Translations under genes and position numbers: made by a program
Part shown: piece by piece, positions 1-64,000 of the stretch
How the letters are laid out: each line of letters begins with the position of its first letter
Position numbering within the stretch: position 1 is the stretch's first letter
Source: Methanopyrus sp. SNP6
GTDB lineage: Archaea > JAADCQ01 > Methanopyri > Methanopyrales > Methanopyraceae
Assembly: GCF_002201895.1 (NCBI RefSeq)
Contig: NZ_CP019436.1
Location: 633,456 to 697,455, forward strand
Length of the DNA: 64,000 bases
Reading direction: 5' to 3'
The notes under the pieces: model-generated
Seen by the model: only the letters and a program-made list of their open reading frames with translations
What the model was told of the DNA's origin: nothing
Databases searched by the model: none

Positions 1-205
1 CTTCCGCCGCGCGCTCAACTGCCTCTTTAATTTCCTCATCGGGGAGTTCGCTCAGCGGGTGTACCTCAACTTTAACGTCTACTTCCACGGACTTGCCGTC
101 CACCGTCACCGTTACGTCAACGTCCTCCAAGTCACGCTTTGGAATCCTGCGATAGAGCTCCTGGAGGGCTACTTCGTGAATGCGTTCTATGTCTTCGAGC
201 TTCAG
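1..205 (-). CDS. DUF3194 family protein (partial, runs off the left edge; apparent CTG start)
   Basis: The frame directly after prefoldin beta reads LKLEDIERIHEVALQEL and then IPKRDLEDVDVTVTV. This resembles the small archaeal DUF3194 family, which commonly follows prefoldin beta. The frame is closed by a stop at 230-232 and has no ATG, GTG or TTG until a TTG at 128-130, which would remove the conserved N-terminal helix. The only well-placed initiator is CTG at 203-205, which overlaps the prefoldin stop as CTGA. A GGAGGTG element lies about 16 bases upstream. The function of the family is unknown. The 3' end lies outside the window. Confidence 0.6.
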   Translation of the reverse strand, partial: MKLEDIERIHEVALQELYRRIPKRDLEDVDVTVTVDGKSVEVDVKVEVHPLSELPDEEIKEAVERAAE

Positions 206-564
206 GCCGCTCCGGCCCCGCCACCTCCCTCAGCCTGCTGAAGGGCTTTCTGGAGCCTCTCCTGGAGGTTCTCGATCTGCTGCTGGAGACGTTTTTCCTG
301 CTTCTCCAGTGTTTTTACTCTTAGCTCCAGTGTTTCCTTTCTGTCCTCGAGCTCTCCCTTCACCTCATCACGGTCAGCTTCTATTAGCAAGCCACCAACA
401 GTTTTGTATATCTTGGTACCTTCTTCGATTTCGTCGAGTTCCTTAAGGGCCCTTTCGATCTCCCTAAGCTGCAGCTCCAGCTGCTGCTTTTGCGCGACGA
501 TAGAACTCAACTGCTGCTGAAGCTGCTGGAGCTGAGCTACCTGCTGCTCCATATTCTGAGCCAT
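202..564 (-). CDS. pfdB: Prefoldin subunit beta
   Basis: This 120-residue protein is the beta subunit of the hexameric cytosolic chaperone prefoldin, which hands unfolded proteins to the group II chaperonin. It has the expected layout: a Gln-rich N-terminal coiled-coil helix (about 1-45), a short beta segment (about 46-75) with the family-typical KIYKTVGGLLIEAD, and a second coiled coil (about 76-110). It ends in an unusual Gly/Ala tail (GGGGAGAA). It lies one base after pcc1 and is the penultimate gene of the exosome superoperon, as in other methanogens. Confidence 0.93.
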   Translation of the reverse strand: MAQNMEQQVAQLQQLQQQLSSIVAQKQQLELQLREIERALKELDEIEEGTKIYKTVGGLLIEADRDEVKGELEDRKETLELRVKTLEKQEKRLQQQIENLQERLQKALQQAEGGGGAGAA

Positions 565-816
565 TTACACGTCCCCCAGAACCGTCGTGATGACCCGCTC
601 TGAGAGTGCGAGGAGACGGAACACTCCTGAGACTGATGCTCGGAGTGCCGACACGTCTTCCGCTCGGATCTCTATTTGTATGTTGTTACCGAGGCGGTCG
701 ATGTCCACCCGTGATCGCCGTGCCGGCATGAGTTTAACGTCCGGTAACACCGATTCGTGGATTACTCTGGCGACTCGTTCCGATTCGAGCTCGGCATTAC
801 ATCGAAGCGTGTGCAT
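565..816 (-). CDS. pcc1: KEOPS complex subunit Pcc1
   Basis: This 83-residue protein matches the CTAG/Pcc1 family: an N-terminal beta strand (LRCNAELESERVARVIHESV) and a C-terminal helix (DVSALRASVSGVFRLLALSE). Pcc1 dimerises and helps the Kae1-Bud32-Cgi121 KEOPS complex make the t6A37 modification of ANN-decoding tRNAs. The other KEOPS genes are not in this window. Its place between the Brix and prefoldin genes is the usual methanogen order. Confidence 0.85.
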   Translation of the reverse strand: MHTLRCNAELESERVARVIHESVLPDVKLMPARRSRVDIDRLGNNIQIEIRAEDVSALRASVSGVFRLLALSERVITTVLGDV

Positions 817-831
817 GGTTCCACCCTCGTG

Positions 832-1410
832 TTATAGTTTCATCCTCTCGTTCTTGGTGCGGAAATCCCGATAGAACAGGGACGGGCCGACCTTCTCGGT
901 GCGACGGTAAAAGGTTAGGGTTCCTAAGTGACGGGGATGGCCTTCGACTACCAACAGCACGTCGGCTAGGGCCTCCTCGAGTACGTCCTCCAAGGAACCC
1001 ACTCGGGGTACGAATTCTACTCCGAGAACTTCGGACAGCGACTCCGCGACCTTCATGTGACCGGAAACTGGACGTTTCGACGTCGTGATCACCATATTGC
1101 CAGGAAGATCAACTCTATTCCCGAAGAGCTCACGCTGTAGCTTGACACCACCTAGCCAGAACGATAGTCGTAACCTGGGTGGAATCTCCCCTAGGTCTAT
1201 CACATGGAGTTGGGCGGGGTTACCTTTGGCTTCCGTCACGTAGAAAAGGACTTCAGCGCCGGATTCTAATGCTTCCAGTACGGTGTCCCGGAGGTTCTTC
1301 GTACCCCTCAGGATGTAAGTAGCATCGGGTAGTGCGCACTCCAGGTCACGACACAGCGAGCGCGTGCGGCGAGCGGGGCGCTGTGAGGTGGTGATGGCAG
1401 CCTGTCTCAA
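832..1410 (-). CDS. Brix-domain ribosome biogenesis protein (archaeal Imp4-like)
   Basis: The protein is 192 residues long if translation starts at the TTG overlapping the rpoP stop (TTGA, 1407-1410). It carries the Brix signature ITTSQRPARRTR at the very N terminus. Archaeal Brix proteins bind rRNA and are thought to act in pre-rRNA assembly. A second copy of the signature, ITTSKRPVSGH, begins the C-terminal half, so the protein looks internally duplicated. The open frame extends upstream into rpoP, but the coupled TTG puts the conserved motif at the expected start. Confidence 0.85.
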   Translation of the reverse strand: MRQAAITTSQRPARRTRSLCRDLECALPDATYILRGTKNLRDTVLEALESGAEVLFYVTEAKGNPAQLHVIDLGEIPPRLRLSFWLGGVKLQRELFGNRVDLPGNMVITTSKRPVSGHMKVAESLSEVLGVEFVPRVGSLEDVLEEALADVLLVVEGHPRHLGTLTFYRRTEKVGPSLFYRDFRTKNERMKL

Positions 1411-1562
1411 CGAGCTGTGTACCTCCTGGGCACGGGGTGCCGGGGTTTCATTACCAGTCTGAAGCCACAATGGGTACAGCGAATGGGATCTTCGTTGATG
1501 TCCAACCTGACCTTCTTACCACACCTCATGCAGATGTACTCGTACTTCTCTTCCTCGTACAT
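1407..1562 (-). CDS. rpoP: DNA-directed RNA polymerase subunit P (Rpb12-like)
   Basis: This is a 51-residue reading frame starting at ATG 1560-1562. It encodes a zinc-ribbon protein with CMRC near residues 11-14 and CTHC near residues 29-32, followed by a basic C terminus (MKPRHPVPRRY). This is the archaeal counterpart of eukaryotic Rpb12, which binds at the Rpo3/Rpo10 assembly platform of RNA polymerase. It lies two bases after the L37Ae gene and its stop overlaps the start of the Brix gene. Confidence 0.92.
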   Translation of the reverse strand: MYEEEKYEYICMRCGKKVRLDINEDPIRCTHCGFRLVMKPRHPVPRRYTAR

Positions 1563-1564
1563 GG

Positions 1565-1834
1565 TCACTTCTCCTCCAACGCCTTCCGAATAGCGCGCCT
1601 GACGATCCTCTGGGCTTCAGTCTCGGGATAGTAGGCTCCTCCTGTAAACTCCGCACCGCACTTAGTGCACCTCCAAATACCGGTACCAACCCTCTTCACG
1701 GCCCGCTTGTGACATACGGGACACTCGTGTTTCTGTCGCTGGACCGATTCGATCTCCGCGACACGACGTCGGATCCGCATTCCGTACCTGGGTCCGAAAC
1801 GTCCCGCTGGACCGACCTTCTTCGTGCGACCCAC
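1565..1834 (-). CDS. rpl37ae: 50S ribosomal protein L37Ae (eL43)
   Basis: This 89-residue protein has the family N terminus ([24 protein letters not shown]) and a C2-C2 zinc finger: CPVC near residue 38 and CTKC near residue 56. It is part of the large ribosomal subunit. It appears to be the first gene of a sub-operon (L37Ae, rpoP, Brix, pcc1, pfdB, DUF3194), since a good TATA box lies about 35-42 bases upstream. Confidence 0.95.
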
Positions 1835-1868
1835 CGTTCCGCACCCCCGCGCGCAGGCCCTTTGACCG

Positions 1869-1876
1869 ATATAAGG
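1869..1876 (-). promoter_or_regulatory. TATA-box-like element before the L37Ae gene
   Basis: On the minus strand the sequence reads CCTTATAT, a good match to an archaeal box A. It sits in the 55-base gap between the rrp42 stop and the L37Ae start. Transcription would begin around 1845, giving a leader of roughly ten bases. This suggests that the distal half of the superoperon has its own promoter. No initiation data are available from sequence alone. Confidence 0.5.
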
Positions 1877-1889
1877 TTTGGGGAGTTGA

Positions 1890-2693
1890 TTACAGTTGAG
1901 CCTTGACGGTACGTCGGACTTCTTCCGCCTTCTTTGTGGCTAAGTCAATGGCGTCCTCCAGTAGATGTTCAGGAAGATCCCCAAACTCTCCCTTCTGAAC
2001 CGCGCAGACTTCTCCACTTTCAGTGACGGTTACCGTTAGCCTGGTGTCCATGATGATCTCTTCCTCGAGACAGGGGTCGACGAGCAAGTACTCACCAACT
2101 CTAGCGATAGTAACGGAGATGGGAAAGTCGTTGATAGCGAGCGGTTCGGTGTTTTCCTCTATAACTTTAACCTCGTCGTCCATGACTTTGGCTTTCGGTA
2201 CCTCGGTGATGGAGAGTGCGGAAACCGAACCGATCATGGAGGCGTCGAACAAGTTCCCGTCGTGGTCCAGTATGTGGATGTCTACGAAAGTCACCCAGCA
2301 GTGCTCACCTTCCTTTATACAGAGCTCCTTAAGGTCTATCATCTCGGACTCACGGATTCCCCTATCCACGACACGAGAGAGCTCGATCGCGTTTTCATCT
2401 GGAGGACCTGGTTCGAAAGATGGATCGGCGAGCGGGACGAGTTCCGCGTTGACCGCCAAGGCACCTTCGTTAGGTGAATCGGGGTAAGGGCGACCCACTT
2501 CCAGCTTCACACCGACGACCAGCTGGGTGTTCCCGAGGCGGACCAAGGCCGACCCGTTCGCTTTGGAGATGACTCCAGCACGCACCTCGATAGGACGAAA
2601 CTCTTCGAAATCACGCCCGTCGATCCTTTCTCCGGCCTTTATAGCGGCAAGTACCTCATGACGTTTGATACGGGCCAGCAGGTCTAGGTCCAC
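1890..2693 (-). CDS. rrp42: Exosome complex subunit Rrp42
   Basis: This 267-residue RNase PH-fold protein is the non-catalytic partner of Rrp41 in the hexameric ring of the archaeal exosome, which degrades and tails RNA from the 3' end. Conserved segments include [17 protein letters not shown] near the N terminus and [14 protein letters not shown]. The position expected to hold the catalytic Asp lies in a diverged loop ([12 protein letters not shown]), as usual for Rrp42. It is one base downstream of rrp41. Confidence 0.95.
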
Positions 2694-2694
2694 G

Positions 2695-3414
2695 TCAGTC
2701 TCCCCCGTATTTCTCCTTCAACGCCCTGCGCTGCTCTTTGTACACTATCTTGCACCCTTTCTTGGCCAGCTTCACCGCCTGTTTGAACTCTTCAGGTGTC
2801 ATATCACCGTCCATTTGGAGCAGCGTGATCTTGCCCTCTTTCGGCATCATGGCGAGCGGGACGTCAGCTTCCCCGTATCCGTCTTCGTAGTACATGGGAT
2901 CCAGCACTACTTTCCCTTCGACTTTCCCAGCCGCACACGCCGCCACCAGATCGCGCATCTCGATCCCAGCATCCGCTAAGGCGACTGAAGCCGCACTGAT
3001 ACCGGCACACCGTGTCCCCGCGTCTGCCTGAAGGACCTCGACGAATATGTCGATGGCCGTTCGCGGATAGTATTCGGTGAAGATTGCCGGCTCCAGGGCC
3101 TCCTTAGACAGCTTGGAGATCTCGATAGATCGTCTGTCCGGACCAGGCTGCTTCCTTTCGTCCACAGAAAACGGGGCCATGTTGTACCGGAACCTGACGA
3201 CAGCACGGTCAGGTTTCTGCTTATGCCTGGGATGGAGCTCTCGGGGCCCGTATACCGCGGCTACTATCTTGTTGGCACCTAACTCCAAGTAAGCCGAGCC
3301 ATCAGCCCGCTTCAGTACTCCGGCTTGAATCTTCAGCGGACGCATCTCATCGGGTTTGCGACCGTCCAGCCTCAGGCCGTCCTCCGAGATCAACCGCTCT
3401 GGCCTCTCCTCCAT
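2695..3414 (-). CDS. rrp41: Exosome complex subunit Rrp41 (catalytic)
   Basis: This RNase PH-fold protein is the catalytic phosphorolytic subunit of the archaeal exosome. It shows [13 protein letters not shown], a phosphate/RNA-binding region [15 protein letters not shown], and the [15 protein letters not shown] segment of active Rrp41. I chose ATG 3412-3414 (239 residues) because GGTGATC lies about six bases upstream. A GTG at 3427-3429 would add five residues and overlap rrp4. Confidence 0.95.
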
Positions 3415-3422
3415 TTTACAGA

Positions 3423-4142
3423 TCACCACCGTGAGAGTCGTTTTAGATTCGCTTTCAACCAGTCGGTAAGACCACGGAGATGCGATCGACGCTCGATCTC
3501 GCGGATAGCTCGTACGGCGAGGAGCTCTCGTTCTTTCTTCGGTTCCTCCCGAGCACGCACGTATATCCGCCCATTGGCACCCACGATGATGTCACAGCCG
3601 AGAACGCGCTTGATCACCCTGATCATGGAACCTTTACGTCCGATAACCCTGGGGACCTTCACGGGATCTATCTCTACGACCCGACCACCCTGAAGTCGAC
3701 CGAGCCTCGTCGGAGCATCGTCTTCTAGTAGAGACAGTTCCACGCGTTGTACCGGGTCCACCTCTCGAACGACAGCCGTTATGACATCTCCCGGACGGTA
3801 GTACCTGGAAAGGTCGGTTTCAATGAGATCGACTTCTTCATCAAGAGCGTTCGACACGTGAAGTATCGCCGGAAGAGGCGCACGAACGTCGATGAGCCAG
3901 CTTGAGAACTTCACCTCCTCCACGATCCCAACGACGAGATCGCCCGGAGAGGGCCTGTATGGGCCGGCCAGCGGTATCACTCTGATCCTACGGCCGTCGA
4001 TGTCGACGAGCCCGGTGACTTTAGAGTAGACTTCGTCCCCTCTGGTGTACGTCCCCTCGCTCGCGATCACCTGTCCTCTAGCCAACAACTCACCGGGAGT
4101 GACGACCTGACGGTCCTCGACGTACAGCTCGAACTCGGGCAC
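3423..4142 (-). CDS. rrp4: Exosome complex RNA-binding subunit Rrp4
   Basis: This 239-residue cap subunit of the exosome has an N-terminal domain (residues 1-60), an S1 RNA-binding domain (about 65-140, with [17 protein letters not shown]) and a KH domain (about 150-215, with [15 protein letters not shown]). The KH loop carries the G-x-x-G sequence GRKG. It guides RNA into the Rrp41-Rrp42 ring. It directly precedes rrp41, giving the standard Rrp4-Rrp41-Rrp42 order. Confidence 0.95.
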
Positions 4143-4149
4143 GCTCGCA

Positions 4150-5217
4150 TCACCTCGGTACGTAATCCGGGAACCTTTGCACGACCTCAGTTACGAGCTC
4201 GAGGGCGTGTTTCGCATCCTCGAGATCCAGCACCTCCGCCGGTGAGTGTAGGTACCTGGTCGGGATTCCCACCACACCCGTCGGGACGCCACCTCTGGTC
4301 AGGTGAATAGCCGTCGCGTCGGTGGTGCCTCCCTCGCCCACTTCGAGCTGGTATGGGATGTCCAGCTCTTCCGCGGTATCTATCAGTAGCTTTCTCACCT
4401 TAGGGTGAGTGATTAGACCTCGACCACTCGCGTCGACTACCGTGATCGCCGGTCCCTTCCCAAGCTTTAGCTCCGTCCTCTTCAATCCCGGCACGTCACC
4501 AGCTACGGCGGTGTCCAGAACTACAGCACCGTCTGGATAGACCTCAAAGGCGGACGTTTTGGCCCCCTTCAGACCCACCTCCTCCTGAACTGTCCCCACC
4601 AGGTAAAACGTGGGGTGATCTCCGTCGAGGTCGGAGAGACGCTCGGCCAGAGCGAGAAGGACGGCGACGCCAATCTTATCGTCGAGACCTCGACCGTTTA
4701 CTCTCGACCCTACCAGTTCCACGAACTCTCCGGCTAGGACACCGACATCACCCACGCTCACGAGTTCCTCAGCCTCCTCACGGTCTGAGGCGCCGATATC
4801 TATGAACAAGTCCTTGTGCTCGGGTACCTTCCGCCGCTCCTTCGGCTCCTGGATGTGCGGAGGCTTAGTTCCGACTACCCCCGGCACCTTCTCGCCCTCG
4901 GAGTTCACGATGATCACGCGTGAGCCCGGTAGGATCCTGTCATCGATACCGCCGAGCTTCGCGAACCGTATGAACCCGTTCTTGTCGATGGATTTGACGA
5001 TGAAACCTACTTCGTCCATGTGGGCGGCTACCATCACCTCGTACTCGGAGCCTTCGATAGTACCGACCACGTTCCCCAGGGTATCCACATGGACGTCGTC
5101 ACAGTATTTCTCCAGCGTATCCTCCACGTACTCGCGGACCTCGTCCTCCCAGCCCGGCGGAGCCACACGGCCGATAAGCTCGCGTAGGTGTTCCGCGAGG
5201 GTTTCGACGGTTACCAT
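4150..5217 (-). CDS. M42-family metalloaminopeptidase (TET type)
   Basis: This 355-residue protein belongs to peptidase family M42, whose members form tetrahedral 12-mers that trim peptides released by the proteasome. Metal ligands are visible in AAHMDEVGF (near residue 67), GLDDKIGVAVLLALAE (near residue 179), VQEEVGLKGA (Glu pair near residue 210), VLDTAV and the C-terminal YLHSPAE. It sits between SBDS (next base) and rrp4, so it is embedded in the exosome/proteasome operon. Exact substrate preference cannot be read from the sequence. Confidence 0.9.
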   Translation of the reverse strand: MVTVETLAEHLRELIGRVAPPGWEDEVREYVEDTLEKYCDDVHVDTLGNVVGTIEGSEYEVMVAAHMDEVGFIVKSIDKNGFIRFAKLGGIDDRILPGSRVIIVNSEGEKVPGVVGTKPPHIQEPKERRKVPEHKDLFIDIGASDREEAEELVSVGDVGVLAGEFVELVGSRVNGRGLDDKIGVAVLLALAERLSDLDGDHPTFYLVGTVQEEVGLKGAKTSAFEVYPDGAVVLDTAVAGDVPGLKRTELKLGKGPAITVVDASGRGLITHPKVRKLLIDTAEELDIPYQLEVGEGGTTDATAIHLTRGGVPTGVVGIPTRYLHSPAEVLDLEDAKHALELVTEVVQRFPDYVPR

Positions 5218-5940
5218 TCAGGGACCCTCCACACTCTCCCTTTCCAGGATCTTGCTCTCGAAATCTCCCTTAGTGATCTCGTTAAGCTTCTCGAAGAACT
5301 CGTCCTGCAACCCAGCCGGTAATCGTACTACGGCTACCCAAGCACCGTCGTACTGCCACTCCTCCCGCTCGATATCACCGAACTCGCGCACGATACCCAT
5401 AGCCTGTCCGGTGTACTTCGCGGGGATACGGATGGCCACTTTCACTTCCTCGAACTTCATCGGCAGGACCGGACGCAACTGCTTGATGACGTCCTTTACC
5501 TGCTCCTCAGCACCCTTCATAGGATCGATGTGAACACCGGTCTCCTCCATGGCACGTTCGATTCGCTCAGGAGGATGCGGAGCCCCCGTTCTGGGATCCA
5601 CCGCGCGGCGGGCGATTATGTGGACGATTTTCCGTTTAACTTCTTCCTGCATTTTCCTTCGTTGTTCCGCGGTTAGCTGTATTTCTCCCTCCTTGATCAC
5701 GATTTCCGCGACCTTAATGGGGTCGGAAGTGCCGAAAAGTTCCTCCATCGCTTGCTCTGAGGCCCTCTCACCTTTCCTGGCATCGCGAAAGACTTGTTCC
5801 ACGGCCAATATCTCCTCGACGTCCACGTCTTCACCTTCCCGGAGTTTACGGGCCCCTTCGGGATCGACGAGCACCTCGAATCGTTCGCCTCCCTTCTCCA
5901 GACGTGCTACAACGGCGTCTTCCAGACTGACTCTGGCCAT
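5218..5940 (-). CDS. sdo1: SBDS family ribosome maturation protein
   Basis: This 240-residue protein is the archaeal homologue of human SBDS/yeast Sdo1, which with EF-2-like GTPases frees late 60S particles of anti-association factors. The N-terminal FYSH domain (about 1-90: VSLEDAVVARLEKGGERFEVLVDP) is followed by a helical domain (QLTAEQRRKMQEEVKRKIV, HPPERIERAMEE) and a ferredoxin-like C-terminal domain. It is flanked by psmA and the M42 peptidase gene. Confidence 0.94.
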   Translation of the reverse strand: MARVSLEDAVVARLEKGGERFEVLVDPEGARKLREGEDVDVEEILAVEQVFRDARKGERASEQAMEELFGTSDPIKVAEIVIKEGEIQLTAEQRRKMQEEVKRKIVHIIARRAVDPRTGAPHPPERIERAMEETGVHIDPMKGAEEQVKDVIKQLRPVLPMKFEEVKVAIRIPAKYTGQAMGIVREFGDIEREEWQYDGAWVAVVRLPAGLQDEFFEKLNEITKGDFESKILERESVEGP

Positions 5941-5942
5941 TG

Positions 5943-6677
5943 TTACTCACCCTCGTCTTTCTCCGAACCGACTGCACGTTCAAACATCTCCTCGATTTTC
6001 TCCCGCTCAAGCTTCCGGAATCCTTGTTCGTCGACGACGGCGATCTCGAGGTTGTCGGCGGTGGTCTCCTCCCGTGAGGCTTCGTACAGCGCCCGCACCG
6101 CGAGCTTGACGGCCTCTCGGATGGTCATGTCCTCCCGGTATTCCTCCTCGAACACGTCGAGCGCTTCCTGGCGACCTTCACCGATCGCCGTGGCTTTGTG
6201 CTCCGTCAGAGCACCGCTGGGATCGGTTTCGAACAGGCGACATCCCTTCCTATCTACACCGGCGATCAAAAGCGCGGTTCCGAAGGGTCGAACTCCTCCA
6301 TGCTGCGTGTACACCTGCTTGAGGTCGCAGATAGCCTTCACGAGCACGTCTACATCGATCGGCTCACCGTAAGTGTACCGATACGTCTGTGCCTCGATCC
6401 TGGCACGCTCGACTAACACGCGAGCGTCCGCGACGAGTCCCGCCGTAGCTGCTCCGATGTGAGTGTCGATCTGGTAGACTTTCTCTATGGACTCGGGCTC
6501 GATCAGCTTGGAGGTGACACGCTTATCGACCCCAAGGACGACGCCTTCTTCCACTTTAATCCCTAAAGCCGTAGTACCGCGCTTGACGGCCTCGCGCGCG
6601 TACTCAACCTGGAACAGTCGGCCGTCCGGGCTGAAGACGGTGATAGCCCGGTCATACGCCGTCTGAGCAGGTTGCAC
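5943..6677 (-). CDS. psmA: Proteasome subunit alpha
   Basis: This 244-residue protein is the alpha subunit of the 20S proteasome, forming the outer rings that gate substrate entry. The N-terminal gating segment [20 protein letters not shown] is canonical, and [22 protein letters not shown] follows. It is in the classic superoperon position before SBDS. The beta subunit is not in this window. Confidence 0.97.
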
Positions 6678-6682
6678 GGCTA

Positions 6683-7177
6683 CTACCCCCGATTCTCTTC
6701 AGGCAGTGGACGTTCGAAGCTGGCGAACGCAACTACACGACCATCCTCCACGACGTCGATTTCACCGTTCTCGTACAACACGAACTCGCGGTTCCCCACC
6801 CGCTCACGGTCACATTTCGGGACTCGAGAGAGGTACCGTTCCGCCCCTTTAATCGTTCCGGAGGTACCGAGAACCTCGATGAAAACACGACCGAGCTCCG
6901 GATCCCGACGGTATAATGATAATGCCGCGCGTGCCTCCTCCTCTTGACCCCGTCGCACCCTCAGGATGCCCGCGTTAAGATCACGGTAACTACGCACTAA
7001 CCATGGTCCGATCCGGCCGGTTCCCGTAGGCCCCAACACCGAAAGTAGAGCTCGAACGACGAGGTCCTTCATCCCCTCGAAATCCAGCACTTCGACGCGC
7101 TCCGACCATACCTTAAACGTTACATAACGCCATCTGGGGCGGAGTGCGGAGGACAGACGCACACGCATGTGTTTCAC
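6683..7177 (-). CDS. rnp2: Ribonuclease P protein component 2 (Pop5)
   Basis: This protein of up to 164 residues matches archaeal Pop5, which pairs with Rpp30 to support catalysis by the RNase P RNA in tRNA 5' maturation. The family core is visible as [11 protein letters not shown] near the N terminus and [18 protein letters not shown] in the C-terminal third. The GTG start overlaps the rnp3 stop as GTGA (7174-7177). An ATG three codons on is an alternative. Confidence 0.9.
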
Positions 7178-7908
7178 CCCAGTGAGGCGACGCCGGGCAC
7201 CGTGAAAACATGCTTACACGCCGTGTTCCACCGGAGGATTTCCCTGGGAGCCTCGACAAACATCTCCTTCACCTCGATATCTTCAAACCCCAGAAGTTTC
7301 AAGACATCCTCCACCTGCTTCGGCCTGATCAATTCCAGTGGATCACGTGCACCCAGCGCCACGACAGTCGGAAACCGTTTCCTGCGGCGCAAGCGTAAGA
7401 GGTCACGAATTCGAGAGACCTGCCACGCGAGTCGCTCGCCCTCCCGTCGGAGCAGTCTCGATAGATCGATCTCCACGTAGGTCCACTTCTCCCGTGCTAG
7501 CTCGATCTCATACTTGCCTAAACCAGCGTGGGGGTTACCGCGCTCTGGATGTGATAGTAGATCAACCCTAGTATCGGAAACAGCAGTTCGATTGATTTTA
7601 GGATCGCCGCCGCCGACGGCGAGCAAGTACACGAGGGGTCGTGTTCGGCGGATCGCTCTACGGAGAGTCTCCGCGGACTCCGCCTCTAGTTTGCAGCCAG
7701 GTAGGACGAGCACGCTCTCAACGTGTTCACGGATGTCCCGGATTTCCTCGATGAGCCACCTCAAATCGTCAATATTCAGATGTTCCGCTTCCAGTTCCAG
7801 ACAGAGGACGGCGATCTCGTAGTCCAAACGCTCGACGGCCAGAGCCATCCTCAGGGGATCTACCTCGTCGACGTGAACTCGAAGGGCGAAGTTCTCGGAA
7901 ACCCTCAA
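7174..7908 (-). CDS. rnp3: Ribonuclease P protein component 3 (Rpp30)
   Basis: This 244-residue TIM-barrel protein matches the Rpp30 family, partner of Pop5 in archaeal RNase P. Typical pieces are LAVGGGDPKINRTAVSDTRVDLLSHPE and the C-terminal TACKHVFTVPG. Translation starts at a TTG that overlaps the stop of the preceding gene as TTGA. With Pop5 directly downstream this is a dedicated RNase P pair inside the exosome superoperon. Confidence 0.92.
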   Translation of the reverse strand: MRVSENFALRVHVDEVDPLRMALAVERLDYEIAVLCLELEAEHLNIDDLRWLIEEIRDIREHVESVLVLPGCKLEAESAETLRRAIRRTRPLVYLLAVGGGDPKINRTAVSDTRVDLLSHPERGNPHAGLGKYEIELAREKWTYVEIDLSRLLRREGERLAWQVSRIRDLLRLRRRKRFPTVVALGARDPLELIRPKQVEDVLKLLGFEDIEVKEMFVEAPREILRWNTACKHVFTVPGVASLG

Positions 7909-8366
7909 TCGTCGGAGAAGATACCGAGCCGCTCTAGCGTCTTTATGCCCCCCTCGCGGCTCGCAGGGTAGCTCTCCAGGTTGACTTTCACCCTGACCAC
8001 ATCGTCTGCGTCCGATATCCGCAGCTCCCCCTTGTAGGCGCTCTGCTTGTCGAAGCGCAGGTAGAGATTGCCCTTGTCATCTACTCGCCGCTCTATGTCA
8101 CTCCACACGCGCCTCCGCTCCTCCGCTGGTATGTTCTCACGCCAGTGTTCCAGGACTCGCTCGATGTACCTCGGCCTGTCGATCTTGACTTGAAATATGG
8201 TGATCGGGTTCCCGTGGTGTCCCTCCGCGTAGAACGTCTCGGGCTCGACGTCTTCCTCCTCGAGAACACCACCTAATACGTTCGCCAACGCCTCGAGAAC
8301 TTTCACCTCATCCTCAGTAGCGTGAGCGATCACGCGGGCTGAGATACTGTTGACGGGGAGAGTCAA
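7905..8366 (-). CDS. COG1325-type RNA-binding protein (predicted exosome-associated)
   Basis: This 153-residue protein belongs to the small archaeal family found between L15e and Rpp30 and long predicted to be exosome-related. Recognisable parts are ISARVIAHATEDEVKVLEALANVL, EGHHGNPITIFQVKI and YLRFDKQSAYKGELRI. The biochemical role is not established. Its neighbours (rnp3 by a 4-base overlap, L15e upstream) support a role in RNA processing. Confidence 0.85.
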   Translation of the reverse strand: MTLPVNSISARVIAHATEDEVKVLEALANVLGGVLEEEDVEPETFYAEGHHGNPITIFQVKIDRPRYIERVLEHWRENIPAEERRRVWSDIERRVDDKGNLYLRFDKQSAYKGELRISDADDVVRVKVNLESYPASREGGIKTLERLGIFSDD

Positions 8367-8396
8367 GGTACGACCCCGATGAGGGCGCGGCGGAGA

Positions 8397-8981
8397 TCAC
8401 TTACCGCGCCTCCTGTGGGCTCGGAGGCTCGGCCTGACTTTCTCGGCACCCTTACCGCGCTTCCGCAGTCCTCGAGCCTTCTTGCCCGCCCCGGTCTTAC
8501 CACGGAACACGCGTCCTTTCTGGGACTTCTGACAGATCCAGTTAATGCGGTGGTCACTCTTGATCTGCGGGTGATACGGGTCCACCATGATCACCTCATA
8601 GTACTTGTACTGACCATCCTCACCGACCCAGTAGGAGTTGAGCACTTCCAGATTCGGGTACTTACGCTGGGCGCGCTCCTCGGCTATCCACTGCTTGCTC
8701 TTGCCCGGCGAGAACTTATTCTTACCCATACGCTTGGGGCGACGACCCTTCCTCGGTCTCGACTTGCGACGACCTCCCTTGGGTACGCGTACGCGAACTA
8801 CCACGTAGCCGGGCTTAGCGCGGTACCCTAGACGACGTGCTCGCTCGATTCTCGTCGGACGCTTAATACGCTGGACCGACGGTCCCTTACGCCACTTCGG
8901 GAGACGCTCTTTCAGCAGCTCTCCAACGTAAGAGTCATTGGGTCGCTTCCACGCCTCCCGCTGGTACTTGTACATCGACAC
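8397..8981 (-). CDS. rpl15e: 50S ribosomal protein L15e (eL15)
   Basis: This large-subunit protein begins [14 protein letters not shown] when read from the GTG at 8979-8981, which gives 194 residues, the usual archaeal length. A GAGGGGGTG element lies six bases upstream of that GTG. A longer frame from a GTG at 8988-8990 has no such spacing. The very basic [18 protein letters not shown] segment and the Arg/Lys-rich C terminus are family features. It is the first clearly housekeeping gene of the minus-strand superoperon. Confidence 0.93.
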
Positions 8982-9036
8982 GGCATCCACCCCCTCGCGG
9001 CCGGCCCACGCCGACTTAAGAGTTTACCGTGAAGGA

Positions 9037-9795
9037 TCATCCACGGGTTGACGCATATGAGGATGGACCCTCCTCGATCTCCTCGAGGATCTCGGCCACC
9101 AGCTGTCTGACGGCGTCTCGCCCCTCTCGAACCCTGGTGAGGAAGATCTCGGAGGGCCCGACGCGCCTTAGGACCTCTTCGACGAGCTCGTCAGTAGGCT
9201 CCATGCCGAGCTCCCTCAGCCGAGCCCTGACCACGTTACGGGCGGCTTTGATCACTTCGGTGGCGAACTCGGCATCGGACCGGTCCGCCAGGTGCACGAT
9301 GAGAGCTTCAGGTGTGTTCGGAGGTATCGGAGATCCGCGGCCGTGATGTGCGGCCACCGCGTGGATGAGTTCCACCGGTGCACCTCGAGCGTACAACTCC
9401 GCCGCGATCAGTGTGAGGTGGTCCAATCGACGTCCGAAGTCGGAGATCTTATACCGTTCCTCGCGCTGCTCGTAGGATGTTGCCTTGCCCAAGTCGTGAA
9501 GTATCGCGGCCGCGATCACGAGGTCACGGTCCACCTCCACCCCGTAAATTTCCTCGAACACCTCAGCCATCGCGAGGGCGAGTTTAGTCGTCGCTACTGT
9601 GTGTTCGAGCAACCCCCCTGGGTAAGAGTGATGTTGTCTGCGGCTGGCCGGAACCTCCTCAACGGGCTCGGGATCGGGTACTTCCTCGTGGGCGAACCCT
9701 TCTTCCAAAACCTTCATAACGAGTTCTCGCAGTCCCTCGTCTTCGATACTTTCGACGAGCTCCTTCAACTTCAGTTTCAACTCCTCGGTTCTCAA
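9037..9795 (-). CDS. HD-domain phosphohydrolase
   Basis: This 252-residue protein carries an HD domain with all metal-binding motifs: [12 protein letters not shown] (near residues 54-65), ILHDLGKAT (near 97-105), HAVAAHHG and [10 protein letters not shown]. The [12 protein letters not shown] form resembles the 3'-5' exoribonuclease/YhaM-like branch of the HD superfamily, so a nucleic-acid or nucleotide substrate is plausible. It lies 55 bases upstream of the L15e gene on the same strand and could be the first gene of the superoperon. Substrate is unassigned. Confidence 0.82.
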
Positions 9796-9803
9796 GCTCG
9801 TTT

Positions 9804-9833
9804 CCCCTCGGGGGCTCGAAAATGGTCGAGGGG
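9804..9833. repeat. Inverted repeat in the gap before leuA
   Basis: CCCCTCG (9804-9810) and CGAGGGG (9827-9833) form a perfect 7-base inverted repeat with a 16-base spacer. It lies in the 63-base divergent gap between the HD hydrolase gene and leuA. It could be an operator or a leader hairpin of leuA, but there is no direct evidence for either. Confidence 0.35.
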
Positions 9834-9858
9834 ACTTCCTTTCTGCTGGGAGCGTAAG

Positions 9859-11358
9859 TTGCCCGACCGGGTACGGATCTTCGACACAACGCTGAGAGAC
9901 GGAGAACAGACGCCGGGCGTCAGTCTCACGGTGGAGGAGAAGGTCGAGATCGCGATGAAGTTGGACGAGTTCGGCGTGGATACCATCGAAGCGGGTTTCC
10001 CCGTAGCCAGCGAGGGTGAGTTCGAGGCAGTGAAGATGATAGCAAGTGAGGAACTGGAGGCGGAGATATGCGGGTTAGCTAGGTGCGTGAAGGGTGATAT
10101 AGACGCGGCGATCGACGCAGACGTAGACTGCGTACACGTGTTCATAGCAACGTCGGACATCCACCTCAAATACAAGTTGGAGATGTCCCGGGAAGAGGCT
10201 TTGGAGCGTGCCGTAGAGGGCGTGGAGTACGCCAGTGACCACGGGGTCACAGTGGAGTTCTCTGCGGAGGACGCCACACGGACGGACCGGGACTACCTGC
10301 TCGAGGTCTATAAAGCTACCGTGGAGGCCGGAGCGGATCGTGTCAACGTCCCGGACACTGTTGGCGTCATGACCCCTCCAGAGATGTATCGACTGACGGC
10401 GGAAGTAGTCGACGCCGTGAACGTGCCAGTCAGCGTTCACTGCCACAACGACTTCGGCATGGCCGTGGCCAACTCATTGGCCGCCGTCGAAGCTGGGGCC
10501 GAACAGGTTCATGTGACCGTAAACGGGATCGGCGAGCGCGCCGGTAACGCATCATTGGAACAGGTCGTAATGGCCCTCAAAGCGTTGTACGATATCGAGT
10601 TGGGCGTGAGGACCGAGATGCTCGTCGAGCTCTCACGGCTCGTGGAGCGACTGACTGGCGTCGTAGTGCCTCCGAACACCCCGATAGTCGGCGAGAACGC
10701 CTTCGCCCACGAGTCGGGGATTCACTCCCACGGTGTGATCAAGAAGGCGGAGACGTACGAACCCATACGGCCTGAGGACGTCGGTCATAAACGGCGTATA
10801 GTACTAGGTAAGCACGCGGGTCGGCACGCGATCAAGAAGAAGCTCGAGGAGATGAGGATCGAGGTCACGGAGGAACAACTCGACGAGATAGTTCGGCGCG
10901 TCAAGGAGCTCGGGGATAAGGGCAAACGCGTCACCGAAGACGATCTCGAAGCCATAGCCCGGGACGTCGTCGGCGAGGTGCCCGAGTCAGAGGCGGCGGT
11001 CAAGCTGGAAGAGATCGCCGTGATGACTGGGAACAAGTTCACGCCGACAGCGTCGGTACGTGTGTACTTAGACGGTGAGGAGCATGAAGCGGCGTCGACC
11101 GGTGTTGGCCCAGTTGACGCGGCGATACGGGCACTGCGCAAGGCGATCGAGGAGCTCGGTATAGACGTGGAGCTGAAGGAGTATCGCCTAGAGGCTATCA
11201 CCGGGGGCACCGACGCTCTCGCCGAGGTTACGGTGAGGTTGGAGGACGAGAACGGGAACGTCACCACTGCTCGAGGTGCCGCAGAGGACATCGTGATGGC
11301 CAGCGTGAAGGCGTTCGTTCGGGGCGTGAATCGGCTGGCATGTCGACGCGGGGACTAA
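9859..11358 (+). CDS. leuA: 2-isopropylmalate synthase (LeuA/CimA/AksA family)
   Basis: This 499-residue protein condenses acetyl-CoA with a 2-oxoacid. The TIM-barrel domain (about 1-270) shows [17 protein letters not shown], the metal-binding [21 protein letters not shown] and [20 protein letters not shown] linker [10 protein letters not shown] follows, then the C-terminal allosteric LeuA dimer domain (from about 380). Methanogens have three paralogues (LeuA, citramalate synthase CimA, homocitrate synthase AksA), and the sequence alone does not fully separate them. The TTG at 9859 is chosen because the barrel starts directly after it. The longer open frame runs antisense to the HD gene and is not coding. 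Confidence 0.85.
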
Positions 11359-12380
11359 CGCGTCGGATCCTCCAACCCTAACTTTTCCGCCACTTCTCGG
11401 ACGGCACGTACCGATCCTTCCGGAAGCTCGATACCCTCCCGAAGTGCGCGTTCTCGGCGTCGGAACTCCAGCTCTCCCGGGAGGAGAACGTCGTCTCCGG
11501 CGGATTTAACTTGCGATACCAACTTTTCAAGTCGATCGTAGTACTCATGTTCGTCGACTAAGGCCGACAGGTCGAGCGCTACGAACACGTCACCTTTGTT
11601 GCACGGAACCGTAGGATCCGTAGTCCCCTGAACGTCTTTCCCGGCGGCAGCCCCAACGACGGGACCAGTTAACACCTCGAGTGCCAAGCACAGGGCATAC
11701 CCCTTGTGCCCTCCGAACGGTAGTAGTGCCCCTGCAAGGGCCTCCTCGGGATCCGTGGTAGGCTCTCCGTCGGGCCCTACGGCCCAGTCTTGAGGTATCT
11801 CCCTACCCTCTCGCAATGCCTGAAGGATCTTCCCCCTCGCGACTACGCTCGTGGCCATATCGACGATGATAGGTGGACCGTCCCTACGGGGGAACGCGAT
11901 GGACACCGGATTGGTTCCCAGCACAGGTTGGGAGCCGCCGTAAGGGGCGACCGCAGGTTCCGTTCCACACGTTGTGAATCCGATGAATCCCCGTTCAGCG
12001 ACCAGCGTCGTGTAGTACCCGGCGATCCCGTAGTGAGACGCGTTACGGACAGCCACCACGCCTGATCCGTGCTTCCGAGCGAGTTCGACAGCCTCCAGTG
12101 TTGCCCTGTATCCGACGACGTGTCCCAGCGAATGATAAGCATCATAGAGTACGACAGAGGACTTCCTGGAGATTTCCTCCATCCTCAACTCGGGGCGGAT
12201 TGCGCCTTTCTCGATTCCTTCGATGTAACCAGGCAACCTCAGAACGCCGTGAGAGTGGAATCCGCGAAGGTCTCCCTCTACGATGACTTCGGCGGCTGTC
12301 CGAGCGTCTTTACGCGGTACACCGACGGAGTGGAGAGCTTCACTGACGAAGTCCATCAAATCCTCAGGCGGTATTTTCAA
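11355..12380 (-). CDS. comC: L-sulfolactate dehydrogenase (ComC; malate/lactate dehydrogenase type 2 family)
   Basis: This 341-residue NAD(P)-dependent dehydrogenase of the LDH2/MDG2 family has the catalytic-region motif [35 protein letters not shown], and the C-terminal [18 protein letters not shown]. In coenzyme M synthesis ComC oxidises sulfolactate to sulfopyruvate. The family also contains malate dehydrogenases, but placement directly downstream of comE (three-base gap) and opposite comA-comD argues for ComC. Its stop overlaps the leuA stop by four bases. Confidence 0.82.
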
Positions 12381-12383
12381 TGA

Positions 12384-12944
12384 TCATCCCTCCCGCAGCG
12401 CTTGAACGAACCGCACTTTGATTTCCTCCGGATTCAAATCTATCAAGGGGACGTCGGCGTTTCCAGGGTCGACCTCCAGCCTTACCATACGAGGACCTTC
12501 AGTCGCGAGCGCGTCTTCTAAGGCTACTTCAGCGGACTCTGGCTCGGAAGCCTCGAAGTACGTCAACCCATGGGCCTCAGCCACCTTCTCCCAGTCGATG
12601 CGATCGGACGGCGTAGGCTGATCTCCTGTAGTGGCGTACGTAGAGTTGTCGATGAGTACGAGGGTGTAGTTACGCGGTCTCTCTTGGGCGATCGTAGGGA
12701 GAATTCCCATATTCATCATAATACCGCCGTCTCCTTCAATCGCCAGTACTTCCCGATCGGTACAGAGAGCCAGTCCGAGACCGACTGAGCAGGACTGACC
12801 CATCGCTCCCAACATGTAGAAGTTGAGGCGCCGATCGTTAACGTGGTAGAGCTCCCGGGCCGGGAAACCTAAGTGGACCGTAACTACGGCGTCGTACCGC
12901 TCGGCTACGTCGGCGACCACTCTTAAAGCTTCAATTCGCTTCAT
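12384..12944 (-). CDS. comE: Sulfopyruvate decarboxylase subunit beta
   Basis: This 186-residue protein is the pyrophosphate-binding (PP) half of the TPP-dependent decarboxylase that makes sulfoacetaldehyde for coenzyme M. The TPP/Mg motif GDGGIMMNMGILPTIAQ is followed at the expected spacing by DNSTYATTGDQ. ATG 12942-12944 (MKRIEALRVV) fits the family length. The open frame continues upstream across the divergent promoter but is not conserved there. The alpha subunit gene comD lies 0.8 kb away on the other strand. Confidence 0.9.
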   Translation of the reverse strand: MKRIEALRVVADVAERYDAVVTVHLGFPARELYHVNDRRLNFYMLGAMGQSCSVGLGLALCTDREVLAIEGDGGIMMNMGILPTIAQERPRNYTLVLIDNSTYATTGDQPTPSDRIDWEKVAEAHGLTYFEASEPESAEVALEDALATEGPRMVRLEVDPGNADVPLIDLNPEEIKVRFVQALREG

Positions 12945-13017
12945 ACTTGTCGGCCCCGCGCCACCCGGTCCAGAATACACTAAAGCCGTTCCCCCAGAAT
13001 CGGCCGGGGGGCACTCG
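12945..13017. promoter_or_regulatory. Divergent promoter region of the coenzyme M genes
   Basis: These 73 bases separate the starts of comE (minus) and comA (plus) and must carry promoters for both directions. An AT-leaning patch, AATACACTAAAG near 12974-12985, is the only TATA-like stretch. No clear operator palindrome is seen apart from a GC-rich run near 13000-13010. Confidence 0.4.
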
Positions 13018-13788
13018 GTGAAGGCGTTCGAAAAGTCCGTGAAGATTCCAAAAGTGGACGGCGCGACGGTCATGCTGGACAAGGCACTGACACCCGAGTT
13101 CGTGGAATCGTTTCTGAAAACCGCCGGAGAGTACGTGACGGCCGTCAAGCTGGGATGGGGCACGGCACGGCTCATTGACAAGGAGATCGTCGCGCAAAAA
13201 GTCGAGATGTACGTGGATGCGGGGCTGGACGTGTTCCCTGGAGGCACCCTGGCCGAGATAGCGATTGCTCAGGGCAACTTCGGGGAGTATCTGAACGAGC
13301 TCGATGAGCTAGGATTCAACGCTATCGAGATCTCAGACGGTATGATTCCGATGTCCATCGAGAAGAAGTGCGAGCTCATCGAACTGGCGTGTGAGCACGG
13401 TTTCACCGTCTACGCAGAAGAAGGTAAGAAGAGGGACGAGGAGTACTCCATGCTTTCGCCATCTGACATCGTGGGGCGCATGAACAAGTGCATGGAAGCC
13501 GGCGCCGAATACGTGATCGTCGAGGCCAGAGAAAGCGGTAAACACGGTCCGATGGGAGCGGAGAAGAGGGAGCGAGTGCGCGTACTATCGGAGATCGTTA
13601 AGGGAGTCGGAATTCAGCGCGTGATGTTCGAGGCTCCGGAGAAGGAGCAGCAGTTCGAGTTGATCGTCAAGTTCGGTCCTGAGGTCAACATCGCGAACGT
13701 CCCGCCGGAAGAGGTGATACCGCTAGCCACACTGCGGGCGGGTCTCAGGGCGGAGACTATGGGCCGGGTCGCGCTGGACGGGGAATGA
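13018..13788 (+). CDS. comA: Phosphosulfolactate synthase
   Basis: This 256-residue TIM-barrel protein catalyses the first step of coenzyme M synthesis, adding sulfite to phosphoenolpyruvate. The family is recognisable from AVKLGWGTARLIDKEIVAQKV, FPGGTLAEIAIAQG, NAIEISDGMIPM and VIVEARESGKHGPMGAEKRER. Translation begins at GTG 13018. comD follows after three bases, so the two are one operon. The phosphatase comB, needed between ComA and ComC, is not in this window. Confidence 0.92.
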   Translation: MKAFEKSVKIPKVDGATVMLDKALTPEFVESFLKTAGEYVTAVKLGWGTARLIDKEIVAQKVEMYVDAGLDVFPGGTLAEIAIAQGNFGEYLNELDELGFNAIEISDGMIPMSIEKKCELIELACEHGFTVYAEEGKKRDEEYSMLSPSDIVGRMNKCMEAGAEYVIVEARESGKHGPMGAEKRERVRVLSEIVKGVGIQRVMFEAPEKEQQFELIVKFGPEVNIANVPPEEVIPLATLRAGLRAETMGRVALDGE

Positions 13789-13791
13789 CGA

Positions 13792-14295
13792 TTGAACGTC
13801 GATGATGCCATTGTCGAGGCTCTGGAGGAAGCTGGAATCACCTTCGCCTGCTGGCTACCATGTTCACTATTGGACGGGATCATCAAGAGATTGGAAGAAC
13901 ACCCGGAGATCCGAACGGTCAGGGTATCCAGGGAGGAAGAAGGCGTAGGAATCTGCGCGGGAGCCGCTCTCGCGGGCGAGAAACCCGCACTGATAATGCA
14001 GAACTCGGGCCTCGGTAACTCCGTCAACGCTCTTTGCTCACTCACCTTAACCTACCGACTCCCACTGTTGATGTTGATGAGTCACCGTGGCTACTTGTTC
14101 GAAGACATCCCAGCGCAGGTGGGGATGGGGAAAGCAGCGCCCAAGATCTTGGAAGACATCAACCTACACACTTTCACGATCGAGCGGCCGGAAGACCTGG
14201 ACGTGATACCGGGCGCCTGGAAGCTCGCTGAGACTGCGGGCGAACCCGTCGGTGTATTCCTAAGTCCGAGATTGTGGCGTCAGACAGGCCGATAG
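13792..14295 (+). CDS. comD: Sulfopyruvate decarboxylase subunit alpha
   Basis: This 167-residue protein is the pyrimidine-binding (Pyr) half of sulfopyruvate decarboxylase. The conserved TPP-activating Glu is in SREEEGVGICAGAALAG, followed by MQNSGLGNSVNALCSL and MLMSHRG, all typical of ComD. It starts at TTG 13792. Together with ComE it forms the complete TPP active site. Its last 16 bases overlap the convergent FkbM methyltransferase gene. Confidence 0.9.
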   Translation: MNVDDAIVEALEEAGITFACWLPCSLLDGIIKRLEEHPEIRTVRVSREEEGVGICAGAALAGEKPALIMQNSGLGNSVNALCSLTLTYRLPLLMLMSHRGYLFEDIPAQVGMGKAAPKILEDINLHTFTIERPEDLDVIPGAWKLAETAGEPVGVFLSPRLWRQTGR

Positions 14296-15254
14296 AAGAC
14301 GTGGAAGCAGTCCCAACTCTTTTCCACAATCACATCATACAGTTGTTCGAACGACGGCTCGTACAGTTCCACATCAAGTCCGCGCCACCGGACCACTTTG
14401 CCGACGAGCGCCCGGTACCCACCCTCTCGGTCGTGGAGCGATGCGTGTGGGTATCCGAAAGCCGCGGCGATCTCGAAACCATAGTCCAGAAGCGTTTCAA
14501 TGAGGTCGAGAGTAACATCGAGCCCCAGCAGATGTATGTGATGTTCGATGAACAGCTTCGGCGGATCATCCGATTCCAGTAGCTCAACCATACCTCGAAT
14601 TACCTCAAACTCGGCTCCTTCAACATCCATACGTACATAAGTGGGACTCTCGCCGAGTTTCTCAGACAGCTCATCAAGTGTTATTGACTCAACCTCTATA
14701 TAATCACTGTTATCGACGTTAACGATACGATGCCAATTAGATCTATTTTCCAGAATCATGCGAACCCTACCACACTTATCAGATACTGCATACTCGAAGG
14801 CTTTAACTCTATCTTCCAAATTGTTAAGGGCTATATTCTCCTGAAGTAATTCCAAGTTTTCTCTAATGGGTTCAATAGCATACACTCGAGATTGCTCAGA
14901 AGCTAACGCTGTAAGAATAGCATAATAACCAATATTTGCACCTACGTCAAAAGCTATTTCTCTGTCATTAAGAAAGTCAGTAACAAGGTATCTAGACGCC
15001 TTCGGTTCTCGAATATTGTGAAGTCGGAGTTCCCGTGATACACCAGAATCATTTGTATGAACACGGAGGAGGAAGGAAACACCTTCTACTTGCACGCGCA
15101 CGACGTCACGGTTATGTTTTAATTTGTCCATTATAGCATCCACTATTTCAGTGAGTACCACGCATCCTGAATACAGTAGTCTAGGCCAAAGTCGACGCGG
15201 TCGATTCCCCATTCCGGGATAAAGACCAAGAGCAGTCTGGAGACGCTTCCACAA
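14280..15254 (-). CDS. FkbM-family methyltransferase
   Basis: This 324-residue protein contains an FkbM-type SAM-dependent methyltransferase domain with motif I FDVGANIGYYAILTALA (near residue 102), YAIEPIRENLELLQENIALN and RMDVEGAEFEVIRGM. Such enzymes often methylate glycans or small molecules. The substrate here is unknown. The central part (about 14.6-15.2 kb) is clearly richer in A+T than its neighbours, and no functional partner is adjacent, so acquisition by transfer is possible. Confidence 0.8.
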   Translation of the reverse strand: MWKRLQTALGLYPGMGNRPRRLWPRLLYSGCVVLTEIVDAIMDKLKHNRDVVRVQVEGVSFLLRVHTNDSGVSRELRLHNIREPKASRYLVTDFLNDREIAFDVGANIGYYAILTALASEQSRVYAIEPIRENLELLQENIALNNLEDRVKAFEYAVSDKCGRVRMILENRSNWHRIVNVDNSDYIEVESITLDELSEKLGESPTYVRMDVEGAEFEVIRGMVELLESDDPPKLFIEHHIHLLGLDVTLDLIETLLDYGFEIAAAFGYPHASLHDREGGYRALVGKVVRWRGLDVELYEPSFEQLYDVIVEKSWDCFHVFYRPV

Positions 15255-15267
15255 CGTGAAAGTTCCC

Positions 15268-15768
15268 CTAGGGAGCTAGCTCTGAAAACACGTAGTAATT
15301 CACATCGTAGTCGTTGTCTACTATAGCTACTACCAGATCAAACTCCGTACTTTCAACTAGTTTCAACCACTCCAAAACATCTTGAGCTGTGAACTTGTCA
15401 AATTCCTCCTGCAGTACTTTGACTGCTATCCTTTCGTCTTCACTGCGGAACGCCCGGAATTCGGTCCCGAATTTGCGGCCTGGTTTAGGCTTCCATCCAC
15501 GTCGTCTGAGATCAGCATATACTGCGTAACGTACGGGGAATCTCGGATCCTTCTCCATAAATTTAGCCATCAGCTCCTCCGAACTAATCCGTGCGTTTCC
15601 ACTGCGGACTTCGAGCCTACCGATCTCACATAAGAATAGCGCTTCTTCAGGCCACAGCTGCAGGCCGCGACGTGATGGTTTCCCGTACATAGAGGAGTAC
15701 AATCTGTTCGCATCTCGGTCATCCCGAACGATCACCTTCGATCCGACTAACTCACCTCTCGCTACCAT
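15268..15768 (-). CDS. endA: tRNA-splicing endonuclease, apparently non-catalytic (structural) subunit
   Basis: This 166-residue protein is an EndA homologue: N-terminal domain (about 1-75) and the nuclease fold with YAVYADLRRRGWKPKPGRKFGTEF and the C-terminal LVVAIVDNDYDVNYYVF. From my memory of the M. jannaschii enzyme, the catalytic Tyr115, His125 and Lys156 align here with Phe (in EFRAF), a non-His residue in the shortened DERIAV segment, and a non-Lys residue near TEFDLVV. It therefore looks like the structural subunit of an (alpha-beta)2 enzyme. ATG 15766-15768 lies inside the end of the S4 gene. A longer frame to 15798 has no better start. Confidence 0.8.
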   Translation of the reverse strand: MVARGELVGSKVIVRDDRDANRLYSSMYGKPSRRGLQLWPEEALFLCEIGRLEVRSGNARISSEELMAKFMEKDPRFPVRYAVYADLRRRGWKPKPGRKFGTEFRAFRSEDERIAVKVLQEEFDKFTAQDVLEWLKLVESTEFDLVVAIVDNDYDVNYYVFSELAP

Positions 15769-15958
15769 TGTCTTCCACCCGCACGGTAACACCGTCAACT
15801 TCGATTTCGTCTCCAGGGAATACCAGCCACCAAGGCCTCCTGACAGGCTTGCCGTTCACACGTACACGTCCCGACTTTACCAGCCGTTTGGCCTCACGTC
15901 GGCTTTCGGCGAGACCGACGTCCCTAATGAACGCGTCCAACCTGCGTCCTACCGCCAC
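15752..15958 (-). CDS. S4-domain RNA-binding protein
   Basis: This 68-residue protein consists almost entirely of an S4 RNA-binding domain: RRLDAFIRDVGLAESRREAKRLVKSGRVRVNGKPV followed by FPGDEIEVDGVTV. Stand-alone S4 proteins often bind rRNA or act in ribosome recycling. It overlaps both the upstream UPF0201 gene (10 bases) and endA (17 bases), so the three genes are one operon. Confidence 0.85.
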   Translation of the reverse strand: MAVGRRLDAFIRDVGLAESRREAKRLVKSGRVRVNGKPVRRPWWLVFPGDEIEVDGVTVRVEDNGSER

Positions 15959-16434
15959 TCGAGCTCTTCCTCCCGCACCCTCGGCCTCTTTACCTCGTAA
16001 ATCGGCTTCCCGTCGATCGTCTCGGGTGCCAGCCAGTCGATCACCTTCTCGACGTCCTCGGGTCGCTCGGGGAAAACTTCCACCACTATGGGACCCAGGG
16101 GGGATTCCCCTCCTTCGGCGAAGCTCACGCTCCCAGCGAACGCCACCTGCTTATTCAGGTGGAACAGGATCGATCCTTCAGCGGTGACTCCTTCTCGCAG
16201 CACCCTACGGGCCGCGTCTAGGATCTGCTGCTCCCTGAGCAGCTCGTAAATGCGACCCAGACTCAAGCGTGCCTGGGGACCCTCGCACACGAACTCTAGT
16301 CTCTTTAAGTCACCCATTTCCTCCTCACGTTCCTCAAACATCTCAAGATCGAACAGATTTCCTACGGCTTTTCGGACTTTCTCCTCGTCTTCAGTCGGGT
16401 ATACGTAAGTGGTTAAAATTACCCGGGAGATCAT
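15949..16434 (-). CDS. UPF0201 family protein
   Basis: This protein of about 161 residues matches the archaeal UPF0201 family of presumed RNA-binding or RNA-related proteins. Conserved pieces are TTYVYPTEDEEKVRKAVGNLF and a middle segment AEGSILFHLNKQVAFAGSVSF. ATG 16432-16434 is preferred because GGGGTGAT lies about four bases upstream. A GTG at 16441-16443 is an alternative. It overlaps the upstream kinase-like gene by about 44 bases. Function unknown. Confidence 0.78.
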   Translation of the reverse strand: MISRVILTTYVYPTEDEEKVRKAVGNLFDLEMFEEREEEMGDLKRLEFVCEGPQARLSLGRIYELLREQQILDAARRVLREGVTAEGSILFHLNKQVAFAGSVSFAEGGESPLGPIVVEVFPERPEDVEKVIDWLAPETIDGKPIYEVKRPRVREEELEWR

Positions 16435-16981
16435 CCGGATCACCCCTTAAGATCGCCTTTATTACCATCCGGCACTTCTCCCGGAACTCCGGCAGGCTAA
16501 CGCTCTCGTTCACTATCATCACGTCGGCTCGAGAGATCACGTCACCGATCCCGAACCCTAACTCTCGTTCGTCCCGCTCTTCGAACTCTCGCTTGGTGTT
16601 CGGATCATCCTCACGGCCTCGTCCACGCAATCTTTCGAACCTAGTCTGAGGGGACGCGTGGATAGCCACGACTATTACCGACCGCTCACCGAACCTGTTC
16701 CGGAAGTACTCGAGCTCCTCCGGGTTCCTGATTCCGTCGATTACTACAATTCCAGCCCGCCTCAGTTCGCGTTCGACGTCTTCCACTACTAACCGGGCAA
16801 CTGCGTCCATTCCTCGCTCCTCACGGAGTCGCTTCGCCATCTCTCCTACGTCCATCCCCCGACGCTCGGCTTCGCGACGGACGGCGTCACCCATCACCAC
16901 GACGGGGATACCTTCTTCACGGGCGACCTTGACGAACTCGCCTTTGCCAGCCCCCGGCATCCCGACTACGCAGATGAGCAT
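16391..16981 (-). CDS. UPF0200 family P-loop nucleotide kinase-like protein
   Basis: This 196-residue protein begins with a Walker A motif, VVGMPGAGKGEF, and continues as a nucleoside/dephospho-CoA kinase-like fold (VVVMGDAVRREAERRG, IVVIDGIRNPEELEYFR, REDDPNTKREFEERDERELGFG). It matches archaeal UPF0200. Some authors have linked such proteins to dephospho-CoA kinase activity, but the substrate is not certain. It leads a minus-strand operon with UPF0201, S4 and endA. Confidence 0.78.
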   Translation of the reverse strand: MLICVVGMPGAGKGEFVKVAREEGIPVVVMGDAVRREAERRGMDVGEMAKRLREERGMDAVARLVVEDVERELRRAGIVVIDGIRNPEELEYFRNRFGERSVIVVAIHASPQTRFERLRGRGREDDPNTKREFEERDERELGFGIGDVISRADVMIVNESVSLPEFREKCRMVIKAILRGDPDDLPGNFNHLRIPD

Positions 16982-17034
16982 CCGGAGATCACCCCCTGAA
17001 CGTTCTCTGAAACAGAACGATCTGTACGGGTATT

Positions 17035-18090
17035 TTAAGACTCAGTCACACGGTCCAGGAAGCGGCGGAGTCGGGGAGACCTAATCCGCTCCAGCAGCTC
17101 GGCTGCAAGTCTCATGAGCTCTCGATGCACCGGGTAAGGATCCCCGGACTTGCAGCCGAAAGCTGCCGTGTACTCGGCAGGATCGCGACGATCGGGCCCT
17201 TCTCCGTACACTACTTCGGCGATCAACGCCAGGGCACGGACTAGACCCCGTCCGACGCCGCGCACGGCCAGGAACTCCTTGAAATCGGTTGGATTGACCT
17301 CATACAGGCGCAGCAGAGCGTCTCGATCGAGACGCCTTGGCACCCATCCGTCGGGCACTTCGACGCCACCCTCTATACCCAGGTATTCATCGAGCGGTCC
17401 TGAGACGCTGTTCCTGACAGCCCTCCACTCTCGCAACACGCGGTCCGGACCATCCCCAACTAGATCGAGTACGATCTCCCGACACTTATCGGCTCGATCC
17501 CCCTGAAGCGACAGGACTTTCCTCGCCTCATCCGCCACCACCGGATGTCCCTCCACAAACTCCGAGACTTCGCTGTCGAGCCAGTGGTAACGTCGCGCGG
17601 TCTTCCGATCGACGTCCATTCCCTGCTGGATCACCACCCACCTACCGTTTTCGTCGAACACGATAACGTGGTGGTAGAGGTCGTGACCATCTTGGAGACA
17701 CACGGAGTCCGACCGTGCCGTTAGACGGCTAGCCGTCACCAATGGTCGGGGATCCAAATCCATCCGATCGGCGAGCTCCCGCACGCGCTCCGGGGTTTCA
17801 AGGGCCAGTCGTCCTTTCCCACCAGCGACGGCGATCCCGTGTTCTTCGGGATCCAACGCCTCACGGAGCGCCGCCGTGACGACTGTAGTACTACCGGACG
17901 TATCCCGCTCATACCCTAGCAGACACGCCAGGGATTGGAACCATCTCGGATCTGCGAGCCTCTCTAGAGCCCCGTCAGCACCGTGCTCCTCCACCAGAAG
18001 TCTGAATAACGCCCTGGATAGTTTCACCATCTCGGGAAAATGACGGGGTGGAGGACACTTCACGAGACGCAGCTCCGCTGCGCGGGGCAT
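17035..18090 (-). CDS. DUF763 family protein
   Basis: This 351-residue protein matches DUF763, a family found in archaea and some thermophilic bacteria. Diagnostic stretches are HFPEMVKLSRALFRLLVEEHGADGALERLADPRWFQSLACLLGY near the N terminus and QDGHDLYHHVIVFDENGRWVVIQQGMD in the middle. A helix-hairpin-helix-like segment (FLAVRGVGRGLVRALALIAEVVYG) in the C-terminal third suggests nucleic-acid contact. The function is unknown. Confidence 0.8.
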   Translation of the reverse strand: MPRAAELRLVKCPPPRHFPEMVKLSRALFRLLVEEHGADGALERLADPRWFQSLACLLGYERDTSGSTTVVTAALREALDPEEHGIAVAGGKGRLALETPERVRELADRMDLDPRPLVTASRLTARSDSVCLQDGHDLYHHVIVFDENGRWVVIQQGMDVDRKTARRYHWLDSEVSEFVEGHPVVADEARKVLSLQGDRADKCREIVLDLVGDGPDRVLREWRAVRNSVSGPLDEYLGIEGGVEVPDGWVPRRLDRDALLRLYEVNPTDFKEFLAVRGVGRGLVRALALIAEVVYGEGPDRRDPAEYTAAFGCKSGDPYPVHRELMRLAAELLERIRSPRLRRFLDRVTES

Positions 18091-18137
18091 CGCCGCCGGT
18101 CCCCCAAACGTTATGAATTTCGTAACGGTTCCTGACT

Positions 18138-18251
18138 TGGTGCCGGGGCCGGGATTTGAACCCGGGACCTCGGGGTATCCCAGGCCGGTTCACCTCTCGA
18201 GGTCATCGGGCCCTATGAGCCCCGCGCTCTACCAGGCTAAGCTGCCCCGGC
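18138..18251 (-). tRNA. tRNA-Met (CAT), elongator type, with a 37-base intron; encodes C8 and CCA
   Basis: The acceptor stem pairs GCCGGGG (18245-18251) with CCCCGGC (18142-18148). The discriminator is A (18141), and CCA is encoded (18138-18140). The anticodon loop of the spliced RNA is C-T-C-A-T-A-A between CGGGG and CCCCG stems, and the T arm is CCGGG-TTCAAAT-CCCGG. Exon 1 is 18214-18251 and exon 2 is 18141-18176 (74 bases spliced). Position 8 (18244) is C instead of the near-universal U, so the transcript is expected to need C-to-U editing as known for M. kandleri. An intron after position 37 is common in archaeal elongator tRNA-Met. Confidence 0.95.
18177..18213 (-). other. tRNA-Met intron at position 37/38 with canonical bulge-helix-bulge
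   Basis: The 37-base intron folds with the exons into a textbook archaeal BHB. The exon bases CTCA pair with the intron bases TGGG to give the central 4-bp helix. The two three-base bulges are TA^G (5' site) and AT^A (3' site). The inner helix GGCC:GGCC lies inside the intron. It is the substrate for the EndA-type splicing endonuclease, one subunit of which is encoded 2.4 kb away. Confidence 0.9.
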
Positions 18252-18275
18252 TGCGCCCGCGGGAGACCCCCCTCT

Positions 18276-18288
18276 CGAATTAAAAAAG
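18276..18288. promoter_or_regulatory. AT-rich box likely shared by tRNA-Met (minus) and the THUMP-SPOUT gene (plus)
   Basis: The sequence GAATTAAAAAAG is the only AT-rich patch in the 56-base gap. On the minus strand it reads CTTTTTTAATTC, about 25-30 bases before the tRNA 5' end. On the plus strand it lies about 25 bases before ATG 18308, which would make that mRNA leaderless. Archaeal TATA boxes can act in both directions, but this is inferred from position only. Confidence 0.45.
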
Positions 18289-18307
18289 TTACGTGGGGCG
18301 GTCCCCT

Positions 18308-19309
18308 ATGGAGCTGCTCCTAACGCTCGTTCCGGACGTTCGACCGGATGAGACCGAGAGAATGGCACGGAAAATACAGGACAGGCTCAAATTACCCGCG
18401 GAGCCCGATCCTCTGAAACCGGTTCGCAGGCTTAGGATTAAGGGCGTAGAAGATCCAGACGTGGTCGTTAATAGGCTGAGAGAGAAATTCCCTGAGGTAT
18501 CTCGGATCGTGATCGTGAAGCATAGAGGCCGATCCAACGATCTCGATAGGATCGCCGCGCTGGCGGCTAAACTCGCGAAAAATGAAATATTGCCGCATCA
18601 TACCTTCGCCGTCGACGCCAGGAGACTCGACAAGGATCTTCCCTACACGTCCCGTGATCTGGCCATCGAAGTCGGCGAAGCGGTGCGGCAGGCCACGGGT
18701 GCGTCCGTGGATCTCGACAGCCCGGACCGGTACGTGGACGTCCACGTGTCCCGACGTGGATACTTGATCGGAATCACTCCAGCAACACTGAGGGAGCCGC
18801 ACCGGGGTTGGCTTCCGTCCGGCGCCTTTAAGCACATTCACGTGTGCTGTGAGCGACCGGAGACGGGGTACGAGATCGCCGACTTAATCCGGATAACCGC
18901 GGCACTGAAACTGGGAAGCCTGATATTGGTGGAGCCGAACCGAGACGCCGTTCGGGGGGCCGAGAAAAAGGTGGGGGCCTCTTCGCTTATCGACCTTCGA
19001 ATCGAAAGGGACCTGAAAGAAGCGTTGGCAGGGTTCGACGTCGTAGTCGGTTTACATCCGACGGCGCCGAACGCCGAGCGGGAACTCCTACGGGCTGTGA
19101 AAGGAGCGGACCAGATCTGCCTCCTGACGGGATCCGAGACTAAAGGGCTCAGTCGAGAAGCGAAGGAACTCGCGGACGTGCTCGTACACCTAGGACCGAC
19201 GACGGCCGAGCCTATGCGGACCGCCAACGCGGTAGCGTACGCTGTAGGTGTGATGGCCGCCAGAACGGTTGGCTTAGGGTCAGCCACCGCTCCCACTCTT
19301 CATCGGTGA
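18308..19309 (+). CDS. THUMP-domain protein with SPOUT-type methyltransferase-like C-terminal half
   Basis: This 333-residue protein has an N-terminal ferredoxin-like/THUMP RNA-binding region (about 1-165, with PHHTFAVDARRLDKDLPYTSRDLAIEVGEAV and VDVHVSRRGYLIGI). The C-terminal half (IHVCCERPETGYEIADLIRITAALKLGSLILVEPN and ICLLTGSETKGLSREAKELADVLVHLGP) resembles SPOUT RNA methyltransferases of the archaeal COG1818 group. It probably modifies rRNA or tRNA, but the target is unknown. ATG 18308 is preferred over a GTG five codons upstream. Confidence 0.75.
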   Translation: MELLLTLVPDVRPDETERMARKIQDRLKLPAEPDPLKPVRRLRIKGVEDPDVVVNRLREKFPEVSRIVIVKHRGRSNDLDRIAALAAKLAKNEILPHHTFAVDARRLDKDLPYTSRDLAIEVGEAVRQATGASVDLDSPDRYVDVHVSRRGYLIGITPATLREPHRGWLPSGAFKHIHVCCERPETGYEIADLIRITAALKLGSLILVEPNRDAVRGAEKKVGASSLIDLRIERDLKEALAGFDVVVGLHPTAPNAERELLRAVKGADQICLLTGSETKGLSREAKELADVLVHLGPTTAEPMRTANAVAYAVGVMAARTVGLGSATAPTLHR

Positions 19310-19401
19310 TATCCTCGTAGACCCGGTTGACACATCATCCCCGACTACACGGGAAAGCCGCTTTACGGACCACGGGCCGCAGGTCCGGGGAGTGTTCGAT
19401 A

Positions 19402-20220
19402 TTGGTCCTAGAAAGGATCTTCGAGGAGACTAAAAGCGAAGGACGTGGCGCGTTGATCGGGTACTTAACCTGTGGATACCCGGGACTCGAAGAAACCATC
19501 TTACTGGCTAGGGCGCTCCGTGATGGAGGTGTGGACATCTTGGAACTCGGGGTTCCGTTCTCCGAGCCCATCGCCGACGGTCCGACGATACAGAAGGCGG
19601 TAGACGAGGCGTTGCGGGCGGGCACTACACCATGGGATTGCTTGGAAGTCGCAAAGGAGGTGTCCGAGTTCGTTCCCGTCGTGCTCCTGTGTTACTATAA
19701 CACGCTCCACGCCAACGGGTTGGAGCGGTATCTCTCGACGGCGGCGGAGGCCGGTGTCTCCGGAATCATAGTTGCGGACATGCCGGTCGAGGAATCCGAC
19801 GAGGTCCATTCCGTCGCTCGAGATCTCGGAATCGACGTGATCTACCTAGTAGCCCCTTCAACGACTGATGAGCGACTGAAGAAGATAGGGGAGAGGGCCT
19901 CAGGGTTCGTGTACGTGATCTCCAGGTACGGCGTCACCGGAGCACGACGGGATCTTTCCGAAGGTACTCTGGAGCTCGTTCGTTGGGTGCGTGACCACAT
20001 CGACCTACCTGTAGCCGTGGGATTCGGGATTTCGGAGCGTTGGCACGTGGAGGAGGTAATAGCCGCTGGCGCTGACGGGGCGATCGTCGGATCGGCGTTC
20101 ATCGAGGAAATACACAAGTCCGAGGACATAGCGGAAGCAGAGAAGCGGGTTAAAGAGCTAGCAAAAGAGTTAGTGGAGGGTGCCCGGGACGGGTACCGTC
20201 GAAGATCATCCTCTGAGTGA
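19402..20220 (+). CDS. trpA: Tryptophan synthase alpha chain
   Basis: This 272-residue TIM-barrel protein cleaves indole-3-glycerol phosphate to indole for the beta subunit. The catalytic Glu and Asp lie in DILELGVPFSEPIADGPTIQKA. Phosphate-binding segments VYVISRYGVTGAR and VAVGFGISERWHVEEVI, AGADGAIVGSAFI are canonical. TTG 19402 starts the protein at the family-typical position (LVLERIFEE). It is not next to trpB or any other trp gene here. Its 3' end overlaps a convergent hypothetical gene by 15 bases. Confidence 0.94.
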   Translation: MVLERIFEETKSEGRGALIGYLTCGYPGLEETILLARALRDGGVDILELGVPFSEPIADGPTIQKAVDEALRAGTTPWDCLEVAKEVSEFVPVVLLCYYNTLHANGLERYLSTAAEAGVSGIIVADMPVEESDEVHSVARDLGIDVIYLVAPSTTDERLKKIGERASGFVYVISRYGVTGARRDLSEGTLELVRWVRDHIDLPVAVGFGISERWHVEEVIAAGADGAIVGSAFIEEIHKSEDIAEAEKRVKELAKELVEGARDGYRRRSSSE

Positions 20221-20586
20221 TCTATCTGCGGCTTCTTTTAGCTTCGCAGCTAATCGTTTAGCCGCCCGGCTCAGCGCTCTCTCCGCCTCCTCCTCGAGTA
20301 CTTCATCCGCGATCTCCAAGGCTCGCTCGACAACTTTCTGTGCCTTTTCCGGATCTGACAATTCGGACTTTTTGCGTCTCAGTTCGTCCTGCAACATCCT
20401 CTCTAGATGCGCGTAAGCGCGGTCGGATAGCGGAGGGACAAATCGTTCGTAGAACTCCGAACTTAATGTTTCTTTCACCGAGCTTCGATTAACCTCGAGC
20501 CTCTCCGCCAAGTATACCTCATGCCAGAGCCTGAGGATCCTCTCACGCGCCTTCTCCGAGGCGATGACACGACGGGTCACGCTCAC
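20206..20586 (-). CDS. Conserved-looking hypothetical protein, helical and highly charged
   Basis: I do not recognise this 126-residue protein. It is almost all alpha-helical by composition, rich in Glu, Arg, Leu and Ala, with long heptad-like stretches in the C-terminal half (KAQKVVERALEIADEVLEEEAERAL). The GTG start overlaps the upstream stop as GTGA, so it is translated with its partner. The 3' end overlaps trpA. No transmembrane segment or Cys is present, suggesting a soluble protein. Confidence 0.65.
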   Translation of the reverse strand: MSVTRRVIASEKARERILRLWHEVYLAERLEVNRSSVKETLSSEFYERFVPPLSDRAYAHLERMLQDELRRKKSELSDPEKAQKVVERALEIADEVLEEEAERALSRAAKRLAAKLKEAADRSLRG

Positions 20587-20900
20587 TCCTCCCCTAACTT
20601 GAGGTGCTTCTCAAGCTCCTCCAGAACTTTGTGAACGCCGCGCTCGGCTACGTACCCTAACCTCCAGTCGACATCCTCAAGCGCCCGCTCCACGGTCTTA
20701 CACACTGCCTCCACGATCCAGCGGTACTCGTCGACGTCGATCCCGGCGTCACGTAATCTCTTGTAGTACCGACTGCGGAAGTTGACGGCGAAACGCTCCA
20801 GCTCCCTCTTCACCTCGTTGGAAAGTTCGATGGGGTCCAGTTCTTCCCTAACACGATTTGAGAGATCTGAAATTACCTCCTCGGTGTGTCCAGCCGTCAA
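20583..20900 (-). CDS. Hypothetical helical protein, partner of the following gene
   Basis: I do not recognise this 105-residue protein either. It is charged and helical (VISDLSNRVREELDPIELSNEVKRELERFAVNFRSRYYKRLR), with a central YRWIVEAVCKTVERALEDVDWRLGYVAERG. It starts at TTG 20900 and is coupled to the next gene by a 4-base overlap. The two small proteins may form a heteromeric helical complex. Both may be specific to this lineage. Confidence 0.6.
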   Translation of the reverse strand: MTAGHTEEVISDLSNRVREELDPIELSNEVKRELERFAVNFRSRYYKRLRDAGIDVDEYRWIVEAVCKTVERALEDVDWRLGYVAERGVHKVLEELEKHLKLGEE

Positions 20901-20960
20901 CGGTCAACCCCCGCGATCCGAGGGATAGACGCAAAGAAAACGTAAAGGAATGACAAAAAA

Positions 20961-20988
20961 TTTCCGACGGGTAGATAGGGGTCGGAAA
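20961..20988. repeat. 8-base inverted repeat upstream of the two-gene hypothetical operon
   Basis: TTTCCGAC (20961-20968) and GTCGGAAA (20981-20988) are perfect inverted repeats with a 12-base spacer. On the minus strand the hairpin is followed directly by a T-rich stretch (TTTTTTG, about 20954-20960), which could act as a terminator or as the box A of the operon starting at 20900. The 196-base gap between that operon and the tRNA holds no other recognisable gene. Confidence 0.4.
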
Positions 20989-21055
20989 GTCCGCCTACGG
21001 TCATCCCTCAGGGGTCCCACAAGGCTGAATTCGTCATCCCCACCTCCGCGCAAAG

Positions 21056-21063
21056 CTTTTTAC
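21056..21063 (+). promoter_or_regulatory. TATA-box-like element upstream of the tRNA gene
   Basis: CTTTTTAC at 21056-21063 is the only box A-like sequence before the tRNA and lies about 35 bases upstream of the mature 5' end. That spacing would leave a short 5' leader for RNase P. Confidence 0.4.
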
Positions 21064-21096
21064 GACTTCGCACTTTCATCACATGCGCGGGGAGTC

Positions 21097-21171
21097 GGGC
21101 CCGCAGCTCAGTCCGGTTAGAGCGCGGGGCTCATAACCCCGTGGTCCCGGGTTCAAATCCCGGCGGGCCCA
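21097..21171 (+). tRNA. tRNA with CAT anticodon (Ile2-type or Met); encodes C8, CCA not encoded
   Basis: The 75-base cloverleaf has acceptor GGGCCCG:CGGGCCC, D arm GCTCAGTCCGGTTAGAGC, anticodon stem-loop CGGGG-CTCATAA-CCCCG and T arm CCGGG-TTCAAAT-CCCGG. The anticodon is CAT at 34-36. The GGGCCCG acceptor resembles archaeal AUA-decoding tRNA-Ile2, whose C34 becomes agmatidine, but elongator Met is not excluded. The 3' sequence after discriminator A is CCC, so CCA must be added. Position 8 (21104) is C, again predicting C-to-U editing. No intron is present. Confidence 0.92.
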
Positions 21172-21218
21172 CCCTAGAAACGTTATGTAATTTATAACCT
21201 TTCATTCGAGAGTACCCA

Positions 21219-22187
21219 TTACGTGAAGACGAACGGGACGGGGTACAAGACGGCTACCATGGACATCACCTTCCAGTCCAGCTCGTTACTGCGGCCGTAA
21301 AAGTACAGCAGCGTCATCGCCGCGAGTGGTACGGTGATGGTTACCAATTCCCTAGAACCGAGGCGCCAGCTCGTGAACAGGAGTCCTACAGCGACTGGAA
21401 ACGTCGCTTGGAATACTATCGCACCTGTCACATTACCCAGGGCCAGGTCGTCACGGCCTTTCAGATACCAGATCACGCTGTTCAGCTTCTCTGGGAGTTC
21501 CGTGGCGACCGGTGCGAGAAGACACGACACAGTGAACGGGTCGGCTCCGAGTCTCTCCGCTAGTCGTTCCACCGCATCCGCGAATCCGTGCGCCCCAACT
21601 ACCAACAGAGCGACCGAACCGACGAGGAACACGGCGGCCAACAGACCCGCCAGTACTGGATGTGCCATTTCGAACTTGATGGAAGGCCGCTCAACCACGT
21701 CCCCGGCCCTCAGGAGCTGTCGTACGTAGGCTAGATACAGCAGGAACAGCACGGCTGCAACGGTGAAATGGGCAGGTTTGAAATCCACAAGTGATACCGC
21801 GAGTACTAAGGAGTACGCCACCAGAAAATGTCGGACATCCAAGCTAAAGTGGGAGGTCTCTATTACGGGTCGCCGCCGGCGACCCATTAAGTACGCCGCG
21901 AGCACCGAAAGACCTCCTATTCCCATAGCGACCGTCGACAACATCAGGGGAGCGCCTAAAATGGCACCTATAGCTACCCCTTCCCGGTATCCCGAGACGA
22001 TCGCTACGATAGGTACTAAGGTTTCGGGTAGAGCTGTGGCCACTGCGGCTATGAAGCTCCCGGTGAATCCAGACGGTAACTTGAACCGATAACCGATCCA
22101 CTCGACGGTGTTCGTGAACAGCCAGGCACCCAGGAGCAAGGCCCCGAAGCTGGCCGCTATCTGCGCTATCAGCGTCAAGGGGGCCAA
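21219..22187 (-). CDS. Cation/proton (calcium) exchanger of the CaCA family
   Basis: This 322-residue integral membrane protein has about ten hydrophobic segments and two alpha-repeats: GFTGSFIAAVATALPETLVPIV in the N-terminal half and PFTVSCLLAPVATELPEKLN followed by GNVTGAIVFQATFP in the C-terminal half. The acidic Glu in ALPET and ELPEK are the ion-binding residues of the Ca2+:cation antiporter superfamily. A basic loop GRRRRP separates the halves of the first repeat. The exported ion cannot be fixed from sequence. Confidence 0.82.
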   Translation of the reverse strand: MAPLTLIAQIAASFGALLLGAWLFTNTVEWIGYRFKLPSGFTGSFIAAVATALPETLVPIVAIVSGYREGVAIGAILGAPLMLSTVAMGIGGLSVLAAYLMGRRRRPVIETSHFSLDVRHFLVAYSLVLAVSLVDFKPAHFTVAAVLFLLYLAYVRQLLRAGDVVERPSIKFEMAHPVLAGLLAAVFLVGSVALLVVGAHGFADAVERLAERLGADPFTVSCLLAPVATELPEKLNSVIWYLKGRDDLALGNVTGAIVFQATFPVAVGLLFTSWRLGSRELVTITVPLAAMTLLYFYGRSNELDWKVMSMVAVLYPVPFVFT

Positions 22188-22192
22188 TCCCC

Positions 22193-22522
22193 GTGTCCGG
22201 GACGATCAAACTGAGCCGGTGTGGTCTTCGGGCTCCCACGTGCGAGCCCGTCCGGAGATCTTACTTCGAACGACTTCGCAGGTACCGCGATTATCAGGTG
22301 AGGGAACTCTACGAGTCGGGTGTACGGATAAAGGTGTTGGCTCAAGTGTTCGACCTCTCCGATGGGAAAATCAAGGACATCCTCCTCTCGCCGCCACGGT
22401 GCGCGCGCTGCGGCAAACCGCTCCGCACGAACGTGCCGTTATGCTCCGAGTGCGAACGGGTGCTGGAGGAAGATGATAGGAGCCGTACTGATGGGAGGCA
22501 AAGGCCAGAGGCTCGGCGGTGA
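22193..22522 (+). CDS. Small HTH plus zinc-ribbon protein
   Basis: This 109-residue protein combines a helix-turn-helix (DYQVRELYESGVRIKVLAQVFDLSDGKIKDIL, about 33-65) with a C-terminal zinc ribbon, CARCGKPL...CSEC (about 70-90). It could be a DNA- or RNA-binding regulator. The GTG start is only five bases from the divergent exchanger start. Its last 50 bases overlap mobA in another frame, so translation coupling with mobA is likely. I cannot name a family. Confidence 0.6.
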   Translation: MSGTIKLSRCGLRAPTCEPVRRSYFERLRRYRDYQVRELYESGVRIKVLAQVFDLSDGKIKDILLSPPRCARCGKPLRTNVPLCSECERVLEEDDRSRTDGRQRPEARR

Positions 22523-22970
22523 CAAACCTTGGCTGACGGTGAACGGTCGGCCGATCGTAGAATGGGCGGCGAAAATGCTGCGTAAGATCGGTTGCGAGGA
22601 GGTCTACGCGGTTTCACCCCGTAGGGACGGGCGCTGGGATGGGCCATGGCTGCGAGACAGTAAAGGCTCAGGACCTATGGCGGGCGTGAGAGCGGTGTTC
22701 CGAGAGTTCCCGAACGAGATAGTGTGCGTGACATCATGCGACGTCGTATTCGACCCAAGGATGTTTCGAGAAGTCGCCGAACCCCCTTGTCACACCCGCG
22801 AGACCTTGTTCCCGTTCCTGGTACACGCGGAGGACGCACCGGAACACCGCACCGTTAGAGGGTTCCTGAAGAACATAGGATCCAAGGAATTGGAGGTACC
22901 GGCGACGGACCTGGATAAGTTAGAGGATTTACCTCGATATCGAGCACTACTCTCCCGGATCACCGGATGA
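22473..22970 (+). CDS. mobA: Molybdenum cofactor guanylyltransferase (MobA-like nucleotidyltransferase)
   Basis: This 165-residue nucleotidyltransferase begins IGAVLMGGKGQRLGGDKPWL, the GTP-binding signature of MobA, and contains GSGPMAGVRAVF and VTSCDVVF with the metal-binding Asp. MobA attaches GMP to molybdopterin to form the MGD or tungsten cofactor used by formylmethanofuran dehydrogenase and formate dehydrogenase. It is somewhat short for the family. It ends with an 11-base overlap with the convergent DUF460 gene. Confidence 0.85.
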   Translation: MIGAVLMGGKGQRLGGDKPWLTVNGRPIVEWAAKMLRKIGCEEVYAVSPRRDGRWDGPWLRDSKGSGPMAGVRAVFREFPNEIVCVTSCDVVFDPRMFREVAEPPCHTRETLFPFLVHAEDAPEHRTVRGFLKNIGSKELEVPATDLDKLEDLPRYRALLSRITG

Positions 22971-24957
22971 ACTTCCCTCTCCGCCTGCGTTGGTACTCTT
23001 CGATACAACGCAATATGCGCTCTTTTTCCCGCTCCCGCTCGCGTTCTTCCCACCGCTTCCGAGCTCTCCTCACGGCCCTCCGAAGCTCGTCCGACTCCAC
23101 GAGGGCCAGAGTACCTGCCCTCCTCACAGTTACGTCTTCACCCTCGCGGAGTAGTGGCAAATCGAGGCGACGAAACTCCTCCAAAGCGTGTTCCGGTATC
23201 GACGCATCCTCAGGTACGATCACGGCCTCAGGACTCAGGTCGGAGAGCTCCCTGACGTTTGACTCACTCATGCCACTGGGATCTTCGACGTAAAGCACGA
23301 ACACTGGTGGGGTCTCTAACTCCGAGAGCGCATCGTGCGACGCTTTCTCCACCTCGACGACCGGTATTCCCTTACCCGACCGAAGGATAGCATTGAGTCT
23401 CTCGGCCCGTCTCAACTCCCGTTCTAGGCGTTCCCGACGCGACTTTTCGCGGATCAGTTCACGTCTTAAGAGCTCGATCTCACGCTCCTTAGCTTCGAGC
23501 TTACGACCTATCTTTTCTTCGACGAGCTCCTCTATCCTATCACGCATCCGATCCAACTTCCTTTGGAGCTCTTCGTTTTCGCGCTTGAGACGCTCAACGA
23601 GGCGTTCTAAGTGCTCTATCTCATGCTCGTACTTCTCGACCTTTTTCTCGTATGCACGCAGTTCTTTCTTCAATGAGGCGATGCGCTCACGGTATCGATG
23701 GATCTTCTCGCGCTCTTCCCTCCGTTCACGCTCCACTTGACGCTCTTCTTCCACTATCCGGAGAGCGTCCACAACCGGGAGTCCCTTGATCACGTAGCTG
23801 GCGGCCCGGAGTATGTCCCGACGTTTGATCTCTTCCGAAGCTTTGTGCTCGACCTTACGCAGAGCTGGCTTCACGATCGCGTGGTATGCCTTTACCGCTG
23901 CAGCAAGCGCGTCACGTTGGTGGGTGTCCCTGGGTCTGACGTTCTGGTCCTGCCGGGCGAGATGTCCTTTCACGAGTTCACGTTTCTCGTCCACCGAGAG
24001 TCGGCGATCCGGCACGTAAAGCCGTGCTCCCAGGGATCGGGCCAACCGTCGAACGGTCTGAGGGACGGGAGTAACGTCGGTGGCGACTACCGCAGGTCTG
24101 CCCAGCGACTCGATCCGCTCGGTGAGCTCGCTGAAGGATAGCTCACGGGAACTCTCGAGGTGTACGACCTCGCCATCCGCGTTGAGAACTGCCAAAGCCG
24201 TAGTCGTCCCGGGGTCCACGCCGATGGTGAGAAGCTCACGGCGGTGGGAGGTATCCCGGAACGTGATCCGGTCGCGAAGTACGGGCTCGACGTCGATTTT
24301 AATCTCCCGCGCGTCGACCTTGTTCACGACGGGTTTCACGCGATCGTACCGATCATACACGGTGAACTCGGCGCTGGCGTATCCTCCCTCGGCCTTTCTG
24401 ACCCGAAGATCGTACTCCATCCCCTCCGCTTCGAGGAGCCGTTGGAGCTCTCTCGTGGCTCTCTTCACCGCGGCGTGCAGGTTCCTAGCGTAACGTGACT
24501 GGCTGTACCCTCCCTGACCGGGTCTTCGCAGACGACCTATTCGGACCCTCGTCTCGTCCTCCAGCACGAACGCCTCCACACCAACCCCGAGTTCTGCCAG
24601 GCGCGCACACGTCAGCGCTTCCTCCTCTGGGTTCCTGGGATCGGGCGTCGGGAGACCGTGTTCACGCGCCAAGCGTTGGAGTGACCGTTGGTTGCCGGGC
24701 TTTCCTGTGACTTGAACTAACTTGAGCTCGGGATGCGACTTCACGAGTTCTAAGAGCTCAGAAGCTCCGTTCAGGAGTTCATAGACGTCATCCACGGCCA
24801 CCACGTCCGGTTTCAGCGAGAGAATGAGATCGAAGAGTTCGCGCTTGGAAAGACGTCTCTTGAGGACTTCCTCACCATCCTCCAGTATCGCCACGGCATA
24901 TTCCGGGGGTTTAGATCGGACGATGTCGATCCCCACTACGATCACGTCCGAAACCAC
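22960..24957 (-). CDS. DUF460 protein: RNase H-like domains with long coiled coil
   Basis: This 665-residue protein matches archaeal COG2433/DUF460. An N-terminal region (about 1-120: VVGIDIVRSKPPEYAVAI) and a second RNase H-fold domain (about 240-390: LLTIGVDPGTTTALAVLNADG, VVATDVTPVPQTVRRLA, THQRDALAAAVKAY) carry Asp residues typical of Holliday-junction-resolvase-like nucleases. A long Arg/Glu coiled coil fills about 410-540. A C-terminal domain follows. The family is conserved in archaea but uncharacterised. A DNA or RNA processing role is an inference. Confidence 0.8.
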   Translation of the reverse strand: MVSDVIVVGIDIVRSKPPEYAVAILEDGEEVLKRRLSKRELFDLILSLKPDVVAVDDVYELLNGASELLELVKSHPELKLVQVTGKPGNQRSLQRLAREHGLPTPDPRNPEEEALTCARLAELGVGVEAFVLEDETRVRIGRLRRPGQGGYSQSRYARNLHAAVKRATRELQRLLEAEGMEYDLRVRKAEGGYASAEFTVYDRYDRVKPVVNKVDAREIKIDVEPVLRDRITFRDTSHRRELLTIGVDPGTTTALAVLNADGEVVHLESSRELSFSELTERIESLGRPAVVATDVTPVPQTVRRLARSLGARLYVPDRRLSVDEKRELVKGHLARQDQNVRPRDTHQRDALAAAVKAYHAIVKPALRKVEHKASEEIKRRDILRAASYVIKGLPVVDALRIVEEERQVERERREEREKIHRYRERIASLKKELRAYEKKVEKYEHEIEHLERLVERLKRENEELQRKLDRMRDRIEELVEEKIGRKLEAKEREIELLRRELIREKSRRERLERELRRAERLNAILRSGKGIPVVEVEKASHDALSELETPPVFVLYVEDPSGMSESNVRELSDLSPEAVIVPEDASIPEHALEEFRRLDLPLLREGEDVTVRRAGTLALVESDELRRAVRRARKRWEEREREREKERILRCIEEYQRRRRGKFIR

Positions 24958-25020
24958 CCGGCCGGAGACCTCTCAGTTTTATCAAACCGTAGGGCTCAAT
25001 AATTTGCTGGGGCCGTTCAG

Positions 25021-25260
25021 GTGAATCCGGCACCTTTCGAGCTGCGGTTCGGCGCCTACGCTATTGACTGTGTGATCACGGCCGTGATATCGTTGTTAAT
25101 ATGTCTGGCTTTAGCGTGTCTGGTGACTCCGGTGAAGTTCCTCAGCACTTGGTCACTGACTTCATGGATATACTGGACGATATTCGAAGGCACCTACGGA
25201 GAAAGCCCAGGTAAACGGGTTTTCGGACTCAAGGTCGTCAACGAAGAAGGAGAGGCGTGA
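25021..25260 (+). CDS. RDD-family membrane protein, N-terminal part (split gene)
   Basis: This 79-residue frame encodes the start of an RDD protein: APFELRFGAYAIDCVI, a first membrane helix (about 17-37), and a second helical segment leading into TYGESPGKRVFGLKVVNEEGE, the RDD core motif. It stops at TGA 25258-25260, where a full-length RDD protein would continue into a third helix. The missing part is in the next frame and directly follows. Confidence 0.75.
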   Translation: MNPAPFELRFGAYAIDCVITAVISLLICLALACLVTPVKFLSTWSLTSWIYWTIFEGTYGESPGKRVFGLKVVNEEGEA

Positions 25261-25403
25261 GTTTCCCGGAGGCGGCAATTCGAAACGTTTCGAAGGCCTC
25301 ACCAGTAGTATGCTACGTGGACGGTGCGTTGGTTCTGCTGACTGAATCACGACAACGGATGTTCGATCTCCTGGCGGGGACGTTAGTCGTTACTTCAGGA
25401 TGA
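25257..25403 (+). CDS. RDD-family membrane protein, C-terminal part (split gene)
   Basis: A 48-residue frame starting at GTG 25257, which overlaps the stop of the preceding frame as GTGA, reads SFPEAAIRNVSKAS, then a hydrophobic segment VVCYVDGALVLL, then TESRQRMFDLLAGTLVVTSG. This is the classic C-terminal end of RDD proteins (D-x-x-AGT-x-VV). The two pieces are either separate coupled subunits, products of a minus-one frameshift, or a recently broken gene. The end overlaps the convergent DJ-1-like gene by 14 bases. Confidence 0.7.
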   Translation: MSFPEAAIRNVSKASPVVCYVDGALVLLTESRQRMFDLLAGTLVVTSG

Positions 25404-25929
25404 GTTGTCTTGCGACGGAGTTTGCCATGTGATCACCGCAGAGCTCTCGAACTACCTCTAGGCAAGCTTCGATCGCGAATGCCGGGCCCCTACTAGTCAC
25501 CACGTTCCCGTCTCTCACCACCCCTTTAGGCACGGGCTCCGCGCCGTTCACCTTGAGCTCCGCTTCAAATCCTGGGTATGTGGTCGCCTTCCTTCCACGT
25601 AGAACCCCAGCCTCCGCAAGGACTAACGCTCCAGAGGATAAACCCACTACTACACCACCGTCGGATTCCACAGACTGGATGAGGTTCAGGCAGTGCCGAT
25701 AACCGATCAGCGTCGTGGGCGCGGATCCGCCGGGCACGATTACACCCTCATAATCGCCCCCCTCGACATCCCACACCGTGGAGTCGATGTCCACTTCCAT
25801 ACCCCCCATCCCTTCAGCGCGCTCCTCGACTCCCACCAGATCCCACTCGAGCCCGCCGCGTGAGAGTACACTCACGACTGCGCCGAACTCGATCTCTTCA
25901 AACCCGTCGTCCACTAGTACAGCGATCAA
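25390..25929 (-). CDS. DJ-1/PfpI-family protein with Ser in place of the nucleophile Cys
   Basis: This 179-residue protein has the DJ-1/PfpI fold: VLVDDGFEEIEF with the conserved Glu, VIVPGGSAPTTL, the nucleophile elbow VVVGLSSGALVLAEAGVL, and HMANSVAR near the C terminus. The family Cys at the elbow is Ser98 here, so peptidase, glyoxalase or deglycase chemistry would be altered or lost. Substrate is unknown. It diverges from the DUF1890 gene by only 13 bases. Confidence 0.82.
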   Translation of the reverse strand: MIAVLVDDGFEEIEFGAVVSVLSRGGLEWDLVGVEERAEGMGGMEVDIDSTVWDVEGGDYEGVIVPGGSAPTTLIGYRHCLNLIQSVESDGGVVVGLSSGALVLAEAGVLRGRKATTYPGFEAELKVNGAEPVPKGVVRDGNVVTSRGPAFAIEACLEVVRELCGDHMANSVARQLILK

Positions 25930-25942
25930 GGGGGAACCTCCC

Positions 25943-26368
25943 TTGCTCGTCGTCTCCCTGGGGTGTCCGAAGATCCCACCGAAAATCTCCTCCGCAATTT
26001 ACGCGTGTCACCGGTATGACGATAGAGTGTTGGTACTCAGCACCGAGACAGGATGTAAGCTCCTCGAGTACGCCGACCCTGAGGGGCTGTACGTGGATGA
26101 AACTCGAACGTACGAGAAATACCTAGAGGATCCTGACGCCGCCGGTATCCTGCTCGCGTTCGTGACGAACGATGCAGAGCTACAGATAGCGGTCACCCTT
26201 AAGGAAGTATCCGAACCCGACGACGCGAGAGCTGTGTGCATCGAAGAGTTCGAGGATCGGCTCGAGGACTACGGGTTCCTCACCGCACCGGTAACTGGTC
26301 GGCGGTGGAAGCACGACCCGAAGAGGTGGGTTAAGGCGGTCGAGGACGTGTTGGGGGCGAGTCGATGA
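25943..26368 (+). CDS. DUF1890-type methanogen protein
   Basis: This 141-residue protein starts at TTG 25943 and reads LVVSLGCPKIPPKISSAIYACHRYDD, then VLSTETGCKLLEYADPEGLYVD and LLAFVTNDAELQIAVTLKEV. As I recall the family, this fits DUF1890, a Rossmann-like protein restricted to methanogens and paired with DUF1894. The next gene starts inside its stop codon (ATGA), so they are co-translated. Function is unknown. The family assignment is from memory of the motif, not a search. Confidence 0.65.
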   Translation: MLVVSLGCPKIPPKISSAIYACHRYDDRVLVLSTETGCKLLEYADPEGLYVDETRTYEKYLEDPDAAGILLAFVTNDAELQIAVTLKEVSEPDDARAVCIEEFEDRLEDYGFLTAPVTGRRWKHDPKRWVKAVEDVLGASR

Positions 26369-26658
26369 CGTTCTGTCTTGAGGAGCGGGAATACGAGATA
26401 CTTATGGCGAGAAGGCCGTTCGGCGACTGTGCGAGATACATTGAATCGAAGTTTGGAAACATCATCAAGTTGCGGCCTGGTGAGGAGGTTCTGCCTGGGC
26501 TTCGGGTGATAGGATGCGGAAAGATCCCAGTAGCGTACGGGGATGGTTGGATCGTACTACCGATAACGAAACCGTGTCACGGAAGCTTCGTCGTGAAGGT
26601 AGAAATTAGTGCGGAAGAACTCGAGTGGTTCCGTAAGAAGCACGTAAGCGGGCGTTAG
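26365..26658 (+). CDS. DUF1894-type methanogen protein
   Basis: This 97-residue protein reads CLEEREYEILMARRPFGDCARYIESKF near the N terminus and ends in WIVLPITKPCHGSFVVKVEI. The TKPCHGSFVVK segment matches my memory of DUF1894, which accompanies DUF1890 in methanogens. Conserved Cys in CGDC-like and PCHG positions could bind metal. Its stop overlaps the convergent L2 gene by four bases. Confidence 0.62.
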   Translation: MTFCLEEREYEILMARRPFGDCARYIESKFGNIIKLRPGEEVLPGLRVIGCGKIPVAYGDGWIVLPITKPCHGSFVVKVEISAEELEWFRKKHVSGR

Positions 26659-27386
26659 CGGCGTCCACCACGACCCGTCTTCCGGGCCGCGATGTGACCG
26701 ACCTTCCTACCCGGCGGGTCACCTCTAGCGATCGTCGTGGGCTTACCCGGACTCTGGTGATTACCTCCACCGAACGGGTGGTCGACGGCGTTCATCGCGA
26801 CACCGCGTACTTTCGGCCACTTACCACCCTTGCTGCGCATGTGGTGATACTTCTTACCCGCCTTAACGAACGGCTTCTCGCGCTTACCGCCACCGGACAT
26901 GACACCGATCGTGGCCCGACATCGTGGGTCGAACGTGCGTACCTTACCGGAGGGGAGCTGCACGTAGGTACGTCCGACATCGTGGGCGATGATGGTGGCG
27001 TAGCATCCGGGCGCCCGCGCGAACTTACCGCCGTCGCCCGGCTGTCCCTCGATGTTGAATATGGGAACTCCTTCCGGGATCTCCGCGAGTGGAAGCGTGT
27101 TGCCGGGTTTGATCTCCGCAGACACACCGCACTCTATGGTGTCGCCTACCTTGGTCCCCTCGGGCACTAATATGAGCCGCTCCTCTCCGTCCTCGAACCT
27201 TACTCTAGCAACTGGAGCGTTGCGCGCCGGATCATGGAGCAGCTCGACTACCTTACCGGCGACCTTGCCCTTCTTTTCCTGTTCATCATAAGGCCTATGC
27301 TCTATACGACCGCGGTAACGGTGAGATGGAGCGCGGTACGTAGGCCCGCCACGTCCCAGCCGTTGCGGGCGGATACGCTTGCCCAT
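26655..27386 (-). CDS. rpl2: 50S ribosomal protein L2 (uL2)
   Basis: This 243-residue protein is the universal L2, needed for peptidyl transferase centre assembly. It shows GKRIRPQRLGRGGPTYRAPSHRYRG at the N terminus and the conserved VRGVAMNAVDHPFGGGNHQSPG with the invariant His near the C terminus. It is the last gene of the cluster here. The genes that usually follow (S19, L22, S3) are not downstream. Confidence 0.97.
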   Translation of the reverse strand: MGKRIRPQRLGRGGPTYRAPSHRYRGRIEHRPYDEQEKKGKVAGKVVELLHDPARNAPVARVRFEDGEERLILVPEGTKVGDTIECGVSAEIKPGNTLPLAEIPEGVPIFNIEGQPGDGGKFARAPGCYATIIAHDVGRTYVQLPSGKVRTFDPRCRATIGVMSGGGKREKPFVKAGKKYHHMRSKGGKWPKVRGVAMNAVDHPFGGGNHQSPGKPTTIARGDPPGRKVGHIAARKTGRGGRR

Positions 27387-27398
27387 CTCGGAAGCCCC

Positions 27399-27686
27399 CT
27401 ACAGAATCCTTAAGTCGACTGCGACGTCCTCAGCGCGGTACTCCGGCTTTAACTTGACGTAAGCTTTTTTCTCCCCGGTCGGGGTGATCAGGGTGTTTAC
27501 CTTTTCCACCTCAACATCGAACAGCTCCTCGACGGCCCTCTTGATGAGAGGTTTGTTGGCATCCCGCCGTACGATGAAAGTGAGCTTGTTCTCCGCCTCC
27601 ATCAACCGCATCGCCTTCTCAGTGGCCACTGGGTACAGTAGGACGTCGTGTGGGTCTTCGATCTTAGGACCGTATCTCTTGGCCAC
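27399..27686 (-). CDS. rpl23: 50S ribosomal protein L23 (uL23)
   Basis: This 95-residue protein is L23, which lines the polypeptide exit. [51 protein letters not shown] is the family core, and [11 protein letters not shown] follows. It lies between L4 and L2 in the standard order. Confidence 0.96.
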
Positions 27687-27689
27687 GGT

Positions 27690-28475
27690 TTACTCCCCCA
27701 AGCGCTCTTCCAGGACCTCCAGAGCTCCGGGTGTGAACACGGTCAGTCGCCCGGGATGCGCACCGGGAGCCAGGTGTTCAACGCCCAAGTGCATCGCCTC
27801 GACGACGTCGACGCCCGGGTGGTTCCTGGCACCTAACTTGATACCATCGTCCTCATCCACCACGATGAGCACGCTCTTCGGCTTCACGTACCGCCGACCG
27901 CGCCGCTTTCCTTTACCCGCGCGAATACGTCGCTTGCGCTTGGCCCGCTCTACGTCGGCCCACAACCCGACGTTCTTGAAGAATTCCCGGACCTCCCTGG
28001 CCTTGTTCACGCTCCTTAGCTCGTCCACGACCACCACTGGGAGGTGTGGAACGTCATCGATTACATGGCCGCGCTCCTTCACGAACTCGGGCTTGGCAGT
28101 CGCCGCCAGAGCGGATCTGAGCGCCACACGTCGCTCCTTCCTGTTAACTCGCTGAGCCCAGTCCTTTTCTGGCGTCGGTGCGTGGGCCTTCTGCCCTCCG
28201 ACCGCCTGGGCGACCCTGGCGGCCCTGCCGGCCGCCGGATGTCTTCGTCCCTTCACCCTCGGAACCATCGCCACGCCGTGACCGGCGCCCCAGGACTCGG
28301 CGCTAGTCCTGAAACCGGCGCGCGGATCGGTACCGTAGGGTTGGCGGCGGTTAGCCTGAGCCGCAAGCACCGCGCGCCGGATGAGGTCCTTACGGACCGG
28401 CTCCTTGAAGAAAGACGGTAGGTCGATTGTGTCGACATCTTCACCCTCGAGGTTGAAGACGGGAGCTTCCACCAT
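27690..28475 (-). CDS. rpl4: 50S ribosomal protein L4 (uL4)
   Basis: This 261-residue protein is the archaeal/eukaryotic type L4. It has the N-terminal LPSFFKEPVRKDLIRRAVLAAQANRRQPYGTDPRAG, the exit-tunnel loop RGRRHPAAGRAARVAQAVGGQKAHAP and the AVRKERR-like NRKERRVALRSALAAT segment. It lies eleven bases after L3 and three before L23. Confidence 0.97.
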   Translation of the reverse strand: MVEAPVFNLEGEDVDTIDLPSFFKEPVRKDLIRRAVLAAQANRRQPYGTDPRAGFRTSAESWGAGHGVAMVPRVKGRRHPAAGRAARVAQAVGGQKAHAPTPEKDWAQRVNRKERRVALRSALAATAKPEFVKERGHVIDDVPHLPVVVVDELRSVNKAREVREFFKNVGLWADVERAKRKRRIRAGKGKRRGRRYVKPKSVLIVVDEDDGIKLGARNHPGVDVVEAMHLGVEHLAPGAHPGRLTVFTPGALEVLEERLGE

Positions 28476-28486
28476 TCACTACCCCC

Positions 28487-29572
28487 TTAAGCGCTCGTGG
28501 GGCCTCCGAGCTGCTCCACGATCTCATCCTCGGAAGCCTTCGGCCGAACACCCTGCTGCGATGTTCGGCTGATGTACAGGATCTCGGGCGCTCCTTCGGG
28601 CGCGTTCTTCGGCGGTCGCACGGCAGGTCTTACCCGGATCAACCTCTTCTTCGGTCCAGGAACCGTGCCGTGAATCATGATGTAATCACCGCTGACGACT
28701 CCATAGTTAACGAAACCTCCGCGCGGAGTGACTTCCTCACCGTCCTCTCCGATCTTGAGGATGCGCTTATTGTGCTCGGTGCGCTGGTGATAACCCACTT
28801 GACCCGCCATTGGGACGGTCCACCTCACCCTGGAGGGTGTGATCGGACCTATCGATCCGATGTGCCGCCCTTTCTGCTTCCGCTGAGCCTTACGGTCCTG
28901 GATCGTAACACCCCAGCGCTTCACCACGCCCTGGAAGCCCTTACCCTTCGTAATTGCGGAAACGTCCACGATCTCGCCCTCGTCGAAGACGTCCTTGGCT
29001 CTGATCTCCTCGCCGAGTATCTCTACAGCGTACTCGAAACGCTCCCGTACGTCCTTACCGCCGATCCTGTGCTCCATGACGTCGGGCTTCTTCTTCGGAA
29101 CTCCAGCCTTCTTCGGCTGTGTGGCCACGATAACCCTGATCTCCTCCACGATACCCTCGTCGACGAGCTCCTCGATCTTGTCCAGATCTCCAGCCTCGCC
29201 ATCCTTGGGTACCGTGAACACCCGGTCCATCTCCAGCTCCTCGGGAATCTCCACCCACGCCTCGGTCACGCACTTGTAACCGTCCGGCGTGGGCGCGTAA
29301 GCGCGGATGGCGGCGACGTACATCGGAGGGGCATCGAGGATCGTTACGGGCACCGAGATTTCTTCACCTTCGGTCGGACTGTTAGGCCAGTCATCGATCA
29401 TGATGACGTGGGTCATTCCGGCCTTGTAACCTGCGAATCCTTGCACGCGCACTCTCTCCTCGTCCGGCCAACTTCGGATCCTAGGAACGGGCCGTGAGGC
29501 ACGCTTCCTCGGACTGAAGGCCAGAGAACCGCGTCTTGGCCTACCTGGATTCCTGCGTCCACCGCGTCCCAT
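28487..29572 (-). CDS. rpl3: 50S ribosomal protein L3 (uL3)
   Basis: This 361-residue protein starts at ATG 29570-29572 (MGRGGRRNPGRPRRGSLAF), matching the archaeal L3 N terminus. Core motifs are FAGYKAGMTHVIMID and KGKGFQGVVKRWGV with the conserved basic loop, and HRKQ-type RKQKGRHIGSIG. The open frame extends a further 127 codons upstream but that part is antisense to the divergent gene and unlike L3. It is the first gene of this ribosomal cluster. Confidence 0.96.
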   Translation of the reverse strand: MGRGGRRNPGRPRRGSLAFSPRKRASRPVPRIRSWPDEERVRVQGFAGYKAGMTHVIMIDDWPNSPTEGEEISVPVTILDAPPMYVAAIRAYAPTPDGYKCVTEAWVEIPEELEMDRVFTVPKDGEAGDLDKIEELVDEGIVEEIRVIVATQPKKAGVPKKKPDVMEHRIGGKDVRERFEYAVEILGEEIRAKDVFDEGEIVDVSAITKGKGFQGVVKRWGVTIQDRKAQRKQKGRHIGSIGPITPSRVRWTVPMAGQVGYHQRTEHNKRILKIGEDGEEVTPRGGFVNYGVVSGDYIMIHGTVPGPKKRLIRVRPAVRPPKNAPEGAPEILYISRTSQQGVRPKASEDEIVEQLGGPTSA

Positions 29573-29630
29573 CGGCCGTTTCCCCCAATCCTCCACCGTT
29601 TTCTCGGCTCCGGCGGGACGGGTCCGACCG

Positions 29631-29637
29631 TATAAAG
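29631..29637 (-). promoter_or_regulatory. TATA box of the L3-L4-L23-L2 cluster
   Basis: On the minus strand CTTTATA lies about 60 bases upstream of the L3 start codon, in the 135-base divergent gap. Transcription would start near 29608 and leave a leader of roughly 35 bases. The rest of the gap shows no other recognisable element, although a plus-strand promoter for the next gene must also lie here. Confidence 0.5.
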
Positions 29638-29707
29638 TTTGAGCGTGCGGCGAGGTTTTTGAGTTCGGACGCAAGTTGATCTGGAGGAGAAAAAGAATCG
29701 TCGGGGC

Positions 29708-30466
29708 TTGGAAGCAGTGGACGTCAGATCCGCCGAGCGCTTGCTGGAAGACCTGAAGGAGTTCGCTGAACGCGTGAACAAAGCCTTCTCCAGGATCAAC
29801 CCGCAGATCATGGAGCGTCGAACTCCCAGAGGATGGCTTCGTGAGATGGTGAGGGAGTACTTCGAGAACCTGGGAGCCGAAGTGCTCCGGGAGGCATGCG
29901 AGATCGCCAAGGAGGATATCAGAAGTTACCGAGAGCTGGACGAGCTGCTCCAAGAGATCGAGTGCTCCACCGATCGAGAAGAGGACGTTTTGTACGTACG
30001 TCGAGCCCTCCTCAGGTACATGTTCTGCAGGACGTACACGCTCCAGCGATTATTAGTCCGACTGTACTGGAGCCTGAACGCCGGGACAGCGGACGTCGCC
30101 GAGCTCGTGGGGATGCTCCGCAAAATGGACCTGTTCGCAGAAGAGGCTCAACTCATTTACCCCGTAACGCCGGACGTGGAAGACCTACGTGAAGTGGTGA
30201 AGGATGCGATCCAGGTCATCGGGAATGATGTCGGGGCAGGAACCGAGGAAGAAGATGACCGTTTAGAACCAGAACCCAAGCTCGAGGTGTGCGTCGTTCG
30301 CGGGAAGCTACCCGCTTTCGTGGATCCGGATACGGGCGCGGGGGTGCCACCCTCAAAGGAGGGAGATTTATTAATGGTTGGGGAGACGGCCGCGCGGATC
30401 CTCTCGGAACGGGGGCGTCGATGGGGCGGTCCCTTCGCGGAACACATCCGAAGGTGGAGGGGGTGA
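29708..30466 (+). CDS. Candidate GINS (GINS15/51-type) replication subunit
   Basis: This 252-residue protein has an all-helical N-terminal region (about 1-140), an acidic linker ([13 protein letters not shown]) and a small C-terminal domain [16 protein letters not shown] followed by [19 protein letters not shown]. The C-terminal domain resembles the beta-rich B domain of archaeal GINS15/51, and the gene lies directly before L44e and S27e, where other euryarchaea carry a GINS gene (in M. jannaschii between PCNA and L44e). The helical domain is too diverged for certainty. TTG 29708 or the GTG three codons later could be the start. Confidence 0.5.
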
Positions 30467-30470
30467 GTCG

Positions 30471-30752
30471 TTGGCCAAGATCCCGAAGAAAATCCGAACG
30501 TACTGCCCATACTGCAGGAAACACACCATCCACGAGGTAGAGCGTGCCAAGAAGAACCCAGCGAGAAAGATGTCGTGGGGACAACGTCAGTTCGAGCGTG
30601 TTCTGAAGGGATACGGTGGATTCCCACGTCCCAAGCCGTCGGGAGAGAAACCCACGAAGAAAGTGGATCTGCGCTACCGATGTACCGAATGTGGTAAAGC
30701 CCACACTCGGAAGGGTTGGCGGGCCGGTACCCTTGAGATTACCGAGGAGTAG
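30471..30752 (+). CDS. rpl44e: 50S ribosomal protein L44e (eL42)
   Basis: This 93-residue protein has the family start [23 protein letters not shown] and a second Cys pair CTECGKAH near residue 76, together forming the zinc site. It contacts the E-site tRNA end in the large subunit. It starts at TTG 30471 and is followed at once by S27e, as in most euryarchaea. Confidence 0.94.
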
Positions 30753-30766
30753 GGGGTGAGATCGTT

Positions 30767-30988
30767 TTGGATGAGGAGCGATTCCTGAAGAGGTTCACCG
30801 AGTCCGACCTCGTACCGCAGCCTCGTAGCAGATTCCTCCGCGTGGAGTGCGTGGATTGTGGTAACGAGCAGATCATATTCGGAAACGTGAGCACCGAGGT
30901 GAAGTGCCACATCTGCGGCCGTACTCTAGCCAAGCCGACCGGCGGTAAGGCCAAGATCCTCACCAAGATCAAGGAGGTGCTCGAGTAA
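30767..30988 (+). CDS. rps27e: 30S ribosomal protein S27e (eS27)
   Basis: This 73-residue zinc-ribbon protein shows [29 protein letters not shown], with CVDC and CHIC binding zinc, and ends in a short Lys-rich helix. It starts at TTG 30767. Its stop shares a base with the start of the aIF2-alpha gene (TAATG). Confidence 0.95.
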
Positions 30989-31791
30989 TGCCCAGAAAGT
31001 TGCGTGATATTCCCGAAGAAGGCGAGATAGTGATGGCCACGGTAGAGCGTGTTGAGGACCACGGAGCTTTCGTCACGCTGGACGAGTACCCTGGAGTGGA
31101 CGGATACATCCATATCTCTGAGGTGGCAAGCGGTTGGGTCAAGAACATCGGTGACTACGTCAAGGAGGGTCAGAAAGTAGTCGCCAAGGTTATCCGCGTG
31201 AACCCGAAGCGTAAGTACGCCAATCTCTCACTCAGGAAGGTCACCGACCACCAGCGCAAGGAGAAACTGAAGGAGTGGAAGCGTGAGCAGAGGGCCGAAA
31301 AGCTCCTCGAGATGGTCGCAGAAGAGCTCGGCAAGGACCTGGACGAAGCTTACGAGGAGGCCGGGTACAAGCTGATCGAGGAATACGGGTCCCTTTACGA
31401 TGCACTGGAAAGGGCGGCCGCCGAGGAAGGACCGGAACCACTCCTCAAGGCCGGAATACCGGAAGAGTGGGCAGAAAAGCTCGCGGAACTGGCGATTGAG
31501 AACATCGAGCCGGGTCGCGTGAAGATCGAGGCGTACGTCGATCTCACATGCCCGGCTCCGAACGGTGTAGAGATAATCCGAGAGGCGCTCGAGAAGATCG
31601 AGGAGTTCCAGCAAGGTGACGTTAAAATGGAAGTACAGTACGTAGGAGCTCCACGATACCGAATCACCGTGGACGCCCCAGATTACCGAACGGCTGAGAA
31701 AATGGTCAGGAAGGCAGCTCAGGCCGCGATCGACCACGTGGAAGAGCACGGAGGCGAGGGAGAGTTCCACCGGGAGATCGAGGAGGGGTAA
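30988..31791 (+). CDS. eif2a: Translation initiation factor aIF2 subunit alpha
   Basis: This 267-residue protein is the alpha subunit of the heterotrimeric initiation factor that delivers Met-tRNAi. It has an N-terminal S1 domain (about 1-85: EGEIVMATVERVEDHGAFVTLDEYPGVDGYIHISEV), a central helical domain (about 90-175) and a C-terminal alpha/beta domain that binds the gamma subunit. It follows the ribosomal genes L44e and S27e in the conserved order. Confidence 0.96.
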   Translation: MPRKLRDIPEEGEIVMATVERVEDHGAFVTLDEYPGVDGYIHISEVASGWVKNIGDYVKEGQKVVAKVIRVNPKRKYANLSLRKVTDHQRKEKLKEWKREQRAEKLLEMVAEELGKDLDEAYEEAGYKLIEEYGSLYDALERAAAEEGPEPLLKAGIPEEWAEKLAELAIENIEPGRVKIEAYVDLTCPAPNGVEIIREALEKIEEFQQGDVKMEVQYVGAPRYRITVDAPDYRTAEKMVRKAAQAAIDHVEEHGGEGEFHREIEEG

Positions 31792-31794
31792 AGC

Positions 31795-31995
31795 GTGCCT
31801 AAACGACTACGCAGGTGTAGGGAGTGCGGGGAATACACGCTTCAAAGGGACAAATGCCCGCATTGCGGTGGAAATCTGGAAGTGCCGCACCCGCACCGAT
31901 TCTCCCCGGAAGATCCGTACGGTAAATATCGGAGGAAGCTGAAGAAAAGGATGTGGGCCGAGAAATTCGGCCCGCCTCCTGGCGAGGGGGATTAA
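31795..31995 (+). CDS. nop10: H/ACA ribonucleoprotein component Nop10
   Basis: This 66-residue protein has a zinc-ribbon start, RLRRCRECGEYTLQRDKCPHCGG, and the HPHRFSPEDPYGKYRRKLKKR motif typical of archaeal Nop10. It binds Cbf5 in the H/ACA particles that direct rRNA pseudouridylation. It starts at GTG 31795 in the stable order aIF2-alpha, Nop10, PAC2. Confidence 0.95.
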   Translation: MPKRLRRCRECGEYTLQRDKCPHCGGNLEVPHPHRFSPEDPYGKYRRKLKKRMWAEKFGPPPGEGD

Positions 31996-31998
31996 AAT

Positions 31999-32808
31999 TT
32001 GGACTTGCTGGAGCTGGCTCGTGGGAACACCGTGATTAAGTTCGATTTCGAGCCGGAGGTGGAAAAGCCGGTCCTCGTGGAAGGGCTTCCCGGTATCGGG
32101 CACGTGGGTAAGCTAGCCGCCGAGGCGATGATCGAAGACTTAGGTGCCGAAAAGTTTGCGGAGCTGTACTCACCGCACTTCCCGCCACACGTATCCGTGA
32201 ACGAGGATGGTATTGTGGAAGTGATGAGGAACGAGTTCTACGTGTACGAATCCGAGGGTAACGAACCCGACATCATCTTCCTCATCGGCGAGGCGCAGGC
32301 GCAGGGTGAACTCGGACAGTACAAGGTCACCATCCGCATACTGCAAACCGTTAAGGAGTTCGGAACGGAAATGATCTTCACACTCGGAGGCCTCGGAACC
32401 GGAACCGTCCCGACTGAACCAAAGGTCGTCGGGGCGGCTACGCACAAGGAACTTATCGACCTGCTAAAGGAGCACGGCATTGAAGTCCGCAGCGGCGACA
32501 AGGGCGGCAATATCGTAGGAGCTTCCGGTCTGCTGCTCGGCTTCGGGAAGATGATGGGCATGAAAGGAGTTTGCTTGATGGGTGTAACCCCAGGGCACGT
32601 TATTGACCCACGGGCTGCGATGGCCGTCGTCGAGAAACTGTCCACGATTCTGGGGGTTGAAGTTGAGGCCGATTCGTTGAAAAAGCAAGCCGAGCGATTC
32701 GAGCGCGAATTCGTGGCACAGATGGAGGAGATGCCTTCGGCGCTAGAGGAGGTGCAGCAGGAGGCGGAAGAGGGTAAACCGGAAGAAGACCTCAGGTACA
32801 TAGGGTGA
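31999..32808 (+). CDS. PAC2-family proteasome assembly chaperone
   Basis: This 269-residue protein matches archaeal PAC2/PbaA-like proteins: PVLVEGLPGIGHVGKLAAEAMI, FYVYESEGNEPDIIFLIGEAQAQ and EMIFTLGGLGTG, then GLLLGFGKMMGMKGVCLMGVTPG. Members bind proteasome alpha rings or act as ATP-independent chaperones. The C terminus is Leu-Arg-Tyr-Ile-Gly, close to an HbYX proteasome-docking tail but shifted by one residue. It starts at TTG 31999. Confidence 0.88.
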   Translation: MDLLELARGNTVIKFDFEPEVEKPVLVEGLPGIGHVGKLAAEAMIEDLGAEKFAELYSPHFPPHVSVNEDGIVEVMRNEFYVYESEGNEPDIIFLIGEAQAQGELGQYKVTIRILQTVKEFGTEMIFTLGGLGTGTVPTEPKVVGAATHKELIDLLKEHGIEVRSGDKGGNIVGASGLLLGFGKMMGMKGVCLMGVTPGHVIDPRAAMAVVEKLSTILGVEVEADSLKKQAERFEREFVAQMEEMPSALEEVQQEAEEGKPEEDLRYIG

Positions 32809-32814
32809 GCCTCA

Positions 32815-33681
32815 TTGGGACCACACTGGCGACACGCCGTCCGCGCTATTTCCTCGGCACTCTCTCCCCTTATCCCTCCCGCACTGTCTCCTTGGGTCGC
32901 CTTGGTTTCAGTATGTGTGGAAGAGTACGGTCCACCTCTCACAGCCGTGGCCTCAGGAATCGTGGCAGCATCTATCACCGGACACCCCGCACTCGCAATG
33001 GTTTCTGCCCTGATAGGAGAATTTACCGTGGGGGCTGCACTTCGCAGGAAGCTCCCACGAAATCCAGTTTCAACCCTGCTGTACTCTGCCGTGGGAGGAG
33101 CCGCAGTAGCCCCATTGGTACTCCGAGCTACGTTAACTCCCCTTCACGCCTTGATCTTCGGACTCACACTCCTTACGGCTTTCATCCGACCCCCGCTCGC
33201 CCCCATGATTTACGAGAAGCGGGAACGGTACGACCCGTGGAATTCGATCGTCCTAGCCGCGCTTATGATATACGGTCTCGCACCACTCGTAGGTCTCGAG
33301 AACTCTTGCTTGGCCTTCCTAGTCGCTAAAGGAGTAGATGGTGCCGGCGGTATCACGCAGTTCATCCCGAGATCGATCAATCCAGTGGTGTCGCTCAAGG
33401 GATTTCGGATCCGTGAGGTTGAGGAAGGAATCAGCCCGATCGGGACGTTCTTCGAGTTCTTAGCGGCGTCGGGGCTAGGGTGGCTGATCACCGGAAGCGC
33501 CCGGGGTGCCTTAGTAATGGGTATCGCCGTAACCGCGGCGGACATCCTCTCAAATGTTACCGGAGTCGAGGACCACCACAAGGGAGACGACCTGCTCATG
33601 ATGCTATCATCGGCGTGGGTGATCCAAACTTTTGGAGTCTCGGGCTTAATGCGGCTCCTAGAGCTGATGCCGGGGTGGTGA
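32815..33681 (+). CDS. Polytopic membrane protein, unrecognised
   Basis: This 288-residue protein has about seven or eight hydrophobic segments and few charges in the first half. A polar loop RDGAGG-like stretch (KGVDGAGGITQFIPRSINP), a segment EEGISPIGTFFEFLAASGLGW, and a late loop GVEDHHKGDDLL could form an active site. The overall pattern faintly recalls the DUF92 family of membrane lipid-kinase-like proteins, but I would not assign it. Its stop overlaps or abuts the archaeosortase-like gene start, so the two are probably co-expressed. Confidence 0.6.
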   Translation: MGPHWRHAVRAISSALSPLIPPALSPWVALVSVCVEEYGPPLTAVASGIVAASITGHPALAMVSALIGEFTVGAALRRKLPRNPVSTLLYSAVGGAAVAPLVLRATLTPLHALIFGLTLLTAFIRPPLAPMIYEKRERYDPWNSIVLAALMIYGLAPLVGLENSCLAFLVAKGVDGAGGITQFIPRSINPVVSLKGFRIREVEEGISPIGTFFEFLAASGLGWLITGSARGALVMGIAVTAADILSNVTGVEDHHKGDDLLMMLSSAWVIQTFGVSGLMRLLELMPGW

Positions 33682-34179
33682 GTGGTGGACCTGAGGTATC
33701 TAACCAGTGTCATCTCGGTATCACTGTTCGTTTACTCGGGCATAGACACCGAGCCGCTCCAGTATGTGACGGCCCAGTGGGTAGAAAGTGTGCTCCATTT
33801 AATGGGGCTCACCGTTCCCAAGTCCGGCTACATATTCCAGATCGGAACCGTAAGTGCGGTAATCGTGAAAGGATGCGTCGTCTGGCCCGCTATCTCGCTG
33901 TTCGTAGGACTGATCGTCGCCACCCCCGGTCCATCTGTGCTCCGAAAAATCGCTGCTCTCGTCGCGTCCGTAGCACTGCTCACGGCCGGCAACGTGCTAA
34001 GGCTGGCGGGCATGTTCTACATGATGGAGGTGTGGGGAGTGGGGTTCCGGCTAGCCCACGATGTGATCGGTCAGTTGGTGGGACTCGCCATCGTCATACT
34101 AGCGGCGTGGGTATCATTCTACATCGTGCCGGAAACCGAAGATAGACTCCGTGAAATAATCCCTTGGCCGGGTGAGTGA
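33682..34179 (+). CDS. Archaeosortase/exosortase-family protein
   Basis: This 165-residue membrane protein (four or five helices) carries the three invariant residues of the exosortase/archaeosortase family in order: Cys65 in VKGCVVWPAISLFVG, Arg107 in GNVLRLAGMFYM and His126 in LAHDVIGQLVG. Enzymes of this family process C-terminal sorting signals of exported proteins and transfer them to a membrane or wall anchor. The protein is short for the family. No sorting-signal substrate is obvious in the window. It starts at GTG 33682. Confidence 0.78.
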   Translation: MVDLRYLTSVISVSLFVYSGIDTEPLQYVTAQWVESVLHLMGLTVPKSGYIFQIGTVSAVIVKGCVVWPAISLFVGLIVATPGPSVLRKIAALVASVALLTAGNVLRLAGMFYMMEVWGVGFRLAHDVIGQLVGLAIVILAAWVSFYIVPETEDRLREIIPWPGE

Positions 34180-35434
34180 AGTGGGAGAGCAATACGACTC
34201 AGACCTACATCTACATTCCCAGTACTCGGGAGGCACCTCACCTAGGATGGTAATACGAGAGATAGCACGAGGGGCCGCTAAGAAAGGTCTAGATCTCGTT
34301 GGCACGGGCGACATACTACACCCGAGATGGAGACGCCACGTGCGGAGGGAGCTCGTAGAGGACGAATATGGACTCATTAAGGAGCCGAAAACCGGTGTAC
34401 TGTTCGTCCCAACGGTAGAGGTCGAAGACGAGCGTCGCGTGCACCATTTAATCATCTTACCATCACTCGATCACGCCGAAGAACTGCATGGAGAACTTTC
34501 CAAGTACTCCGACGACATTGATGCTGAAGGCCGACCGCATCTGCGCATGACTGGGGCGGAGTTGGCGGATTTACTCAAAGATCACGACTGCCTCTTCGGA
34601 CCTGCACACGCCTTCGTGCCGTGGACGAGCGTTTTCAAAGAGTACGACTCACTGAAAGAATGCTACAGTAGTGCCGTAGACCGCGTGGACTTCGTAGAAC
34701 TTGGACTTTCGGCCGATTCCGATTACGCGGATCGGATATCGGAACTTCACGAGTACACGTTCCTCACGTGCTCCGATGCCCACTCCCCTTACCCGCATCG
34801 TCTGGGTCGCGAGTTCGTGAGGTTCGAGCTAGAGGAGCCGTCGTACGACGCTCTCAAAGCGGCGATCAGGAGGAAACCGGGTGGCCGCGTAGTACTCAAC
34901 GTGGGACTCATCCCCGAGCTGGGTAAGTACAACCGGACCGCCTGTGCTCGATGCAAGCGTCAGTTCGAGCTCGATGAGGCAGAACGCCTTAACTGGAGGT
35001 GCCCCGAATGTGGAGGCACGATTAAAAAGGGTGTCCGGGACAGAGTCCTGGAACTGGCCGATCTCGAGAAGCCGGAACATCCTAGCCATAGACCACCTTA
35101 CCTCAGAATTATCCCACTAGCCGAGATAATCGCGAAAGCCCTCGGACTATCGACTATAACCGCCAAGAAGGTCAGGGCTGTTTGGAACTCGTTAGTCCGG
35201 CGCTTCGGTAGTGAAATAGACGTGCTAATCGAGACACCGACCGAGAAGATAGCAGAAGTCGACGAGCGGGTTGCCGAACTGCTAAGATCGTTCAGGGAGG
35301 GAACTGTGAACATTCGACCGGGCGGAGGCGGAGAGTACGGGAAGATAATCACAGACGAGGAATCGGAGCGCGAAGAGCTCAGAAGCCGCAAGCCCGTCCA
35401 GCGCACACTCGACGAGCTGATAGGCCGGGGGTGA
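34172..35434 (+). CDS. PHP-domain protein with zinc ribbon and helix-hairpin-helix (COG1379 type)
   Basis: This 420-residue protein combines a PHP phosphoesterase domain (about 1-235: DSDLHLHSQYSGG, GTGDILHP, GPAHAFVP, TCSDAHSPYPHRLG), a zinc ribbon (CARCKRQF...CPECGG, about 252-285) and a helix-hairpin-helix-like region (about 310-350). The architecture matches a family found in archaea and some bacteria and predicted to act on DNA or nucleotides. The end KPVQRTLDELIGRG loosely resembles a PCNA-binding tail. It overlaps the archaeosortase-like gene by eight bases and the ligase gene by GTGA. Confidence 0.8.
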   Translation: MSEVGEQYDSDLHLHSQYSGGTSPRMVIREIARGAAKKGLDLVGTGDILHPRWRRHVRRELVEDEYGLIKEPKTGVLFVPTVEVEDERRVHHLIILPSLDHAEELHGELSKYSDDIDAEGRPHLRMTGAELADLLKDHDCLFGPAHAFVPWTSVFKEYDSLKECYSSAVDRVDFVELGLSADSDYADRISELHEYTFLTCSDAHSPYPHRLGREFVRFELEEPSYDALKAAIRRKPGGRVVLNVGLIPELGKYNRTACARCKRQFELDEAERLNWRCPECGGTIKKGVRDRVLELADLEKPEHPSHRPPYLRIIPLAEIIAKALGLSTITAKKVRAVWNSLVRRFGSEIDVLIETPTEKIAEVDERVAELLRSFREGTVNIRPGGGGEYGKIITDEESEREELRSRKPVQRTLDELIGRG

Positions 35435-36882
35435 CGAGACTGTTTTTCAAGCGGCGGAGCGTGGAATCCTTCGCGGAGAAAGTCGAAGTCATGGTGGGGG
35501 TAGAGGAAGAGCTTTTCCTCATCGACCAGGACGGATCACTGGCCCGGGCCGCAGACGATGTGATAGTGAAGGCGGCGGAGTTATTGGAGTCAGACTCGAA
35601 TCTCCTAGAAGATTGCTGGCGAACAGTTCTGGGGCTGGATCCCGAACCCAATCCGGCCCAGATCGAATATCTGACCCAACCTTTACCTCCCGATGAAGTA
35701 ATCGAGGCCTGTAAGGTAGGCAGAGAACTCATAAAGAAAGCCGCCGTGGAGTTAGGACTGCAAGTTATGTTAGAGAGTATGCATCCTTTCGAGAGCGACC
35801 CACTACCTATCAACGGAACTCACATCAACGTGATGGTGAAACTTAAGGATCAACCGTACATGACCCCAAAGCAGATGTTGGTAGTTTACAATTGGTTGTG
35901 GTATAACTTACCGATTATAATCGCAGCAACTGCGAACACACCGTATTGCTGTGGCGGAAAAAATTTCGCAGCTAGTTGTCGTCTTCTCAAAAGCAGAGTA
36001 CTCAAACCGAATTACTATGCAGCGATAAAGCGCTTGGAGAAGCGCCCATACTTGACGAAAACTCAGTATTATGGGAGGTTAAGGTACAGACTGAGACTTA
36101 GGAAGGATACTGAGTTCGAAGAGCGGGTCGTAGCGCACCCCGACGGCCGAAGGCTCGTGGACATAACCCCTAGAGGGCCCGCATCGAACGTCACGGGAGA
36201 CGAGAACGACAGCCCGACTAGGAACAGAGTCGAGGTGCGAGTAATCGACAATCAAAAGTCCATGAAATATTTACATGATGTGGTAATGCTTATAGTTGGA
36301 CTATCTTTGGAAGCGCTATATATGTATGAAGTAGAGGGCAAATTACCGCCAAACGATCCTAATCATTTTGATAATAGAAGGGAAGCTATAGAGAAAGGTA
36401 TTAACGCTACTTTCGTTATTGACGGTAGAAAAATTGATGCTGAAGATGCATTACTAAAGATTATAAGCAGAGTAGATAAATTTTTAGAACATTTAGGATT
36501 ACGTTTCGTGTCCCCTCTTAAAAATGGGAAAGTAGAGTTACAAGAGAGACCAAAACTAAATGTAGAGTATGCACATAAGGACGTCATAAAATATATCGGA
36601 AATTACGCAGAAGTTATATTAGGGTCGAACAAAACTGTCGAAATTAAAGGGAAAAGGTACACAATTCCGAAAGGTACTAAAGTAATCGGTAAGTTAGTTC
36701 CAATGGCATCTTATAAGTACAGAGTTGATAATAAGGGTTTTGTTAAGGATATAGTTAAGGGTGTTGTAACGCTCGGAATAAAGCGAAACGGTGTAGAAAT
36801 TCCCTTAGACGAGAGTGATAGAATAGTAAACGTAATGTCGGAGCTGGAGTACTTAATGCGCTCGATGAGGGGATTGTTGTGA
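35431..36882 (+). CDS. Carboxylate-amine ligase of the GCS2 (YbdK-like) family
   Basis: This 483-residue protein belongs to the glutamine-synthetase-fold GCS2 group: VMVGVEEELFLID near residue 21, NPAQIEYLTQPLPPDEVIEA, INGTHINVMVKLKD and NRVEVRVIDNQKS. Such enzymes ligate an amine to a carboxylate, as in gamma-glutamylcysteine formation. The substrates here are unknown. The second half of the gene (after about 36.24 kb) is strikingly AT-rich. It is coupled to the PHP gene by GTGA and is followed by two hydrolase genes. Confidence 0.8.
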   Translation: MTRLFFKRRSVESFAEKVEVMVGVEEELFLIDQDGSLARAADDVIVKAAELLESDSNLLEDCWRTVLGLDPEPNPAQIEYLTQPLPPDEVIEACKVGRELIKKAAVELGLQVMLESMHPFESDPLPINGTHINVMVKLKDQPYMTPKQMLVVYNWLWYNLPIIIAATANTPYCCGGKNFAASCRLLKSRVLKPNYYAAIKRLEKRPYLTKTQYYGRLRYRLRLRKDTEFEERVVAHPDGRRLVDITPRGPASNVTGDENDSPTRNRVEVRVIDNQKSMKYLHDVVMLIVGLSLEALYMYEVEGKLPPNDPNHFDNRREAIEKGINATFVIDGRKIDAEDALLKIISRVDKFLEHLGLRFVSPLKNGKVELQERPKLNVEYAHKDVIKYIGNYAEVILGSNKTVEIKGKRYTIPKGTKVIGKLVPMASYKYRVDNKGFVKDIVKGVVTLGIKRNGVEIPLDESDRIVNVMSELEYLMRSMRGLL

Positions 36883-36883
36883 A

Positions 36884-37615
36884 ATGGTCATAGACGTGCA
36901 TAACCATCTAGGAGAAGATATTGACGGCACAGTTCAAACACCCCAGATGCTGCTGGCGAGGATGGAAGCAGCGGGCGTAGATATCGCGGTAGTGTTTCCG
37001 TTCAATGATGTTGATCCGGGAGTGTGTTTCTCGAAAGCAAATGAGCGAATCGCGAAAGCGTGCAAGGAGTACGATGAGTTCGTGGGTTTCTGTCGGGTGG
37101 ATCCGAACTGCGAGGAACGCGCCGTAGAGGAGGTAGAGAGATGCGTGGAAGAGCTGGGGCTTAAAGGCGTAAAGCTCCACCCCAGGAGCCAATCGTTCTA
37201 CCCCGACGATCCCGAAGCCGTGAGGGTTGTCGAAAAAGCCGCAGACCTGGGAGTACCCGTGATACTCCACACCGCACGCGGTGAACCGTTCTCCGATCCC
37301 GTCCGCGTCGGTAGGTTGGCGGAGGAAGTTCCTGACGTTCAGCTGATCATGGCGCATATGGGTAAAGAGCTAGGGTATGATGCAACGATTGAGGTGGCGG
37401 AAAATTACGAGAATGTTTATCTCGAAATATCGTTGGTAAAAGACCCCAAAGTAATTGAGAAAGCGGCAGAACATGTGGGTGATGATCGAATAGTTTTTGG
37501 GTCAGATTCACCTTATGGTAGTCCATCTGTACAACTTGAGATCGTAAAAGAGGCGGATGTTAATCATGATAAAATCTTGGAGGAAAATGCTGCAAATATA
37601 TTGGGGCTGCGGTGA
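36884..37615 (+). CDS. Amidohydrolase 2-family metal-dependent hydrolase
   Basis: This 243-residue TIM-barrel hydrolase begins MVIDVHNHLGEDID, with the metal-binding HxH, and has GVKLHPRSQSFYPDDP, VILHTARGEP, LIMAHMGKE and the final metal Asp in IVFGSDSPYG. Substrate unknown. It lies one base after the GCS2 ligase and three before the FGase-like gene. The last quarter of the gene is AT-rich. Confidence 0.85.
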   Translation: MVIDVHNHLGEDIDGTVQTPQMLLARMEAAGVDIAVVFPFNDVDPGVCFSKANERIAKACKEYDEFVGFCRVDPNCEERAVEEVERCVEELGLKGVKLHPRSQSFYPDDPEAVRVVEKAADLGVPVILHTARGEPFSDPVRVGRLAEEVPDVQLIMAHMGKELGYDATIEVAENYENVYLEISLVKDPKVIEKAAEHVGDDRIVFGSDSPYGSPSVQLEIVKEADVNHDKILEENAANILGLR

Positions 37616-37618
37616 AGA

Positions 37619-38347
37619 TTGCTTCGTACAAAGGTTATAGAGTTAGTTTTACATGAGGGGCCAATAACTGTCGATGAAATTTCAAAAAGGTTAAGAATTG
37701 ATTCAGAGTTAGTATTAAAAATAGTAAGAACGACTCCTAATTTGGAACTAGAAGATGGAAAGGTCAGCACTCGGATGGATATCAACGGATATATAGAACT
37801 CACCGGGACGCGGCCGGTACTAATAACGGCACCTCACGCTCAGGGTCCAGGCGCGGACGTATTCACTGGTGAAATCGCGTGGAAGGTGGCTCAAGCTACC
37901 GGAGCGTACGCTTTAGTAGCAACCGTCAGCAGGCGAGCTAAGCTGGAGGACGGGAACCCGGCGGACTACAACCGCGAATGGGCACGGAACACTCCCTTTC
38001 GACGTCGTATCGACGAGCTGATTAAAAGGTACGGTGTCAGGTTCATAATCGACGTGCACGGGATGGAGTCCGATCCAGTGCGGCCGGATGTAGACTTGGG
38101 AACCTTAGGTGGCCGATCTGTGAAAGGGAAACTCGTGTCCAAGATCGTGAAGCGGTTGGAAGAGGCCGGTTTCGACGTGGGATTCGAGCAGGAATTCCAA
38201 GGTGGTGACATACTCGAGTATCATTGCGACGGAGAACGCGTTCAAGGCGTTCAACTGGAGCTCTCCGAGGAGCTAAGGGAGTTAGGAGAATATAGAGCCG
38301 TACAGGCTGTACTCGTAGTCGTTAATACAGTATTGGAGGAGGTGTAA
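37619..38347 (+). CDS. N-formylglutamate amidohydrolase-like protein with N-terminal HTH
   Basis: This 242-residue protein has a winged-helix-like N terminus (about 1-50: LHEGPITVDEISKRLRIDSELVLKIVR) fused to an FGase-type domain: RPVLITAPHAQGPGAD with a metal-binding His, NREWARNTPFRRRIDEL, FIIDVHGMESDP, and a C-terminal VQGVQLELSEELR. FGase enzymes release glutamate from formylglutamate. The real substrate of archaeal members is unknown. The HTH fusion could allow self-regulation. Confidence 0.78.
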   Translation: MLRTKVIELVLHEGPITVDEISKRLRIDSELVLKIVRTTPNLELEDGKVSTRMDINGYIELTGTRPVLITAPHAQGPGADVFTGEIAWKVAQATGAYALVATVSRRAKLEDGNPADYNREWARNTPFRRRIDELIKRYGVRFIIDVHGMESDPVRPDVDLGTLGGRSVKGKLVSKIVKRLEEAGFDVGFEQEFQGGDILEYHCDGERVQGVQLELSEELRELGEYRAVQAVLVVVNTVLEEV

Positions 38348-38351
38348 TACC

Positions 38352-38786
38352 ATGGTAGCGGTGGTGTTGGTCGGGCACGGGAGCCGGCTTCCCTACAGTC
38401 GGCAAGTCGTCGAAAAGATCGCTGAATACGTCGAAAAGATGGGTGACTTCGAGACCGTCGAGGTAGGTTTCATGGAGATGTGTGAACCTACCGTTCAGGA
38501 AGCCGTGAAGAGGGCGGCGGAGTCCGGTGTCGACAAGATAGTCGTCGTACCGGTGTTCCTGGCCCACGGTGTGCATACGAAGAGGGATATCCCGAAGATG
38601 CTGGGACTGGAACCGGAGTGGGACTACGACGAAGATGAGGACCATCACCACCATCACCATCATCACCGTGACTACACGCCCGTGGACGTAGATGCGGAGA
38701 TAGTGTACGCGGAGCCGCTCGGGGCTGATCCCAGAATCGCCAAGATAGTCATCGATAGGATCAAAGAGGCGTTAGGCGAGGGATAA
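38352..38786 (+). CDS. cfbA: Sirohydrochlorin chelatase, small CbiX/CfbA type
   Basis: This 144-residue half-size chelatase has the catalytic His pair in VLVGHGSRLPYSRQV (His9) and VFLAHGVHTKRDI (His72). Between residues 91 and 105 lies an acidic then poly-His stretch (DYDEDED followed by eight His), as in other archaeal CbiX-S proteins. Archaeal members insert nickel for coenzyme F430 (CfbA) and can insert cobalt. The His run is likely metal storage or delivery. Confidence 0.85.
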   Translation: MVAVVLVGHGSRLPYSRQVVEKIAEYVEKMGDFETVEVGFMEMCEPTVQEAVKRAAESGVDKIVVVPVFLAHGVHTKRDIPKMLGLEPEWDYDEDEDHHHHHHHHRDYTPVDVDAEIVYAEPLGADPRIAKIVIDRIKEALGEG

Positions 38787-38799
38787 TCGGGGCTTCAGC

Positions 38800-39447
38800 T
38801 TGATCATCGCCACTCTTACAGGTAGGACCGTCGAGGACATGATAGAACTGGCTATAGAGGCCGTCGAGCAGGGTGCGGACGCTCTGGAAGTCAGGCTCGA
38901 TTACTTGGAGAACTTAGACCTATCGACGGCGCTCAGAGCCGTACGGGAGTGTACTAAGTACGAACGCGTGGTGGCGACGCTCCGACGTGAAGAGGAGGGA
39001 GGACTGTACAAAGGAGATGAAGACAGGAGGCTCGAAATCCTGGAGCGGGTATCCTCCGAGGCCGACTACGTGGATTTGGAGATCGACGTAGCGGAGGAAG
39101 AGATCATAAGCCCGTCTTGTGAGACGATCGTGTCGTACCACAACTTCAAAAACACGCCACCTAAGGAGGAGCTGATCGGCATCAGGGACCGATGCGCTGA
39201 ATTAGGAGACGTTGCGAAAGTCGTCACTATGGCCAGAGGACACGAAGACGCTCTGCGGATTTTGGAAGTAGTACGAACGGCGGAAGCACCCACTATAGGA
39301 TTCGCGATGGGAGAGGAGGCCAAGTACACCAGGGTATTGAGTGTTCTGATCGGTGGGTTCGCGACTTACGCCGCTGTGAGGAAGAAAGCGGCACCAGGGC
39401 AACTGACGGTCGAGGAAACACGCAAGTTGCTGGAATTACTAGGTTAG
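38800..39447 (+). CDS. aroD: 3-dehydroquinate dehydratase, type I
   Basis: This 215-residue TIM-barrel protein catalyses step 3 of the shikimate pathway by a Schiff-base mechanism. Key parts are ALEVRLDYLENL, the catalytic His in IVSYHNFKNTP and the Schiff-base Lys in DVAKVVTMARG, and TIGFAMGEEAKYTRVLS. It starts at TTG 38800. Its end overlaps the convergent thi4 gene by nine bases. It is somewhat short, which is common in archaea. Confidence 0.93.
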   Translation: MIIATLTGRTVEDMIELAIEAVEQGADALEVRLDYLENLDLSTALRAVRECTKYERVVATLRREEEGGLYKGDEDRRLEILERVSSEADYVDLEIDVAEEEIISPSCETIVSYHNFKNTPPKEELIGIRDRCAELGDVAKVVTMARGHEDALRILEVVRTAEAPTIGFAMGEEAKYTRVLSVLIGGFATYAAVRKKAAPGQLTVEETRKLLELLG

Positions 39448-40179
39448 CCGCTCGAGGATCTCCTCCGCCGCTCTCTTTCCTGACTCGAGCATCCCTCCAA
39501 AGATGGGCCCCATCCTATACGCGCCCTTCACCGCCGACGCTGCCATGCCGGCGACGAACAGTCCAGGCTTCACCTCTTGGGTATGTTTCACTACGAGTTC
39601 TTCCCCGCGCTCAGCCCACATGGGTCCCTCCCCACTCACTTCGATGCCCGCTAGCTTGCAGACTGCAGCCTCGTGTCCGGTTGCGTCTACGGTATACTCG
39701 GACTCGAAAGCTAGCGGATCGACGTGCATGTTAGCGGCGTTCACCGCCGTCCAGTTCACCACTACGCCACATACTCTTCCGCGGCGCTCGATGACGTCCT
39801 CGACCTCTACACCCACTAGAATCCTCGCTCCAGCCTCAAGGGCCGCATTCGCTAGCTTAACGGCGGCTTCGACGGGGTTGAACACTAGGAGACCCGCCTC
39901 AGCGGGACGGAGTTCTACTCCGACTTCTTCCAGTACTTCGGCAGTTTCCTCCATGATGACACCCGCTGGGAACAGCATCCCTCCACCGGTCATACCGCCC
40001 CCCACGTACAGTTTCCGCTCCACTACTGTAACGTCAACGTCGTTCTTCGCGAGCTCGTAGGCACAGGTCAACCCGGCCGGTCCTGCTCCTACTACGATGA
40101 CGTCACTTTCGGAACAATCGTTAATAAACTCATAACCTTCCCTAAGAATAATGGAAGTGATCTCCCTTTCCACGCGCAT
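39439..40179 (-). CDS. thi4: Thiazole synthase, Thi4 family
   Basis: This 246-residue protein matches archaeal Thi4, which makes the thiazole of thiamine from NAD and glycine. The dinucleotide motif VIVVGAGPAGLTCAYELA, the loop VGGGMTGGGMLFPAGVIMEETAEVL, DATGHEAAVCKLAGI and the C-terminal GAYRMGPIFGGMLESGKRAAEEI are clear. ATG 40177-40179 (MRVEREITS) is the family-typical start. The open frame before it is unconserved. Confidence 0.92.
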   Translation of the reverse strand: MRVEREITSIILREGYEFINDCSESDVIVVGAGPAGLTCAYELAKNDVDVTVVERKLYVGGGMTGGGMLFPAGVIMEETAEVLEEVGVELRPAEAGLLVFNPVEAAVKLANAALEAGARILVGVEVEDVIERRGRVCGVVVNWTAVNAANMHVDPLAFESEYTVDATGHEAAVCKLAGIEVSGEGPMWAERGEELVVKHTQEVKPGLFVAGMAASAVKGAYRMGPIFGGMLESGKRAAEEILERLT

Positions 40180-40195
40180 GAACCCCTGAGGACGT

Positions 40196-40567
40196 TTATT
40201 CAGAGGAGAGTTCCCGTAATCTGCTTTCCAACCGTTCGACTTTGCGACGGATGTCGTTGCGGAACTCGTTAAACCTCTGCTCGAGCTCATTCAGCTTACG
40301 ATCGAGAGCGTCAACACGCTTCTCTACCTTCTCAACGTCTTCGGTCGTGGCCAATCCCCAGCTGTCGATGAGCTCCTCCACGCGACGCTCGATCAGCTCG
40401 TCAACCTTCTTGGTTATGACGTCTGACCTGGTAGTCAAGGAAATCTTGTCGCGGAGCATTGAGAGACTCTCCCCTTCGGGAGCCTCACGGCTGCGAACTA
40501 TGAGCGCGATCGCAACAATAATGGCTAGTGTGAGTACACCAACTGCCACAAACTCGGCTATCGTCAT
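40196..40567 (-). CDS. Membrane-anchored coiled-coil protein, unrecognised
   Basis: This 123-residue protein has an N-terminal membrane helix (about 4-24, FVAVGVLTLAIIVAIALIV) followed by a long coiled coil (about 50-123, VEKVEKRVDALDRKLNELEQRF). The N-terminal helix predicts anchoring with the coil in the cytoplasm. It starts at ATG within ATGA shared with its partner gene. No family is recognised. Confidence 0.65.
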   Translation of the reverse strand: MTIAEFVAVGVLTLAIIVAIALIVRSREAPEGESLSMLRDKISLTTRSDVITKKVDELIERRVEELIDSWGLATTEDVEKVEKRVDALDRKLNELEQRFNEFRNDIRRKVERLESRLRELSSE

Positions 40568-40962
40568 TCATTTCCACCGCCTCTAACGTTGCCCTCCACG
40601 CGCTCGAGGTCCTTAGAGATATTCTCGAGACGCTTTAATTCGGTTTCGAGTTCGACCACGGTCAGCCGGGTCTCGACGTCCATATATTTTTCCGCCAATC
40701 GCGTGAGCAGCGAGCGAATCTCACCCAGTCTCTTCACCAGACGCGTGTCTTCCGGGAGGTAAAACAACAGATCCAAAAGCTTCCGACGTTCGAGGTCCGC
40801 CCTAACGAGCTCGACTTTCTCACGTTCGACCTTCAGCTCGAGCTCCCTGACACGGAGCTTCCTCGAATAAGTTTTGAGGGCCATGAAGGCTATTACCACG
40901 GACGCTGTCGAGCCGATGAGCACGGAGATTACCATAGGTTGCAGCAGGACCTTCACGAGCAA
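40564..40962 (-). CDS. Membrane-anchored coiled-coil protein, partner of the following gene
   Basis: This 132-residue protein has the same design as its neighbour: one N-terminal membrane helix (about 9-30, MVISVLIGSTASVVIAFMAL), then a heavily charged coiled coil with two blocks separated by LLDLLFYLPEDTRLV. It ends in GNVRGGGNE. Translation coupling through ATGA suggests that both proteins are made in matched amounts and may form a heteromer at the membrane. Unrecognised family. Confidence 0.65.
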   Translation of the reverse strand: MLVKVLLQPMVISVLIGSTASVVIAFMALKTYSRKLRVRELELKVEREKVELVRADLERRKLLDLLFYLPEDTRLVKRLGEIRSLLTRLAEKYMDVETRLTVVELETELKRLENISKDLERVEGNVRGGGNE

Positions 40963-40965
40963 CCT

Positions 40966-41751
40966 TTATCCCCGCAGGGCGCGCCGGAGCTCCTTGATAA
41001 CGTTTTCCGCATCGTCTAAGTCTCCGGTGATATCAATCGTCAGAGGCGTGACTACTATGGAACCCCGCTGGAGTTCGTACAAGTCGGTTCCTTCGGGCGG
41101 ATCTTGAATGATCTCTCCATCGATCCAGTAGTATTGACGTCCACGTGGATCGTATCGTTCTTCTATTCTAGGCCGGTACATCGTGGAAGCTAGTGGAACC
41201 ACTTTAATTTCTCCGTTCCAGCGATCCGGATCGGGCACGTTGACGTTCAGGACACCCTTCCAATTCACCCCTCGAATCCCTTCAAGTAGGGCCTTTAAGA
41301 CCCTGATGGCTAAGGTGAAGTCGACGTTCTTGGCGCTGTTGTCCACGCGTGCTCTAGCGTCACGGACCTCCTGCGAGATCGCTATGGCCGGAATGCCATT
41401 CCCATAAGCTTCCAGCGCGGCACCGACGGTCCCAGAGGTCGTGACATCAGCGCTGACGTTCTCTCCGAGGTTGATTCCCGACACCACCAGATCGGGTGGC
41501 TCGTCCATAACGGAGAACGCTCCGATGAGGACGGCATCCGCCGGTGTACCGGAGATCGCGAGCGCGTCGATGCCTTCCACTTCTATCTCTTCCACCCGCA
41601 CCGGCTCGAGTAGAGAGATACTGCGCCCTACACCACTCTGCTGTGTCGCAGGAGCTATTACGGTAACTTCACCTACACTTTTGCAGGCGCGGACAGCCGC
41701 TCGGAGACCGGGAGAGGCTATACCGTCGTCGTTGGTGATCAGTATTCTCAC
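40966..41751 (-). CDS. surE: 5'/3'-nucleotidase SurE
   Basis: This 261-residue metal-dependent nucleotidase starts at GTG 41749-41751 (VRILITNDDGIASPGLRAAV). The NDDG motif holds the metal-binding Asp pair and sits at the canonical position near residue 8. TPADAVLIGAF, DLVVSGINLGENVSADVTTSGTVGAALEA complete the active site. It overlaps the 3' end of dapF by 83 bases, which is unusually long. Confidence 0.93.
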   Translation of the reverse strand: MRILITNDDGIASPGLRAAVRACKSVGEVTVIAPATQQSGVGRSISLLEPVRVEEIEVEGIDALAISGTPADAVLIGAFSVMDEPPDLVVSGINLGENVSADVTTSGTVGAALEAYGNGIPAIAISQEVRDARARVDNSAKNVDFTLAIRVLKALLEGIRGVNWKGVLNVNVPDPDRWNGEIKVVPLASTMYRPRIEERYDPRGRQYYWIDGEIIQDPPEGTDLYELQRGSIVVTPLTIDITGDLDDAENVIKELRRALRG

Positions 41752-42508
41752 GCCAATCACCCCGCAGTTCACCCTTGTACACGATCTCAGCCGTCCCTAT
41801 CAGCAACGGTCCGTCGGAGAGCGACACGCGCAGGCTACCTCCGGCCGTCCGGACACTCACTTCATCGAACGGCCCAAAGATCTCTGAGTACACTAGAGAA
41901 GCCGCGACGACTCCGGACCCACACGCCGGCGTCCAGCCGACGCCACGCTCGAACGTCCTGACCCTCAATTCCTCCACCGAGGGTGCTGCGTAGGTTACGT
42001 TGACACCTCCTATCGACTCATATTCGGAAAAAATAGCCTTGGCATCGTCCGTCAAGCTCCTGAAGTCACGAACTGGATCCCGCTCAGTGAGACGAACGAA
42101 GTGCGGGACACCGGCGTCCACCTCGTAACCTAGCTCGACCACCTTCTTGATCTCGGCTTCGGGCACCTCGACAGCGATCCAACCTCCCAGCACCACCACT
42201 CGGTGAACTCCAGATAACGTTCTCAAGACCTTAACGTTCTCTCCACGCACCTCCGTCACGTACTTCACGACACACCGCGCAGCATTCCCACAGAACTCGG
42301 CCTCGGAGCCGTCCCGATTGAACACTCTCATCTCCACACTCGGAGGATCGGAACGTATGAACACCACGCCGTCGGCACCTATACCTGACCGTCGGTTACA
42401 CGCCCATCTCGCGAAGTCAGGCTTATCACTCTCAGGCACCACTTCTTCCTCGGTTTCGTCTACAAGGACGAAGTCATTCCGAGTACCGTGAACTTTCCAA
42501 AATTGCAT
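41669..42508 (-). CDS. dapF: Diaminopimelate epimerase
   Basis: This 279-residue protein converts LL- to meso-diaminopimelate for lysine synthesis. Both catalytic Cys are visible: EFCGNAARCVVKYV in the first half and TPACGSGVVAASLVY in the second, together with GADGVVFI. The last 28 residues after YKGELRG overlap surE in another frame and are not typical of DapF, so the C terminus may be extended or the frame may contain an error. Confidence 0.93.
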   Translation of the reverse strand: MQFWKVHGTRNDFVLVDETEEEVVPESDKPDFARWACNRRSGIGADGVVFIRSDPPSVEMRVFNRDGSEAEFCGNAARCVVKYVTEVRGENVKVLRTLSGVHRVVVLGGWIAVEVPEAEIKKVVELGYEVDAGVPHFVRLTERDPVRDFRSLTDDAKAIFSEYESIGGVNVTYAAPSVEELRVRTFERGVGWTPACGSGVVAASLVYSEIFGPFDEVSVRTAGGSLRVSLSDGPLLIGTAEIVYKGELRGDWRENTDHQRRRYSLSRSPSGCPRLQKCR

Positions 42509-42537
42509 GGTGCCTACCCCAGGATAGTGACAGGGTT

Positions 42538-43275
42538 TCAGAGGCGGCGGAGTGCATCGACTATCTGGGTCTTTGCTTCGGTCTTCTCATCCACATCTTT
42601 GACAACACGCGCGGGTACGCCGGCTACAACTTTACCCGGCGGCACGTCTTCGGTGACGACAGCACCGGCCGCGACCACGGCCCCCTTCCCTACCCTCACT
42701 CCCTCGAGAATGACGGAGTTGGCCCCGATAACGACGTCGTCTTCGATCACGACTGGTTTAGCGCTGGGAGGCTCGAGAACACCGGCGATGACCGCACCGG
42801 CACCGATGTGTACGTTCTTACCGACTTCCGCCCGGGAACCGACGACTGCGTTCATATCGACCATAGTACCGTCGCCTATCTTGGCACCGATGTTAATTAC
42901 GGCTCCCATCATCACCACAACTCCTTTGCCCAGCTTCACCTTCTCTCGGATTATCGCGCCCGGCTCGATTCTGGCGTCCTCGAACTCTGAGTAGTCCGCC
43001 AACGGCACGGCCCTGTTGCGGTGATCCAGCTCTTTGTGGTAATACTCCACCGAATCCTCGCTCTCGAGCACTTCAACCACATCGTCATGCTCGCCAACTA
43101 CGATGACATGATCGATACCAGTGAACACCTTGGCGTCCTCCAGGCGCTCCTCCAAGCGCTCGGCCAGTCCTTCGGGATCGTCGGTTTTAACGTAGAATTT
43201 GGCAATCGTGCGTTTGGGACTGTTGGAAATGTACCTAACCAGCTCTTCGGGATCCAGCCCCGACAACGGTCTCAC
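42538..43275 (-). CDS. dapH: Tetrahydrodipicolinate N-acetyltransferase-type LbH enzyme
   Basis: This 245-residue protein has an N-terminal domain (about 1-95) and a left-handed beta-helix of hexapeptide repeats (VVMMGAVINIGAKIGDGTMVDMNAVVGSRAEVGKNVHIGAGAVI). It matches the DapD/DapH acyltransferases of the diaminopimelate pathway, and the adjacent dapF supports this. Many methanogens use the LL-DAP aminotransferase DapL instead. It overlaps trpG by GTGA. Confidence 0.86.
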   Translation of the reverse strand: MRPLSGLDPEELVRYISNSPKRTIAKFYVKTDDPEGLAERLEERLEDAKVFTGIDHVIVVGEHDDVVEVLESEDSVEYYHKELDHRNRAVPLADYSEFEDARIEPGAIIREKVKLGKGVVVMMGAVINIGAKIGDGTMVDMNAVVGSRAEVGKNVHIGAGAVIAGVLEPPSAKPVVIEDDVVIGANSVILEGVRVGKGAVVAAGAVVTEDVPPGKVVAGVPARVVKDVDEKTEAKTQIVDALRRL

Positions 43276-43850
43276 CCCAGTAGCTGTAGGAAGTTGCGAG
43301 CGATCCGGTCCCCGCCCTCGGTCATGAAGCTTTCAGGATGGAATTGCACCCCGTACACGTCGTAGTCGGCGTGCCTGATGGCCATGAGCTCTCCATCGTC
43401 CCCCGACCACGCGCACGGTAGCAGTTCTTCTGGTAAGGAAGATTCTTCGATGACCAGTGAGTGGTACCTCATACCTTGGAAAGGACTTTCAAGCCCTGAG
43501 AGGATTCCCGACCCGTCATGTTCTATCGGCGATGTCTTTCCGTGGACGATGCGTTTAGCTCGACGGATCTGCACCCCGTACGCTACTCCGATGCACTGGT
43601 GGCCTAAGCACACCCCTAAGATTGGGATCTCACCAGCGAACCTCCGGATAGCTGGCACGGATACCCCAGCGTCTCGTTCCGGGTGCCCGGGTCCGGGACT
43701 GACAACGATACCGTCAGGGCGCAGCCGCTCGAGCCTGGAGAGCGGTACCTTGTTGGAAACTACTTTCAAATCGAGATCATACGAGGCGAATAAATGGTAG
43801 AGATTGTACACGAAACTGTCCTTATTATTGATCAGAACTAGTCTCCTCAA
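43272..43850 (-). CDS. trpG: Anthranilate synthase component II (glutaminase)
   Basis: This 192-residue class I glutamine amidotransferase supplies ammonia to TrpE. The catalytic Cys is in PILGVCLGHQCIGVAYG and the His-Glu pair in YGVQFHPESFMTEGG. VVSPGPGHPERD is the oxyanion loop. It overlaps trpE by 26 bases and the downstream acyltransferase gene by four. Confidence 0.94.
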   Translation of the reverse strand: MRRLVLINNKDSFVYNLYHLFASYDLDLKVVSNKVPLSRLERLRPDGIVVSPGPGHPERDAGVSVPAIRRFAGEIPILGVCLGHQCIGVAYGVQIRRAKRIVHGKTSPIEHDGSGILSGLESPFQGMRYHSLVIEESSLPEELLPCAWSGDDGELMAIRHADYDVYGVQFHPESFMTEGGDRIARNFLQLLG

Positions 43851-45225
43851 GGATAGCTCCCACCATTGCCTTCATTTTATTTTCAGTTTCGAACCACTCG
43901 TTTTCAGGCACCGAGTCGTACACGATACCGGCACCCGCCTGCGTAAACCATCGACGACCCGTTGAGAAAATGGTACGGATCGATATCGCGAAGTCCATAT
44001 CTCCAGTCCAGCTGACGTATCCGACGCCTCCGGCGTATGGACCTCGCTTGTACACTTCCAGCTCATCGATGATCTCCATAGCCCTCACCTTAGGGGCCCC
44101 GGAAACCGTCCCGGCCGGAAACGTCGCACGGAGTACGTCCCACGGGGTGACTCCATCTTTCCTCTCACCCACCACCTCGGACACGATGTGCTGTACATGG
44201 CTGTATTTCTCAACTTCCATAAGCCGCGTGACTTCGACCGTCCCGGGCTTTGAGACTTTACCAACGTCGTTCCTGGCGAGGTCTACGAGCATCGCGTGCT
44301 CTGCGAGTTCTTTCTCGTCTTTGAGCATCTCGCGGGTCAGCTCCTTATCCTCTTCCGGGGTACTGCCTCGAGGTCTAGTGCCGGCTATGGGTTTCGTAAC
44401 GATGTGATCACCTTCTAACCGGACGAGCGTCTCGGGGCTGGATCCGATTATCCTCCGCTCGCCAAACTCCAGGCAGTACATGTATGGGGACGGGTTGATG
44501 TCGCGGAGTCTCCGGTACACTTCGAGTGGATCCGCGACCGCCCGCACCTCCACTCGTCTCGAGAGTACGACTTGGAAAATGTCCCCAGAGACTATGTACT
44601 CCTTCGCTCGCTCGACGATGCCCTCGAACTCCTCTTTCTCCAGGTCCCGCCTCAGTTCCCCCATCCTGTACACCTTGGGGACCGTCCGTCCACTCACTTC
44701 TCGAACACACTCTTCGATCGCCTCCGCCGTCCACTCGACCTCATAGTCATCGGGATGGACGGAAATCAGCTCAACTCGATCCTCGTAGTGATCGAAGCGT
44801 ATCACCGAGTCGTAGAGACACAGCTCGAAGGACGGCCACTCCGGGTCGGCGATAGTAGTTGGCTTGATGTCCAGCCAGTCCTCGACGACATCGTACGATA
44901 TGTAGCCTACGAGACCGCCGACGAATCCGGATCCCTCGACCTTCGGGATCCGGGAGAACACTCGGCGCATGAGTTGGAAGTAGTCCTCATCGGTTTCCTT
45001 TCGACCTTCGACTACCAATTCAGCGTACTCCGGATCACCGACGTCCACGCGGACTCGACCGTCGACACACTCTACCTTGAGCGCAGGTGAGAAACCTACG
45101 AAGGAGTATCGGCCGCTGGCACCGATCTCGGCTGACTCGAGTAGGAACGTGTGTGAGGACAGCATCCTCAGGGCTGCGTAAACCTCGTCAGGAGACCTGT
45201 CTACGTCTAACTCTCTTACCGTCAA
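43825..45225 (-). CDS. trpE: Anthranilate synthase component I
   Basis: This 466-residue chorismate-utilising enzyme has the N-terminal LLESAEIGASGRYSFVG tryptophan-feedback region (Glu-Ser) and the catalytic domain INPSPYMYCLEFGERRIIGSSPETLV, PIAGTRPRGSTPEED, MLVDLARNDVGKV and APKVRAMEIIDELE. TTG 45223-45225 overlaps the upstream stop as TTGA. A GTG two codons before and a longer frame to 45306 are alternatives. Chorismate chemistry is close to that of aroD's pathway, but the genes are not linked. Confidence 0.93.
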   Translation of the reverse strand: MTVRELDVDRSPDEVYAALRMLSSHTFLLESAEIGASGRYSFVGFSPALKVECVDGRVRVDVGDPEYAELVVEGRKETDEDYFQLMRRVFSRIPKVEGSGFVGGLVGYISYDVVEDWLDIKPTTIADPEWPSFELCLYDSVIRFDHYEDRVELISVHPDDYEVEWTAEAIEECVREVSGRTVPKVYRMGELRRDLEKEEFEGIVERAKEYIVSGDIFQVVLSRRVEVRAVADPLEVYRRLRDINPSPYMYCLEFGERRIIGSSPETLVRLEGDHIVTKPIAGTRPRGSTPEEDKELTREMLKDEKELAEHAMLVDLARNDVGKVSKPGTVEVTRLMEVEKYSHVQHIVSEVVGERKDGVTPWDVLRATFPAGTVSGAPKVRAMEIIDELEVYKRGPYAGGVGYVSWTGDMDFAISIRTIFSTGRRWFTQAGAGIVYDSVPENEWFETENKMKAMVGAILEETSSDQ

Positions 45226-45962
45226 GCGCACTTCATAGCACACCCTACTACTATCGGTGTTACATGAACTTCCAAGTACGCGGCGACGATCAAGCCTGCG
45301 ATACAAACGGCCATGTTACGTATTACCCAACCTGGAACCTCCAAGTTCCCGCGAGGCCACTGCTCGTGGAGACGGACTCTATAGATCAAGTAATCGGCCA
45401 GATGCACGCCCATAGCTCCCGCGATGATCAGCATCGGGAATTCGATTACTCCGTGGGGGAGTAAAGCCGCACCCAGTAGGGAGACCGGGCCAAAGTTCTG
45501 CAATATCCACATCGCGAAGGCTCCAGCGGCGAACCCGTTGATCGCTGGAACCAGCAGCGGTCCGAGTTTCAGCGTCAGTATCACGTCGGCCTCTTTATAT
45601 CGCCGTACGTCGAACCCGAGCTTGCGAGCTAATTTGACGAGGATCGGAGCGTACGGAGGGTTACCAAAGGTTCTGCGGAAGACGCCGGAAGCGTACCTCG
45701 TCGCCAGCCGGTCCAGAGTTAACGCTACCAGGCCGCCGAACGTGCTCATTAGTATCGCCATGGCGTTCCATATCGTGATAGACATAGTGAATCGCTCCAT
45801 CGGTAAGGGTAGGAGACGCGCGAGTGCTTCCACCTTCTGACACGTAATCCGAAGGACGATGTCGGGAAGGGAAGGAAGCATGAAGTACGTGATCATTCCC
45901 AGTAAGCTCGAAATAAGGAAGACGTCGATCACCGCCACGATATAGCGCCAGGGACTTCCCAC
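45222..45962 (-). CDS. SpoIIM/DUF95-like membrane protein
   Basis: This 246-residue protein has about five or six membrane helices. The core KLGPLLVPAINGFAAGAF, LLGAALLPHGVIEFPMLIIAGAMGVHLADYL matches the SpoIIM/DUF95 family, with the PHG-x-x-E/P pattern. Family members sit in stage II sporulation complexes in bacteria, but the archaeal role is unknown. It precedes trpE by a TTGA overlap, probably only positional linkage. Confidence 0.75.
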   Translation of the reverse strand: MGSPWRYIVAVIDVFLISSLLGMITYFMLPSLPDIVLRITCQKVEALARLLPLPMERFTMSITIWNAMAILMSTFGGLVALTLDRLATRYASGVFRRTFGNPPYAPILVKLARKLGFDVRRYKEADVILTLKLGPLLVPAINGFAAGAFAMWILQNFGPVSLLGAALLPHGVIEFPMLIIAGAMGVHLADYLIYRVRLHEQWPRGNLEVPGWVIRNMAVCIAGLIVAAYLEVHVTPIVVGCAMKCA

Positions 45963-46022
45963 CGATGTACCCCCCGGATGATGAATACGGCGGATTGCGG
46001 AACGTGGTGACGAGGGACCCAG

Positions 46023-47657
46023 TCACCTGACTTCGGCTCTGAATGTCACGAACACCGGCCCCTCAATTTTGATCTCACCTCCTTTTTTGGTTACGTAGCG
46101 CAACAGCTTCCGAGGAAGACTCAGGTTAACCTGAGAGGGGCGGCTCACTTTACGCACTGACACCGTGGTCTCCCCCCCTCCGGTCGCGAGCAGCTCCTCT
46201 ACTTCGTAAGCCAGCCGCGCCGCCAGCCCTTCTTCGAAAGATACTCCGGAATACACGCCTTTCTCGCGGATCTCACGACCGAAGTCGCCCTCGGGCGGGA
46301 CGGCGTACAGGCTCCCATCGAGGACGTAAACGCGGTTGAAGGCCGCGGGTCCCGCGAGAGGTTCTCCCCTCTCTTCCTCGACGGCGTGGATTACCACCTT
46401 CCGATCGCCGAACTCCCCGCGGAACAACTCGACTTCCACGGGTCCCTCCTCGTCGGCGTGCTCCTGGAGCCCTCGCACCACCTCACGGACTAGCTGTTCC
46501 CCGAACGACGTAGCCGGCTTCCGCTCGTAGTCGATCATCCTAGCCAGCTCCAGATCCGAAGGTTCCCACGGTTCGTACTCTACATATGCAAGGGAACGCA
46601 CGTCGTCGATACCGTGGAGGACCATGCAAAGTCGTTCCACGCCGATCCCGAGGTTCATGACCGGATATTCGATCCCGTACTCCGCCAGCGCCACCGGTGA
46701 GTACAGCCCGAACGTCGCTATCTCCACCCAACCCGGTCCTAAATTCTCGTCCTCGATGGAGTCCTCCAGGTCGGGGTGATAGGCGTACACCTCAGTCTGT
46801 GTCCCGGGAACGTAGTACTTGGACATCTTCTCGTCGGGTATGAACTCGAAGTCTTCGAACCCAAACTGCCGGAGGATCGCCTCCGCCACTGCCTTCCCGG
46901 TATCCACGGTCACGTCGTCGCCGACTACGACGCACGACGCGGAGTGGTACGTCATCAAGTGACTCTCGTCCTCGCGCTGCTCACGCCGGAAGCACCTGTC
47001 GATGGAGAACAATCTCAGAGGTGGGTCCTCACGTTTCAGTATCTCCGAGATCGTTATAAACCAACCCGCGGTCATGTGTGATCGGAGGGTGAGCGGAGGC
47101 TCTAGCGGTTCGGGCTTCATGCGCTTGAGCTCGGGAAAGACTTCGTCCAGTACCCTTACCGCCGTCCCGTCATCCGTGTCAAGGGCCTCCGCGATCTCGT
47201 GTGTCAACTCGTCACCATCGACCTCACCCTTCTTGTACGCGTGCAGGGTTTCCCTCAGTCGTTCCACCTCCTCTTCGGACGGTTCCCGGCCCAACACCTC
47301 CGCCAGCTTCCCGACCTTGTCCGCTCCCAACCCCACGTCCGGACGCGGGAGTCCGGCGAGGTAGAAGCACCGATCCAAGACAGCCGCAGCCTCCGGGCCG
47401 AACTGCTTGTACACTTCCTCCTCGGGAATGATAACCGGATTCACGACCTCCTTGAAGCCTGCGCGCAGGTACGCTTCCCTCAGCTGCTGAATCGTCTCGA
47501 ACAATGGATGGGGCTCGCCAGTTTCCACTTTGAGCTTCGGGTACCTGTCCCGAAGTCCCGGTTTTTGAACTAGCTTCGCACCTTCTTTCCAGGCCCGATC
47601 GAAGTCGCGCTGGGCTAAGGATTTCAGTTCCTCCAGCTTGTCACGGTCGAACGGCAT
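46023..47657 (-). CDS. sepS: O-phosphoseryl-tRNA(Cys) synthetase (SepRS)
   Basis: This class II synthetase charges tRNA-Cys with phosphoserine, which SepCysS then converts to Cys, in methanogens lacking or supplementing CysRS. Motifs are EPPLTLRSHMTAGWFITISEIL, DRCFRREQREDESHLMTYHSASCVVV and NLGIGVERLCMVLHGIDD. ATG 47655-47657 gives 544 residues. A GTG six codons upstream is an alternative. The C-terminal domain is Arg/Glu rich. Confidence 0.94.
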   Translation of the reverse strand: MPFDRDKLEELKSLAQRDFDRAWKEGAKLVQKPGLRDRYPKLKVETGEPHPLFETIQQLREAYLRAGFKEVVNPVIIPEEEVYKQFGPEAAAVLDRCFYLAGLPRPDVGLGADKVGKLAEVLGREPSEEEVERLRETLHAYKKGEVDGDELTHEIAEALDTDDGTAVRVLDEVFPELKRMKPEPLEPPLTLRSHMTAGWFITISEILKREDPPLRLFSIDRCFRREQREDESHLMTYHSASCVVVGDDVTVDTGKAVAEAILRQFGFEDFEFIPDEKMSKYYVPGTQTEVYAYHPDLEDSIEDENLGPGWVEIATFGLYSPVALAEYGIEYPVMNLGIGVERLCMVLHGIDDVRSLAYVEYEPWEPSDLELARMIDYERKPATSFGEQLVREVVRGLQEHADEEGPVEVELFRGEFGDRKVVIHAVEEERGEPLAGPAAFNRVYVLDGSLYAVPPEGDFGREIREKGVYSGVSFEEGLAARLAYEVEELLATGGGETTVSVRKVSRPSQVNLSLPRKLLRYVTKKGGEIKIEGPVFVTFRAEVR

Positions 47658-47743
47658 TACTCGGTTACCCCTCACTTACTAAATCCGTCCATACTCTTCT
47701 CTTACGGCGATGCGTCAGAGTTGACCGCGGGACGTGAAGTGGT

Positions 47744-47780
47744 GTGCGATCGGAGGATCCAGTGCACGCTCCGATCGCAC
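47744..47780. repeat. 11-base perfect inverted repeat between the translin-like gene and sepS
   Basis: GTGCGATCGGA (47744-47754) and TCCGATCGCAC (47770-47780) form a GC-rich stem with a 15-base loop that itself contains the palindrome GTGCAC. It lies in a 172-base gap, the third-largest in this part of the window. It could end the upstream minus-strand transcript, act in the sepS leader, or be an RNA structure. No T-run follows on either strand. Confidence 0.45.
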
Positions 47781-47829
47781 CGCGAGAACAGCCCGGAACC
47801 CTCTTCAGTATCCCTCCTGTTACCGAAGC

Positions 47830-48501
47830 TTAATCGGGAAAGTCCTTCCACGAGTCGTCCTCGACACCACCTCGTTCCAACGTCCTCTTCAACTCTTCCG
47901 TCTTACCTGCGATGGTGACCTCACTCCTGGTCCTCTCGAGGAGGGACCGGACTACGTCCTGCTTCCTCTTAAGATTGGGGACGACAGCCCTCGGGTAGTC
48001 GAACGTCATCGTCAGCGAGTATATCTCCTCCATCACGTTGAGGAATTCCTCGGCCCGGTCCAGGTCGCCCTCCCTCAGCGCGTCCACGACGATCCTTCTG
48101 AGCTCGCCTACGGCGTCCAACAGTCCCAGCAGGTAAGCTCGAGGACTCAAGTTGATCTCCTCGGGCGAGGGTGCCTTACGGTTTTTCACGATCGAGTACA
48201 GGATCTCCGCTTCGGCGTACTCCTGTAGGTGGTTCTCGGCGAACCCAGTGCGGAGCAGTTCCGGGAAATCGCCTAGGAGCTCATGGAGCTCCGAAACCAG
48301 TTCGGCGGCTTCATCCAACTTCTTCCGGGCTCCCTCCAAGTTCCCACGGTGTACCTCGTACACTGCCTCCGAGCTCAGCTTGTGGAGGTCCCGCAGGATC
48401 ACCTGTGCCTCGTCCCTAGCCTCGTCCAGCGCGTCAAGCTCCTCGCGGATGTTCTCGATGATCTCACGCAAGTTCTCGATCTCGGACACGGACGTCCCCA
48501 T
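47830..48501 (-). CDS. Translin-family protein
   Basis: This 223-residue all-helical protein matches archaeal translin-like proteins (COG2178): IENLREIIENIREELDALDEARDEAQVILRDLHKLSSEAVYEVHRG, AYLLGLLDAVGELRRIVVDALREGD and FLNVMEEIYSLTMTFDYPRAVVPNLKRKQDVVRSLLERTRSEV. Archaeal translins bind RNA. Some related TRAX proteins have nuclease activity. ATG 48499-48501 is preferred over a TTG/GTG six codons earlier. Confidence 0.82.
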   Translation of the reverse strand: MGTSVSEIENLREIIENIREELDALDEARDEAQVILRDLHKLSSEAVYEVHRGNLEGARKKLDEAAELVSELHELLGDFPELLRTGFAENHLQEYAEAEILYSIVKNRKAPSPEEINLSPRAYLLGLLDAVGELRRIVVDALREGDLDRAEEFLNVMEEIYSLTMTFDYPRAVVPNLKRKQDVVRSLLERTRSEVTIAGKTEELKRTLERGGVEDDSWKDFPD

Positions 48502-48539
48502 ACGATGAGGGTCCCCCACTGAGATAAGCCATCATCGCA

Positions 48540-49892
48540 CTATCCCCGGACCAGCCGAGCTACGAAGAATCCCTCCGTACGGTGACGATGAGGCCAGAAC
48601 CTGCGTACTCGATCCGCCCAGGGGTATCTCTCGTTCATCCAGGACTCGAAGCCGGGCGAGCCGAACCTGAGAGGTTCTTCCACGTCGAATTCGTCGAACT
48701 CGCGCAAGAAGCGGCGTACCACGGACTCGTCCTCCACTACGGTGACCGAGCACGTGGAGTACACGAGGGCTCTTTCCACCAGCGGCGCGACGCCACGGAG
48801 AATCGAGAGCTGGCCGCGGGCGTATCTCTTCACGTGTCTCCACTTGACGGTCCACTTGGCCTCAGGTGCCCGAACGTAAGCCCCGGAGCTCGAACAGGGT
48901 GGGTCCACGAGAGCAAGGTCGAACGTCTCGTCGGTTTCACGGTAGAGCCGGGATGAGTCCGTCCTGCGAAGCCTGGCTTCGACCCTCCATCGGCGGAAGT
49001 TACGACGCATCTCCCTAAGGCGCTTGGGGTTCACGTCTACGCACGTGAGCTCGATCTCGCCTTCCGTCAGAGCGTACAAGTACGCCGACTTCCCACCGGG
49101 AGCCGCACAAGCGTCGAGCACACGATCTCCGGGCTCCGGCCGCAGCGCGTAAGCGGCGGCCGCGGACGCCTTATCCTGATAGGCCACCCAACCTCGGCGG
49201 TAAGGCTCGGTCCTGACGGGAGGTACGTCATAATCCACTACCCGCAGCATGAGCGGTAAGTCTGGATCTTCCTCCACGATTACCCCGTCGTCCTCCAGCG
49301 CCAGTATGGCCTTGTCCGGATCCACCATGTGAGCGTTAACTCGAAGGTAACGCTCGGGCTCGCGGTTGTTAGCGTCCATCAACTTCGTCAGCTCGTTTTC
49401 ACCCAGTAGGTCCATCAGGTGCTTGACGAACCATTCCGGATGGGAGTACTCGATCGACAGGAGCTCCACGGTGTCCCTAGCCCGATCCAGTACGTCGGAA
49501 AGCTCGAGCTGTTCGACGTCGTAGAGGACGGCGTTCACGAACCGGGCGGGACCCCCGGCACGCTCCACGACGATTTTCACGGCCTCGTTCGTGGCGATCG
49601 CGGGCTTCACGCCGTTGAATTTCATCTCGAACGTACCGACCCTGAGGGCGTTCCTAACCCACAAATCAAGGTCGAAAAGCCTCGCGTTCCGTATCGTCGC
49701 CTCCAGGAACGCGTCGACCGTGCGGAGGTGCTTCATCAGCTCGAAGCAGTACGCGTGGATGGTGCCCCAGACGCGATGGTCCCGGACTCCTTCGTTCAGC
49801 AGCACCTTCTTAACGCACTCACGAAGCGAACGTCGCGTCCCCTCCCACTCGACGAATACGCGTGCCGTAAGTTCCTGTCTGCTGAGGCTCAA
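48540..49892 (-). CDS. RsmB/NSUN-type RNA m5C methyltransferase with NusB-like domain
   Basis: This 450-residue protein has an N-terminal NusB-like helical domain (about 1-125: LTARVFVEWEGTRRSLRECVKKVLL) and a C-terminal class I methyltransferase with VLDACAAPGGKSAYLYAL, LALVDPPCSSSGAYVRAPEAKW and the catalytic Cys in LVYSTCSVTVVEDE. It probably methylates C5 of cytosine in rRNA or tRNA. TTG 49890-49892 begins at LSLSRQELTA. Extending upstream would run into the divergent gene. Confidence 0.88.
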   Translation of the reverse strand: MSLSRQELTARVFVEWEGTRRSLRECVKKVLLNEGVRDHRVWGTIHAYCFELMKHLRTVDAFLEATIRNARLFDLDLWVRNALRVGTFEMKFNGVKPAIATNEAVKIVVERAGGPARFVNAVLYDVEQLELSDVLDRARDTVELLSIEYSHPEWFVKHLMDLLGENELTKLMDANNREPERYLRVNAHMVDPDKAILALEDDGVIVEEDPDLPLMLRVVDYDVPPVRTEPYRRGWVAYQDKASAAAAYALRPEPGDRVLDACAAPGGKSAYLYALTEGEIELTCVDVNPKRLREMRRNFRRWRVEARLRRTDSSRLYRETDETFDLALVDPPCSSSGAYVRAPEAKWTVKWRHVKRYARGQLSILRGVAPLVERALVYSTCSVTVVEDESVVRRFLREFDEFDVEEPLRFGSPGFESWMNERYPWADRVRRFWPHRHRTEGFFVARLVRG

Positions 49893-49917
49893 CAGATCAC
49901 CCCGGGGTTCTAGTGAC

Positions 49918-50877
49918 TTGTACTTAGCCGAAGTGGCCGGGATCGAGGAGCCTAGTACCGTTGCCATCTTGGGTATCGGAGGCGGTGGCGATATCGTTGG
50001 AGCCTGTCACACATACCGATGGGTGAGAGAAGGGATCGAGCCGGAGCGCTTGGTCCTCGGAGGGCTTACCTGGGAGCGTGCCGTCGTCGATCCGGAGCCC
50101 GGTCCTCGATCGCGCGACGAAATCATAGGAGACGTTGAATGGATCCACGAGCGTATTGGAATACTCCGCGGGAGGGCGAGGCCTAAACTGGGACGGGAGT
50201 TCGCGGAGTCACGCGTCCGACGCGTATTGAGGAGGATGGGGCACCGCGACGTGGAGGTCGTACTGGTGGACGTCAGTGGAGGCGTGAAAGGAACCGTGGA
50301 CGGCCTCAAGGCGCTGATCGAACACTTCGAGCTGGACGTTGTCTTCGGAATCGACGTGGGTGGAGACGCGTTAGCTAGGGGTGACGAGCCCGGAGTCGAG
50401 AGCCAACTGGCCGATTCTATCATGACTTGTTCGCTGTCGAAGCTCGAAGAGGCCGTGCTCGGAGTTTTCGGCTGGGGGTCCGACGGTGAGCTAACCAGAG
50501 AAGAGCTCCGGCGGAGGTTCTCCGAAATAGCGGCTGAGGGTGGTTACCTCGGGGCGATCGGACTCACCGGACGCGATGTAGAGTTCCTGAAGAAGTTGGC
50601 GGAGGTGGTGGAGACGGAGGCCAGTTTGATTCCCTTAAGGGCGGCTGTCGAGGGCGAGTTCGGACCGCTGGAGATTCGAGGAGGGTACAGGACCGTGGAG
50701 CTCGGGCCGGCGTCGGTGTGTACCTTCTACTTCGACCCGGAAGTCGTCGCGCGTAATAGTCTCCTATGCAAGATCGTGGACAGCACCGAGAGTGTGGAAG
50801 AAGCCCACGAACGCATCCGGGAGGAGCTCGACATCAAAACCGAACTCGACTGGGAGCGTGAGAGGGCCGAGCGCTGA
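49918..50877 (+). CDS. DUF1152 family protein
   Basis: This 319-residue protein has a Rossmann-like start (TVAILGIGGGGDIVGACHTYRWV) and FGIDVGGDALARGDEPGVESQLADSIM, both typical of DUF1152. A Ca/metal or nucleotide site is suggested by the Gly/Asp-rich loops, but the function is unknown. The start is TTG 49918, 25 bases from the divergent methyltransferase start. The open frame before 49918 is antisense to that gene. Confidence 0.8.
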   Translation: MYLAEVAGIEEPSTVAILGIGGGGDIVGACHTYRWVREGIEPERLVLGGLTWERAVVDPEPGPRSRDEIIGDVEWIHERIGILRGRARPKLGREFAESRVRRVLRRMGHRDVEVVLVDVSGGVKGTVDGLKALIEHFELDVVFGIDVGGDALARGDEPGVESQLADSIMTCSLSKLEEAVLGVFGWGSDGELTREELRRRFSEIAAEGGYLGAIGLTGRDVEFLKKLAEVVETEASLIPLRAAVEGEFGPLEIRGGYRTVELGPASVCTFYFDPEVVARNSLLCKIVDSTESVEEAHERIREELDIKTELDWERERAER

Positions 50878-51010
50878 GCTTCGGTTACGGAGTAACAACC
50901 ATCCCCGTATCCGACGCACCTGCCGAAGGATCGTGGAAGTTTAGATACACACCGACGTCGAGTAACGCTGTGCATTTGATCCCTTCCACCTACAACAGGG
51001 GAGATCGGTC

Positions 51011-51856
51011 GTGCTCCTGAATGAGGTCAAGGTACGGAAGATCGTGGAGCTAGCACTGGCGGAAGACATCGGCCGTGCGGATCTCACCTCCTCCATCGTA
51101 GAAGGTGATCGGGCAGAGGCGGAGATCGTGGCGAAAGAGGAGGGCGTCGTTTCGGGAACGCTCCCGGCCCGACTGACGTTTGAACTCCTAGACTGCGAAG
51201 TCGACACGCTAGTTGAGGACGGCGAACGAATTCAACCCGGTGACATCGTGCTGAAAGCCTATGGAGAGGCTACGTCCCTACTCGCAGCGGAACGGGTTGC
51301 GCTCAACTTCCTCATGCGGCTGTCCGGGATCGCGACGGCTACTCGGAAGGTCGTCGAGAGAGTCCGTGAGGTGAATCCGGACGTTATTGTAGCCGCGACC
51401 AGGAAAGTCCACCCAATCACGGGGTTTCTCGAGAAGAAGGCGGTATCGGATGGGGGAGGAGATCCTCACCGGTTCGGCCTGGACGATGCCGTTCTGATCA
51501 AAGATAACCACCTGACGCTGGTCGGATCGGTCCGGGATGCCGTGAGGCGGGCAAGGGAACGGGTGGGTTTCACCAAAGTAATCGGTGTGGAAGTCGAGTC
51601 GATCGAAGACGCCGTTGAGGCCGCGAAGGCGGGTGCGAATCACGTGTTACTGGATAATATGAAACCGGCGGAGGTCCGGCGGGCGGTGAACGAGGTTCGA
51701 AAAGTCCGTGAAGATGTGATCCTAGAAGCTTCCGGCGGCATTACGCCCGAGAACGCACCCGAGTACGCGGAAACCGGAGTTGACGTGATCTCGCTCGGGT
51801 GGTTGACACACTCCGCGCCGGCCTTGGATCTTAGCATGCGGGTTCGAATGCCATGA
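51011..51856 (+). CDS. nadC: Nicotinate-nucleotide pyrophosphorylase (carboxylating), quinolinate phosphoribosyltransferase
   Basis: This 281-residue type II phosphoribosyltransferase makes nicotinate mononucleotide from quinolinate. It has ALAEDIGRADLTSSIV at the start, LNFLMRLSGIATATRKVVE, TRKVHPITGFLEKKAVSDGGGDPHRFGLDDAVLIKDNHL and ASGGITPENAPEYAETGVDVISLGWLTHSAP. The 133 bases upstream hold a TATA-like TTTAGATA near 50940 and a short palindrome but no gene. Start GTG 51011. Confidence 0.95.
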   Translation: MLLNEVKVRKIVELALAEDIGRADLTSSIVEGDRAEAEIVAKEEGVVSGTLPARLTFELLDCEVDTLVEDGERIQPGDIVLKAYGEATSLLAAERVALNFLMRLSGIATATRKVVERVREVNPDVIVAATRKVHPITGFLEKKAVSDGGGDPHRFGLDDAVLIKDNHLTLVGSVRDAVRRARERVGFTKVIGVEVESIEDAVEAAKAGANHVLLDNMKPAEVRRAVNEVRKVREDVILEASGGITPENAPEYAETGVDVISLGWLTHSAPALDLSMRVRMP

Positions 51857-51877
51857 AAGGATGCCGGGATCGTATCC

Positions 51878-52855
51878 TCACTTACGAAAACGGTACTCGA
51901 GCTCGTGAACGAAATCTCCCAAGGTCATCACGAACCGAGCGTCGGCGACGCGGTGAGCGTACGCGTCGGGATCCGGGTTGACGGAGACCACGAAGTCGGA
52001 GCGGAAGTCGACGGCGAATGTGTCGTAAGAAGCACCGATGAGAATCAGCAGTTTCTCCTCGACGACGTTACCCGTGTTGACACCCGTTGGTGGGATCCCG
52101 GGGAGGAACTTGGAAGCATGCTTAGTACAGTACAAGCGGACGTCGAGACCTAATCCTTCGAGAATTTTGACGAGACGGTTCAATGCATCCCGTTCGTCAT
52201 TGAGGGAAGATGTGAACGCCGGTAGGTTCCCTGAAATGTCACCTAAGACACCCTTACCGACTACTACTGCGACGGTATCATAGAGATTGATGGCACGGAG
52301 GAGCTCGTCCCAATCGGCTTCTCCGGTGGGTTCGACCTCGGGCTTTCCAGGCGGATGGCTCGAAAGCAGAAGGTCTTCGGTAAGGACTACGCAGGCAAGC
52401 CTATGCTCATCCTCGGAGGATTCTGCGGCGTCTAGGATGGTCTCGTAGATGTCATCTTGAGTCTCGGGGATCTCGACGCGGAGTTTCAGATCGCGTAGGA
52501 CGTCAGGGAGCTCGACGGAGCATGTATAGGAACCGCGGCCGTCAGCATCCAAGCCGATAATTAGGAGTCCGGGCCAGTCACCTTCCTCGGCTAGGAATTG
52601 GGCGGCAACGTAAGCACCCTTATCCTTGAGCACGGCGACACCGTAGCCGTTGGTTTGGGCGAGGCCGATCACGATTCCGACCGCGTCAAACTCGGAGGCG
52701 ACGGGTATGACCTCGAACGGATGATCACCTTCCTCCAGTTCTCGGACGACCTCGTTGAGCGGGAACCCCGGCAGGTACGCCACGGCGTCAGGTTCGAGGT
52801 CGTGAAGGGCGCGGATGACCTCGTATGACCCTACAGGTAGGTGATCGGTCGACAC
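51878..52855 (-). CDS. TPP-enzyme Pyr-domain protein with added central-type domain (ComD-like paralogue)
   Basis: This 325-residue protein has a TPP-binding pyrimidine domain (about 1-160) with the activating Glu in VASEFDAVGIVIGLAQ and AVLKDKGAYVAAQFLAEE, similar to ComD, and then a second domain (about 190-325: YDTVAVVVGKGVLGDISGNLPAFTSSLND, KLLILIGASYDTFAVDF) resembling the TPP-enzyme central Rossmann domain. The PP half is encoded by the next upstream gene. GTG 52853-52855 overlaps that gene by 25 bases. The substrate is unknown, but a decarboxylase or 2-oxoacid activity is likely. Confidence 0.7.
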   Translation of the reverse strand: MSTDHLPVGSYEVIRALHDLEPDAVAYLPGFPLNEVVRELEEGDHPFEVIPVASEFDAVGIVIGLAQTNGYGVAVLKDKGAYVAAQFLAEEGDWPGLLIIGLDADGRGSYTCSVELPDVLRDLKLRVEIPETQDDIYETILDAAESSEDEHRLACVVLTEDLLLSSHPPGKPEVEPTGEADWDELLRAINLYDTVAVVVGKGVLGDISGNLPAFTSSLNDERDALNRLVKILEGLGLDVRLYCTKHASKFLPGIPPTGVNTGNVVEEKLLILIGASYDTFAVDFRSDFVVSVNPDPDAYAHRVADARFVMTLGDFVHELEYRFRK

Positions 52856-53325
52856 CTCATCTCCACTAAACTCGGTCCTTCCTTCCGACACCTCTTCAGC
52901 ACCTCCAGTGCCTCTTCGACGCTTTCGGCGGTCTCGGCTGGATCGAAACCCATGGAGCGGGCTATCTCGGCCGGTGAGGTGTGAACGGCAGGGTTCTCCT
53001 GGCCTCCCGTCATTCCCCACACCTCGTCGGTTACGACCACTACCGTCAGGTTCTCGAAGCGGTTGCGGTTCTGAGTTACGGTAGCCAAAGTGTGCAAATG
53101 CATGAAGAATCCACCGTCGCCGACGATACAGTAAACCCTCCCATCGTCGATCCTGAGGCAGTGACCCAACGCCACGGACATCGAGCCGCCCAACGCGCCC
53201 GTGCCTCCGTCCGGATCCAAGCCTACTTTAGCAGCGGCAATGGTGTGATCACCTAAGTCCACGATCACTCGATCTCTCTCTTCCAAGACCTCCCGAAGTG
53301 CGAGGAGAGCCTCCTCCGGCCGCAA
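52831..53325 (-). CDS. TPP-enzyme PP-domain protein (ComE-like paralogue)
   Basis: This 164-residue protein resembles ComE: VIVDLGDHTIAAAKVGL, GGTGALGGSMSVALGHCLRIDDGRVYCIVGDGGFFMHLHTLATVTQ and then TDEVWGMTGGQE. The GDG Mg/TPP motif is intact, but the Asn that usually follows is replaced (TDE). With its partner this would rebuild a complete split active site. It is distinct from comE at 12.4-12.9 kb. The gene starts 16 bases after the swivel-domain gene. Confidence 0.72.
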   Translation of the reverse strand: MRPEEALLALREVLEERDRVIVDLGDHTIAAAKVGLDPDGGTGALGGSMSVALGHCLRIDDGRVYCIVGDGGFFMHLHTLATVTQNRNRFENLTVVVVTDEVWGMTGGQENPAVHTSPAEIARSMGFDPAETAESVEEALEVLKRCRKEGPSLVEMRCRPITYL

Positions 53326-53341
53326 CGTCGTTCCCTCACTA

Positions 53342-53740
53342 TTATTCCAGCAGGTACACTATACCTTTGTCCAAGTCCACCTCCACTTCACTACCCTCTG
53401 GAGGCATGAGATGCTCGTGCTCTTCGCCGTGACAGGGTGCATCTTCGGGTATCTCGGGCTCCACTAGGAGGTCCTTTACGTCATCGTCGATAGGTTTCGC
53501 CTCTTTTACAACGGGGATGGCTCCGTCTTCGGAGAGCGTCCGAACATCCCCGGTACAGATTATGGCGACGGCACCCATTACTTCGGGGTACGTGTCGTAG
53601 GCTCCGCCGAGGTCTTGAGTGAAGACTACTTGCCCCTCCTCGATCTCGACTATACGGTCCGGGTGAGTTATGTGGATGACCTCACCGATTACCTTGCCCT
53701 CACCGCGCACGGTTTCCCCTCGCAGCACCGGTGTTGGCAA
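53342..53740 (-). CDS. Swivelling-domain (PEP-utilising-like) protein of the TPP operon
   Basis: This 132-residue protein looks like a free phosphohistidine-type swivelling domain: VIGEVIHITHPDRIVEIEEGQVVFTQDLGGAYDTYPEVMGAVAIICTGD, IPVVKEA and a final GSEVEVDLDKGIVYLLE as in PEP synthase mobile domains. The usual T-x-H motif with the phosphorylated His is missing. A CHGEEHEH cluster could bind metal. It is the first gene of the split TPP-enzyme operon. The assignment is structural and tentative. Confidence 0.5.
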   Translation of the reverse strand: MPTPVLRGETVRGEGKVIGEVIHITHPDRIVEIEEGQVVFTQDLGGAYDTYPEVMGAVAIICTGDVRTLSEDGAIPVVKEAKPIDDDVKDLLVEPEIPEDAPCHGEEHEHLMPPEGSEVEVDLDKGIVYLLE

Positions 53741-53831
53741 ATCGGTCCCCCCGTCAGCTCGGGACCGGCACCCTTATTTGGGTTCTTCATTCCGGATAGC
53801 CTGCGACACTCGCTCTCGGAGGGGTAGTCCG

Positions 53832-54344
53832 TTGGAAGAGCGAACTAGGTGCGAGATATGCGGACGCGTGGTCGACGGTCGACCTAAGGTCGTGAAGGTG
53901 GAAGGATCGGAACTGCGAGTGTGCGAGGAATGTGCCAAGTTCGGCCGGAAGGTAGTCAAGCCGGGACTTCGCCGTGAGGAACGGACGCAGCGTGAGCAGC
54001 GTCCACGGCGCAGACTCATCGGCGCAAGACGAAGACCGAGAGGGCTCGATCCCTTCAGCGAGGGTCTGGAGGTAGTCCCAGATTATGACGAGCGCGTCCG
54101 CGAGGCTAGAGAACGTAGAGGTTGGAGCCAGAAGGACCTAGCTAGGAAGATCGGGGAGAAGGTTTCGGTGATCCGACGTATTGAGTCTGGTAAGATGGAA
54201 CCGGACGTCGAGTTGGCGCGCAAGCTGGAGCGGGTTTTGGAAATAGAGCTCCTAGAGCGGGTGAGTGAAGAGGACACCGGATCCGTGGGAATAGAGAGCG
54301 ACGAGCTGACGTTAGGTGATGTGGTAGAAATTAGGAAGAAGTGA
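53832..54344 (+). CDS. MBF1-type zinc-ribbon and HTH transcription factor
   Basis: This 170-residue protein has an N-terminal zinc ribbon (RCEICGRVVDGRPK...CEECAKFGRKVV), a basic linker (REERTQREQRPRRRLIGARRR) and an XRE-type HTH (YDERVREARERRGWSQKDLARKIGEKVSVIRRIESGKMEP). This is the archaeal MBF1 layout, associated with translation and stress responses. It starts at TTG 53832 and diverges from the swivel-domain gene. Confidence 0.88.
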   Translation: MEERTRCEICGRVVDGRPKVVKVEGSELRVCEECAKFGRKVVKPGLRREERTQREQRPRRRLIGARRRPRGLDPFSEGLEVVPDYDERVREARERRGWSQKDLARKIGEKVSVIRRIESGKMEPDVELARKLERVLEIELLERVSEEDTGSVGIESDELTLGDVVEIRKK

Positions 54345-54347
54345 GCG

Positions 54348-54920
54348 TTACACTAGAGACGTGCGAAGTATCAACGTGACCACAACGATCGCTAGAGCAA
54401 CCGAAACCAAGGCGAATCCGTAAGTTCGGGTGTCGATATGTGCGCTGCGACGTTCCTCCACCACGCGCTCTGCCACCTTCATGCAGAGCTCCCGAGCTTT
54501 ATCTTCAGCCTCACCCTCGTCACCGTTCGAGTATATTCGTAGTCGACCACGGTCACTATCGATGACCAAGAGTACGTCTGCTTCCACACCACGCTCATAG
54601 TCGCACACTTCTTTGAACTGCTCTTTGACCAGAGAGAGTACCTCGTTGATGGTGTACTCGTCCGCGGGAACGTCCAGGAGAAGCTTCCCATCGACCTCCG
54701 TGCCTTCATCAACTATCGCCACATCACAACGCTTAATCGGAAGCGATTCCTCGGAAGTTTCGAGCTTCTCATCGATGGAGAACTTATCGAGATAATCCTC
54801 ACCGAATAGGATCACCTTCCCGGTTTCTTTACACACCGAAGAAAGGATACCTTTATTGAACTCGTCTATCTCACCTATCACTATCACCACATCGTTCTTC
54901 GCGGACTTAACGAGGCTCAT
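54348..54920 (-). CDS. C-terminally membrane-anchored protein downstream of the FtsA-like gene
   Basis: The protein (190 residues from ATG 54918-54920, 209 from an earlier start at 54975-54977) has a Rossmann-like soluble part (VVIVIGEIDEF, GKVILFGEDYLDKF) and a C-terminal membrane helix (FALVSVALAIVVVTLIL) followed by six residues. ATG 54920 lies inside the FtsA-like stop region, with GGAGGT two bases upstream. The tail anchor would hold its soluble domain at the cytoplasmic face. I do not recognise a family. Confidence 0.65.
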   Translation of the reverse strand: MSLVKSAKNDVVIVIGEIDEFNKGILSSVCKETGKVILFGEDYLDKFSIDEKLETSEESLPIKRCDVAIVDEGTEVDGKLLLDVPADEYTINEVLSLVKEQFKEVCDYERGVEADVLLVIDSDRGRLRIYSNGDEGEAEDKARELCMKVAERVVEERRSAHIDTRTYGFALVSVALAIVVVTLILRTSLV

Positions 54921-56532
54921 TACCTCCGGAATCGTCCAGCCCCTCCTTAAGACCAGTAATGTTGCCTGCCGTCTCACTTACTCCACCCTCGACCTCATGA
55001 AGTTCGTCTACCGGGATGAGAATGGGCCCCATCTCCTTAACTTGAACTATTTTGTACTCCTTCGGAAGCGTGTCCACGGTATCTCCCACTTCCGACCCAC
55101 TGACGTTCACCTTAACGCCGTCGACGTCGTCCGTGCTGTCTGCTCCTTCGAACTTGATGGTTACCGTACCAGCGTACGCCCGACCACGGAGTTCCGCTGT
55201 TACGGGCGCTGGTTGCATCAGGATTATTTCCTTAATGGCGCTGATGATGGCTTCTTTCAGCCCCGTCTTCCTCGGGATCTTTACGGAATCCTCGATCTGG
55301 CCCCCTACTTCGAGGTAATACCGACCTTCGGGAGCGCGGAACTCGTCGATGACCACTTTCACGTCACGACCGGAGCACTGCTGACACAGGGCGGTATCGC
55401 GGAGTACGGAGACCGCCACTACACGCATGGGTCCCGCGAGTTGCTTTCCGATGTGTGGTATCTTCGAAGCTTCGAGCATCTCCACCTTGGGTACTATTCC
55501 CAGGTAATCACGGTAGGCGTCGAGAATGGCCTCCCGGACGGCCGTTTCAGCTTGGTCGAGCAAGACCCCTCCTCCGTACAACTCGACCCGCTCCGGGACG
55601 TTCATATCTAAGCTCCTGATGATGCTCTTAACAGCCGATCTCACGGCGTCCCGGACGTACTCCGCAACCTCCTCGATAATCTCCAACACCTCACGGCGGG
55701 TGAGGTCGTACCGCGAAAGTTCCGAGTCGGCCATCGGTGAATTGACCTTCTTTTTGATATTTTCCGCTTCTTCATATGTGAGTCCCAAATCATTAGCTAT
55801 GGCTAAGGTGAAATCACGTCCGCCGACTTTAATGGAATGACACACTTCCACAAGCGTGTCACGCACGACAGAGATGTCTGTAGTACCTCCTCCGGAATCA
55901 ATTAGGAGACAGCTCTCGATTTTATAGTCCCTGATCGCTTTGGCTACGGCGAGGGGTTCGACCGAAATCGTGATTAACTTCATATTAAGAAGCCTGGCGA
56001 TGCGCTCTATGTTATTGATGAGTCCCAAGCTTGTGTTCGATACTATGGCTCTGAACTGCAAGTAAGAGACCTGGGATCCGATGAGACCATCTGGGTGGTC
56101 TGCCCCGAGTTCTCTTGGGTCTACTTCTGCACCATCGACCTTGAGATCCACTATATCGACGGAGACGGGCCAGTTCTCGGGGGAGAACTCCAAGCGGTGC
56201 GCCAGCGCGTATCCTATGTCATCCATGCGAAGCTTTCCTTCGGGACTCACGCTAGCTTCCGCTTCCACCATAGTAAACTTGTCTCCCGTCATCGATAATC
56301 CGATTCCCTCTACGTCCGAAGGACTGACCCCTGCATCACGAAGCGCTTCTTCGACTGTTTTCTTGACTATCCGGCTCACGCCCTTCACGTATCTGACGTT
56401 CCCTCGCTCCATGATCGTGGGGTCGAGAATGTACCGCTCACTGTACCCCTTGACCATCAAGTTACCATTCCTGAGCCGCCCTACGGCGGCTGAAATCACC
56501 TCGGTACCCAAGTCTACGGCGATCACGTGCAA
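54907..56532 (-). CDS. FtsA-like actin-family ATPase with C-terminal extension
   Basis: This 541-residue protein has actin-fold phosphate motifs: VIAVDLGTEVISAAVGRL (residues 3-20), LLIDSGGGTTDISVV (about 209-223) and VELYGGGVLLDQ (about 316-327). The insertion between them (about 115-195, with VDGAEVDPRELG and IVSNTSLGLINNIERIARLLNMKL, then ISVEPLAVAKAI) follows the FtsA SHS2/1C pattern, unlike Hsp70. VGGRDFTLAIANDLGLTYEEAENIKKKV also matches FtsA. After about residue 375 comes a 165-residue extension with CQQC. No membrane-targeting amphipathic tail is visible. FtsA is not the usual archaeal division anchor. Confidence 0.7.
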   Translation of the reverse strand: MHVIAVDLGTEVISAAVGRLRNGNLMVKGYSERYILDPTIMERGNVRYVKGVSRIVKKTVEEALRDAGVSPSDVEGIGLSMTGDKFTMVEAEASVSPEGKLRMDDIGYALAHRLEFSPENWPVSVDIVDLKVDGAEVDPRELGADHPDGLIGSQVSYLQFRAIVSNTSLGLINNIERIARLLNMKLITISVEPLAVAKAIRDYKIESCLLIDSGGGTTDISVVRDTLVEVCHSIKVGGRDFTLAIANDLGLTYEEAENIKKKVNSPMADSELSRYDLTRREVLEIIEEVAEYVRDAVRSAVKSIIRSLDMNVPERVELYGGGVLLDQAETAVREAILDAYRDYLGIVPKVEMLEASKIPHIGKQLAGPMRVVAVSVLRDTALCQQCSGRDVKVVIDEFRAPEGRYYLEVGGQIEDSVKIPRKTGLKEAIISAIKEIILMQPAPVTAELRGRAYAGTVTIKFEGADSTDDVDGVKVNVSGSEVGDTVDTLPKEYKIVQVKEMGPILIPVDELHEVEGGVSETAGNITGLKEGLDDSGGNEPR

Positions 56533-56536
56533 GCGG

Positions 56537-56848
56537 TCATCCCTCCATCTGTCCGAGTTCCCGCTGCTTAGTCCGCTGTCTCTCTACGATCTCCTCTAGG
56601 TCGATATCGTGAGCTGTGAGAAACGCTTCGATCTCTATCAGTAGGTCACCCAGCTCCTCAATGAGCGCTTCCCGGTCGCCGGAACGTACCACGTTCCTAA
56701 CCTCGATAGCCTCCTCCACGAGTCTCGCGCCGGTGGACACCTCTACCGCTCGATCCTTCCGTGGCAGTAACCCCTTAAGGCCGAGGATTTGAGAGCGTAT
56801 CAGATCAACCGACTTGAACCTTCTGACGGCCTCAGCTACGAGGTTCAA
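56537..56848 (-). CDS. MazG-like nucleotide pyrophosphohydrolase
   Basis: This 103-residue helical protein has the MazG-type metal motif EEAIEVRNVVRSGDREALIEELGDLLIEIEAFL (E-x-x-E ... E-x-x-D). Such enzymes clear non-canonical or damaged NTPs. The TTG start overlaps the upstream methyltransferase stop as TTGA (56845-56848). The longer open frame extends through that gene and is not coding. Confidence 0.75.
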   Translation of the reverse strand: MNLVAEAVRRFKSVDLIRSQILGLKGLLPRKDRAVEVSTGARLVEEAIEVRNVVRSGDREALIEELGDLLIEIEAFLTAHDIDLEEIVERQRTKQRELGQMEG

Positions 56849-57393
56849 TGTGAGACTCCCCTGTACACGTAAGCGCGTCGTAAATCGTCCAGTCGCAGCA
56901 CCTCCGGTGCGCCTAATCCTGGAACCTCGAAGGTATAGCTCACAATGGTAGCTCCGCACGATACCAGTTCCTCCGATATTTCCTCGAGAAGGGAAGGCAC
57001 TAAATACACAAATACGACGTCCGGGTCCAACTCCCGCAAGTTGACGTCCCGGACGTCAGAATGTATGAAGATGGTCTTATCGTCTACCCCAAGCGTCTCG
57101 GATTTTGTGAGGGCTAACTCGAGTACATCCTCCCGTACGTCCACTCCCACCCCTTCACACCCGTACAGGTAGGCAGCCGAGATCACGAAGCGACCGTCTC
57201 CGCAACCCAGATCCACCACCCTATTTTCAGGGGTTAACTCCAGCTTTCGAAGGATCCTAACTACGGTCTCGATGGGTGTCGGTACGAAGTATAGCTCCGT
57301 TGGGCACGTCACCACATGACCGTCGCTCCGGTGATACTCAACTTCGTCCGGGAACTCATCGAGCAGTCTCTCGACCTTCCTTCTCCCTATCAT
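56845..57393 (-). CDS. Class I SAM-dependent methyltransferase
   Basis: This 182-residue protein has motif I VVDLGCGDGRFVISAAYLYGCEGVGVDV (about 55-80) and PDVVFVYLVPSLLEEISEEL as motif IV. It resembles small archaeal methyltransferases, possibly protein-lysine methylases. The target is unknown. It overlaps the upstream DUF356-like gene by 38 bases and the MazG gene by four. Confidence 0.8.
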   Translation of the reverse strand: MIGRRKVERLLDEFPDEVEYHRSDGHVVTCPTELYFVPTPIETVVRILRKLELTPENRVVDLGCGDGRFVISAAYLYGCEGVGVDVREDVLELALTKSETLGVDDKTIFIHSDVRDVNLRELDPDVVFVYLVPSLLEEISEELVSCGATIVSYTFEVPGLGAPEVLRLDDLRRAYVYRGVSH

Positions 57394-57748
57394 CTTCGAT
57401 CCTCCGCTTAGGCGAGTGGTATCCGCGAAGCTCCTCGAGCTTTCCGAACCTGCGGGCTATTCCCCTGTACACGTCACCGTGCCTGGGTGTTATAACGATC
57501 AGATGAGCCGGAGGATGGATGTCAGAGATCTTCCGAATAATTTCAGCCGGTTCACCTTCTACGCGAGCGACCGCGGCCACTGGATACCTTCTTCGCACCT
57601 CGCCCAAAAGCTCCCGTACTATCGTGTCGGCAACTTCCGGATCCATAATTCTCGGTTTGCCCAAGATTTTAATACCCGCATACCTTTCGATATCCGACAA
57701 GCTTGTGAGTATCTTCTCGTAAGAATCCGACCTGATCACCACGAACAA
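57356..57748 (-). CDS. DUF356-like archaeal protein
   Basis: This 130-residue protein reads VVIRSDSYEKILTSLSDIERYAGIKILGKPRIMDPEVADTIV near the N terminus and VAAVARVEGEPAEIIRKISDIHPPAHLIVITPRHGD. The pattern recalls the archaeal DUF356 family as I remember it. The function is unknown. It starts at TTG 57746-57748 and leads the operon that ends with the tail-anchored protein. Confidence 0.5.
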   Translation of the reverse strand: MFVVIRSDSYEKILTSLSDIERYAGIKILGKPRIMDPEVADTIVRELLGEVRRRYPVAAVARVEGEPAEIIRKISDIHPPAHLIVITPRHGDVYRGIARRFGKLEELRGYHSPKRRIEDDREKEGRETAR

Positions 57749-57800
57749 GTTTTGGTCCCCTCACTCTCCCGATGCTGGGGGGATTAACCTGGGCGGCAGG

Positions 57801-58223
57801 GTGAATATCGTCGGTGTCGACGTCTCGGGCCGACACGCGGAGGATGACGGGCACTATAATAGGATCACGGCCTGCGTGTCGGCCGAGGTGGATGGGTTCA
57901 ACGTGTTTACGGTCAGGGATGTGAACGTGTTCGTCGTGTGTACTTGCGAGCCCCCGAACCTGCGGACACTGACCGAGGAGGTCTCCCGGGCCCTTAATGG
58001 CCTAGACAAGGACGACGAGTACATGGTGGTGGCGGAGCCGGGTGAGTTCTTCGGAGAACCGGAGTGGAGGGTCTCGGCCCTTCTAGGAGCCCCGTTCAAG
58101 TATGCCGAGACCGTAGCCGAGCGAGAGGTAGTGGAAATGGCGCATAAGCTCGCCTACGGAGTCTACAGAGGTGTGAAGATGGGGTTGAAGGTTGCCCAGT
58201 CGCCCTCGGGCGGTTTTGGTTGA
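57801..58223 (+). CDS. DUF2209 family protein
   Basis: This 140-residue protein begins IVGVDVSGRHAEDDGHYNRITACVSAEVDG, matching archaeal DUF2209, which has an RNase H-like Asp-bearing start. It is likely a nuclease-like or nucleotide-binding fold with unknown function. It overlaps hflX by 32 bases and diverges from the DUF356-like gene. Confidence 0.72.
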   Translation: MNIVGVDVSGRHAEDDGHYNRITACVSAEVDGFNVFTVRDVNVFVVCTCEPPNLRTLTEEVSRALNGLDKDDEYMVVAEPGEFFGEPEWRVSALLGAPFKYAETVAEREVVEMAHKLAYGVYRGVKMGLKVAQSPSGGFG

Positions 58224-59463
58224 ACGGTTGGAGTGGGGACAAGAGAGCCGCATCGATGAACTGAAAGAGCTGGCCGAATCCGCCGGCTACGACGTCGTCG
58301 GCTCGTTCAGACAGGTCCGTCATGAAGACCCCAGGCACCATATAGGAGAAGGAAAAGTCAAAGAACTGGCCGAGTTCGTGCGCGAGAACGACGTGGACAA
58401 AGTCATCTTCGAAAACGAGATTAAGCCTGTCCAGGCGTTCAACCTGGCAGGTGAGCTGGGAGTCGAGGTAATCGACAGGTTCCAGTTGATCCTAGAGATA
58501 TTCGCACAGAGAGCTCGAACCCGCGAAGCCAAACTGCAAGTGAAGCTCGCGCAGCTCAAGTACGAACTTCCCAGGGCACGTGAGATGGTGAACCTAGCTA
58601 AAAAGGAGGAACGTCCGGGTTTCCGCGGTCTCGGTAAGTATGAAGCCGACAAATACGAGGAAATGATTCGACGGAAGATCGCCAAGATAGAGCGTGAACT
58701 CCGACGGATCGAGAAAGATCGAGAGCTCAAGAGGAAGCACCGACATAGGTTAGGGTTCGAACTGGTTACATTGGCCGGGTACACATGCGCGGGTAAAAGC
58801 ACCCTAATGCGGACCCTAACCGACGAGGCTGTTTACGTGGATTCCAAGATGTTCTCCACGCTGGATACCAAAACTAGGGCCGTAGACCTGGATGGACACC
58901 GCGTACTACTCACCGACACCGTCGGATTCGTGGATAACTTACCTCACTGGCTCGTGGAGTCTTTCAAATCGACTCTTGAGGAAACCGCCCAAGCCGACCT
59001 GATTCTGCTGGTGGTAGACGTCAGTGACGAGTTACCGGAGATCAAGCGTAAACTCCGGGTGTGCCACAGGACGTTGGATGAGATAGGCGCTGAGGGTCCC
59101 ATCGTAACGGCGCTCAACAAGGCGGACTTGATAGGATGGGAGGAAGCGGAGCGACGCCTCCGGGAACTGGAAGGGTACGTGTCCCATCCGGTGGCCGTTT
59201 CCGCTAAGACCGGGGAAGGTCTAGACGACCTCAAGGCCAAGATGCGTAAGGTGCTCTCCAGGTACTGGAAGAACGTCCGTATCGAGCTACCGATGAGGAA
59301 CGAAACCATGCGGGTTGTTTCGAAACTGCATGAGCTCGGAAACGTGTTAGACGAGCGTTGGTCGAACGACGGTGTTGAGGTGTTCCTCGAGGTCAGTGAA
59401 AAGGCCCTTGGAACCGTGAGAGGTACCGTGAAAGGATTCGGTAAAGTGGAGATATTGGATTAA
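58192..59463 (+). CDS. hflX: GTPase HflX
   Basis: This 423-residue ribosome-splitting GTPase has the N-terminal HflX domain (HHIGEGKVKELAEFV, FENEIKPVQAFNLAGEL, VEVIDRFQLILEIFAQRARTREAKLQVKLAQLKYELPR), a long coiled coil (about 155-185) and the G domain: GYTCAGKST, DTVGFVDNLPH, NKADL, SAKTGEGL. The P-loop has Cys where Asn is usual. It starts at TTG 58192 inside the DUF2209 end. Its stop overlaps the convergent gene by four bases. Confidence 0.94.
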   Translation: MPSRPRAVLVERLEWGQESRIDELKELAESAGYDVVGSFRQVRHEDPRHHIGEGKVKELAEFVRENDVDKVIFENEIKPVQAFNLAGELGVEVIDRFQLILEIFAQRARTREAKLQVKLAQLKYELPRAREMVNLAKKEERPGFRGLGKYEADKYEEMIRRKIAKIERELRRIEKDRELKRKHRHRLGFELVTLAGYTCAGKSTLMRTLTDEAVYVDSKMFSTLDTKTRAVDLDGHRVLLTDTVGFVDNLPHWLVESFKSTLEETAQADLILLVVDVSDELPEIKRKLRVCHRTLDEIGAEGPIVTALNKADLIGWEEAERRLRELEGYVSHPVAVSAKTGEGLDDLKAKMRKVLSRYWKNVRIELPMRNETMRVVSKLHELGNVLDERWSNDGVEVFLEVSEKALGTVRGTVKGFGKVEILD

Positions 59464-59897
59464 TCCTTACGTGAACTCTTCCGGTACCATTCCGGAACTT
59501 GGATCAGTGAATAACCTCCATCGGGACCGGGCTTTCCGTCGATTTTGAAGCCCATCTTACGGAGATCTTTCACCCTATTGTGGACGGCTACGCGACTCTC
59601 TCGACTGATGTACTCTTTAAGTAGTTCACCACTCACATAATTGCCGGTTTTAGTGTAGATACCAGCATCTTTCAATATTTGCTTTGCACGCTTTTCGCCC
59701 ACGGTTTTTGAGAGCTGATCTAGCAGCCTGTTCGCTTCCTCCAACACGGACAGAATGATGAGGTGACCCGCGTCTATCTTCACGCCTTTCTCGTACGCTC
59801 GCTTCAAGAACTCCCACAGATCACCTCTGGGGCGACTCCTCGCGACACGCTCCAGCCTAGACTGCGTGAGTACGGCAATCTCGTCGTCACGCGCCAC
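59460..59897 (-). CDS. Hypothetical protein with a helix-turn-helix-like C-terminal domain
   Basis: This 145-residue protein starts at GTG 59895-59897 (VARDDEIAVLTQSRLERVARSRP). The middle is helical (KIDAGHLIILSVLEEANRLLDQL) and the end (AKQILKDAGIYTKTGNYVSGELLKEYISRESRVAVHNRVKDLRKMGFKIDGKPGPDGGYSL) resembles a winged HTH. I do not recognise a family. A transcription regulator or nucleic-acid-binding role is only a guess. Confidence 0.55.
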   Translation of the reverse strand: MARDDEIAVLTQSRLERVARSRPRGDLWEFLKRAYEKGVKIDAGHLIILSVLEEANRLLDQLSKTVGEKRAKQILKDAGIYTKTGNYVSGELLKEYISRESRVAVHNRVKDLRKMGFKIDGKPGPDGGYSLIQVPEWYRKSSRKD

Positions 59898-59967
59898 GTC
59901 AGGATCACCCCCGTTCCGTCCCCTATAACGTTTCGAGGATTTTAACTTTCCACACCGTCGTAGGGCA

Positions 59968-60606
59968 TTACATCCCCCTGAGCTCGCGTCTGCGCTTGGC
60001 AACCTTCCTGGCGACCACGGCCTCCCCGAGTTTAAACAGGTAAATAAAGAGGTTTTCTAGACCCCCCATGAGCCATAGTACGTATCCGAACGTCCTATCA
60101 CCTATCTTACGCTCGAACTCCTCGGGCGTAAGATCTCGATTTAATTCGCGGTTGAATACCATCGTGGCTGCTTCGATGAACTCATCCCATGATATTCCAG
60201 GCACGTTCTCTTGAATCTTCTCCAGTAGATCCCGCGCCGGCGTGTCGTAAAGGTTAGACATGAGCTCGACGACGGTCCTGAGCGTAACGACACCGACCAC
60301 CCGCATGTCTTCCTCCAGTGGGACGAGCGTGAGGTCGGAGTCCGTAAGGATTTCCACGGCCTTCGTGATAGGGTCGGAGGGAGAGATCGACTCCGGCGAT
60401 CGGCATACTTCCTCGACCGTCTCGGCGCCAGCGGTGAGTCCTCGAGCGATGTCGTTGGACGTTACTAAGCCGACCAAACGATCCGAACCGTTCACCACGA
60501 CAGCCGTGTACTCGGAGTACCTCGCGAGCTCTCGGACAGCCTGCTCGAGACCGTCCTCGGGTTTCACTTTAGGGTACTCTTTAGTGGCCCACATCTCGGC
60601 TTTCAT
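59968..60606 (-). CDS. CBS-domain protein with helical C-terminal domain
   Basis: This 212-residue protein has two CBS domains (about 1-115: [27 protein letters not shown] and [31 protein letters not shown]) and a C-terminal region of about 90 residues with a hydrophobic helix ([26 protein letters not shown]). CBS pairs sense adenosine nucleotides. It is coupled to the polyferredoxin gene by ATGA, so it may regulate or sense the redox operon. Exact role unknown. Confidence 0.8.
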
Positions 60607-61361
60607 CGCACTTCCTCCCTAACTTCCTTGATCTTTATCGCACCAGTCGGACAGTTTCGAGCACATTCTCCGCATCTTATGCACAGATCGTAGGAAATAT
60701 TGGCGACATCGCCATCCATCTCGGCAGCGTCCACTGGGCAGACTTCTACACAGACCCCACATCCTATACACAGATCCTGATCCAACTCAATTTCACGCTC
60801 GAATTCAGGAGGTGTTAAGGTACGCTCGATAACGATAGCATCGACAGGACATGCATGCTCACAAGCTTTGCAGCCTATGCATTTATCCTCGTCTATCCTC
60901 AACTTATCAACATTTGGTGCCTCGACAGGACAAATCTGCTCACAAAGACGACAGGCTATGCATAGATCTTCTCTCAGGATTGCCCTCCTAAGTACGAACT
61001 TACGTCTTATTACATCAACTTCCTCGAGCTTCACTTCAATACTGTTATCAGCTACTCGGGCTTCACCGGATACCACCTTGATAGCATCTACAGGGCAAGA
61101 CTTGGCACATAACCGACACCTTACACATGCGTCGTGATCAACTTCCGGAGGATTGGTACTGTCAGGTTCTGTTAGAGCATCTACCGGGCACTCTTCGTAG
61201 CATGTCTTGCACCCTACACATCGCTCGGAGTCTATAGTCACGAACTCCCGACGTACAGCTGGTGTCTCAGAAAGTACTTCCAACACTATATCTCTATCAG
61301 CGTCTTCCACACTATCTAACACCATTTCAACCACTTTATCGATCGGAATTTCGAGCGTTTT
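60603..61361 (-). CDS. Polyferredoxin with six [4Fe-4S] motifs
   Basis: This 252-residue protein begins [19 protein letters not shown] and then shows six C-x-x-C-x-x-C-x-x-x-CP motifs: [60 protein letters not shown] and [12 protein letters not shown]. It could carry electrons for the energy-converting hydrogenase encoded upstream, like the polyferredoxins of Eha/Ehb complexes. It overlaps the upstream polyferredoxin by 26 bases. Confidence 0.88.
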
Positions 61362-61803
61362 CATCTCCGGAGTCCCCCACGGGTTCGATAGCACGGGACG
61401 GACAGGTTCGAACGCACTCGAGACATCCTATACACCGATCAACGTCTAACTTGGGAAGAGGTCCTTTTGAGCCGGAGAGCGCTTCAACCGGGCAGGAAGA
61501 AGAGCACGCCTGGCAACCGACGCATTTGGACTCGGATATTCGCACGCCCACCTCTGGACGTTCTGTCAGAACCTCGATTCGGTAGCTTCCTTTGGGAAGC
61601 TCACATATGGCACGGCCGAGGAGTATGGCATCAAAAGGACATACCTCCACACACAAGCCGCACCGTACGCAGTTCTTCTCGTCGATCTTAGTGGAATCCT
61701 CCACCTCGATCGCGTCTGTGGGGCACTCTTTCTCACAGAGACCACAGGCGCGGCATAACTCGTGTATCACAACAATTTCACGGACTTCGATGATCACGTC
61801 CAC
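61336..61803 (-). CDS. Polyferredoxin with four [4Fe-4S] motifs
   Basis: This 155-residue protein has four cluster motifs: [36 protein letters not shown] and [13 protein letters not shown] stretch between the second and third motif ([26 protein letters not shown]) separates two ferredoxin-like halves. It starts at GTG 61801-61803, overlaps the next upstream gene by 26 bases, and belongs to the same transcription unit. Confidence 0.87.
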
Positions 61804-62917
61804 TCACCACCTCAGCCATGAGCTCCTCTATCACGTTCTTCACTTCGAACTTGACGATACGGCGTACCCTTTCCTTGGACATCTTACGTTCTAAAAGTTC
61901 GGAAAGCCTCTCCTCGACGTTCCTTTCAGTCTTAGTAGTTGAGCCGAATTCCTCGGCTGCTTCCAGCATTTCTCGGGTTAAGATGCCGAGGAACGCATCG
62001 GAGATCCGAGACCGCAGCACTTCACGCTCTGCCTCCTCCGTAGGTATGCGGTCCACGGCAGATGTCGGACAGGCGTCCGTGCACAAGCCGCATCGCACGC
62101 ACAGGTCGGGCATGATCACAGGCATCCGAGTTATTTCCTCGATGCATATAGCGTCCACCGGGCAGATATCGTAGCATATACGACATCCTATGCACATGTC
62201 GGGTCGTATGTAAAACACTTCGTCGGTACACTTAGGTCGTGGACGGTGATCAGGTCGTTTCAGTGCTTCCGTAGGACAGTATGCTACACAATTGTAACAT
62301 CCTAAGCACCGTTCAGGGTCCGGATCCCCATCTGGAACGTTGTCAGCTGCGCCTGTCGGGCACACCTCGTGACAGCGGTTACACTCAACACACAGCTCCC
62401 TATTCAGTCGTGGATTACTTCGACGTTTGAGCTGAGGTACTTCCAACTCTACTGTAACACTACCATAGGGACAAACTTTTACACACTCTAAACATCCACG
62501 ACATGCGTCCAAGTCTATTCTATGCTCTTCAATGATCTCACGCATAACTCCAGTGGGGCAAACCTCAATGCAAGGCTTATCTTCACAGCGATCACATGTG
62601 CGGAGATCAACACCGATGAACTTCACTTCAATATCCGCTTTAGGAACACGAACAGGTCTGCGTTTCGGCTTTAATTCCGTAAATGATATCTCATAAAACC
62701 TGAATACATCACGGGGACACGCCTGTACACAGAAAGAACATGCTACACACCGATCCTCATCGAGCCGTATCTGCTCGTTTATCTCGATCGCTCCGGTAGG
62801 GCAGACTTCATCACAGAGGCCGCATCCCGCGCACTCGTCGGGCCGTTCGACTTCCACGATGTTTACGGTCACGTTACGGAGGCGATCCTCAAAGAAGAAG
62901 TGAAGATCGGTCACCAC
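61778..62917 (-). CDS. Polyferredoxin with eight [4Fe-4S] motifs and a helical tail
   Basis: This 379-residue protein has eight cluster motifs: CAGCGLCDEVCP, CVACSFCVQACP, a variant CDRCEDKPCIEVCP, CRGCLECVKVCP, CVECNRCHEVCP, CLGCYNCVAYCP, CIGCRICYDICP and CVRCGLCTDACP. A Cys-free helical tail (about 295-379) contains ISDAFLGILTREMLEAAEEFG. This tail could dock to a hydrogenase or partner. It is the largest polyferredoxin here. Confidence 0.87.
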   Translation of the reverse strand: MVTDLHFFFEDRLRNVTVNIVEVERPDECAGCGLCDEVCPTGAIEINEQIRLDEDRCVACSFCVQACPRDVFRFYEISFTELKPKRRPVRVPKADIEVKFIGVDLRTCDRCEDKPCIEVCPTGVMREIIEEHRIDLDACRGCLECVKVCPYGSVTVELEVPQLKRRSNPRLNRELCVECNRCHEVCPTGAADNVPDGDPDPERCLGCYNCVAYCPTEALKRPDHRPRPKCTDEVFYIRPDMCIGCRICYDICPVDAICIEEITRMPVIMPDLCVRCGLCTDACPTSAVDRIPTEEAEREVLRSRISDAFLGILTREMLEAAEEFGSTTKTERNVEERLSELLERKMSKERVRRIVKFEVKNVIEELMAEVVSGRDHRSP

Positions 62918-62920
62918 CGG

Positions 62921-63499
62921 TCACCCCCGAAGCGAAGCTTCGAGGTATTCCTCCCATCGTTTCACTAGTTCGTCGGTGTCCGTAGGAACCAGCTTGATAG
63001 CACCCGCAACTGGGCATACCTCTAGACACACCTCGCATAGTACGCAACGCTCTTCGTCCACCTCGGCAGTCTCTTTCACGGTGATGGCGTCGGACGGACA
63101 GGCGCTCTCACACTTACCACAACCTACGCATAAGTCACTGTCAACGACAATGCGAGCGGGCTTGGGCGGCTGGATTCGTTCCTCGATTTCCTCGTGGAGC
63201 GTACCCATCTCGATAGCTCCTGTTGGGCATACTTCCACGCAGAGACCGCAGCGAATACAACGTTCCCTGTGTAGGATGGGCCCTTCCTCGGACATTTCCA
63301 TCGCAGGCGGGCATCCATTCTGTCCCTCAACTGGACAGGCATCGGCACAGGTTCCGCACAAAACGCACTGATCCAGGTCGATGTCTGGAAAGTCCCGGAA
63401 CCGAGCAGGTCTTCGAGTTATCTCCCGAGGGGTGTGAGCGTCGAACAGACGCTTGAACCCTTCACGGCTGAGTACGTGGTTTAAGAAGTCCTGGAGCAA
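62921..63499 (-). CDS. Polyferredoxin with four [4Fe-4S] motifs
   Basis: This 192-residue protein carries [43 protein letters not shown] and CVLCEVCLEVCP. The first motif has an extra Cys after an insertion, as in alternate-ligand clusters. The N terminus is LQDFLNHVLSREGFKRLFDAHTPREITRR. It starts at TTG 63499 inside the hydrogenase large-subunit gene end and directly precedes the eight-cluster gene. Confidence 0.86.
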   Translation of the reverse strand: MLQDFLNHVLSREGFKRLFDAHTPREITRRPARFRDFPDIDLDQCVLCGTCADACPVEGQNGCPPAMEMSEEGPILHRERCIRCGLCVEVCPTGAIEMGTLHEEIEERIQPPKPARIVVDSDLCVGCGKCESACPSDAITVKETAEVDEERCVLCEVCLEVCPVAGAIKLVPTDTDELVKRWEEYLEASLRG

Positions 63500-64000
63500 G
63501 CACGGATCACCTCCCGTGCCTTACCTTCCAGAAGGACCTTACCCTCACGTTCATCTATCACCACGAACCTCTCGTTGCACGCGACGCACGGGTCCAGACT
63601 CGCATATGTGGCCACGGCGTCTGCGATGCTAGGGGACCCAGGCGCTATCGCCTCCAAGACTCGGATATTCGGGACGGAAGGTGTGCGGATCGTAACGCGC
63701 TTCACTACTCCTCCAGATGCTAGTTCCATGTCATACACGAGTTCCCCTCGTGGGGCTTCGACGCGATTATCGACGTGTCCCGCGTCCACCTCAAGCTCCC
63801 GTCGATGCCTTCCTTCGGGTAACTCATCGACGACCCGCTCGATGAGCTCCATGGACTGCAAACACTCGTCATATCTGACCAAGATCCTGGATAGGTTGTC
63901 TCCATTCTTCCTGTAAACGGGCTTGAAGCCCAGTTCCGGATAGACAGGCTCTTGGAGACGCATGTCGGATTCCGGAACTCCAGAAGCCCTAGCCTGAGGT
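63481..64000 (-). CDS. Energy-converting [NiFe]-hydrogenase large subunit, C-terminal part (cut by the window edge)
   Basis: The visible frame reads PQARASGVPESDMR near the edge and ends with the nickel-binding motif YASLDPCVACNERFVVID, both typical of Ech/Ehb/Eha-type group 4 hydrogenase large subunits. These membrane-bound enzymes couple ferredoxin and H2 chemistry to ion gradients, supplying reduced ferredoxin for CO2 fixation. The N-terminal Cys pair lies beyond 64000. The C-terminal extension after DPCVAC suggests no proteolytic maturation cleavage, as in Ech-type enzymes. Continues beyond the right edge. Confidence 0.8.
   Translation of the reverse strand, partial: PQARASGVPESDMRLQEPVYPELGFKPVYRKNGDNLSRILVRYDECLQSMELIERVVDELPEGRHRRELEVDAGHVDNRVEAPRGELVYDMELASGGVVKRVTIRTPSVPNIRVLEAIAPGSPSIADAVATYASLDPCVACNERFVVIDEREGKVLLEGKAREVIRACSRTS

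Follow-up and report, generated by a model that had tools for sequence, protein, structure and literature searches.

An FtsA/PilM-class actin-like ATPase of Methanopyrus and a candidate membrane anchor encoded by an overlapping gene

Results

Methanopyrus sp. SNP6 encodes an actin-like ATPase of the FtsA/PilM class and, in an overlapping gene, a partner with a predicted membrane anchor at its C-terminus. The constant pairing of the two genes, their overlap and the fact that the ATPase has no membrane segment while the partner has one suggest that the partner may anchor the ATPase in trans, in an accessory division or envelope role. We hold this reading tentatively, as a serious possibility a little short of probable. 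The wider proposal of a two-protein actin-like membrane system apart from FtsA, PilM and MreB, with an anchor supplied by the overlapping gene and acting alongside FtsZ and SepF, is rather doubtful. The window analysed is a stretch of 64,000 nucleotides, to which the feature coordinates given below refer. The source genome is a single contig of 1.42 Mb, and the relatives available in the phylum are four other genomes of one genus.

The ATPase and its class

The ATPase gene (54907..56532, minus strand) starts with TTG and encodes 541 residues; its product was identified from family profiles, structure searches and orthologues in the four other Methanopyrus genomes (61-96% identity). The phosphate-1 motif DLGT (residues 7-10; 56503..56514, minus strand) is invariant in all five genomes, as is the phosphate-2 motif LLIDSGGGTTD (residues 209-219; 55876..55908, minus strand) from L209 to D219. 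In the adenosine motif ELYGGGVLLD (residues 317-326; 55555..55584, minus strand), the GG and LLD are likewise invariant. Alignment with FtsA and length comparison also placed an FtsA-like 1C-type insertion at about residues 84-175 (56008..56283, minus strand).

The Pfam FtsA profile matched residues 210-334 with 43 bits (cut-off 31.8), while the ftsA profile TIGR01174 matched residues 3-270 with 65.9 bits and did not reach its curated cut-off of 175.85; in two relatives, the latter gave 64-70 bits. It was followed in rank by EutJ (48.6 bits), PilM (30.8 bits, cut-off 133) and MreB (28.5 bits, cut-off 366), all of these scores, FtsA included, being far under the curated cut-offs. EutJ was also a strong match in a single-sequence search. 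When solved structures were searched with a five-row profile of the ATPases, FtsA was aligned over residues 3-268, through the 1C insertion, whereas EutJ, PilM and MreB were aligned solely around phosphate 2. The 1C-bearing stretch has 130-131 residues in the Methanopyrus ATPases, against 126-128 in ftsZ-linked (dcw-type) FtsA, 131 in the long-branched Fusobacterium FtsA and 42-45 in EutJ, a protein without 1C. The AlphaFold2 model of the ATPase, built from five sequences, is poor (mean pLDDT 49), and the TM-scores that it gave in Foldseek were therefore low (about 0.3); the ranking was nonetheless clear, the top 19 matches all being FtsA chains, followed by PilM and then EutJ. Taken together, the alignment through 1C, the Foldseek ranking and the length of the insertion place the ATPase in the FtsA/PilM class and bear out the FtsA relationship that the preliminary description had proposed from the motifs and the insertion. 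This membership is secure, but membership of FtsA proper is not.

The C-terminus of the ATPase

The C-terminal extension (residues 376-541, the core probably ending near residue 383; 54910..55407, minus strand) found no family when searched against Pfam and could be assigned to no known fold. It is 56-96% identical within the genus and under purifying selection (dN/dS 0.086). Its strongest signature is QVKEMGPI, which is invariant in all five genomes. A CQQC motif, singled out in the preliminary description, is confined to two nearly identical genomes, and the other three have SVHC, CQAH and CQRH at this place; a metal or redox site is thus rejected, and CQQC loses its meaning as a feature of the extension. 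No amphipathic or hydrophobic helix was found in the last 80 residues of the ATPase in any of the five genomes, the tail being acidic and glycine-rich. The lack of the amphipathic tail of FtsA, noted earlier for the one sequence, thus extends to the genus.

The ATPase is not a bona fide FtsA, since its score is far under the cut-off, it has no C-terminal amphipathic helix, it carries an orphan C-terminal domain, its gene lies away from ftsZ and the trees set it apart from the sampled bacterial FtsA, although a sister relation to them was not rejected.

The tail-anchored partner and the gene overlap

The partner gene (54348..54977, minus strand) encodes 209 residues, and its GTG start is conserved in all five genomes. 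Its orthologues, present in each of these genomes together with the ATPase, share 44-95% identity. A single membrane helix is predicted at residues 186-204 (54366..54422, minus strand; hydropathy 2.64 over 19 residues); across the five genomes, this 19-residue stretch near the C-terminus has a mean hydropathy of 2.3-2.8 and is preceded by basic residues. The model of the partner is fair (pLDDT 78) and shows an alpha/beta fold whose C-terminus is a long helix containing the membrane span. The proposal that a C-terminally anchored protein directly follows the ATPase is therefore borne out for the whole genus. Searches of Pfam, NCBIfam and PHROG gave no useful match to the partner, and its model had no confident match among structures. 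An assignment as methanogenesis marker protein 17 was rejected, the match (E 0.16) being under any useful threshold.

The two genes overlap by 71 nt in different frames (54907..54977, minus strand). The overlap is present in all five genomes, with lengths of 71, 71, 83, 101 and 71 nt, and is retained down to 61-64% ATPase identity. Within it, the conserved frame is that of the partner, in which ATL, LR and GWTIPEV are invariant. A scan for Shine-Dalgarno sequences gave nothing further. When the two most closely related genomes were compared, dN/dS came to 0.058 (ATPase) and 0.093 (partner), indicating purifying selection on both genes.

Operon and genomic context

As described earlier, the pair belongs to a single operon with DUF356, methyltransferase and MazG-like genes: its five genes are all on the minus strand, and adjoining open reading frames overlap or are a few nucleotides apart. 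The first gene encodes a DUF356 protein (57356..57748, minus strand; 124 bits). It is followed by a SAM-dependent methyltransferase (56845..57393, minus strand), which is nearest to archaeal protein-lysine methyltransferase, although under the cut-off of that family, and by a MazG-like nucleotide pyrophosphohydrolase (56537..56959, minus strand; Pfam MazG, 34 bits), in which homology begins at about residue 38, so that translation probably starts near 56848. Convergent with the operon lies an open reading frame for an MBF1-like regulator with an HTH_3 domain (53670..54344, plus strand), a gene that stands directly beside DUF356 in other methanogens. The neighbours on both sides of the pair comprise DUF356, methyltransferase, MazG, MBF1 and HflX. 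The operon contains no pilus or secretion genes, no pilN follows the ATPase gene, and apart from the pair the operon genes have no known division role.

The gene block is intact and in the same order in all five Methanopyrus genomes. Its conservation is not due to chance, since five of five genomes keep it and both genes of the pair have low dN/dS. Of 394 archaeal genomes, 76 encode DUF356, often near an MBF1-like regulator; in four genomes of other families (14 kb examined in each) the two are convergent neighbours, and in one of them they abut. In Methanopyrus, DUF356 and MBF1 have the same orientation as elsewhere, with exactly the partner, ATPase, MazG and methyltransferase genes between them. 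The simplest reading is that a four-gene block was inserted between MBF1 and DUF356 in the Methanopyrus line. Loss of the block in other lines could also account for the pattern but would take more events.

Distribution and tree position

Profiles of the ATPase and the partner detected both proteins in all five Methanopyrus genomes and, elsewhere among the 394 archaea, just a few matches with marginal E-values. When GTDB genomes were scanned with a profile built from the ATPase alignment, only Methanopyri were found, and a scan of GTDB genome contigs with the single ATPase sequence found nothing. The FtsA profile also picked up a further set of FtsA/PilM-like proteins in a single methanogen genus; these are longer and distinct from the ATPase. 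A viral origin was rejected, as there were no relatives among viral contigs; three weak matches occurred in unannotated phage records.

Two trees, built from 24 and 26 proteins, set the bacterial FtsA sequences on one side of a branch and the Methanopyrus proteins on the other (95/96; recovered in 98% and 96% of bootstrap trees). Transfer from inside the sampled bacterial FtsA to Methanopyrus therefore gets no support from this small sample. The branch leading to the Methanopyrus proteins is very long, at 2.9 changes per column. In topology tests, a position of the Methanopyrus proteins as sister to FtsA was not rejected (p-AU 0.30), and p-AU values of 0.23-0.33 were obtained when they were joined to FtsA, EutJ or MreB.

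Division machinery

Each of the five genomes encodes one FtsZ, whose C-terminal peptide is conserved (LEDLEKIL in the source genome), and one SepF, which scores above the Pfam cut-off and has an amphipathic stretch, e.g. MLGFLRRIFGE, at its N-terminus. A separate MreB is encoded in the source genome. On the chromosome, the ATPase gene (at 688,365) lies about 355 kb away from both ftsZ (at 1,043,795) and sepF, and it adjoins neither ftsZ nor ftsQ. Neither gene context nor sequence provided evidence linking the pair to FtsZ. The preliminary description had suggested that the pair may replace or supplement SepF. Replacement is rejected, since the usual FtsZ anchor is in place in all five genomes. 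A genome search for sepF and ftsA thus counted against replacement, and the only FtsA-like match that it returned besides MreB was the ATPase described here.

The 2A/2B stretch has 61 residues in the ATPase, against 70-79 in 10 of the 11 FtsA proteins compared (ftsZ-linked or plasmid-borne, of normal length). As this is the region through which FtsA binds FtsZ, its shortness speaks mildly against direct binding of FtsZ by the ATPase and makes such binding doubtful. As a mark of a non-division FtsA, however, the shortened 2B is weakened by the Fusobacterium FtsA, which lies beside ftsZ and has a stretch of 63 residues.

Discussion

Pende et al. 2021 (PMC8178401) describe Methanopyri as the only archaea with an FtsA-like protein, without an assigned function, and suggest its transfer from bacteria. 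The ATPase is almost certainly this homologue, since no other protein of these genomes apart from MreB gave an FtsA-like match, and the ATPase itself is thus already known. The passages of the paper on this protein mention neither the partner, the missing membrane tail nor the operon, and the transfer that they suggest is unsupported by our small tree. A literature search, whose coverage left out most subscription journals, found no report of these three features. What therefore looks new is the tail-anchored protein that constantly accompanies the ATPase, the lack of FtsA's own anchor throughout the genus and the location of the block between MBF1 and DUF356.

The ATPase resembles bacterial FtsA in its 1A-1C-2A architecture, its nucleotide motifs and its best profile and fold matches, but differs in lacking the amphipathic helix, in its 165-residue orphan extension, in its location away from ftsZ, in its score (66 against 176 bits) and in its shorter 2A/2B stretch. 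MreB has a 1B subdomain where the ATPase has 1C. Extended FtsA/PilM-like proteins of 708-720 residues occur in Acetoanaerobium, Anoxybacillus and one methanogen genus, in the latter in a chemotaxis operon. They share with the ATPase an FtsA-like core, a large C-terminal extension and the absence of ftsZ from the stretch examined around the gene, and those of Acetoanaerobium and Anoxybacillus also have a 2A/2B stretch of 61-62 residues. However, the extensions are not detectably homologous (the hhalign probability for the bacterial ones was near 0), and the trees do not firmly join these proteins to the ATPase. SepF, which also acts at the membrane as the archaeal FtsZ anchor, is an unrelated protein encoded separately in the same genomes.

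The preferred reading, anchoring in trans, can be pictured as follows. The Methanopyrus-specific ATPase, of 1A-1C-2A architecture and without a membrane helix of its own, would oligomerise with ATP at the inner face of the membrane. The soluble domain of the partner would attach to it, perhaps by way of the orphan C-terminal domain, and the single C-terminal helix of the partner would fix the assembly to the membrane, in the role that FtsA's own C-terminal helix has in bacteria. The pair would work alongside the usual FtsZ and SepF, its most plausible task being in division or envelope growth of an archaeon that has a pseudomurein wall. We infer the physical binding of the two proteins, the formation of filaments and the division or envelope role from the genes and their arrangement; a pairing seen in one genus alone does not count as independent evidence that the two form a complex.

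Similar components could also serve in a PilM-like platform, in which the ATPase and the partner would make up the cytoplasmic side of an envelope machine, such as a pilus or a secretion apparatus, with no link to FtsZ. PilM shares the 1C architecture and came close behind FtsA in Foldseek, PilM-PilN of type IV pili is likewise an actin-like ATPase encoded beside a single-span membrane protein, and some archaea carry the extended FtsA/PilM-like protein in a chemotaxis operon. We nevertheless consider this unlikely. The preliminary description had named a confident match to PilM or EutJ as evidence against an FtsA-like system, and both profiles stayed under their cut-offs; the PilM profile scored 31-44 bits, half of the 64-70 bits of FtsA. 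The membrane helix of PilN comes after a short N-terminal tail, whereas that of the partner is C-terminal, and the operon is without pilus or secretion genes.

A second tether of the Z-ring, in which the ATPase would directly bind the C-terminal peptide of FtsZ and the partner would link it to the membrane in parallel to SepF, agrees with the FtsA-class fold and with the presence of a conserved FtsZ peptide in every genome, and FtsA and SepF do occur together in several bacteria according to PMC8178401. We regard it as improbable, as the ATPase gene is unlinked to ftsZ, the protein lies outside the bacterial FtsA clade of the small trees and its 2A/2B stretch is short, even if that of the Fusobacterium FtsA is nearly as short. 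Least probable is an ATPase that serves an enzyme as a reactivase or chaperone-like factor, in the manner of EutJ or the diol-dehydratase reactivases, with the partner no more than a co-transcribed neighbour: it would fit the rank of EutJ as second-best profile (49 bits), its strong single-sequence match and the metabolic-type genes of the operon, but EutJ (about 280 residues against 541) is without 1C (42-45 against 130 residues) and matches around phosphate 2 only, and the long overlap is kept to 61-64% ATPase identity in two genes with one shared distribution.

The pair is well worth experiments but is no proven new system. Since its description in 2021, the FtsA-like protein of Methanopyri has had no assigned function, and its constant partner offers a testable handle on membrane recruitment and role, which bears on division and envelope growth in archaea with a pseudomurein wall. 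If in-trans anchoring is true, an FtsA relative would be anchored by a second protein, and the membrane tail would be separable from the actin-like core.

Gene neighbourhood

In several methanogen families (DNA stretches L117, L118, L119 and L121), the genes for DUF356 and an MBF1-like regulator lie next to each other in convergent orientation. In Methanopyrus, the four-gene block of partner, ATPase, MazG and methyltransferase lies exactly between these two genes, which together with it span 53670-57748 of the window. Elsewhere in the window, three successive ORFs on the minus strand (60603-62917) encode polyferredoxin-like proteins, whose abundant CxxCxxCxxxCP motifs predict many 4Fe-4S clusters.

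Other actin-family proteins

In the window's own genome, that of a pseudomurein-walled archaeon, MreB (L011 790-2073, genome 470.1-471.4 kb) is extended at its N-terminus: about 80 charged residues precede the actin fold. A Rossellomorea plasmid (CP128836.1) bears a gene annotated as FtsA (L048 792-2039), beside which no ftsZ was found within the fetched stretch. Its product is long-branched in the tree. By length comparison, its 2A/2B stretch, the segment where FtsA binds FtsZ, is short.

An FtsA/PilM-like protein of 709 aa, scoring 124 bits against the ftsA profile TIGR01174, is encoded in one methanogen genus (L051 445-2571, minus strand, genome G295; L052 1474-3600, plus strand, genome G241), which we infer is probably a member of the Methanosarcinaceae. 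Its C-terminal part is long and repeated, and its gene is flanked by cheA-, cheC-like and cheR-like genes. An Acetoanaerobium protein (708 aa) and an Anoxybacillus 'PilM' (720 aa) are its relatives (clade support 99/99). The 709-aa proteins are a second FtsA-like group in archaea, outside Methanopyri.
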